Source: Betaproteobacteria bacterium CG2_30_68_42 (GTDB lineage Bacteria; Pseudomonadota; Gammaproteobacteria; Burkholderiales; Rhodocyclaceae). Taken from it: a stretch of DNA of 36,502 nt. Shown here piece after piece: positions 1 to 36,502 of the stretch. Numbering within the stretch: position 1 is the stretch's first letter; the number at the start of each line of letters is the position of its first letter. The notes below the pieces were generated by a model. It saw nothing but the letters and a program-made list of their open reading frames with translations, ran no database searches and was not told where the DNA came from. Where the stretch lies: assembly GCA_001872285.1 (NCBI GenBank), contig MNXU01000021.1, forward strand, positions 1-36,502, written 5' to 3'. The position numbers were made by a program, and so were the translations under genes.

Positions 1-97
1 TGCGCTCCAGGGTGCCCCGGCGGTCGCCCAGCGGTTTGCGCACCAGCACCCACAGGTCGGCAATGGCGGTGGCGAGCAGGTCGAAGCGGTTCGTCAT
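1..97 (-). CDS. Sugar 3,5-epimerase (RmlC/RfbC-like cupin), N-terminus only
   Basis: Only the first 32 codons are in the window; the gene runs off the left edge. The visible start, MTNRFDLLATAIADLWVLVR followed by KPLGDRRGTLER, matches the opening of the dTDP-4-dehydrorhamnose 3,5-epimerase family, where an 'LxVLxRKPxGDxRGxLER' stretch precedes the cupin core. The ATG overlaps the TGA of rfbG by 4 bp, so the gene is the next cistron of the same operon. Because it follows the CDP-glucose genes rfbF and rfbG, it may act on CDP-4-keto-6-deoxyglucose rather than on the dTDP sugar; this is inference. The catalytic His/Asp pair lies outside the window. Confidence 0.75.
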   Translation of the reverse strand, partial: MTNRFDLLATAIADLWVLVRKPLGDRRGTLER

Positions 98-1161
98 CCG
101 GCGCGCTCCGCCGCTTCGAAGCCGTGGATCTGAGCGAGGCTGAAGGCCGTCATGTCCTCGCCCCGCCGCCACGCGCGATGCCATTCCAGCGTCTTCGCGA
201 GGGCGGTTTCCAGGTTCCAGCGGGGGTGCCAGCCCAGCCGGGATCTCGCCTTGGAGCTGTCCAGCCTGAGCGTTCCGGCTTCGTGGGGCCGTGGCGCGGT
301 ATCGCATTGCCAGGTGGCGTTCGACACCTGGCCGCACAAGTGCGCGACGATCCAGCGCACCGGCCGTGCGTCGTCCTCGTCGGGCCCGAAGTTCCAGGCC
401 TCGGCGAATGCCTGCCCTTCCTCGTGCAGCTTCTCGGCGAGCCTCAGGTAGCCGTCCAGCGGTTCGAGCACATGCTGCCAGGGGCGTACGGCCCCGGGCG
501 AGCGCACCGCGAGGGTGCGCCCGGCATCGAGCGCGCGCAGGAAATCCGGGATCAGCCGGTCGGCCGCCCAGTCGCCGCCGCCGAGCACGTTGCCCGCGCG
601 GGCGCTGGCCAGATGGATGCCCGCCGCGGCGAGGAACGAAGCGCGCCAGGCCGCGGTAACCAGTTCGGAGCAGGCCTTGCTGCTCGAATACGGATCGGCG
701 CCGCCCAGCGCCTCGTTCTCCCGGTAGGGCGGCCAGGCCCATTCGCGGTTCTCGTAGCACTTGTCGCTGGTGACGTTGACGACGGCCTTCACGCCCGGCG
801 TGTGGCGCACGGCTTCCAGCAGATTGACCGTGCCCATGACGTTGGTCGCATAGGTTTCGACCGGAGCGTCGTAGGAAGCTCGCACCAGAGGCTGGGCCGC
901 GAGATGCAGCACGATTTCGGGCCGCGCGGCCTGCATGGCGCGGGTCAATGTCTCCGCGTCGCGGATGTCCGCGATCGTGCTGGAGGCGAGCCTCGAAGGC
1001 ACATCGGCCACGGTGAAGAAATTCGGCTCGGTCGGGGGCGCGAGCGCGTAGCCATGCACCTCGGCGCCCGCGTCCGCGAGCCAGAGGCCGAGCCAGCCAC
1101 CCTTGAAGCCGGTGTGACCGGTGAGGAACACGCGCCGCCCGCGCCAGAACGAGCGGTTCAT
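94..1161 (-). CDS. rfbG: CDP-glucose 4,6-dehydratase
   Basis: 355 aa, the usual length. It converts CDP-D-glucose to CDP-4-keto-6-deoxyglucose, the entry point for CDP-linked deoxy and dideoxy sugars of O-antigen. It is a cytoplasmic extended SDR enzyme. An N-terminal Rossmann motif TGHTGFKGGWL (about residues 13-23) is typical of RfbG, followed by HLAAQPLVRASY, the Thr/Ser region NVTSDKCY and the catalytic YSSSK (YxxxK). The chosen ATG at 1161 overlaps the rfbF stop (ATGA), and the next cistron begins inside this gene's own TGA, so the junctions suggest translational coupling. An upstream extension of the frame to 1347 is antisense-free but lies inside rfbF and is rejected. Confidence 0.93.
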   Translation of the reverse strand: MNRSFWRGRRVFLTGHTGFKGGWLGLWLADAGAEVHGYALAPPTEPNFFTVADVPSRLASSTIADIRDAETLTRAMQAARPEIVLHLAAQPLVRASYDAPVETYATNVMGTVNLLEAVRHTPGVKAVVNVTSDKCYENREWAWPPYRENEALGGADPYSSSKACSELVTAAWRASFLAAAGIHLASARAGNVLGGGDWAADRLIPDFLRALDAGRTLAVRSPGAVRPWQHVLEPLDGYLRLAEKLHEEGQAFAEAWNFGPDEDDARPVRWIVAHLCGQVSNATWQCDTAPRPHEAGTLRLDSSKARSRLGWHPRWNLETALAKTLEWHRAWRRGEDMTAFSLAQIHGFEAAERAG

Positions 1162-1931
1162 GTCCACGCCTTCCACGGCGCCCTGCCCGCGGCCCAGAGT
1201 TCTTCGAGCAGGTTCTTCTCGCGCAGGGTGTCCATCGGCTGCCAGAACCCGTCGTGCCGGAAGGCCATGAGCTGGCCCCGTTCGGCCAGCCGGCCCAGGG
1301 CATCGCCTTCCCAACTGCACCGGTCGCCGTCGATCACCTCGATGCACTCCGGCGAGAGCACGAAGAAGCCGCCGTTGATGAAGCCGCCGTCCCCGCGCGG
1401 CTTCTCGGTGAATCCTTCCACCCGGTCACCGAGGAGCCGCAGGGCGCCGTAGCGGCCGGGGGGGCGCACCGCCACCACCGTGGCCTGCCTGCCGTGGCTC
1501 CTGTGGAAGGCGATCTCCGCGCCGATATCGATGTCCGCGAGACCGTCGCCATAGGTGAAGCAGAAGGAATCCTCGTCCCTGACATGGTCGGCGACGCGTT
1601 TCAGGCGCCCGCCGGTGAGGGTGTCCTCGCCGGTATCCACGAGAGTGACGCGCCAGGGCTCGGCCTTGCGCTGATGCACTTCCATCCGGTTGTTCCGCAT
1701 GTCGAAGGTCACGTCGGACATGTGCAGGAAGTAGTTCGCGAAGTATTCCTTGATCATGTAGCCCTTGTAGCCGCAGCAGATGACGAACTCGTCGATCCCG
1801 TATGCGGAATACAGCTTCATGATGTGCCACAGGATGGGCTTGCCGCCGATCTCGATCATCGGCTTGGGCCTGAGGTGGGTCTCCTCCGAGATGCGGGTGC
1901 CGAGGCCACCGGCGAGGATCACGGCTTTCAT
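1158..1931 (-). CDS. rfbF: Glucose-1-phosphate cytidylyltransferase
   Basis: 257 aa, full length. It makes CDP-glucose from CTP and glucose-1-phosphate, the substrate of the adjacent rfbG. The N-terminus MKAVILAGGLGTRISEET is the nucleotidyltransferase signature, followed by RPKPMIEIGGKPILWHIMK and the family-specific YKGYMIKEYFANYF, DVTFDMRNN and FTYGDGLAD (metal-binding Asp). The start has a strong AGGAGG ribosome binding site 7 bp upstream. The gene overlaps rfbG by 4 bp. Together with rfbG and the epimerase it supplies a CDP-deoxysugar to the glycosyltransferases upstream in the operon. A dedicated RfbH or reductase would be expected past the left edge. Confidence 0.95.
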   Translation of the reverse strand: MKAVILAGGLGTRISEETHLRPKPMIEIGGKPILWHIMKLYSAYGIDEFVICCGYKGYMIKEYFANYFLHMSDVTFDMRNNRMEVHQRKAEPWRVTLVDTGEDTLTGGRLKRVADHVRDEDSFCFTYGDGLADIDIGAEIAFHRSHGRQATVVAVRPPGRYGALRLLGDRVEGFTEKPRGDGGFINGGFFVLSPECIEVIDGDRCSWEGDALGRLAERGQLMAFRHDGFWQPMDTLREKNLLEELWAAGRAPWKAWT

Positions 1932-1944
1932 CGGGATGCCTCCT

Positions 1945-1960
1945 GATCGGCGCGCCGATC
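1945..1960. repeat. 16-bp perfect palindrome ahead of rfbF
   Basis: GATCGGCGCGCCGATC is perfectly self-complementary. It lies in the short gap between the stop of the upstream glycosyltransferase (1981) and the rfbF ribosome binding site. In RNA it could only form a stem with a small central loop. Its function is unknown; it may slow read-through or be chance in GC-rich DNA. Confidence 0.5.
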
Positions 1961-1980
1961 GCGTGCGGCGGTGTATGACC

Positions 1981-2982
1981 TCAGCATGTGATCCGGGCGA
2001 GCCAGTAGCGGCCGAGATTGCGCATGCCCAGCCGCGAGGCGCACTTGCGCAGAAACCCGATCCTCGTTCCCGGCCAGGCGCGCAGGAGCGCCTTCATGCC
2101 CAGCTCCTGGAGCGCGAACGGGGTGCGATAGTACAACCACTCGCGCACGCATTCCGCCAGCTCCTCGAACCGCAGGGTCGCGAGATAGGCGTCGAGCTCG
2201 CGCCGCCAGTCCTCGCCGGATTGCTCGAAGACCGCGATCAGGTTGGCATAGGTGCTGCGGAAGAACCGTTTGCGATGCTCGCGTGTCATGGTGCGCGAAT
2301 AGTTTCCGGCATGAACACGAAAAATCCCGCCCGGGCGCGGATCATAGACCAGCGGGCCGCGCATCAGCACCCTTGCCTGGGTGACCAGATCGGCGCTGTG
2401 ATCGGGGCGCGCGTCGTATCCTCCCACCGCCCGCAGGGCGTCGCACGAGATGGCCAGCGCCGGATGCACGAAATGCAGTTTGAGGTCGAAGAACTTGGCC
2501 GCCGCGTAGCGTCCGTCGATCAGGTAAGGGCGATCCGCCACGACGTTCTCGTCGCGATAGCCCTCGCGCGGGCGCAGGGCGATGGAGGAATAGCCCCGGT
2601 TGGGCTGTTCGCGCCAGATCGGGCAGGCGAACAGCACCGCTTCGGGATGCGCGACCAGGCCATCGTGCGCACGCTGGAGGAAATGCAGATGGAGGAGATC
2701 GTCGTCCTGGTTGAGCACGAAATAACGCCCGCGCGCTTCCTCCGCGATCATCGCGAAATGCGCGCCCGGTGAGACCCTTTCCGGGCGGCGCACGTAGCGA
2801 ATGCGCGGATCGTTGAAACCGGCCACCACTTCGGCGGTATTGTCGTTGCCGGCATTCTCCGACACGAGTACTTCGAAGTCCGTGAAGCGCTGACGCAACA
2901 GGAACCCGAGCGTGTGGGGAAGAAAATGATCGGCGCGGTCGAAGGTCGGGACGCCTACGGTGAAAAACGGACGCGCGCTCAT
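1981..2982 (-). CDS. Family 2 glycosyltransferase
   Basis: About 333 aa. A GT-A fold transferase, probably adding one sugar to the LPS or surface glycan at the inner membrane face. It starts MSARPFFTVGVPTFDRADHF, has LRQRFTDFEVLVSENAGND, and the metal-binding DDD motif appears as VLNQDDDLLH at about residue 95. The C-terminal half is less conserved and carries no membrane segments. I chose the ATG at 2982, which overlaps the TGA of the preceding GT9 gene and has GGA nearby. Another in-frame ATG at 2991 gives MDSMSARP. The donor and acceptor cannot be predicted from sequence. Confidence 0.88.
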   Translation of the reverse strand: MSARPFFTVGVPTFDRADHFLPHTLGFLLRQRFTDFEVLVSENAGNDNTAEVVAGFNDPRIRYVRRPERVSPGAHFAMIAEEARGRYFVLNQDDDLLHLHFLQRAHDGLVAHPEAVLFACPIWREQPNRGYSSIALRPREGYRDENVVADRPYLIDGRYAAAKFFDLKLHFVHPALAISCDALRAVGGYDARPDHSADLVTQARVLMRGPLVYDPRPGGIFRVHAGNYSRTMTREHRKRFFRSTYANLIAVFEQSGEDWRRELDAYLATLRFEELAECVREWLYYRTPFALQELGMKALLRAWPGTRIGFLRKCASRLGMRNLGRYWLARITC

Positions 2983-4040
2983 GGAGTCCATGGCGTCACG
3001 AGAGGTGGGGGAAACTCACCGGACAGCGCCGCCCGCACCTTCTCCCAGACGGCATCCACGGTGATCCCGGCCATCGGCGTGTGCTCAGTGGCGCCGCGAT
3101 CGGCGAGCGGGTGGTCCACCACATGGCAGCAGGGATGCTCCAGCGGGGCCAGCGCGCGGCTGGGCGAGCTCGGGTGGTAGAGTGCGACCATGGGGCGGTG
3201 CAACGCGCCCATGATATGGGTGGGACCGGTGTCCACGCCGATATAAAGATCCAGTTGCCCCATCAGGGCCGCGGTCTGGCGAAGGCTGAGTCGCCCCGCG
3301 TAGTGTGTCGAGCAGCCGGATAACGACACATGAAGTGCCCGGGTCCGTTTCCACTCACGTTTTCCACCGAGGATCAGAAAGTGGGCCTTCGGATGTTCCG
3401 AACGGATCCGCCTGCACAGCTCGACGAAATTTTCCACCGGCCAGTCCCGGTAGCCCTTGGTGGGAAAGCTGGCGATCTGCAATCCGACGATCGGCCCCGC
3501 ACCGCCGTCTCGCAAGGCGGCGAGCCGAGCGACAGCCCACTGCCTTTCGCTCTCGCTGATCACATAGGACAGATGCAGCCCAGCCTTGGGGATCCCCAGC
3601 GGCGCGATCAGCGAAAACAGATAGTCGACGGAATTGGAGCACCGGATCGTGGTCTTGTCGATGCTGGCCAGAAGTTTCTGGTTCAACGACTCCTTGCGCT
3701 GTTTGAAGGCGATCACCTGCCTTGATACGCGCAACGCATATTCAACGAACGGACCATCCCCGTCAAATCCATAAACGAGCGCCAGGTCATACGACTTGCG
3801 CTGCAGCCAGCCCTTGAAACGGATCCGTTTCTTGGTCAGCACCCCAACCCTGGAAACGAAGGGAAGGTGTCGAAAAACCGCTGCACTGGTTCGCGACCCG
3901 AAAAAGTCGATGCGAGCTTTCGGCCACGCCTGAGCAAGCGCACGAACCGCCGGGGTCACCAACATGGTGTCGCCGATTCGTGTCACGTAGATCACGAGGA
4001 TGCTCGATGGCTCGATGCTGGCCGCTCGCAGTGTGCTCAC
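2979..4040 (-). CDS. Family 9 glycosyltransferase (heptosyltransferase-like)
   Basis: About 353 aa. GT9 enzymes transfer heptose or related sugars to the LPS core. Visible hallmarks are ILVIYVTRIGDTMLVTPAVR near the N-terminus, VGLQIASFPTKGYRDWP in the middle and the C-terminal nucleotide-sugar loop GVDTGPTHIMGALHRPMVAL with the conserved D-x-G-P-x-H. I took GTG at 4040 as start because the frame upstream loses GT9 character and a GGCAGG purine-rich stretch precedes it; no ATG is available nearby. The gene follows a 316-bp gap, unlike its tightly packed neighbours, so it may start a separate transcript. Confidence 0.87.
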   Translation of the reverse strand: MSTLRAASIEPSSILVIYVTRIGDTMLVTPAVRALAQAWPKARIDFFGSRTSAAVFRHLPFVSRVGVLTKKRIRFKGWLQRKSYDLALVYGFDGDGPFVEYALRVSRQVIAFKQRKESLNQKLLASIDKTTIRCSNSVDYLFSLIAPLGIPKAGLHLSYVISESERQWAVARLAALRDGGAGPIVGLQIASFPTKGYRDWPVENFVELCRRIRSEHPKAHFLILGGKREWKRTRALHVSLSGCSTHYAGRLSLRQTAALMGQLDLYIGVDTGPTHIMGALHRPMVALYHPSSPSRALAPLEHPCCHVVDHPLADRGATEHTPMAGITVDAVWEKVRAALSGEFPPPLVTPWTP

Positions 4041-4356
4041 CTGGCGATCCTGCCTGCCACGTGGGAACGCAACGGCCCCTCGGCGCGGCTCATGGCGTCG
4101 GGCAACCGCAGTTGCGGGAGGCCGCCGACATGCAAGGCAACGCTTGCCCGTACCGCTTCGGACGGTGACCATGACGTTGGCGACACTTCGCTTCGAGTCG
4201 ATGCGCGTCCGCGCGCTGCCGCATGCGCGCGCCGGTCGCGACACACGCGAGCTCTCACGCAGGCACGATGGCGTCCGGGTCCGGATGATGTCGGCCGTCG
4301 CCGGGCAGCGAACGCGCCGTAGCGTGAGCCCCGGTCGAGCCGCCGCGACACTCGCC
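4041..4356. other. Gene-free gap within the LPS operon
   Basis: These 316 bp separate the deacetylase stop from the GT9 start. All frames here read as low-complexity Arg/Ala/Pro-rich shadow sequence with no family resemblance. There are small GC hairpins, for example GCAAC/GTTGC near 4113 and GGCAA/TTGCC near 4136. I see no convincing -10/-35 pair, terminator T-run or repeat arm. A weak promoter for the downstream half of the operon remains possible. Confidence 0.4.
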
Positions 4357-5160
4357 TCATCGCGGGCGGATCAGATTGTATAGCCGCCCCAGCAGCGGAT
4401 GGCCATAGATCCTCGTACGGGAGACGAGCCAATCGGCCGGCCGGTCCTTGGTCGCGAGCCGGCCGATCCGGGCGGGGTCGGAGGACGGCAGATTGACCCG
4501 GCGCTCTGTGGTGTAGAGGTGGTCGAATCCGACCGTGCGTGCCACGCGGACATGGTCCGCATCGTAATGGCCCTGCGGCCAGCACAGATGCCGCGAAGCC
4601 ACGCCCAGCCGCGAGGCGAGGATCTGCCTGGACAGGGAAAGATCTTCCGCGAGTGCCGCGCGCCGTGTCGCGGAATCGGCGATCGTCCGGTCCCAGCGGA
4701 CATGGGAATGGGTATGTGAATGGAATTCGAAGGTGCCGGCTGCGCACATCGCCTCCACCTCCGACCAGCGCAACATCACCTCGTCATGCCGTCCAGCCTG
4801 GATGCGCTGCATGCACTCACGATGACCGGACAGTGCGGTGACGCCGGTTCGCGCCGGACCTTCGCCCAGCCAGCCGGTGACCACGAACAGCACGGCCTTC
4901 ATGCCGAATTCCGCCAGTACCGGATGCGCATGCACCCAATTGTCGAGATAGCCGTCGTCGAAGCTGATCACGCAGCTCCTGGCGGGCAGGGGCTCGCCGG
5001 CGAAGAAGCGCTCCACCTCGCCCAGCCCGGCACTGCGCCAGCCGGCCCCGGCGAGCGCGGCGATCTGCGCCCGGAAAACCCCGGGACCGAGGGTGACGAG
5101 CCCCGGACTCGGGCTGACGTGGTGATACATCAACACCGGCAGCGCCCTGGCCGTCTCCAT
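4357..5160 (-). CDS. Polysaccharide deacetylase (CE4/NodB)
   Basis: 267 aa. It removes N- or O-acetyl groups from a glycan. The N-terminal LPVLMYHHVSPSPG is typical of bacterial CE4 proteins. Motif 1, SFDDGY, holds the metal and catalytic Asp pair at about residue 69. Motif 2, FHSHTHSH, supplies the metal-binding His residues near residue 135. No clear signal peptide is seen, so it may be cytoplasmic or act on a lipid-linked intermediate. The ATG at 5160 lies 2 bp past the stop of the upstream GT4; an extended frame to 5208 overlaps that gene and is less likely. Position in an LPS operon suggests a modification of the core or O-chain. Confidence 0.88.
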   Translation of the reverse strand: METARALPVLMYHHVSPSPGLVTLGPGVFRAQIAALAGAGWRSAGLGEVERFFAGEPLPARSCVISFDDGYLDNWVHAHPVLAEFGMKAVLFVVTGWLGEGPARTGVTALSGHRECMQRIQAGRHDEVMLRWSEVEAMCAAGTFEFHSHTHSHVRWDRTIADSATRRAALAEDLSLSRQILASRLGVASRHLCWPQGHYDADHVRVARTVGFDHLYTTERRVNLPSSDPARIGRLATKDRPADWLVSRTRIYGHPLLGRLYNLIRPR

Positions 5161-5162
5161 GG

Positions 5163-6299
5163 TCAGGATTCCCGGCCGGCCGGCCGAACGGCGCGCGAAC
5201 TCGCGCACCTCCCGGCCGCGATCTCGTCGAACAGCCGCTCGGTCGCATCCAGCATCGCATCGAGACTGAAATGACGCTGCACGTGCTCGCGCCCGGCGGT
5301 GCCCAGCCGCAGAGCCAGCACGGGGTCACGCGCCAGCCTCAGCAGGGCCTCAGCGATGCCTGCCGCATCCCCCGGCTGCGCCAGCAGGCCGGTGCGCTCG
5401 TGGATGACGAGTTCGGGCACGCCGCCCACGCGCGTCGCCACAACTGGCAGGCCGCAGCCCAGCGCCTGCGTGACCGCCTGCGGTACGCCCTCGGAGCGCG
5501 AGCTGAGCAGGAGCGCATCCGATGCCGCGAGCAGATCCGGGACATCCTCGCGGTGGCCGAGGAAGATCACCCGGTCGGCGACACCCGAAGTGCTCGCGTG
5601 CTCGCGCAGGGCTTCCCTGCACGGGCCATCCCCGGCCAGGACCAGGCGCATCGCCGGCAGTTCGTCTCGCAGGCGGGCCAGCGCTTCGAAGGCGAGCTCA
5701 TGGCGCTTCACCGAACGCAGGATCCCCACCATCAGCACCATCCAGTCGCCCTCGGCGAGGCCGATGCGGGCGCGCAGCGTGGCGCGATCCGTGCCGGCGC
5801 GAAAGCTCCCGAAGGCGATCCCGGTCGGAATGGAAACCACCTTGCGCGCCGGGAAGCCGCAGTCCTCGACGAGAGTGCGCCGCATCTGCTCTCCGCAGGC
5901 GACGACGCGATCCGGCAGGTAGTGCACGAAATTGAACGGGTTCCGGCGCAACGGAATGTTCAGGTGGCGTGTCCGCACCAGCGCGGCGCCGGCCCACCCG
6001 GCCGCGAGCCCACCGCACCAGCTATCGATACCGCTGTGGGTATCGACGATCCCGATCCCTTCCCGCCGGATCAGGCGCACCAGGCCCGCGATGGTCGAGA
6101 GGTGGAATTTCCCGGCGAACGGCAGCGTCTCGACCCCGATGCCCCTGGCGCGCGCCTCCTCGGCGATGCGCGCCTGCGGCCGGGTGGCCAGCAAGACGCC
6201 ATGGCCGCGAGCCTTCATCCCCTCCATCTCGGTCACGATGCGACGTTCCTGCCCGCCCCAGCCATCGGACCATTCGGTATGCAGGATGCGATGCTTCAT
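5163..6299 (-). CDS. Family 4 glycosyltransferase
   Basis: 378 aa, a full-length GT-B retaining transferase. The N-terminal domain starts MKHRILHTEWSDGWGGQERR, with the GGQE acceptor loop typical of GT4. The C-terminal domain has VLMVGILRSVKRHELAFEAL, LAGDGPCREAL, VIFLGHREDVPDLLAASD and the E-x7-E motif SRSEGVPQAVTQALGCGLPVV. Its ATG overlaps the msbA stop (ATGA). Co-transcription with an MsbA flippase, two GT9s and a deacetylase supports a role in LPS core or surface glycan assembly. The sugar specificity is unknown. Confidence 0.92.
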   Translation of the reverse strand: MKHRILHTEWSDGWGGQERRIVTEMEGMKARGHGVLLATRPQARIAEEARARGIGVETLPFAGKFHLSTIAGLVRLIRREGIGIVDTHSGIDSWCGGLAAGWAGAALVRTRHLNIPLRRNPFNFVHYLPDRVVACGEQMRRTLVEDCGFPARKVVSIPTGIAFGSFRAGTDRATLRARIGLAEGDWMVLMVGILRSVKRHELAFEALARLRDELPAMRLVLAGDGPCREALREHASTSGVADRVIFLGHREDVPDLLAASDALLLSSRSEGVPQAVTQALGCGLPVVATRVGGVPELVIHERTGLLAQPGDAAGIAEALLRLARDPVLALRLGTAGREHVQRHFSLDAMLDATERLFDEIAAGRCASSRAVRPAGRES

Positions 6300-8083
6300 G
6301 AACGCGATGCGGCCTGCCCGGACGAGGACTCCCAGTCCGTTTCCGGTTTCGGCGACAAGTGCTGCAGCCGGTGGAAATGCGCGTAACTGCCGCCCCTCGC
6401 CAACAATTCGGCATGCGAACCGGCCTCCACCACGCGGCCCTTGTCCATGACCAGGATGCGGTCCGCGTTTTCGATGGTCGACAGCCGATGGGCGATGACC
6501 AGCGTGGTGCGTCCGCGCATGAGCCGCTCGAGGGCAGACTGAACGATGCGCTCGGATTCCGAATCCAGTGCCGAAGTGGCCTCGTCGAGGATCAGGACGG
6601 GCGCGTCCTTGAGCAGGGCGCGGGCGATGGCCAGACGCTGCCGCTGGCCGCCGGAGAGCTTCACGCCCTTCTCCCCGATCAGGGTGTCCAGGCCCTGCGG
6701 CAACGGCTCGATGAACTCCATCGCGAACGCCGCCCGCGCGGCGGCGACGATGTCCTCACGGCTGGCGCCACGTCGCGCACCGTAGGCGATGTTGGCGGCG
6801 ACCGTGTCGTTGAACAGCACCACTTCCTGGCTGACCAGGGCGATGTTCTCGCGCAGGCTGGCCAAGCGGATGTCCTCCAGCCGCATCCCGTCGATGCGGA
6901 TCTCGCCCGCATCCGGGTGGTAGAACCTGGGCAGCAGATTGGCGACCGTGGTCTTGCCGCTGCCGGAGGGTCCCACCAGGGCGACGCTTTCGCCCGGACT
7001 GATGCGGAAATCGACCCCGTTCAGGGCGGGCCGTTCGGCCCCCGGATAGGTGAAGGACACCCGCTCGAAGACCACTTCACCGCGGGCACGGGCGAGTTCC
7101 CGACTGCCGCGATCGTCTTCGGGCCGAGCATCGATGAGGTGGAAGACGCTCTCGGCGGCGGCCAGGCCCTGCTGGATCGGCGCATTGATGTCGGTCAGCC
7201 GCTTGAGCGGGGCCAGCAGCATGAGCATCGCAGTGATGAAGGAAACGAAGCCGCCGACCGTGGTCTGATGACTGGACGCCTGGTACAGGGCGATGCCCAT
7301 GATGGCGGCCAGGGCGATGGCAACGGCCAACTGGACGATGGGCCCCTGCGCGGAGGACGCCACGGTCACCTTCATCGAGAGGCTGCGCTGTTCCCGCACG
7401 GCGTGGCCGAACCTTTCGGTCTCATAGGCCTGTCCGCCGAAGATCTTGACCAGCTTGTGGCCTTCGATGGCCTCCTGCAGGACCTGGACCATCGTGCCCT
7501 GATTTTCCAGCACACGCCTGGAGATCCTGCGCAGGCGACCGCCGAAACGGCGGACGGCCAGGGCAATGAACGGAACCGTGACCAGCGTGATCAGGGTCAG
7601 CCGCCAGTTGAGATAGAGCAGCCAGCCGAGCAGCCCGAGCACGGAGACGCTGTCCTTGACCAGAGTGGTGAGGGTACTGGTCGCGGCGCTGGCCACCCCG
7701 CTCACGTCGTAGACCACGCGCGACATCATGCGACCCGACGCGTTGTCGCTGAAATACTGGGTCGGCAGCGTCACGATGCGATCGAACATGGCCCGGCGCA
7801 GATCGGCGATGACATTGCTGGATACCCAGCTCATGGCATAGCCCCCGGCGAACCCGAGCACCGCTCGGGTGATGAAGATGACGAAGATCGCGGCGGGATA
7901 GATCAGCCAGTCCCACGCGCCGCGCGCCGAGGCGAAGCCATCGTCCAGCAGGTGCTTCATGAGGGCCGGGAACGCGGGCTCCACGGCCGACGACAACACC
8001 ATACAGCCGATGGACACCGCGAACGCCTGCCAATAACGCCTGACGTAGCTCAGCAGGCGAAAGTAGAGCCCTCGGCTGTTCAT
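6296..8083 (-). CDS. msbA: MsbA-type lipid A/lipopolysaccharide ABC exporter
   Basis: 595 aa, the normal size of a half-transporter with fused membrane and ATPase domains. It flips lipid A-core across the inner membrane. The N-terminal half holds six membrane segments and the MsbA-like stretch LPTQYFSDNASGRMMSRVVYDV. The ATPase domain shows Walker A GPSGSGKTT, Q-loop LVSQEVVLFNDTVAANI, signature LSGGQRQRLAIARAL, Walker B VLILDEATSALD and H-loop IAHRLSTI. The ATG at 8083 overlaps the stop of the preceding GT4 and begins MNSRGLYFRLLSYVRRYW, typical of the family. It may be the essential MsbA or a second copy dedicated to this locus. Confidence 0.92.
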   Translation of the reverse strand: MNSRGLYFRLLSYVRRYWQAFAVSIGCMVLSSAVEPAFPALMKHLLDDGFASARGAWDWLIYPAAIFVIFITRAVLGFAGGYAMSWVSSNVIADLRRAMFDRIVTLPTQYFSDNASGRMMSRVVYDVSGVASAATSTLTTLVKDSVSVLGLLGWLLYLNWRLTLITLVTVPFIALAVRRFGGRLRRISRRVLENQGTMVQVLQEAIEGHKLVKIFGGQAYETERFGHAVREQRSLSMKVTVASSAQGPIVQLAVAIALAAIMGIALYQASSHQTTVGGFVSFITAMLMLLAPLKRLTDINAPIQQGLAAAESVFHLIDARPEDDRGSRELARARGEVVFERVSFTYPGAERPALNGVDFRISPGESVALVGPSGSGKTTVANLLPRFYHPDAGEIRIDGMRLEDIRLASLRENIALVSQEVVLFNDTVAANIAYGARRGASREDIVAAARAAFAMEFIEPLPQGLDTLIGEKGVKLSGGQRQRLAIARALLKDAPVLILDEATSALDSESERIVQSALERLMRGRTTLVIAHRLSTIENADRILVMDKGRVVEAGSHAELLARGGSYAHFHRLQHLSPKPETDWESSSGQAASRS

Positions 8084-9207
8084 GGCCTTTGCAGCAGTCC
8101 TGAATAGAGCTCGCGAAAGCGGGATTGCATGGCATCCAGGGTCAGTGGGGCTGCGGCCTTGCGAGCGCCATCGGAGGCCGCGGCGCAGCGCTCGGTGTCG
8201 GCCCATGCGCTCACGATCTCGCGCCAGCCGCCCGTGTCCAGCGCGTCGCGCACCTCGCCGTTCACTCCCGCTTCGATCAGCTCGGCGACACCGCTCTTGC
8301 TGCTCGTCAGGACCGGCAGGCCGCAGGCCAGGGCCTCGAGCGCAGCATTGGGAAACGGATCATACAAGGTGGGCAACAGAAAGGCATCGGCGCTGCCGAG
8401 CCAGGGCCGCACGTCCTGCTGCGGGCCGACGATGCGCACGCGAGTTCCGCATCGCGCCGCGCGCCGGCGGTAGTCGTTCAGCCGGTGGTCGTTGCCGACG
8501 ACCACCAGCACGGCCGATGCCGGCAGATCCGGCCACAGATCGAGAAGCAGATCGACGCCCTTGCGCTCGAAACCGGAGCCCACGCAAAGGAACAGCGGCT
8601 GAGCCTCCGCCACGCCCAGGCTGCGTCGCAGGGATGGACGATATTCCTCGCGCAGGCGAGGGTGAAATCGGGTCATGTCGACGCCGTTCCGGATCACGTG
8701 CAGGCGCGTCTCGTCCAGGCCGTAATGGCGCACGATCTCATCCCTGACCATGCGTGAATTGCAGACCACCGCCTTGAGGCGCTGGCTCGCATACATCGCC
8801 TTTTCCGCAGCCAGGACGCGCCGGTGAAAAAGACTCAGGCGGTCGCCGAATCGGGCCAGCGCACCGCGCCGGCGGCCACGCTGATGCAGCCATTCGCGGT
8901 GTACCCCGTCGCCGGCGCGATAGATGTCGCAGCAGCTCAGGCGCTCGTGCGACTGCACCAGATCGAACCCGCCGGCCTTTACCGCAGCGCAGGCCGCGCG
9001 GGCAAAGGCGGCATCGCGCCAAGCCCGACCGATCGCGAAGGGCCTGACGAGCTGCCGGCGGTAGGCCGACGCCTCATCCTCCGGCCAGTCGCGGGCGATC
9101 ACCGTCACGTCGAGGTCATCGACTTGCAGGGCGGCGAGCGCCCGCTCCACGAAACGCTCCGCGCCTCCGAACGGCGTGTAGCGCTGGCGGATGATCGCGA
9201 TCCTCAC
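8080..9207 (-). CDS. Family 4 glycosyltransferase (LPS core type)
   Basis: 375 aa with a GTG start that overlaps the upstream GT9 stop (GTGA). It begins MRIAIIRQRYTPFGGAERFV, the GGAE loop of LPS-core GT4 enzymes. It continues with SHERLSCCDIYRAGDGVHREW, close in type to WaaG-like proteins, then VICNSRMV-like VVCNSRMVRDEI, LFLCVGSGFERKGVDLLL and the E-x7-E region TLYDPFPNAALEALACGLPV. It sits between a heptosyltransferase and msbA. A WaaG-like glucosyltransferase activity on heptose is a reasonable guess, but the exact sugar is inference. Confidence 0.9.
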   Translation of the reverse strand: MRIAIIRQRYTPFGGAERFVERALAALQVDDLDVTVIARDWPEDEASAYRRQLVRPFAIGRAWRDAAFARAACAAVKAGGFDLVQSHERLSCCDIYRAGDGVHREWLHQRGRRRGALARFGDRLSLFHRRVLAAEKAMYASQRLKAVVCNSRMVRDEIVRHYGLDETRLHVIRNGVDMTRFHPRLREEYRPSLRRSLGVAEAQPLFLCVGSGFERKGVDLLLDLWPDLPASAVLVVVGNDHRLNDYRRRAARCGTRVRIVGPQQDVRPWLGSADAFLLPTLYDPFPNAALEALACGLPVLTSSKSGVAELIEAGVNGEVRDALDTGGWREIVSAWADTERCAAASDGARKAAAPLTLDAMQSRFRELYSGLLQRP

Positions 9208-10292
9208 GCCGCCGTCGCCAGGAGCTCGCGCGCGGCTGCGATCACGCGCCCGGCCTCCAGGCTCACCAGGCAATCGCTGAGCTTGCCGCCGCCGCAACCG
9301 TCGATGCCGCACGGCCGGCAGCCGTGCCGATCGGAGGCAACCACGCGATGCGGCACGCCCCAGGGCGCCCAGTTCTTTTCGCCCGAGGGACCGAAGATCG
9401 CCACCACCGGCGTGCCCATGGCGGCAGCGATGTGCATCGGCGCGGAGTCCACGCCGACGAACAGCCGCGCGCGTGCGCTGAGCGCTGCCAGTTCCTTGAG
9501 CGAAAGCTCGCCCGCGAAGCTCGCTGCGGGCGAGCCGAGGCGATCCTGGATCGCCCCGATCATCCGGTGTTCAGCGGCCTCCGGCGCAGCGGTCAACACG
9601 ATCTGCCAGCCATCCGTGCGCAGCGCCGCAGCGACCGCCGCCATACCCTCCACCGTCCAGCACTTGAAGCGCCATCGTGAGGCCGGATGAAAATGGATGA
9701 AGCGCCGTGCTTCGATACCGCGCTCGGCCATCAGGGTTTCGACGCGGCGATCTGCCGCATCGCCGGGCACCAGCACCAGCCGGCGATCCTGCGGCCCGGG
9801 CTGGATCCCGATGCGGCGAAGAACATCGAGATCGGATTCGACCACATGCCTGCCGCCTGCGAGCGGCAAGGCGGCGAGATGCGTGAAACTGCGGCGCCAC
9901 ACCCGCAAGCGGCCGCGCGCCGCCGGCGCGACCGCCCAGCGCGGCGCGAGCAGCCGCGCGAGCCACGCTCCCCGGTTGTGTTCGGTCAGATGCACGAGGA
10001 GATCGTAGCCGCGCGCGCGCAGCGCGGCGAGCAGCGCGAGCTCGGCGCGCGCCCGTACCCACGGCGCGCGGCTCTTCCACTCGCGGTCGATCACGTGCAA
10101 CTGCGCGAGCGCCGGGTGTCCCGCGAGCATGGCGGCGGTGTCCGCATAGACCAGGGCATCGATCTCCGCCTGCGGCGCGTGCGTCTTCAGCACGGAAAGC
10201 ACCGGCGAGGCGAGGAGCACGTCGCCGTGATGGCGCAGCTTGATCACCAGCGCGCGGCGCAGTTCCTTCAGCGGTACGGCGTCTTCGGACAT
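9204..10292 (-). CDS. Heptosyltransferase III-like GT9 (RfaQ/WaaQ type)
   Basis: 362 aa and the first gene of the operon. It begins MSEDAVPLKELRRALVIKLR then HHGDVLLASPVLSVLK, the LRHHGDVLL pattern of putative LPS heptosyltransferase III. The C-terminal half has FIHFHPASRWRFKCW, the donor loop GVDSAPMHIAAAMGTPVVAIFGPSGEKNWAPWG and a Cys-rich tail CRPCGIDGCGGGKLSDCL, common in RfaQ proteins. The product would add a branch heptose to the inner core. The start at 10292 is chosen because the longer frame upstream has no GT9 character. The ribosome binding site is poor. A sigma70-like -10 lies about 130 bp upstream. Confidence 0.88.
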   Translation of the reverse strand: MSEDAVPLKELRRALVIKLRHHGDVLLASPVLSVLKTHAPQAEIDALVYADTAAMLAGHPALAQLHVIDREWKSRAPWVRARAELALLAALRARGYDLLVHLTEHNRGAWLARLLAPRWAVAPAARGRLRVWRRSFTHLAALPLAGGRHVVESDLDVLRRIGIQPGPQDRRLVLVPGDAADRRVETLMAERGIEARRFIHFHPASRWRFKCWTVEGMAAVAAALRTDGWQIVLTAAPEAAEHRMIGAIQDRLGSPAASFAGELSLKELAALSARARLFVGVDSAPMHIAAAMGTPVVAIFGPSGEKNWAPWGVPHRVVASDRHGCRPCGIDGCGGGKLSDCLVSLEAGRVIAAARELLATAA

Positions 10293-10418
10293 GAAAGGGG
10301 AACCGGGGAACGGAGCGCTTGGGGCGCGGCACCGGCCGCATGCCCGCCTGCGGCGGCACGGCGATCCCGCGAACGGCGAGCGTCGGCACGCCGAAGGGGC
10401 GCCCGATGGGAAAGTGCG

Positions 10419-10424
10419 ATTGTA
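10419..10424 (-). promoter_or_regulatory. Candidate -10 box for the LPS operon
   Basis: On the minus strand TACAAT sits in the context GGCTACAATCGC, a good sigma70 -10. A clear -35 is not seen at 17 bp (GTGGTC region). The predicted start near 10412 would give a leader of about 120 nt before the heptosyltransferase ATG at 10292. It is the only reasonable -10 in the 203-bp divergent gap to the YbhB-like gene. Confidence 0.45.
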
Positions 10425-10495
10425 GCCTGCCCCGGCCGCTTGACCACGCCGCCCGGATGGCGAATCATCCGGCATCCGTCACCGCACCGGCCCAC

Positions 10496-11047
10496 ATGAC
10501 CAGAACGGCGCTGATCGCATCGCTTCTCGCCTGCACGGCGGTCGCGGCGGCGGTTTCCTCGGCCGCAATCGCTGGAGACCCGAAGATGCTGACACTGACA
10601 TCGAGCGCGTTCGCACACAACGGCGACATCCCCCGCGAGTACACCTGCGACGGCAGCGACACCTCCCCGCCGCTTGCCTGGTCGGGGGCGCCGGCCGGCA
10701 CGCGCAGCTTCGTGCTGATCGTGGATGATCCGGACGCGCCCGATCCCGCGGCACCGAAGCGCACCTGGGTGCATTGGGTGCTCTACGACATCCCGGCCGC
10801 CACCAACGCCCTGGAGAAGGGCGTGAAGCGCCTGCCGCAGGGGACGCGCGAGGGGCTGAACGACTGGGGTCGCACCGGCTACGGCGGCCCCTGTCCGCCG
10901 ATCGGGCGTCATCGCTATTTCCACAAGCTCTATGCACTCGACATCGAGCTGCCCGATCTCGGGCGCCCGGCCAAGGCCCGGGTCGAGCAGGCGATGGCGG
11001 GCCACATCCTCGCGCAGGCCGAGCTGATCGGACTGTATCGCCGCTGA
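10496..11047 (+). CDS. YbhB/YbcL-type PEBP family protein, exported
   Basis: 183 aa. Phosphatidylethanolamine-binding-protein fold, Raf-kinase-inhibitor-like; the bacterial role is unknown. The start gives a signal peptide MTRTALIASLLACTAVAAAV ending near AIAGDP, so the product is probably periplasmic. The mature part begins LTLTSSAF, then DIPREYTCDGSDTSPPLAW, LIVDDPDAPDPAAPKRTWVHWV and the ligand-site GYGGPCPPIGRHRYFHKLYAL, all PEBP hallmarks. The length matches the family (about 150 residues plus leader). An in-frame ATG at 10457 would add 13 residues and spoil the leader. Confidence 0.9.
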   Translation: MTRTALIASLLACTAVAAAVSSAAIAGDPKMLTLTSSAFAHNGDIPREYTCDGSDTSPPLAWSGAPAGTRSFVLIVDDPDAPDPAAPKRTWVHWVLYDIPAATNALEKGVKRLPQGTREGLNDWGRTGYGGPCPPIGRHRYFHKLYALDIELPDLGRPAKARVEQAMAGHILAQAELIGLYRR

Positions 11048-11069
11048 GCCCCGCTCCGGCAAGGCGGCG

Positions 11070-12269
11070 ATGACGAAGGCAAGCGAAGCGGCGGCCACCG
11101 TTGGCACGCCGGCACAGGTGCTGCCGGATTACGGCGGCGGCAGCCTCCTCAACCTGATGCAGAGCCTCGCACTGGCGAGCGGGGTGAGGGCGTGTCGCTA
11201 TCCGCCGCTGCGCGGGCTCGATGTCGATCGGCTGAAGGCAGCCGCGAACCTGGTGCTGATCCTGGTCGACGGGCTCGGCCTGCACACGCTCGCCGGCCCC
11301 GGCCGCGGCACCGTTCTCTTTCGCCACCTCCACGGTTCGGCGACCTCGGTCTTCCCTTCGACCACTGCGGCCGCGATCACCACCGTGATGACCGCGCTGG
11401 CGCCGCGCGCGCACGGCCTCACCGGCTGGCACATGTATTTCCGCGAGATCGACCGCATCCTGGCCTCGCTGCCGCTCGTCGCGCGCGACGGCGCAGCGCT
11501 CGCGCCCGGGCTGCTCCCGCTCGCGCCGCGCCTGTTCGGGCACCACCCGCTCTATGGCCGGCTCGATCGCCGCTCCTGGGTGCTGAGCCCGGCCGCGATC
11601 AGCGACTCGCCCTTCAACCGCCACCACAGCGAGGGCGCGCAACGGCTCGCCTATGGCGATGCGGAGGAGATGTTCGCGCACGCCGAGCGGCTGATCGCAG
11701 ACGGCCGGGAGCGCCGCTTCCTCTATGCCTATTTCCCGGCCCTGGACGAAGCGGCCCACGAATTCGGCATCGGCAGCCCCGAGGCGCTCGCCTGCCTGGA
11801 CGCCTTCGACCACGCCTTCGCGCGCTTCGCGGCGTCGGTGCGCGGGTCGGATACGGCCGTCATCGTCACCGCCGACCACGGCTTCATCGACTCCCCGCCG
11901 GACCGGCTGATCGAGCTCGACGGCCATCCGCGGCTGGCGGCGACGCTGTCCCGCCCCCTGTGCGGAGAGCGGCGCATCGCCTATTGCTACCTGCGCGAGG
12001 GCGCAGCCGCCGAGTTCGAGCGCTACGTCGGCTCCGAACTGGGCCACGCGTGTACGGCCCGCCGTAGCATGGATCTGGTCGAGGATGGCTGGTTCGGACC
12101 GGGCGAGACCAACCCCGAGCTCGCCTCGCGCATCGGCGATTACACGCTGGTGATGAAGGACGACTGGACGATCCTGGACCGGCTGCCGGGCGAGAAGCGC
12201 CACCGCATGGTCGGCGTGCATGGCGGTGTCTCGGCACAGGAGATGCGGGTGCCGATCGTGACGATCTGA
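11070..12269 (+). CDS. Alkaline-phosphatase-superfamily phosphodiesterase
   Basis: 399 aa, type I phosphodiesterase/nucleotide pyrophosphatase fold. The metal and nucleophile sites are readable: LVLILVDGLG (Asp), SVFPSTTAAAITT (Thr nucleophile, about residue 99), AYFPALDEAAHEFG (Asp and His), VIVTADHGFID (Asp-His) and GVHGGVS near the C-terminus (His). No signal peptide or membrane segment is obvious, so a cytoplasmic enzyme is likely. The substrate is not predictable. It follows the PEBP gene by 22 bp on the same strand, so the two may be co-transcribed. Its stop lies 6 bp before the T-tract of the opposite-strand small RNA. Confidence 0.85.
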   Translation: MTKASEAAATVGTPAQVLPDYGGGSLLNLMQSLALASGVRACRYPPLRGLDVDRLKAAANLVLILVDGLGLHTLAGPGRGTVLFRHLHGSATSVFPSTTAAAITTVMTALAPRAHGLTGWHMYFREIDRILASLPLVARDGAALAPGLLPLAPRLFGHHPLYGRLDRRSWVLSPAAISDSPFNRHHSEGAQRLAYGDAEEMFAHAERLIADGRERRFLYAYFPALDEAAHEFGIGSPEALACLDAFDHAFARFAASVRGSDTAVIVTADHGFIDSPPDRLIELDGHPRLAATLSRPLCGERRIAYCYLREGAAAEFERYVGSELGHACTARRSMDLVEDGWFGPGETNPELASRIGDYTLVMKDDWTILDRLPGEKRHRMVGVHGGVSAQEMRVPIVTI

Positions 12270-12275
12270 ACGCGC

Positions 12276-12305
12276 AAAAAAAAAGCGCAACCGGGAAGGT
12301 TGCGC
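12276..12305 (-). terminator. Intrinsic terminator of the candidate small RNA
   Basis: Perfect 8-bp stem GCGCAACC / GGTTGCGC (12285-12305) with loop TTCCC on the minus strand, followed at once by nine T residues (12276-12284). On the plus strand the T-run is missing after the stem (AAAATCC), so it terminates minus-strand transcription, not the phosphodiesterase gene. Confidence 0.85.
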
Positions 12306-12378
12306 AAAATCCACACCAAAGGAGGAGGGTGGAAGAACTTCGTCACGATCTCCGGAGGAGGCCAGAGCATCACGACGG
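12276..12378 (-). ncRNA. Candidate anti-Shine-Dalgarno small RNA (cuckoo/CcsR-like)
   Basis: A complete minus-strand unit in an otherwise empty gap. It would start about 7 nt after the -10 at 12384-12389 and end in the terminator T-run, about 100 nt. Hairpin 1 (12350-12367) is CTCTGG, loop CCTCCT, CCGGAG, with a 6-bp stem. Hairpin 2 (12310-12333) has stem TCCACC against GGTGTGGA (2-nt bulge) with loop CTCCTCCTTT. Hairpin 3 is the terminator. Loops of CCUCCU/CUCCUCC are complementary to the Shine-Dalgarno sequence, as in the alphaproteobacterial CcsR/alpha-r14 'cuckoo' RNAs, which carry CCUCCUCCC in two hairpins. Homology to those is not claimed; the resemblance is architectural. No convincing ORF lies on this strand. 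Confidence 0.65.
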
Positions 12379-12383
12379 TTGCG

Positions 12384-12412
12384 ATTGTGCGCGCCCGTTC
12401 GGAAAAAAGCAA
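12384..12412 (-). promoter_or_regulatory. Sigma70 promoter of the candidate small RNA
   Basis: On the minus strand TTGCTT (12407-12412) and CACAAT (12384-12389) are separated by exactly 17 bp. The region just upstream is AT-rich (AAAAAACGC, GTAATTTCATG), unlike the GC-rich surroundings, which fits a strong promoter with an UP-like element. Confidence 0.6.
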
Positions 12413-12684
12413 GCGTTTTTTGTGCGGTGCATGAAATTACTCAAAGCGCTTGATCCGAGAAAGGTTTTACAGATTAACCTGTTTGTGTCCAATCGGTTGC
12501 GCACGCCTGGGGGTTCCGCTGCATTTCTGATAATGCTCAGATCCTCTAGACTCGATCCAGGCGAATCCGGCCACGATTATTGCGTCGCACCATCGCCAGG
12601 ACTCGGCTGACGCACGGCCGCGGCCCGGCATTCGCTCCCGCTCGGATAGAATCCGCCGGCAGGTGTCCGGGCGGGAGGTGTCCG
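12413..12684. other. AT-rich intergenic region upstream of the small RNA and osmC-like gene
   Basis: No gene is seen. It contains a 14-bp near-palindrome ACAGATTAACCTGT at 12469-12482 (one mismatched pair), about 57 bp upstream of the small RNA -35, which could be a regulator site. The plus-strand ribosome binding site GGGAGG for the OsmC-like gene lies near 12672. No clear promoter for that gene was identified. Confidence 0.4.
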
Positions 12685-13104
12685 ATGAAGTGCACGACCC
12701 GATGGATCGACGGGATGAGCTTCGCCGCGGAGACCGCGAGCGGCCACCTCGTCGTCATGGACGGCGCGCCGGAGGGGGGCGGGCGCAACCTCGCGCCGCG
12801 CCCGATGGAGCTCATCCTGGCGGGGACGGGAGGCTGCACGGCCTATGACGTCGTGCTGATCCTCAAGCGCGGCCGGCACGCGATCACCGGATGCGAGGTC
12901 AGACTGGAGGCCGAACGCGCGCCGGCCGATCCCAAGGTCTTCACCCGCATCCGGCTGCACTACCGGATTCGCGGCAAGGCACTGAAGCCGGAAGCGGTCG
13001 CGCGCGCGGTGGAGCTGTCCGCCGAGAAATACTGCTCGGCGACGGCGATGCTGGCGAAGACCGCCGCGATCACGCACGACTGGGAGATCGTCGAAGAGTC
13101 CTAG
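12685..13104 (+). CDS. OsmC/YhfA-like peroxiredoxin family protein
   Basis: 139 aa, typical length. OsmC-family proteins reduce organic hydroperoxides with a two-cysteine centre. Both cysteines are visible: LAGTGGCTAYDVVLILK at about residue 56 and EKYCSATAML at about residue 118. The N-terminal KCTTRWIDGMSFAAETASGH and RPMELILAGTGGCT are close to the YhfA branch. The ATG at 12685 follows GGGAGG by 7 bp; upstream codons in the same frame lack a ribosome binding site. It is cytoplasmic and stands alone between the small RNA and convergent ssb. Confidence 0.9.
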   Translation: MKCTTRWIDGMSFAAETASGHLVVMDGAPEGGGRNLAPRPMELILAGTGGCTAYDVVLILKRGRHAITGCEVRLEAERAPADPKVFTRIRLHYRIRGKALKPEAVARAVELSAEKYCSATAMLAKTAAITHDWEIVEES

Positions 13105-13170
13105 GGCGCACGCGGGGCACTGCGCCGCATGCCGCCGGCACATCGCGCCGGACGGCCGGCGCAGGAGCGA

Positions 13171-13626
13171 TCAGAACGGGATGTCGTCGGGAATCTCGGC
13201 GATGGCCGAGCCCGCGCCCGCGCTCGGGCTCGGGCTCGGGCTCGGGCGCGCGGGCTCGGCGGCGGTGCGCGCAGGCGCCTCTCCCATGCCTTCCCTGCGC
13301 CCCAGCATCTTCATGACATCGGCGCGGATCTCGGTCGTATAGCGATCGTTGCCTTCCTTGTCCTGCCACTTCCGGGTGCGCAGCGACCCCTCGACGTAGA
13401 TCTGCGAGCCCTTCTTCAGGTACTGGCCGGCGATCTCCGCGAGCTTGCCGAAGAAGGCGATGCGATGCCATTCGGTCGCCTCCTTCTTCTCGCCGGTAGC
13501 CTTGTCCTTCCAGGTATCGGTGGTGGCCAGGGTGGCGTTGCACACCGCATCGCCGCTCGGCAGATAGCGCGTTTCCGGATCCTTGCCCAGGTTGCCGACC
13601 AGGATGACCTTGTTCACTGATGCCAT
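13171..13626 (-). CDS. ssb: Single-stranded DNA-binding protein
   Basis: 151 aa. It coats single-stranded DNA in replication, repair and recombination. The OB-fold domain (residues 1 to about 110) starts [20 protein letters not shown] and includes [20 protein letters not shown] and [22 protein letters not shown] Pro/Ser-rich linker (PSPSPSPS) leads to the acidic tip DDIPF, the partner-binding tail. The start has a strong AGGAGG 6 bp upstream. It lies next to the MFS gene and divergent uvrA, an arrangement familiar from Betaproteobacteria. Confidence 0.96.
13223..13246. repeat. Four tandem CTCGGG hexamers inside ssb
   Basis: Four perfect copies of CTCGGG in tandem. On the minus strand they encode the Pro-Ser repeats of the SSB linker. 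In-frame hexamers can gain or lose copies without shifting the frame, so linker length may vary between strains. Confidence 0.85.
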
Positions 13627-13757
13627 GGAGACCTCCTCACGATGTTGGCCGCGGCCTCATCGGCCGCGAAGAGCTGCGCGCGGGTACGCGGCGCGCCCGC
13701 ATTACACGCCCCGCGTGCGCCTGCCGTCAATCCGCCCGGGGTGCTACGCCGAAAGCC

Positions 13758-15137
13758 CTACGACGAGCGTCCGGGAGCGCCGAGCAATTCTCTCACCCGG
13801 GCCTCGTCCCAGCGCTCCAGATTGACCTTCAGGTAAGCCATTCCCGTTTCCGGCACCACCCGCGCCTCGCGCACCCCGGCCACCCCGGCGAGCTGGCTGC
13901 GCACGGCATCCGCGTCGGTGCCCGGCGCGAGCGCGAATTCGCGCCGTGCGATCACCGATGGCGCGCGCATCGACCAGGCGAGAGCGAGCCAGATGGCCGC
14001 GAGGACCGCCGCGAATCCGAACACTCCCTGCATCCCGTAATGCCTGGCGAGCAGCCCGCCGATGCCCCCGCCTGCGAACAGGCCCAGGGATTGCATCGTG
14101 TTGTAGATGCCCAGCGCGGTGCCTTTTGCGCGCGGCGGTGCGACGCGCGACACGAGCGAGGGCAGACTCGCCTCCAGGATGTTGAAGGCGACGAAGAACG
14201 CGAGCAGCAGGCCGACGATCCCGTAGAAGCTCCCGGCGAGCACGAGGAAGCCGAGATCGCACGCCAGCAGCAACAGCACCGCGGCGACGAAGACCGGCTT
14301 CAGGCGTGCGCGCTTCTCCGCGTAGAGGATCGCGGGCAGCATCAGCACGAAGCTCGCGAACACCACCGGCAGGTAGATCTTCCAGTGCTGAGCGACCGGC
14401 AGGCCGCCCTGCGCGACGATCATTGCCGGGACGACGACGAACAATCCCATCTGCATGGCATGCAGGGAGAAGATGCCGAAGTTCAGCCGCGCGAGCTGCG
14501 GGTCGAACAGTACCTGCGCGAAGCGCACGCCGGTCTCGGCCGCCGCCTCCCGTTCGGGGACTCTAGGCACCACCCAGGCCACCACCGCGATCGCGCCCAG
14601 CGCCAGCGCCCCGGTCAGGTAGAAGATGCCGTCCATCCCGATCCAGGCGTAGAGCATGGGCGCGAAGATCAGCGATCCGGCGAACACCACGCCGATCGAC
14701 GAGCCGATCATCGCCATCACCTTGGTGCGGTGCTCCTCCCGCGTGAGGTCGGCCGCGGCCGCCGTGACCGCCGCCGAGATCGCGCCGGCGCCCTGCAGCG
14801 CGCGCCCCGCGATCATCGCGTAGATGTCCTGCGCCGCGCCCGCGAGCAGGCTTCCCGCGGCGAAGATCAGCAGTCCGGCGGCGATCGCCGGCTTGCGCCC
14901 GTAGCGGTCGGACGCCATGCCGAACGGAAGCTGGAACATCGCCTGGGTGAGGCCATAGGCGCCCAGCGCGATGCCCACCAGCGTGAGATCGGCGCCGCCC
15001 GGAATCGTGCGGGCGTGGACGGCGAACACCGGGAGGATGAGGAACAGGCCGAGCATGCGCAGGGCGAAGATCCCCGCGAGCGACACTCCGGCCCTGACCT
15101 CGTCGGGACGCATGCGGTCGGCCGAGGGCGCTGACAT
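13758..15137 (-). CDS. MFS transporter with extra C-terminal domain
   Basis: 459 aa. Twelve membrane segments are predicted by eye between about residues 15 and 385. The MFS loop 2-3 signature is [14 protein letters not shown], and [15 protein letters not shown] is a typical segment 4-5 region. The sequence is of the drug-efflux type, such as Bcr/YfcJ-like permeases. After the last segment (IWLALAWSM) comes a soluble tail of about 70 residues with [20 protein letters not shown] and [16 protein letters not shown]. This tail looks like a small ferredoxin-like domain without CxxC. The start [17 protein letters not shown] at 15137 lies 67 bp from uvrA, back to back. The longer upstream frame overlaps uvrA and is rejected. 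Confidence 0.88.
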
Positions 15138-15146
15138 CGAAACGGT

Positions 15147-15176
15147 TTGGCTCGAAGACGACGGATTGCGTATATT
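15147..15176 (+). promoter_or_regulatory. Candidate sigma70 promoter of uvrA
   Basis: TTGGCT (15147-15152) and TATATT (15171-15176) are spaced by 18 bp. The start would be near 15183, giving a leader of about 22 nt. No LexA-type box (CTGT-N8-ACAG) is visible in the 67-bp divergent gap. Confidence 0.5.
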
Positions 15177-15204
15177 AGCAGGTCGCCCTTCCGCTCCAGG
15201 CCCG

Positions 15205-18057
<2,853 letters not shown>

Positions 18058-18099
18058 AGTCCCATTCCACAGTCATTGCCCGGACCCTCGGTCGCCTCG

Positions 18100-18381
18100 A
18101 TGAGCCCCGTTGGACGCCTGCCCGCGAATCTCGCCCTCGCGCCATTGCGACCGGCGCAGGGCGCCGCTTCGCGCCCGCAGCCCGGGGCGCGCCAGGCGCT
18201 CGCACGCAGCCCGGCACGGGCGTCCGGCACCCCCGCAGCGGCTCGCCCGCGCCCGGCCGGGCCAGTGCCGCTGCCGGGATCTGCGGCCGCGAGCGTGCGT
18301 GCCCCGATGCTCGCCCTCTACGAGGCCAATCAGGCCGGCTGGCCGGCGCCGGGTCCGCAGCGCATCGATCTGTACGCCTGA
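18100..18381 (+). CDS. Small hypothetical protein, Ala/Pro-rich
   Basis: 93 aa, no recognised family. It begins MSPVGRLPANLALAPLRPAQ, is Ala/Pro/Arg-rich through the middle, then ends in a more ordered MLALYEANQAGWPAPGPQ plus RIDLYA. The C-terminal 'YEAN...RIDLYA' looks more like a real protein tail than a shadow frame. There is no good ribosome binding site, and the composition is what GC-rich random frames give, so it may be non-coding. It follows uvrA by 42 bp on the same strand. Confidence 0.35.
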   Translation: MSPVGRLPANLALAPLRPAQGAASRPQPGARQALARSPARASGTPAAARPRPAGPVPLPGSAAASVRAPMLALYEANQAGWPAPGPQRIDLYA

Positions 18382-18389
18382 CTCACCCA

Positions 18390-18491
18390 GGGTCAGTTCT
18401 TTACTTTATAGTTTTTCCGGCTACGCCCCGCGCCCGGCGGCCGGACGTGCAATGCCAAGGTCATCGAGACTATAAAGTAAAGAACTGACCC
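18390..18491. mobile_element. MITE-like element with 23-bp perfect terminal inverted repeats
   Basis: The left arm 18390-18412 and right arm 18469-18491 are perfect inverted copies. The arm contains TCAGTTCTTTACTTTATAG. The total is 102 bp with a GC-rich 56-bp centre (18413-18468) and no ORF. The AT-rich arms stand out from the GC-rich setting. Similar GGGTCAG...TTTAC arms flank REP-associated IS200-like (RAYT) transposases in proteobacteria, from memory. On the minus strand the interior reads IARPAAGR, faintly like a RAYT N-terminus (MARP), so it may be an internally deleted derivative. It lies between uvrA and the MORN gene. Confidence 0.65.
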
Positions 18492-18500
18492 CAACATCCA

Positions 18501-19244
18501 TCAGCATGGCTCCCAGGCCAGGAAGTCGTCCCACACGACATCGCCCGCGCGCACCGGCACGCCGGCGGCGGTCACCGACTGCGGGCCAGGCTCCGCGATG
18601 CGCACCGCGATCTGCGCGGCCGAGAACTCCGCCACCTCTCCGCGAATGCGCGTGCGGTTGCCGATTCCGATCGCAACCCACTGGCACACGCGCACGCCGG
18701 GCCGGGCGAGCGCCGCGCGCGCCGCAGCGATCGCCTGCGCGCGCAGCCGCATCATCGGGGTGGGCGGCCCCGTCATGACATCGTTCTCCCACGGCCCGGC
18801 ATAGCGGTCACCGCTCGGCCATGTATAGACGCCGTACCCATGGCGCCTGTCGGATCGGTATTCTCCTTCGTAGCGCTCCCCCGCCCAGCGCCCGCGCCCC
18901 CAGGTGTAGGCGCCGCGCCCGTGCCTGCGATCCTCGAAGAATTCGCCCTCGTAGCGGTCGCCGCTCGGCCAGACCTTCACCCCGCGCCCGTGCTTCATCC
19001 CTGCCCAAAACTCGCCCTCGTAGCGCGCGCTGCCCTCGGCGCGGCCGCGGCCCGAGGCGAGCCCATCGACACACCCGCCTTCGTAGCGGCCCGGAAGCTC
19101 GGGATCGAGGACGCGGCAGGGGGACTGGGCGAGGGAGAACTGCGGGATCGTGCCGGCCAGCAGCACGGCCGCCGTGAGCACGACGGCGCGACTGTATCCG
19201 ATGGCGCGGGGCGCGCGCGCGATTCGAATGCTCACGAGGGCCAT
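18501..19244 (-). CDS. Exported MORN-repeat protein
   Basis: 247 aa, the function is not known. The N-terminal segment MALVSIRIARAPRAIGYSRA with VVLTAAVLLAGTIPQFSLAQ is a signal peptide, cut near LAQ-SP. Then come about five MORN motifs of the form YEGEFWAGMKHGRGVKVWPSG, YEGEFFEDRRHGRGAYTWG, YEGEYRSDRRHGYGVYTWP and YAGPWENDVMTG (residues about 50-150). The last 90 residues form an unassigned domain containing RVCQWVAIGIGNRTRIRGEV. MORN arrays bind lipids or proteins in other systems. A TATATT -10 ends 5 bp before the ATG, so the transcript could be leaderless. Confidence 0.8.
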   Translation of the reverse strand: MALVSIRIARAPRAIGYSRAVVLTAAVLLAGTIPQFSLAQSPCRVLDPELPGRYEGGCVDGLASGRGRAEGSARYEGEFWAGMKHGRGVKVWPSGDRYEGEFFEDRRHGRGAYTWGRGRWAGERYEGEYRSDRRHGYGVYTWPSGDRYAGPWENDVMTGPPTPMMRLRAQAIAAARAALARPGVRVCQWVAIGIGNRTRIRGEVAEFSAAQIAVRIAEPGPQSVTAAGVPVRAGDVVWDDFLAWEPC

Positions 19245-19682
19245 GCGCGAATATATCCCCGCGCCGGACGAAGCGCGCAAGTCAGCGCGAGGCTGCAGAT
19301 CGCGCAGAGCTCCGACAGCGCACGAAGGGGGTGGCCGGCAGGTGTCGAAAAACTTGCCACGATCCGCACGCCGCCCGATCTCGTCGAGGGCGATTCGCCG
19401 CGCCGACCTTGCGCGAGAACCGTTTCGGACCACCGCGCCGCCGGCAGGCAGCAGATCGAAGTTTGAATGCCCCAGTCCCGGCAGTCGCTTTGCGTCGGGC
19501 TGTCTTGCCCGCCGGCCCGCCATGCGATCGGCCGGCGCCGGAGATTTCGATTCCGGGCTTCGGGAAAAGGCTGTCAGAAGCGAAATATGGTGGCCATCCT
19601 TGTCGACAGACTTTACACAGTGACCCGATCAGCCCCGTCAGGAATTTCGCATTTGCCATTTATTCATTGCGTTAGTAACATC
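19245..19682. other. Intergenic region between MORN and PEP-CTERM genes
   Basis: No gene is supported in about 440 bp. The MORN-gene -10 (TATATT, 19250-19255 on the minus strand) is at its left end. At 19601-19608 there is a perfect TGTCGACA palindrome, about 75 bp upstream of the sigma54 -24 element, a plausible distance for an enhancer-binding protein site. The last 130 bp turn AT-richer. Confidence 0.4.
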
Positions 19683-19696
19683 GGCCTGCTTCCTGC
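19683..19696 (+). promoter_or_regulatory. Candidate sigma54 (RpoN) promoter of the PEP-CTERM gene
   Basis: GGCCTGCTTCCTGC fits the -24/-12 rule of GG-N10-GC and resembles the consensus TGGCACG-N4-TTGCA (here CGGCCTG-CTTC-CTGCA). The start would be near 19708, leaving about 27 nt with the GGAGG ribosome binding site before ATG 19735. PEP-CTERM genes are known to be controlled by the PrsK/PrsR two-component system through RpoN, which supports the call. Confidence 0.55.
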
Positions 19697-19734
19697 ATGC
19701 AGAACCCCGACCATTGCGAGCGGAGGTTGAAATC

Positions 19735-20445
19735 ATGAAAGCGCTTGTCACTGCCATCTCTTCCATCGCTGCCCTGACCTTGTCCGCGCCGGCGTTCGCG
19801 TTGGTGGCTAACGGCGATTTCGAAACTGCCGAGGCCGTCTCTGGGGTACCCACGACCGCCGGGGACTGGGGCCAGGATCTGGCAACGATCGTAGCCGCAG
19901 AGAACGGGATCTCGCCATTCTCCGGCAGCCGAATGCTCAGATTCGACAGCACGTCGAGCACGTTGCCCGGGTCCGGCCTCGGGTCCGACGTGACGCAGCT
20001 CATCGATCTCACCCCGGATGCCGCCGCGATCGCGGCGGGGGCCACCCTGTCGGCGGCTGCGTTTTTCAATCGCGTTACCGGCGACAGCAACACGGATACC
20101 GAGTTCAATATCGCCCTCAGGGCGTACCACGGCGTCCTCGCCTCCTTTGCGGACGCCAGCTTTTCCAGTAGTCCATTGGCATTGTCCTCGAACGCGCTTT
20201 TCTCCGACGGCAATCCCGCCACTTGGGAAACGCTCGGCACCTCGCTGGACCTCCCCGTGAATACGACGTTCGTCGCGCTGACGATCACGGCTCGCGAGAA
20301 TGTTCTGAACAGCACCCCGGAATTCGACGGCCACTATGCAGACAACGTATCCGCGTCGCTGGCAGCGGTTCCAGAGCCGGAGACCTACGCGCTGTTCCTG
20401 GCAGGTTTGGGACTTGTCGCTCTGGCTCGCCGTCATCGATCCTGA
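19735..20445 (+). CDS. PEP-CTERM sorting domain protein
   Basis: 236 aa. A surface or secreted protein handled by exosortase. The N-terminus MKALVTAISSIAALTLSAPA FALVANGDFETA is a signal peptide followed by the 'NGDFE' start common in carbohydrate-binding-like beta domains. The C-terminus AAVPEPETYALFLAGLGLVA plus LARRHRS is a canonical PEP motif, hydrophobic helix and basic tail. The middle is Ala/Thr/Ser-rich with no recognised domain. The GGAGG ribosome binding site is 9 bp upstream. Exosortase is not in this window; PEP-CTERM genes are usually found together with EPS loci such as the one that follows. Confidence 0.9.
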   Translation: MKALVTAISSIAALTLSAPAFALVANGDFETAEAVSGVPTTAGDWGQDLATIVAAENGISPFSGSRMLRFDSTSSTLPGSGLGSDVTQLIDLTPDAAAIAAGATLSAAAFFNRVTGDSNTDTEFNIALRAYHGVLASFADASFSSSPLALSSNALFSDGNPATWETLGTSLDLPVNTTFVALTITARENVLNSTPEFDGHYADNVSASLAAVPEPETYALFLAGLGLVALARRHRS

Positions 20446-20476
20446 CCGCTGACCCACGCATTACCGCCGGTCAAAT

Positions 20477-21631
20477 TCACCCGGACACCGCCGGCTGCTG
20501 CAACACCTGTTCGATCGTCGAAAGATACCGCCCGATCACGACGCTCTCGTCGAACTCGCGCTCCATCTTGCGGCGCCCCGCGTCGCCCATCCGTCTGCGC
20601 GCCTCGGGTGCCAGCGCCAGCATGCGCTGCATCTTCTCGGACAGGTCGCGGGCGTCGCGCGGCGCGCACAGCAATCCGGTGACTCCGTCCTCGACGACGT
20701 GACGACATCCGGCAACGTCGGTCGCGATGACCGGAATCCCCATCGCCGAGGCTTCCAGCAGGCAACGCGGCGTCCCTTCCCGGTAAGAGGGCAGCACGAC
20801 GCAGTCTGCCTGCGCGAACACCGGCACGACATCGTCGGTCGCACCCAGATACCGGATCAGGCCGGCGGCTTGCCAGGACGCGACTTCCTGCCGCGGGACC
20901 GCGGAAGGATTCTTGACATCGAGGAAGCCGACGACGCGGAACTCGATCTGGGAATTCGCCGCGCGCAGGATCCGGGCGGCCTCGACGAACTCGGCGAGCC
21001 CCTTGTCCCACAACAACCTGGCCGCGAGCAGAAAGACGAACGGCCCATTCGTGGCGGCCCGCTGGGACGGATCGAACCGAGCGAGGTCGACTCCGGATCC
21101 CGGCAAGGATTCGCTGCGCGCGGGTCGAACCAGCCGGTTACGCTCGAAGAGGCGCCGGTCATCCTCGTTTTGAAAGAACACGCGATACGGATGTCTCAGC
21201 GCCGCGCGATACAACTGCCGGACGACCCACGTCAGCCATCCACCCTGGATGAAGCCGCTTCCGAGCCCGGAAATGGTCGCGAGCACTGGAATTCCTGCCA
21301 GTCTGCCCGCCATCGAGCAGTAGATGTTTACTTTCGGCGTAAAGGTGAGCAGCACGTCGGGCCGCTCGCGGCGAAAAATGCCGATCAGCCGAAGGACCAA
21401 GGCGCCGTCGGCGAGAGGGTTGGTGCCGGCATTGTCCATGACAAGAGGATGATGCCCGGCACCCAGGCCGTGGATTCGGTCGACATAAGCATCGACGGGG
21501 GACAGCACGGTCACCCGATGGCCTTCGCGCAACAGGGCCTCGATGAGGCGGCTGCGGAAGTTGACGACGAACCATGTGGTATTCGCGGCGATCCAGACCT
21601 CCCAGGGCCGCCGCATGTCTGCTAGCCCCAC
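20477..21631 (-). CDS. Family 4 glycosyltransferase (PglA/CapM-like)
   Basis: 384 aa from the GTG at 21631, chosen because GGAGG lies 9 bp upstream; ATG 21616 and GTG 21640 are alternatives. The N-terminal EVWIAANTTWFVVNFRSRLI, LTFTPKVNIYCSMAGRLAG, ATISGLGSGFIQ, VFFQNEDDRRLF and GSGVDLARF follow the pattern of GalNAc/bacillosamine GT4 transferases. The C-terminal E-x7-E region is PSYREGTPRCLLEASAMGIPVIATD. It is the last gene of the EPS operon and probably adds a sugar to a polyprenyl-linked repeat unit. Confidence 0.9.
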   Translation of the reverse strand: MGLADMRRPWEVWIAANTTWFVVNFRSRLIEALLREGHRVTVLSPVDAYVDRIHGLGAGHHPLVMDNAGTNPLADGALVLRLIGIFRRERPDVLLTFTPKVNIYCSMAGRLAGIPVLATISGLGSGFIQGGWLTWVVRQLYRAALRHPYRVFFQNEDDRRLFERNRLVRPARSESLPGSGVDLARFDPSQRAATNGPFVFLLAARLLWDKGLAEFVEAARILRAANSQIEFRVVGFLDVKNPSAVPRQEVASWQAAGLIRYLGATDDVVPVFAQADCVVLPSYREGTPRCLLEASAMGIPVIATDVAGCRHVVEDGVTGLLCAPRDARDLSEKMQRMLALAPEARRRMGDAGRRKMEREFDESVVIGRYLSTIEQVLQQPAVSG

Positions 21632-21667
21632 GCGGTGCACCCTCCGAAGCGCGCCGCTCTGCGCGCG

Positions 21668-23689
<2,022 letters not shown>

Positions 23690-23791
23690 CAGCGACGCTT
23701 CCCGAAGCCACGGATACGTATCGGCTCGATGCCCGCCCCGCCGGCATTGCCGGCCCTGCGATCCGACCATCGCCGCTCGGAATGCATCGCG

Positions 23792-24946
23792 TCACCCATC
23801 GACGGCATCCACCTCGAAAGCGTCGCTCACGGACCGATCGGTGAGCAGCCCGCCTCGCACCGTCAGGCGCCCGCGTTTCGCGGGCAGCATTTCCGCGTGC
23901 ATCACCGCCTGCGCAGCGGTGCGGGCGAACCCGCTGACGCGTATGCGATCCCAGACATTGCGCGTCTGGTTCACATCCGGCTTCCCGTCGTGGGTATAGG
24001 AGCGGAAGAGCACCGGATAACCGGTCGACGCTTCCGCATCCACGTCCAGATCGACCGAGACATCCCGGATCACGCCGGCGCCGGTGCCGGGACCCGGCTG
24101 CTGCTCGAAAACGACCAGGCCGTGCGGAGCCTTGATGCGCGTGCCCCTCGCGAAATACCGAAGCACGATGTCGGAGGTGTCGAACTCGTAGCGCTTGATC
24201 AGGCAGTCTGCGCTCGCCTGCGCGCCATTCATCGAGCGGACGGAGACCCGGTGCCCCGTAACACCGTAGACGAAGTAGGACCGGTTGCAATTCGTCGTCT
24301 CGATCGATCCGATCACCATGTCATCACCGTTTTCCTGGCAGTTCACGCCGTAGTAACAATCCTCGCAGACGAGCCGATCGACGCGAATGCCGCTGACACG
24401 GTTGGCTGTGCGGCCTTTCACCAGGATCCCCGCCACGAGGTTTCTGGCCGTAACCCGGCCGAAAGAGATTCCGCTGGAGGGCCCGGTCTGACCGACGATC
24501 ATGAACCCGACGGCTCCACGCCACTTCTGGCGTGCGTCCCCGCCATGGTCCACGATCTCGAAATCGCCGACGAACAGATCGCTGACGCTGGAGACGCCGA
24601 AAACCGTGGTGACCGCCTTCTCGATCGTATTCACGATCAATCTGACCCGTCCCTGCGAGCGGATGCGGATCCGGCCGCCGCGCAGGCTTATCGCGGTGGA
24701 CGGAATCGAGCGTCCCAACTCGCCGAGGTAATAGTCGCCCTCGGGGAACACGATGCTCTTCGACGCGCGCAAGGCGCTCACGACTGCCGCCCTGTCGTTG
24801 GTGGCGCCGTCGCCTTTGGCACCGAAGTCCTTGACCGACACACTGCCGGCCTCCACATCTGCGCGCGCGCCGGCAGTCGCGGCCGATAGGCCGACGAACC
24901 CTGTAGCCGCCAGACCACGAAGAAACGCCCGCCGGTAGACGTCCAT
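23792..24946 (-). CDS. Tat-exported pectate-lyase-fold (right-handed beta-helix) protein
   Basis: 384 aa. The N-terminus MDVYRRAFLRGLAATGFVGL has the twin-arginine RRAFLRG motif, and cleavage is likely near AGARA-DV. The mature part begins VKDFGAKGDGATNDRAAVVS, the signature start of the Pectate_lyase_3 family (phage-tailspike and EPS-lyase type), and is rich in short beta repeats. The ATG at 24946 follows GGAGG by 9 bp; an upstream ATG at 24979 overlaps the previous stop. Within an EPS operon it probably binds, cuts or epimerises the polysaccharide in the periplasm. Catalytic residues cannot be picked by eye. Confidence 0.85.
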   Translation of the reverse strand: MDVYRRAFLRGLAATGFVGLSAATAGARADVEAGSVSVKDFGAKGDGATNDRAAVVSALRASKSIVFPEGDYYLGELGRSIPSTAISLRGGRIRIRSQGRVRLIVNTIEKAVTTVFGVSSVSDLFVGDFEIVDHGGDARQKWRGAVGFMIVGQTGPSSGISFGRVTARNLVAGILVKGRTANRVSGIRVDRLVCEDCYYGVNCQENGDDMVIGSIETTNCNRSYFVYGVTGHRVSVRSMNGAQASADCLIKRYEFDTSDIVLRYFARGTRIKAPHGLVVFEQQPGPGTGAGVIRDVSVDLDVDAEASTGYPVLFRSYTHDGKPDVNQTRNVWDRIRVSGFARTAAQAVMHAEMLPAKRGRLTVRGGLLTDRSVSDAFEVDAVDG

Positions 24947-24975
24947 TGCCGCAAGCCTCCGCACAGAAGACAACA

Positions 24976-25983
24976 TCATGAACCGCAGCCGTCGCTCGCG
25001 AAGCTCGCCATGTTCGCGCTCCGCAGCCTGCCTGCGGCACACCTCCCCGCGATCAGGTCACAAACCTCAGCCAGTCTCGCAATCCCGTGACCGAGCGCAG
25101 GCCCGAGATTGTGCTCGTGAAACCAGAGGTGGAACACCTCGCCCGGCGCCATGCCGTCGAGTGCGCGGCACAGCCTGTTCAGGTGAAAGCCCCACAATGC
25201 GTGCGGCAAATCGAAGCGCACGAAAGCGGATGCACGGCAATCGCGCCCGTCGATGGCGCTCGCCGTATGCGCGAGGGGGATCAGCGCATCCGCGAATCGA
25301 AGCCCCCGGGAGACGATATCCTGGTGACGCGACGCGAAGCGATTGTAGTACCAAGGCAGCGGATTCCCGCGCCAAACGCGAATCCCGGCCTGCGCAACGA
25401 CGTCGAGAAAGTTCGGCTGATTCCGGGGAAATACCAGGCTGACCGGCGCGCGCCCGAAGCGGTCCGTCCACAACCTGCGCACGGCTTCCAGATCGCCCGC
25501 GACGTCGTGCGCGGTGATGCCGGGTTCGAGCATGAAGATGTGGGAAAATGTATGCGTACCCAGATCCACCCCCTGAGAATTCGCGATCAGCCCGAGCTCG
25601 GCCGGAAGGAAATGTAGCGTGCCGTCCGGGTCGAGATCGGCATAACGCGCATCGATCGCCAGTTCGCCAGCCTCATAGGACGGCGGCGCCGGTGCTCGAG
25701 CGAAGTACTCGTCCCAGCCCGTACAAGCAAGCGCTCCGACTGCCGCCCAAGTGGCTTTCAAGCCGCGCTCGCCAAGGATGCGCAGGATCTCGGGAACCGC
25801 CGCCCGTCCGGCCTCGAGGTTTGCCCGATACGCGTTCATATCCAGCCCGAGCCTATCATGCATGCCCCAGCGCATCTCCAGGTCGATGGAGATGGCGACG
25901 GAGCGCTCCGGGCCGTGCGGCCCCGTGGGTGCGCTCCCGCGCGAGGCGACCGCAGGCGATTGCGTTTCGAGCGATCGAGTCAC
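24976..25983 (-). CDS. Polysaccharide deacetylase-like protein (CE4 fold)
   Basis: 335 aa. The core has VAISIDLEMRWGMHDRLGLD (motif 1-like), LKATWAAVGALA, LGTHTFSHIFMLEPGIT (motif 2 with the His residues) and SLVFPRNQPNFLDVVAQAG (motif 3-like). This branch resembles deacetylases associated with EPS and PEP-CTERM loci. The start is a GTG at 25983 with AGGAGG 8 bp upstream, well placed after the GNAT gene stop at 26121. No signal peptide is seen. An extended frame to 26310 runs over the GNAT gene and is rejected. Confidence 0.82.
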   Translation of the reverse strand: MTRSLETQSPAVASRGSAPTGPHGPERSVAISIDLEMRWGMHDRLGLDMNAYRANLEAGRAAVPEILRILGERGLKATWAAVGALACTGWDEYFARAPAPPSYEAGELAIDARYADLDPDGTLHFLPAELGLIANSQGVDLGTHTFSHIFMLEPGITAHDVAGDLEAVRRLWTDRFGRAPVSLVFPRNQPNFLDVVAQAGIRVWRGNPLPWYYNRFASRHQDIVSRGLRFADALIPLAHTASAIDGRDCRASAFVRFDLPHALWGFHLNRLCRALDGMAPGEVFHLWFHEHNLGPALGHGIARLAEVCDLIAGRCAAGRLRSANMASFASDGCGS

Positions 25984-26120
25984 GCGACTGTCCTCCTGGC
26001 TTCGCGTGCGCTCGCCTCGCCCCGGCGGCTTCGGCCGAAGGCGCTGCACACGGACCACCGACAGCCCTGGGGGCGATCTCTCATACAGGTGCCCATGGCG
26101 CGCCGATGCAATCCCGCGAA

Positions 26121-27068
26121 TCAGCCAAAATCCGTCGCGGCCAGCGTCAGCAGATGCCATTGCCTGGGCGATCCATCCACCTGTGCCGGCGGAGTAGCGA
26201 AAAAGCGGTAATACTTGTGCATCCGAGGCAATGCCCATAGTCTGCGGGGTACCGGGACCGGATTGGCCTCGACGCCGGCAACCGGCCATGCGATCAGGGA
26301 GGGACGCCAAAGGCTCGCGGGCGGCCCCGCCTTCCAGAAATCCCCTCCCTGCCAGTCCACGATGAGATCCACCATCGGCCGGAAGGCGCGCCGCACCCAG
26401 TAGCCGAGCACCAGATTCCCCTGCCGCAACGACCCGACCCGATAGCTACGCGTGGGATGGCGAAAGAAACGCCACTCGATGAATGCCGCGTCTGCGGCGA
26501 TGACCGGCTGTCGCACGTTCGACTGCCACTGCAGCAACGGCCCGAAGTCCAGGCAGGGCAGCTCGTTCGGCGCGACATCCGCGCGCCGTCGAAAGCCGCG
26601 AAGCGGTAGTGGGCGCAGGGGCGCAATCCACTTCATGTCATAGCCCGGCTGAAAGACCATCCCGTTGCGCTTCCAGCCCGGGTAGGCCGCATCGTTGGGA
26701 TGGCCGATCAGCCATTCACCCTTCTCGTCGCATTCATGCTTGGCCACGCGGATCATCTTCACGAACAGCGACTTCGTGCGGTGCCGGGGATGCGTCAGGA
26801 CGTTGACGACCATGTGGGCAATGAACGTCCCATCGCCGCAGCGCAGCCGAAACGGGATGAGCCCCATCATGCCGATGAGCAATCCGCGCTCCAAGGCCGC
26901 GACGATCCTCCCCTGTCCGAACGGATTCCGGTTGTAGAGCCAGTCGAGGTACTCGCGCCTGCGCGCATCGTGCCCCGCGGGATAGTACGACGCGGCGAGC
27001 CCGACAACGGCGTCGGCGCCGATCTCGTCGAGCGGCCGAATCTCAATCGCGAGCCCGTCGGGTGCCAC
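26121..27068 (-). CDS. GNAT-type acyltransferase of the EPS locus
   Basis: About 315 aa. The N-terminal GNAT-like part has IEIRPLDEIGADAVVGLAAS, IAALERGLLIGMMGLIPF-like strands and HMVVNVLTHPRHRTKSLFVK, the acetyl-CoA-binding turn region. It is followed by WLIGHPNDAAYPGWKRNGM and a second half with IDWQ-like strands, reminiscent of two-domain GNAT or Fem-type enzymes. It may acylate a sugar or a lipid-linked precursor. The start is uncertain: GTG 27068 overlaps the upstream GT4 stop by 26 bp; ATGs at 27140 and 27155 would overlap it by about 100 bp. Confidence 0.72.
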   Translation of the reverse strand: MAPDGLAIEIRPLDEIGADAVVGLAASYYPAGHDARRREYLDWLYNRNPFGQGRIVAALERGLLIGMMGLIPFRLRCGDGTFIAHMVVNVLTHPRHRTKSLFVKMIRVAKHECDEKGEWLIGHPNDAAYPGWKRNGMVFQPGYDMKWIAPLRPLPLRGFRRRADVAPNELPCLDFGPLLQWQSNVRQPVIAADAAFIEWRFFRHPTRSYRVGSLRQGNLVLGYWVRRAFRPMVDLIVDWQGGDFWKAGPPASLWRPSLIAWPVAGVEANPVPVPRRLWALPRMHKYYRFFATPPAQVDGSPRQWHLLTLAATDFG

Positions 27069-28374
27069 GCGCCACGCCCGGCAATGTCGAAGGAGCCGTA
27101 ACGGACCGAACCACGGGTGCGGCAATGTCCGCCGCTGCATCCGCTTGCGGGGCATCGCGCTGCGCCCGGGACTCGCAGAGCGAGGCGTAAAGCCCCTCGT
27201 ATTGGGCCACGACGGATTCCAGCGGGAACAGTTCGCAGACCCTGGCGCGGGCGCGGGCGCCCAGTTGGCGCCGGCCGGCTTCCCCGATTGCAAGCAGCTC
27301 GACGATGGCGGCCGCCAGCGCAGCGGGATTTCCCGGGGGAACGACGCCGCCGGTGTCACCGACGATCCTCCCGCAATCACCGACATCGGTGACCGCGCAC
27401 GGCACGCCGCAGCTCATCGCTTCGCCCACCACGTTGGGAAAGGCTTCGCTCACTGAGCTGAGTGCGGCGATGTCCAGGGACGCCATCAGCCGAGGCATGT
27501 CGGTCCGCCTGCCCAGCAAGTGAAAGCGTTCGGTCAGCCCGGTTTCGTCGATCCATTCGGCCAGCGTCCGGTTGCCAGGGTCCACACCCTGACCACAAAG
27601 GACGAAATGAACATCGTGACGCGCAACGAAGCCATCGCCGGAACGCGCAAGCAATCCCGCGGACCGGACGAAGGTCGCGTGATCCTTGTCCGCGTGGAAG
27701 CGGGCGACGAGCCCCACGAGCAGGGCGTTCGACGCAACGCCCAACTCGGTGCGCACGGACAAACGCGCCTGCGGATCGGGCCGATAACGCCCGGCATCGA
27801 AACCATTCCGAATCAAAACCATCTTGCGCGCGCTGAAGCCGGCCGCGACGTGTTCCGTCAGTGCCCGCTCGGAGCAACACACGATCCTGTACGGAATCGA
27901 ACCGGACAGGATCCGGCCAAGACGAAAGACCCAATAGGTCGTTGCCCTGGCCTCCCCCTTTCGGGGCGGACTGCTGCGCAGATTCCAGATCACCGGCCGA
28001 ACGCCGCAGAGTCTCGCGACAATCCCGCCGATCACATCCGGATGGTAGAGCCAGGTCTGTACGATATCGGGCTCGATCGCCCGAATCGTGCGGGCCAGCG
28101 CAACAAGACTGCGAAATCCCAACTCCGCCCTGCGTAGCCCCAGTTCATGGACCGGCACGCCGAGCTTCTCGATCTGGTCACCGATGGTTCCCTCCGTGCC
28201 TTTCGTCCTCAAGACAATCACTTCAGATGCGAACCGATCGTGATCCATGTACCGGAGCAGGTTGTACAGAGCGGTCTCGGCACCGCCCACGCCGTTCAGG
28301 TCGGTGATCAGATGGAGCACGGTGATCCGGCGACCCACAGGTTTCACGTCGGATCTTGGGGCCGACGCGGTCAC
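27043..28374 (-). CDS. Family 4 glycosyltransferase
   Basis: 443 aa, start GTG at 28374 overlapping the upstream stop (GTGA). The N-terminus ITVLHLITDLNGVGGAETAL has the GGAE loop, followed by DIVQTWLYHPDVIGGIVARL, common in EPS GT4s, then VLIRNGFDAGRYRPD, GLVARFHADKDHATFV and the E-x7-E region SSVSEAFPNVVGEAMSCGVPCAVTD. The C-terminal 45 residues are Ala/Arg-rich and probably disordered. The tight coupling fixes it in the EPS operon. The donor is unknown. Confidence 0.92.
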   Translation of the reverse strand: MTASAPRSDVKPVGRRITVLHLITDLNGVGGAETALYNLLRYMDHDRFASEVIVLRTKGTEGTIGDQIEKLGVPVHELGLRRAELGFRSLVALARTIRAIEPDIVQTWLYHPDVIGGIVARLCGVRPVIWNLRSSPPRKGEARATTYWVFRLGRILSGSIPYRIVCCSERALTEHVAAGFSARKMVLIRNGFDAGRYRPDPQARLSVRTELGVASNALLVGLVARFHADKDHATFVRSAGLLARSGDGFVARHDVHFVLCGQGVDPGNRTLAEWIDETGLTERFHLLGRRTDMPRLMASLDIAALSSVSEAFPNVVGEAMSCGVPCAVTDVGDCGRIVGDTGGVVPPGNPAALAAAIVELLAIGEAGRRQLGARARARVCELFPLESVVAQYEGLYASLCESRAQRDAPQADAAADIAAPVVRSVTAPSTLPGVARGTRRARD

Positions 28375-29420
28375 CGGCCGACGACCCTGCGTATCAGGTT
28401 CGCCCACGCCTCGGCCGCATCCGAAACGGAATAGTGTCCCTCGACGATCCGCCTGCCAGTCAAACCCATCGATCGCCTGAGATCCTCGCTGCTCATCAAT
28501 TCGTCCATTGCCTCCCCCCACTGCCCGAGTGCGCGAACGCCAATGCCAACCGCACCTCGGCGAAGCACCTCGGAATTCATGCCGACGTCGGAAACGACGA
28601 CCGGCACGGCACAGGCCATGTACAGCAGCATCTTGTAACTGCATTTGCCGAGAGACCATTCACTCGCGTCGAGAGGCATGATACCAACGTCCATGCCCTG
28701 GATCATCTCGACCTCCCGTTCTTGCGTCCAGCGAACAAACTCGACTCGGTGCGGTTGAATCCGTTCAAAACGTGGTGGAACGTCCGACACTACCCGGAAT
28801 TTCCATTCCGGGTGTATTTCGAGAACATGTGCAATTGCGCTCTCTACGGTGCTCAGCAGTCGGAATCCGCTGCTGACACCGGACCATCCCAACACCGGCG
28901 TGTCCGTGCCCCTATCGCAGCGTGGCGTAAACCTGTCCAGATCCACCGCCGTTGGAATCACGCAAACGCTGCTGTTCCATGCAGAGAACCGATCGGCCAG
29001 AAAGGCATTCCCGCACACCACAGCATCGCATTTCCTCGCGATCTGTCGCGCCGCCAACCCGCCACGCCGCAACCAGATCGCGTCATCGACATCGAGTATC
29101 CGGGGCTCACCTGCCAGGAACTCGAACGTTGGTAACGTCGAGATCAACTCGCGCTGGAAAACGGTAAGCTCATATCGACGCGACGCAAGTAACCCGGGCA
29201 GTCGCTGTGCGCATGAGGCAACGAACCAAGCCGGCCGCGTCACGACCGAGCGTGGCGGGTACGCTCCGAACGTTGCCGGGAATTCGTCGAGAACGATTCC
29301 TTTTTCGAGCAATGCTGACCCGTACTGTCGAATCCGGAATCGCGCGGACGGAACGTCCGTTCCGCCCGTAAACGCGGCGACGCGTAACGCGGCGCGCGCG
29401 TCGAAGACCGGGCGTCGCAT
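28371..29420 (-). CDS. Glycosyltransferase (GT4-like)
   Basis: 349 aa. A divergent GT-B transferase. Recognisable parts are VAAFTGGTDVPSARFRIRQY, ILDVDDAIWLRRGG, CVIPTAVDLDRFTP, LGWSGVSSGFRLL and the C-terminal VGIMPLDASEWSLGKCSYKM followed by LLYMACAVPVVVSDVG. The E-x7-E Glu is replaced by the W-S-x-GKCSYKLLEY-like motif, typical of a subset of EPS transferases. The start ATG at 29420 overlaps the wzy-like stop by one base (TGATG); a GTG codon just before it would overlap by 4. Confidence 0.86.
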   Translation of the reverse strand: MRRPVFDARAALRVAAFTGGTDVPSARFRIRQYGSALLEKGIVLDEFPATFGAYPPRSVVTRPAWFVASCAQRLPGLLASRRYELTVFQRELISTLPTFEFLAGEPRILDVDDAIWLRRGGLAARQIARKCDAVVCGNAFLADRFSAWNSSVCVIPTAVDLDRFTPRCDRGTDTPVLGWSGVSSGFRLLSTVESAIAHVLEIHPEWKFRVVSDVPPRFERIQPHRVEFVRWTQEREVEMIQGMDVGIMPLDASEWSLGKCSYKMLLYMACAVPVVVSDVGMNSEVLRRGAVGIGVRALGQWGEAMDELMSSEDLRRSMGLTGRRIVEGHYSVSDAAEAWANLIRRVVGR

Positions 29421-30721
29421 CACGATGATGTCCGCAACGCCGCTCCCGGGTTAACGGGCCTGCTGCTGGGACTCTGTCGTGTCGAGACCACGCGAGTTCG
29501 ATCACCGGCACACATCCCGAGCGCCACGACCACCAACGGCAATACAGCGACGAAACGGAAATAAGTCAGGGTGGTGAAGCCGACCTCGAACAGCATCACC
29601 GCCGTCATGAACGGTACGTACAGCACCGCTCGGCGAAGATTGAACTTGAGGAACCGGTAGAACCCGAGATACATGAGAACCAGCAATGGAAGCGAGCCGC
29701 GAGTGATGTACTCGACATAACCAGAATCTCCGTAGAAAACCCTTCCCGGCAACTCGGCGAGACCCAGCGGCTTGAACAGGAACGACACGTTTTCCCTCAG
29801 GACACCTCCCTCACCGAAACGCGCAACCAAGCCGCTCGTCTGCTTCTCGAGAATACCAGCGATATCGGCGCTCAGTGGGGCGGCATAGGCAAGAGCGATT
29901 GCGGCCATCACTAAGCACCCGGACAACGCAAAGACTACCCGCTGGCGGGTTGTCGGAATCAGCACAACCGCCAATGCGGTGCTCGTCATCAATGCGAGCG
30001 CGAGAAGTGCGGAGTTCGACTTGAGCATGTAGGTGAGCGGTACGAAGGCCAGCGCGACCGCGAAATGCAGGGGCTTCCGGAATCGCACCCCCAACGCGAG
30101 GTGCACAGAAAAGAAGAGGAAATAAAACATCGCCGCAAGCGAATGCGTGCCGAACACGGTCACAGGCTTGCCGCTCCAACCGATCATGCTCCGAAGCAGG
30201 TCGTCGTAAAAAGCCGAGTAGTAGGCGAGGACGAAAAGTCTCACGATCTCGCTGTCCGCGACGATCCCATAGCCCAGAACCAGGATTGCGCCAGACAGGA
30301 CGAGCCACGCGCCGCGTAATGTACCGGGCTTAGCGCGTGTTCCCGGCTGCATTGTCGTTGCCGTAACGAAAAACAGATATGGCACAAGAGCGCCCCACGC
30401 GGTTCTTTCATCGGCCCAGAACGCCGAGAAACTCAGCAGCAAGGCGATGATAAAGCCGCCAATCAGGAGCTGCATATGCGAAAAGCCTCGCGTTCGCATC
30501 GCGACAATGGCCGTCGAGAGGGTCAGAACCAACGTGACGATCGCCGTTCGAGATTGCAGAATCTCGCCCTGATCGGACGTAGGCGCAAAAAGACCCACCG
30601 CGGCGAGGCCAATGAGCATCCAGAGAGACAGCGGCGCGGTCCGTGGCCTCTTGTGAAGGAACGAGCGAAGCAGCATGAACGGCGGTTCCATTCCGGATCG
30701 GCAGCGGATGGGGGTAGTCAT
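29420..30721 (-). CDS. wzy: O-antigen polymerase-like membrane protein (Wzy-type)
   Basis: 433 aa with about 11 hydrophobic segments and a large central loop (VTVFGTHSLAAMFYF, LKSNSALLALALM, ARFGEGGVLRENVSFLFKPL), the layout of Wzy/O-antigen ligase family proteins. Sequence conservation in this family is weak, so identification rests on topology and position just after the Wzx flippase. It would polymerise repeat units in the periplasm. The ATG at 30721 overlaps the wzx stop (ATGA). The long upstream extension of the frame is a shadow of wzx. Confidence 0.78.
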   Translation of the reverse strand: MTTPIRCRSGMEPPFMLLRSFLHKRPRTAPLSLWMLIGLAAVGLFAPTSDQGEILQSRTAIVTLVLTLSTAIVAMRTRGFSHMQLLIGGFIIALLLSFSAFWADERTAWGALVPYLFFVTATTMQPGTRAKPGTLRGAWLVLSGAILVLGYGIVADSEIVRLFVLAYYSAFYDDLLRSMIGWSGKPVTVFGTHSLAAMFYFLFFSVHLALGVRFRKPLHFAVALAFVPLTYMLKSNSALLALALMTSTALAVVLIPTTRQRVVFALSGCLVMAAIALAYAAPLSADIAGILEKQTSGLVARFGEGGVLRENVSFLFKPLGLAELPGRVFYGDSGYVEYITRGSLPLLVLMYLGFYRFLKFNLRRAVLYVPFMTAVMLFEVGFTTLTYFRFVAVLPLVVVALGMCAGDRTRVVSTRQSPSSRPVNPGAALRTSS

Positions 30722-32172
30722 TCGTCTGTGCGATTCGAATGGGCGGAGGTCCGCTGCCCCACGCCGCCGTGCCCCAGCTTTCGCTTCAGCGGCGCGAAGC
30801 GCAGCAGGACGATCGCGGCGAGCCCATAGACGAGCATACCGGTTGCAGTCTGAATTGCGAGTCCGATGGGGCCGGTCATGTTCCGAATGGGCCAGACGGC
30901 GGCAGCCATGGCCATGGTGGCCACGAGGATCGCGACCAGTTTCGACGGCTCGCACGGCAACGGCATGATGCGCCGGCCTACCCATGCCGACATCAGCGCG
31001 CTCAGCGTGGCGGAGAAAGCGGCGGTCAGCGCGGCGGCTGCGATTCCGTAAATCGGTACGAGCAGCGTGATCAGGACTACGGATAGCGCGCTCGACAACA
31101 GCGTGAGTGTGATCAGAACCGCACCGCGCCCCTCGAGAATGAACGGGATGTCGAAGTAAAGCGTCTTCAGCGCATAGGCAAGCGCAGTCACCGCAAAAAT
31201 GGGCAGCAAATCCGCGGCGGTATGCTCGAACGTGCCGCCGAGGAGCACATGGGTGAAATTGCCCGAAATCATGATCATCCCCGTGACCACCGGAGCGCCG
31301 ATCGCCAGCAGGCTGGACAGTCCATTGCGCAACTGGTTGAGGCACGCCTCGGCGTCGTTTGCCTCGCGGGCACGCACGACCGCGGGGTAGAAGCCAAGGT
31401 AGACTGCAAACATCACCACCCCCAGCGTTCGCTGGACGAGGTCTGCGCCGGCCGAGTAGAGGCCGGTGTCTGCCGCGCCGAGAAAGTAGCCGATGATGGC
31501 GCGGTCCGCCAGGCTCCCCAACAAGGTCAGAGTATAGTGGATGCCGAGCGGCACACCCTGGCGGGCGATCTGGCGCAGCGGCGCCGGATCGAGGCGCGGG
31601 GCGACGACAAACGCAATCGTGTGGAAGTTGAATAGGACCACCGCCGTGCCCAGCCCGATCAACAGTCCGCCCATCGCGGCGTGGTAGCCATATCCCAGTC
31701 CCGTCAGCACGAGGACCGCGAGAAACGTCGCGACGGCGCGAAATATCGCCATCCGGGAATAGCGCCCCGCCTTGAGCTCCGCGATGTTGAGATTCCCGAC
31801 CGTGTCGAACATGCCCTGCATGAGGGCAAGAGCGAGCACGCCGACGATGATCTGGAGGTGAATGGTGCCGGCCAGGATCGTGCCGAGCACAGGGACGGTC
31901 GCCACCAGGGCCAAACCGGTGAGCAGATAGGCGCCGAACACGCATCGGAGGAAGGTATCCCGCTTTGCTTCCCAGGCTGCGGCGTATCTGGACACCCCCT
32001 GGCACAGCCAGTGAAAGGCGAGCGCGCTGGCCATCGTGCCATAAGCCACGGCCAGTGCGTACTCGCCATATTCACTCGCGCTCAGACGGCGAGACAGCAA
32101 CATCAGGGTTGCCAGATTGACGGCACCGGGCACGACGCGGGCCAGCAGATATGCGAGCGTGTTACGCAGCAT
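30718..32172 (-). CDS. wzx: Polysaccharide flippase (Wzx/MOP family)
   Basis: 484 aa with roughly 12-14 membrane segments. It begins MLRNTLAYLLARVVPGAVNL then ATLMLLSRRLSASEYGEYAL, the N-terminal helix pair of the polysaccharide transporter family (PST). Other parts: LNQLRNGLSSLLAIGAPVVT, FTHVLLGGTFEHTAADLLPI and a C-terminal pair of helices. It exports lipid-linked repeat units across the inner membrane. It opens the main EPS operon, 58 bp after the last pseudopilin stop, with only a weak ribosome binding site. The longer frame to 32346 runs into that gene. Confidence 0.9.
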   Translation of the reverse strand: MLRNTLAYLLARVVPGAVNLATLMLLSRRLSASEYGEYALAVAYGTMASALAFHWLCQGVSRYAAAWEAKRDTFLRCVFGAYLLTGLALVATVPVLGTILAGTIHLQIIVGVLALALMQGMFDTVGNLNIAELKAGRYSRMAIFRAVATFLAVLVLTGLGYGYHAAMGGLLIGLGTAVVLFNFHTIAFVVAPRLDPAPLRQIARQGVPLGIHYTLTLLGSLADRAIIGYFLGAADTGLYSAGADLVQRTLGVVMFAVYLGFYPAVVRAREANDAEACLNQLRNGLSSLLAIGAPVVTGMIMISGNFTHVLLGGTFEHTAADLLPIFAVTALAYALKTLYFDIPFILEGRGAVLITLTLLSSALSVVLITLLVPIYGIAAAALTAAFSATLSALMSAWVGRRIMPLPCEPSKLVAILVATMAMAAAVWPIRNMTGPIGLAIQTATGMLVYGLAAIVLLRFAPLKRKLGHGGVGQRTSAHSNRTDE

Positions 32173-32230
32173 CGGGACCGGAACCGACCGGGTGCTGATC
32201 ACTGCAGGCAGGCGGGTCCGACCGCCGCCG

Positions 32231-32758
32231 TCATCGCCGCAGTGCCTCGGCCGCTGGCACCCGGCTCGTGTGCGCGCCGGGCGTACTGCGCGGGGACGCG
32301 TAGACGAACTGCCAGTCCCGATAGGACTCGGCATTCTCGAAGGCAACGTCCTCGGCCGCGAAACCGCTCCGCTTCATCGGCATGCCGTCGAACAGACTGT
32401 TCACCCCCAGCAGTTCTCCCTGCGGTCCCCTGACCAGCTCCCACGCTGCTTTTCCGGTCAATGGATCGAGATAGATCTTGCGAAGATGGCGCCGTATCGC
32501 CGGATCGCGGCGGTCGTGCAGAAGTTCTTCCAGCTCGCGGGGGTAGCTTCCCGCACCCGCCGGACTCGCCGCGTAGTACCGCTCGATCGCCCGCCTGAAC
32601 TCCCCGCCCACGAACAGCAACTGCTCTTCCCTGTCGCGCCGCACGCTCGTGGTCCAGGCTTCGCCCACGGCCGCCAGCGCCGCCCCCATCAGCGCCACCA
32701 GCAGCAGCGCGCCGAGGTAGGTGAATCCGCGCTCGCGTGCGGGCGGCGATTCTACCAT
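32231..32758 (-). CDS. Type II pseudopilin-like protein
   Basis: 175 aa. A prepilin-type leader: MVESPPARERG followed by FTYLGALLLVALMGAALAAV, with the cleavage Gly before Phe. The usual Glu at mature position 5 is Gly, so it is a minor pseudopilin or an unusual one. The rest has RREEQLLFVGGEFRRAIERYY-like and YPRELEELLHDRRDP, typical of GspG/GspH-like globular domains with a 'YPxxLxxL' turn. The start overlaps the preceding stop by 7 bp. It lacks other T2SS genes nearby. Confidence 0.85.
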   Translation of the reverse strand: MVESPPARERGFTYLGALLLVALMGAALAAVGEAWTTSVRRDREEQLLFVGGEFRRAIERYYAASPAGAGSYPRELEELLHDRRDPAIRRHLRKIYLDPLTGKAAWELVRGPQGELLGVNSLFDGMPMKRSGFAAEDVAFENAESYRDWQFVYASPRSTPGAHTSRVPAAEALRR

Positions 32759-33129
32759 TGCCCGTAGGGCTCCCCGCTGCTCGCGGTGCCCGGCGCTCCG
32801 CTGCGCACGTCCTCGACGGCGCCGGCCTTCGGATCCTCGGGCGCGACGGCGATCCAGGTCGCCTTGCTCTCCGTGACCGGATCGACCGGCACCGCGCGCA
32901 GGTAGCGCTGCGTGGCCAGCTCGTCGATCGACTCCGGGTACTTGCCCCGGTCGGCGTAGAACTTCTGCAGCGCGTCGCGCATCTGGTAGAGGTTCTCCTT
33001 CAGCACCGCCTCCTTCGACTTCTGCACGCTCTGGAAGTAGCGCGGCAGCGCGATCGTGAGCAGGGTGGCGATGATGGCCATCACCACCAGCAGCTCGATC
33101 AGGGTGAAGCCGCCGCGCCTGCCCGCCAT
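32752..33129 (-). CDS. GspG-like pseudopilin
   Basis: 125 aa. MAGRRGG-FTLIELLVVMAIIATLLTIA is a canonical type IV prepilin leader with Glu at +5. Then come MRDALQKFYADRGKYPESID and LRAVPVDPVTES, the GspG-like calcium-loop area (YPxxxxxL...VPxDP). It is shorter than full GspG (about 140 aa). The ATG at 33129 follows the previous stop by 4 bp. It is probably processed by a prepilin peptidase and assembled in a periplasmic pseudopilus or pilus encoded elsewhere. Confidence 0.9.
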   Translation of the reverse strand: MAGRRGGFTLIELLVVMAIIATLLTIALPRYFQSVQKSKEAVLKENLYQMRDALQKFYADRGKYPESIDELATQRYLRAVPVDPVTESKATWIAVAPEDPKAGAVEDVRSGAPGTASSGEPYGQW

Positions 33130-33133
33130 CGCC

Positions 33134-33634
33134 TCACCAGTCCCGGTAGAAGCTGCCATCGAGCGCCTGCTTTTCCGATGTGCTGAAGACGTCGAACACG
33201 TCATCGCCTTCCTCGGGCTCATCCGGCGGGCTCCTGTACGAGCGCCTGCCCCAGGTCTGCGCCGGCGGTGCCGCGGGATCGCCCTCGAAGAACGGCTCGC
33301 GCGGCAGACGCCGCAGGAAATAGATCTTAGCCTTGTTCGGATTGCGCACGTCTTCCACCCCCCCGACCAGCACCTCGAGCTTCGGCGGATAGCCGGTCTC
33401 GTCCACCTTGCGCTCGATGCGCCCCTCGTCCCAGGCGCGTTTGTAGGCATCGATCGCGGTGCGCACCTCGCGCAGGGCGCGCCTCAAGTCCTGCTCCTTC
33501 GTGCGCTGTACCGACAGCTCGGCGAGCGGAAACGCCACCGCCGCCAGCAGCGCGACGATGGCCACCGTGATGACCAGTTCGATGTAGGTGAAGCCCCGCC
33601 CGGGGCGGGTGCCTCGGCGTGACGGGATTCTCAA
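33134..33634 (-). CDS. Pseudopilin-like protein (GspG type)
   Basis: 166 aa. The leader MRIPSRRGTRPGRG precedes FTYIELVITVAIVALLAAVA with Glu at +5. The mature domain has LREVRTAIDAYKRAWDEGRI, GYPPKLEVLVGGVE and FLRRLPREPFFEGD, matching the pseudopilin 'YPPxLexLVxGV...LRRiPrDP' pattern seen in these small operons. The C-terminus (DEPEEGDDVFDVFSTSEKQ) is acidic. No ATG exists in frame; TTG at 33634 is the only reasonable start, since an in-frame stop lies upstream. It is the first gene of a three-gene orphan set. Confidence 0.82.
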   Translation of the reverse strand: MRIPSRRGTRPGRGFTYIELVITVAIVALLAAVAFPLAELSVQRTKEQDLRRALREVRTAIDAYKRAWDEGRIERKVDETGYPPKLEVLVGGVEDVRNPNKAKIYFLRRLPREPFFEGDPAAPPAQTWGRRSYRSPPDEPEEGDDVFDVFSTSEKQALDGSFYRDW

Positions 33635-34042
33635 CGCAAGGGTTTCGACAGACCCACGGGATTCGAGTCATGATAATGCACTTCGCGCTTCGGGCCCGCG
33701 CGGCGCGTGCGTGCGCGGCTGCGCGTCGTGCTCGCGGGCGGCTCTCGCGCCGGACGCACGGCGCACCGACGGCAGGGTGTAAAAGGCGAAGCGCACTGCA
33801 CCGGTCTCCCCGCAGCCACCGAAATAGCCGGGGGCCGGACATCGGGCGCAATGCCCTGCGGTCATCGCGCGCTTCGGTCACTCGCCGATGGATGCGGCCG
33901 CGAGTCCCTCCGAGACGCAGTTGAGCACGTTCGGCAATGCCTTCGTCGTCGCGAAGTGGCCGCTGGCGACGGCATGAACTATATTGATATAGGTCAAATC
34001 CATCCGTGCCGCCCTGCCGGCACGCCGTTCGGGAGGGCAATG
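33635..34042. other. Divergent gap before the FG-GAP pseudogene
   Basis: About 400 bp without a supported gene; the frames are Arg/Ala-rich shadows. The right end holds an FNR-like box (33984-33997) inside an AT-rich island with the inverted repeat CTATATTGATATAG (33980-33993). The pseudopilin operon promoter must lie at the left end, but I see no convincing -35/-10 there. Confidence 0.4.
33984..33997 (+). promoter_or_regulatory. FNR/Anr-type binding site
   Basis: TTGATATAGGTCAA matches the FNR/CRP-family consensus TTGAT-N4-ATCAA at 9 of 10 positions. It lies about 45 bp upstream of the pseudogene start. No clear -10 is seen at the class II distance. It overlaps an AT-rich palindrome. Confidence 0.45.
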
Positions 34043-34835
34043 ATGAACCCCATCCGCTCCGCTCTCGTCTCGACCTTGGTGGGGGCGCTGCTGCTTCCGG
34101 CAGCAGCGTCAGCTTTCTCCATCGCGCCCTACTTCCCGCTGTCCGACGGAAGCTTCTGGACCTATGCGGTCTCGGACACCACCGGAAGTTCCGATACGTT
34201 GACCCAGCGCGTCCAGAGCGGCGCCTTCCTGGTCAACAACCGGGTGACCAAGGCGCTGGCGGAGGACTCCGCAGGCGACGCCGACTATTACACCAACGAT
34301 GCGAACGGCATCCGCGGGCGGCGTGACCGAGACCTCCGAGCTCACCAGCGCGAACATCATTGCGCCCGACACCGCGCCGGACGCGTTCGCTTTGACCGCG
34401 CAGACCGGGGTCGCGCCTGGCGCACCGGTCACCTCCGATTCGATCACCGTCGCCGGCATCAACGCGCCGGCACCGATCGGCATGGTTGGGGGCGAGTACA
34501 GCATCGCCGGGCTGCCGTTCACGGCCGAGCCGGGTTCGGTGGTTGCCGGCCAGAGCGTTCAGCTCCGCCAGACCGCGTCGACGAGCGGTTCAACGGTGAG
34601 ACAGGCCGTACTGACCGTGGGCGGGGTTCAGGGCGTGTTCAGCGTGACCACCAGCAACGCTGCTCGTAGCGACCTCGACGGCAACGGCAAGGCCGATCTG
34701 CCCTGGCGCGACACCAACGCCGCTTCGCCCAGCTTCGGCCGCAACATCGTCTGGCTGATGAACGGTGCCACCCGCGCAGGCTCCGGCGAGATCCCGAGAA
34801 TCGACGATGCGAACTGGAGGGTAGTGGGGCCGTAA
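34043..34835 (+). pseudogene. Broken exported FG-GAP-repeat protein gene
   Basis: The first part (34043 to about 34316) encodes a signal peptide, MNPIRSALVSTLVGALLLPA then AAASAFS, and a domain IAPYFPLSDGSFWTYAV... ending YYTNDANGIR. The frame then shifts. A second frame (about 34317-34835) encodes a beta-domain (VAPGAPVTSDSITVAGINAP, GGEYSIAGLPFTAEPG, LTVGGVQGVFSVTT) and one FG-GAP-like repeat, DLDGNGKADLPWRDTN ... FGRNIVWLMNG ... NWRVVGP, then stop. The paralogue at 35942 continues differently after the matching GIR, so the break is an internal deletion, not a single-base slip. The repeat array also ends early. The GGAGGG ribosome binding site is still present. Confidence 0.75.
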
Positions 34836-34883
34836 CGCCTTGCGACCGCTCGCTCGCCGGAATTCCGAGCCTTTGTGGGCGCG

Positions 34884-34912
34884 TTGCACGATGTAACCCG
34901 ACTAGTTACAAT
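34884..34912 (+). promoter_or_regulatory. higBA promoter with overlapping operator
   Basis: TTGCAC (34884-34889) and TACAAT (34907-34912) are 17 bp apart. An inverted repeat TGTAAC-N7-GTTACA (34892-34910) covers the spacer and -10, as expected for the HigA (HTH) operator in autoregulated modules. The start site would fall on or next to the A of the higB ATG (34918), so the transcript is probably leaderless. Confidence 0.75.
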
Positions 34913-34917
34913 CGCGC

Positions 34918-35196
34918 ATGATCCGGGGCTTCAAGCACAAGGGTCTGGCCCGGTTCTTCGGCACCGGGTCCAGGTCCGGGATCCAAGCTCGACACGCCGC
35001 GCGTCTGCGCCTCGTTCTGGCGCAGATCGACGCAGCCACCGGCCCCGGCGACATGGCGCTTCCCGGACTGGGCCTACATGCGTTGAAAGGCGACAAAAAG
35101 GGCACATGGTCGGTGTGGGTGAGCGGGAACTGGCGCGTGACGTTCCGGTTCATCGGCAAGGATGCCGATGCCGTCGATTACGAGGACTACCACTGA
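34918..35196 (+). CDS. higB: HigB-type toxin (RelE/ParE superfamily)
   Basis: 92 aa, standard length. It begins [20 protein letters not shown] and has [40 protein letters not shown], the classic HigB ending with W-x-V-x-V-S-G-N-W-R. HigB toxins are ribosome-dependent mRNA endonucleases. The toxin precedes the antitoxin, the typical higBA order. There is no ribosome binding site, which fits a leaderless start at 34918. The basic residues, the conserved Arg and the C-terminal Tyr-Glu-Asp-Tyr are intact, so it is likely active. Confidence 0.93.
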
Positions 35197-35206
35197 GAGG
35201 TTCGCC

Positions 35207-35491
35207 ATGCGCATGCACAATCCGCCTCACCCCGGTGAGATCCTCAAGTCGCTGTGCCTCGATCCCCTGGGCCTGAGCGTGACCCGGGCGGCGCAAGCCC
35301 TGGGGGTCAGCCGCAAGACGCTCTCCGCCGTCCTGAACGGGCGCGCGGGCATCAGCCCGGAAATGGCGGTGCGCCTGTCCATCGCCTTCGGCACCTCGTC
35401 GGAGAGCTGGCTGAACCATCAGGTGCGGTTCGACCTCTGGCACGCCGAGCAACACCGCAAGGCCCTGAAGGTGGTCAAGCTCGCGGCATGA
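35207..35491 (+). CDS. higA: HigA-type antitoxin, HTH
   Basis: 94 aa. It starts [20 protein letters not shown], the diagnostic HPGE(I/V)L motif, followed by the Xre helix-turn-helix [20 protein letters not shown] then [20 protein letters not shown] and [16 protein letters not shown]. It neutralises HigB and represses the shared promoter at the TGTAAC/GTTACA operator. GAGAGG lies 7 bp upstream, and the gene begins 10 bp after higB. No sign of decay. Confidence 0.94.
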
Positions 35492-35941
35492 CGCACGAGG
35501 CCGATCGGGCCAGATCGTTCCCGCGGCACGAGAACGCCCGCCCCTCGCGCCGGACGCGCCCGCCGAACGGCACATCGCCGGCATCGGGGACGACAGCGGG
35601 GGGTCAATCCGACCCGCTTCGGCGCTAGACCACCGCCGCCTCGCCGCACTTCGGCCGCAACCGCGTGCGGCCGAGGACCGGAGGGCGCGCAGCCCATACG
35701 GCGAACGCTCGCGGCCGTCCGACGCAAACACGCAGGCCGCGGCGGGTCCGCCCTCACCGCCGCTGCGCGATCAGGCTCGCGGATTTCTCGCGCGTACCGG
35801 CACCACACGGAAGCGCAAGTCGGGCTGGAAGCGTCTATCATGAAATGAAAGGCGAACTAAACGGCGGACACGTTCGAGCATTCCCGCCGGGCAGGCATGG
35901 CTACGCATTCTGTACCGCAAGCGGCGGCAAGGAGCAGCGAA
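35492..35941. other. Gap between higBA and the terminal gene
   Basis: About 450 bp with no intact gene. It contains the decayed FG-GAP remnant at 35589-35670. Close to the right end the ribosome binding site AAGGAG precedes ATG 35942. Near 35837 TATCAT could be a -10, but its -35 is poor. I see no terminator hairpin after higA. Confidence 0.4.
35589..35670 (+). pseudogene. Decayed FG-GAP repeat remnant
   Basis: This stretch aligns by eye with the FG-GAP repeat of the broken gene at 34677-34756: GACGACAGCGG against GACGGCAACGG, and CTTCGGCCGCAAC identical in both, with small indels and an in-frame TAG. It encodes a faint GDDSGGS ... HFGRN pattern, as the next repeat of the same array would. 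It lies right after higBA. Confidence 0.5.
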
Positions 35942-36502
35942 ATGAACGGCAGATTTCCCGAGCCGGTCGCCGGTCCACAAGGACGTGACCGTCGCATCCG
36001 AGCGGCGCGTTGGACACGACGCATTGACAGGTTCGTCCACATGGCGATCGGGGTGGTTGCACTCCTGCTTCCGCTGTGGGCAGGCGCGATCGCAACTGGA
36101 CCGTATCTGCCGCTCAACAGCGGCACCACCTGGACCTACGCGCGGGACGGCAGCGGCGCCTATGTCACGGAAGTCCTGGAGGGCAGTTACGTCGTCAACG
36201 GCGTGGCGACCAAGGCGCTTTTCGACGGAGAGGATTCCTCGATTACATATTTGACCAACGACTCCAGCGGCATCCGCGAGCACGCCGCGTTCGTCCCGTC
36301 GGTAGCCTTCAAAGCTACCACGACCTGGCGGATGATCACGCTTTCGCCTCCTTTCAAAGACGCTGAGCCCGCGATGGACATCGGCGCAACCGTCCCGAGC
36401 TCTGGCGCGGCGAATTTTGAGTATGGGGGGAGCGAAACATTCCCGTTGAGCTACACGGGCAATTCGACGCTTGTCGGGTTCGAGACGATCACGGTTCCAG
36501 CG
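35942..36502 (+). CDS. Exported protein, paralogue of the broken gene (partial)
   Basis: 187 codons, open at the right edge. It starts MNGRFPEPVAGPQGRDRRIR, then a hydrophobic signal segment AIGVVALLLPLWAGAIA and a domain GPYLPLNSGTTWTYARDGSG, YVVNGVATKALFDGEDSS, TYLTNDSSGIREHAAFVPS. These parts match the N-terminal part of the pseudogene at 34043 (PLSDGSFWTY, LVNNRVTKAL, YYTNDANGIR). The two are therefore tandem paralogues, and this one is apparently intact so far. AAGGAG is 9 bp upstream. FG-GAP repeats may follow past the edge. Confidence 0.85.
   Translation, partial: MNGRFPEPVAGPQGRDRRIRAARWTRRIDRFVHMAIGVVALLLPLWAGAIATGPYLPLNSGTTWTYARDGSGAYVTEVLEGSYVVNGVATKALFDGEDSSITYLTNDSSGIREHAAFVPSVAFKATTTWRMITLSPPFKDAEPAMDIGATVPSSGAANFEYGGSETFPLSYTGNSTLVGFETITVPA

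Follow-up and report, generated by a model that had tools for sequence, protein, structure and literature searches.

A predicted small RNA gene beside osmC in a betaproteobacterium: a positional ortholog of the RF02278/S17/ncS27 family with a PhaR-type promoter box

The minus strand of the window (the whole 36,502-nucleotide stretch that was analysed) very likely carries a small RNA gene. We propose, with a probability of roughly 0.64, that its product is a trans-acting small RNA (sRNA), a lineage-specific and osmC-linked form of the RF02278/S17/ncS27 family, which would serve as a PhaR-gated translational repressor coupled to carbon storage. The features on which this reading is built are the following.

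12276 to 12380, minus strand: predicted small RNA of about 100-105 nt, from the fold, the RF02278 match and synteny
12407 to 12412, minus strand: -35 hexamer TTGCTT; many orthologs have TTG(C) in the corresponding position
12384 to 12389, minus strand: -10 hexamer CACAAT; orthologs frequently have CATAAT or GATAAT
12341 to 12377, minus strand: 5' hairpin (hairpin 1), with loop CCUCCU at 12356-12361 and CCUCCUCC at 12354-12361
12331 to 12340, minus strand: linker AAGUUCUUCC, occupying the position of the family's single-stranded anti-Shine-Dalgarno site 1 (UGUCUCCUCC), which is absent here
12310 to 12333, minus strand: hairpin 2, whose loop UCCUCCUUU at 12326-12318 is the family's site 2; the core CCACCCTCCTCCTTTGGTGTGGATT is retained
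12276 to 12305, minus strand: intrinsic terminator, with an 8-pair stem (12305-12298/12292-12285) and nine T (12284-12276)
12420 to 12431, minus strand: TGCACCGCACAA, which agrees in full with the PhaR consensus TGCRNYGCASMA and lies 7 nt before the -35
12581 to 12592, plus strand: TGCGTCGCACCA, another box of the PhaR type, lying 104 nt before osmC
12685 to 13104, plus strand: OsmC-family gene (PF02566, 68.9 bits), the divergent conserved neighbour

The earlier note had described a minus-strand promoter, one hairpin with the loop CCUCCU and another with the loop UCCUCCUUU, an 8-bp terminator stem and nine T's, in what looked like a betaproteobacterial host. All of these were recovered, the host was rightly named, and the proposal of a small RNA gene with two anti-Shine-Dalgarno loops is very likely correct. 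With a predicted folding energy of -41.9 kcal/mol the RNA lies far below its 200 dinucleotide shuffles (-23.2, sd 3.4; z -5.5), and no shuffle folded as well. In the predicted fold hairpin 1 has 15 pairs and one bulged G, the stem given before having been too short, hairpin 2 has just 5 + 2 pairs with a bulged U, and the terminator loop is UUCCC; the linker between the two hairpins reads AAGUUCUU on the minus strand. One terminator was found by scanning, where the shuffle mean was 0.7. The hexamers TTGCTT and CACAAT, spaced by 17 nt, hold 7 of the 12 sigma-70 consensus bases, which is weak when judged alone, and a consensus scan called no promoter; we accept the promoter because it is conserved in orthologs. 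Protein-coding readings of the minus strand were set aside, as the open reading frames are antisense to the phosphodiesterase gene or span the hairpins.

At its gathering thresholds Rfam returned no match in the window, and to that extent the element is unannotated, as had been stated. A permissive covariance-model search put no family over its cut-off and brought up RF02278 as the best one, with 43.2 bits at 12277-12339 over all 64 model positions (E 1.6e-7 for a search space of the 451-base stretch); ncS54 reached 23.4 bits (cut-off 43), below RF02278 and alpha-r14. The gathering cut-off of RF02278 is 50 bits, and it is because the score lies under it that Rfam misses this kinship and that the element falls outside the family by that measure. 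Matches to RF02278 were found in 100 of 121 related genomes, with 70 above the cut-off, and in none of 14 control genomes, and the window copy is the single match in its own genome. TGTCTCCTCCACCCTCCTCCTTTGGTGTGGATT is unchanged in many relatives, the window retaining the portion from CCACCC onward, and a search of plasmid records with the 33-nt core returned nothing. The sRNA is expanded in some genomes: five family copies lie within 3.6 kb in G068 (L256), and nine matches were counted in G043.

For the comparison of loci 149 family copies from 95 genomes were examined, the window's own copy being counted unless stated otherwise. These copies were found by the RF02278 model or by the core, which biases the set in favour of site 1; copies below about 34 bits were left out, as were a few other weak ones such as those of G049, G022, G039:C10, G008:C18, G098:C6 and G089:C68, and also G076. 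L014 dropped out because it did not fit the pattern and L019 because it is the end of a contig, and same-place duplicates were counted once. Seven genomes (G398, G355, G257, G366, G185, G122 and G141) came from a CCTCC-pattern search and were excluded from the phaR tables. For 72 of the 149 the retrieved stretch includes an OsmC-family gene, at 109-951 nt from site 1, and without exception this gene and the sRNA are divergent, in the orientation seen in the window. Many of these osmC-linked orthologs have a promoter layout in common, made of a TGCNNNGCACAA element, TTGC at -35 and often CATAAT or GATAAT at -10. Since the position beside osmC and the promoter both agree, the element is taken to be an ortholog of the canonical RF02278 copy; this yardstick of locus and promoter is our own and was drawn from the relatives examined. 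The phosphodiesterase gene on the 3' side was considered as a part of the conserved unit and rejected, as 80 loci with a relative of it were scanned and all 10 short core matches proved incidental on inspection.

RF02278 (Betaproteobacteria_toxic_sRNA) holds the double-hairpin RNAs ncS03/05/27/62 of Burkholderia cenocepacia and S17 of Bordetella pertussis. The window has the same hairpin-2 core, CCACCCTCCTCCTTTGGTGTGGATT, followed by a terminator, and similar C/U-rich loops, and the divergent osmC locus and promoter layout of the relatives examined match its own. It differs from the family in that site 1, GUCUCCUCC, which should stand single-stranded (UCUCCUC) before hairpin 2, is missing, in that CCUCC stands in the loop of the 5' hairpin, and in its score. 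Judged by position and promoter, the element is thus an ortholog of the RF02278 family (ncS27, S17) that is derived in sequence, and it is no certified Rfam member of RF02278; the idea that it might be a new or orphan element gives way to this positional orthology.

As a structure the 5' hairpin is old, while its sequence is not conserved. For the 72 osmC-linked copies the 48-nt leader folds with a median z of -1.34 (42 below -1), against medians of 0.07 and 0.16 in control windows further upstream (8 and 8 below -1). When the window and five pattern-selected copies are removed, the remaining 66 leaders give -1.43 (44 below -1) against 0.06 (9) and 0.18 (7), with p of about 1e-10 or less. Leader sequences are highly variable among orthologs, and in an alignment of 14 chosen leaders of the 72 paired changes could be made out by eye (GGATCG/CGATCC, GAATCG/CGATTC, GGATCA/TGATCC). 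Under a strict pattern, CCTCC lies 14-44 nt before the core in 10 of 395 family genomes; site 1 is kept in nine of these ten, the window being the sole exception. CCTCC occurs in the 48-nt leader of 14 of the copies examined, and of these only the window has all five bases in a hairpin loop in both predicted folds; in G141 CUCC lies in a small loop, and in others the motif is partly paired or single-stranded. At first CCTCC seemed enriched in leaders, with 10 of 72 where shuffles gave 2.5 and none of 500 shuffles had as many; this enrichment was discarded, as that set included five CCTCC-selected copies and the window; in unselected leaders the count is 4 of 66 against 1.8 (sd 1.3), a value reached by 51 of 500 shuffles. 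As CCTCC in leaders is near chance, a function of loop 1 finds no support in the relatives. Conservation of both CCUCC loops had been named earlier as a point to check: it stood for loop 2, whose core is almost invariant among the relatives listed, and did not stand for the loop 1 motif. The window form, with an anti-Shine-Dalgarno motif at the tip of the 5' hairpin and none in the linker, was seen in one genome, and loop 1 may possibly serve as an anti-Shine-Dalgarno in place of the lost site 1.

It could also be that the element is the same family sRNA with hairpin 2 alone active, the 5' hairpin being a leader removed by RNase and its CCUCCUCC a passing accident, a reading that is compatible with control by PhaR, conflicts just with a use of loop 1, and to which we give a little short of even odds. 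In the accessible parts of the published studies, the 5' part of S17 is removed by processing of S17L to S17S (PMC11722255) and a processing site is reported for ncS27 (PMC5688073). The wide divergence of ortholog leaders and the near-chance occurrence of CCTCC in unselected ones point the same way, and the AAGUUCUU linker appears to resemble an RNase E site; if the 5' part is cut off here as in S17, loop 1 would do nothing. What speaks for a role of the 5' hairpin is that the entire CCUCC is exposed in a stable predicted hairpin loop, and that site 1 is lost, so that a cut RNA would retain just one anti-Shine-Dalgarno.

The proposal of a PhaR-gated RNA turns on the promoter box TGCACCGCACAA, which, from its agreement with the consensus, is likely a PhaR binding site. 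PhaR of Bradyrhizobium is a PHB-binding regulator, for which the accessible part of one study gives the consensus TGCRNYGCASMA and the footprints TGCGACGCACAA, TGCGTCGCACAA and TGCGCTGCACAA, which flank or cover the -35 (PMC6201568). The sRNA promoter in the window carries this consensus, and the genome contains phaR as well as phaC. TGCNNNGCACAAAA occurs once in the 3.1-Mb genome, at the window promoter; the PhaR consensus itself has 48 sites there against 19 for the reversed pattern and so is no rarity. Of the 149 family copies, 73 have the consensus in the 170 nt upstream of site 1, against 11 of 1634 control windows of equal size taken from these loci without restriction to intergenic DNA; when the window and seven pattern-picked copies are removed the count is 69 of 141. 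The strict box is absent upstream in 76 of the 149. Its position is regular as well. The nearest box lies 66-118 nt upstream of site 1 in 48 of the 50 osmC-linked copies that have one, and 31-36 nt before site 1 in 17 of the 23 non-osmC copies that have one; if the transcript starts without a leader, a box in this place would overlap its -35. The osmC genes have a PhaR-type box within 170 nt in 27 of 72 cases, partly the same boxes as those of the sRNA promoter.

Counted by genome, the box was present in 54 of 77 genomes with phaR and in 0 of 11 without it (Fisher 9e-6, for genomes with examined copies and uncorrected for kinship), the strict box being absent in 23 of the 77. Within the window's own family the figures are 44 of 62 phaR genomes against 0 of 1, a single phaR-less genome being testable, and elsewhere in the order they are 10 of 15 against 0 of 10 (p 0.001); box and phaR both track phylogeny. 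When 399 genomes of the order were searched with a site-1-plus-box pattern, 32 matched, against 1 match for the reversed-pattern control, and all 32 fall among the 266 genomes with phaR, in a comparison of lists that is likewise uncorrected for kinship and is confounded with the presence of the sRNA. Phasin genes are the classical targets of PhaR. The same box lies within 250 nt of 23 of 29 phasin genes (one of them from the window's genome) taken from the 30 top-scoring loci, one of which had no start, and of the genome's own two phasin genes one has the box. Among the 61 genomes in which phasins were searched, six family copies follow a phasin-domain match in the same orientation at a distance of 256-292 nt (G017:C70, G032:C14, G008:C21, G008:C18, G022:C2 and G029:C11), which suggests that these phasin-adjacent copies are 3'-UTR-derived and may also be made from the 3' ends of phasin mRNAs. 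Locus labels are carried by G017:C70 (L155), G032:C14 (L185), G008:C21 (L184) and G029:C11 (L177).

The TGCNNNGCA box might instead be read by another dyad regulator, for example of the NtrC or LysR type, in which case the sRNA would answer to nitrogen or redox. In the accessible part of one study LsrB and NtrC control NfeR1 of Sinorhizobium meliloti through TGC...GCA dyads that are spaced differently (PMC10746234), but the three-base spacing and the CACAA tail seen here are those of the footprinted PhaR sites in the available text (PMC6201568), the same box stands at phasin genes, and the box is absent in the examined phaR-less genomes. We consider another regulator unlikely.

Under control by PhaR, the sRNA would be transcribed from a sigma-70 promoter with the PhaR-type box just upstream of the -35. 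With no polyhydroxybutyrate stored, PhaR would repress the sRNA; once granules form, PhaR would be drawn onto them, and the sRNA and the phasins would be made. By base-pairing of its C/U-rich loops (the second, and possibly the first) to Shine-Dalgarno sequences, the sRNA would prevent the translation of mRNAs, the targets being probably uptake and catabolic genes, by which stored carbon would feed back on intake. The 3' end of 16S rRNA is CACCUCCUUU, which loop 2 resembles. We infer the PhaR wiring of the window sRNA because PhaR of S. meliloti, in the accessible part of a published study, binds the mmgR promoter and represses the CU-rich sRNA MmgR, and TGCACCGCAGCA lies inside the published 21-mer of that promoter (PMC12542648). 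As for pairing, the available text on S17 of Bordetella describes an Hfq-dependent, RNase E-cut RNA which represses a target in a translational reporter, this target having sites complementary to single-stranded regions of S17, and many of its candidate targets are transporters with RBS complementarity (PMC11722255); in the same accessible text the Bordetella authors postulate repression of the S17 promoter in one mode. Growth is attenuated on overexpression of ncS27, and ncS03, ncS05 and ncS27 are up in biofilm, starvation and glucose medium, according to the available part of the Burkholderia study, whose authors called the regulation of sRNA accumulation yet unknown and described an upstream motif common to three RNAs (PMC5688073). 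In the accessible part of a review, NcS27 is described as regulating the shutdown of metabolism (PMC10987360).

Of the 149 copies, 141 have an intact site 1 (UCUCCUC, ahead of hairpin 2), as do 70 of the 72 that are osmC-linked, in a set whose manner of collection favours site 1; the window and G027 are the only osmC-linked copies among the 72 to lack it. The copy in G027 (L020) has a strong 5' hairpin with no CCUCC in it, and that genome has 0 GGAGGAGAC-ATG sites. GGAGGAGAC is the complement of the lost site 1. Co-evolution, by which the loss of site 1 would be followed by fewer GGAGGAGAC sites before start codons, was looked for and did not show in the window's genome, which has 10 such sites (reversed control 0), within the range of its relatives. 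As these sites persist, no retuning of targets is visible. That the element is a degenerate family copy, its lost site 1 a sign of decay, would fit its score of 43.2 bits against 50, its standing as the sole RF02278 match in the genome, and an altered site 1 in a form with no second genome, but we hold it improbable, as the promoter, the PhaR-type box, the hairpin-2 core, the terminator and the 15-pair 5' stem are all present.

Membership of the alphaproteobacterial alpha-r14/CcsR class, by descent or by transfer, has very little in its favour beyond three hairpins, CCUCC loops and an alpha-r14 E of 0.0022 in the 451-base search, against 27.8 bits for a cut-off of 58.8 (RF02344), a betaproteobacterial locus, core and promoter, and a terminator loop, UUCCC, without the CCUCCUCCC motif. 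In the accessible description of the alpha-r14 class, CCUCCUCCC is unpaired in each of three hairpins (PMC10746234), whereas the loops in the window are CCUCCU (CC partly in the stem), UCCUCCUUU and UUCCC. The kinship with these 'cuckoo' RNAs suggested in the earlier note is thus not borne out, the locus being the conserved betaproteobacterial one of RF02278. CcsR is found as repeated copies behind a small DUF1127-type protein gene. Here there is one sRNA copy, and its annotated neighbours are the OsmC and phosphodiesterase genes. The alpha-r14, NfeR1 and CcsR RNAs, like the window, have several hairpins with anti-Shine-Dalgarno loops; the window differs from them in not having CCUCCUCCC in each of the three loops, in a score far under the cut-off and in its other locus and regulator site. 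On this analysis, what would stand is a resemblance in action.

Two further families bear comparison with the window. The NmsR sibling RNAs of Neisseria (RF02877) share with it a 5' hairpin, a C/U linker, a hairpin with a C/U loop and a terminator; membership was rejected at just 22.0 bits for NmsRb against a cut-off of 52, and NmsR responds to RelA in the accessible part of its study (PMC5362039). MmgR (suhB, alpha-r8, RF00519) of S. meliloti is likewise short and C/U-rich, and its promoter contains a PhaR site, as is predicted for the window. It has another fold and in the available text is reported to act on phasins, and the window scores 16.5 bits against its model (cut-off 41), which led to the rejection of this family. 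A copy in G103 (L162, 1470-1561) matches both NmsRb, with 64.6 bits and over the cut-off, and RF02278, with 44.5 bits, and because it does so the RF02278 and NmsR families appear to grade into each other. At L127 and L153 sub-threshold matches to anti-hemB (both) and SorY (L153) coincide with the place of RF02278, which hints at a wider overlap of sRNA families.

The window presents a form of the RNA without the usual single-stranded anti-Shine-Dalgarno, and the PhaR link is a larger lead than this sequence variant. In the accessible literature on the RF02278/S17/ncS27 RNAs, the S17 preprint included, no PhaR link was found; such a link between PhaR and an sRNA is already known in an alphaproteobacterium, from MmgR of S. 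meliloti, and would be new for the betaproteobacterial RF02278 family as far as the available sources go. The control of the abundant betaproteobacterial RNAs of the RF02278 type is an open question in the accessible published work, and the PhaR box, if functional, would suggest what switches the family on. Tentatively, and at a little less than an even chance, the whole RF02278/S17/ncS27 family, with NmsR as its PhaR-less form, may be the output arm of a carbon-storage sensor, in which granules draw PhaR away from promoters, and the RNAs, whether transcribed from promoters of their own or derived from the 3' ends of phasin genes, mask the Shine-Dalgarno sites of uptake genes. The anti-Shine-Dalgarno motif would then be movable between a single strand and a hairpin loop, and RF02278, NmsR, MmgR and alpha-r14 may be variants of one storage- and starvation-coupled type.
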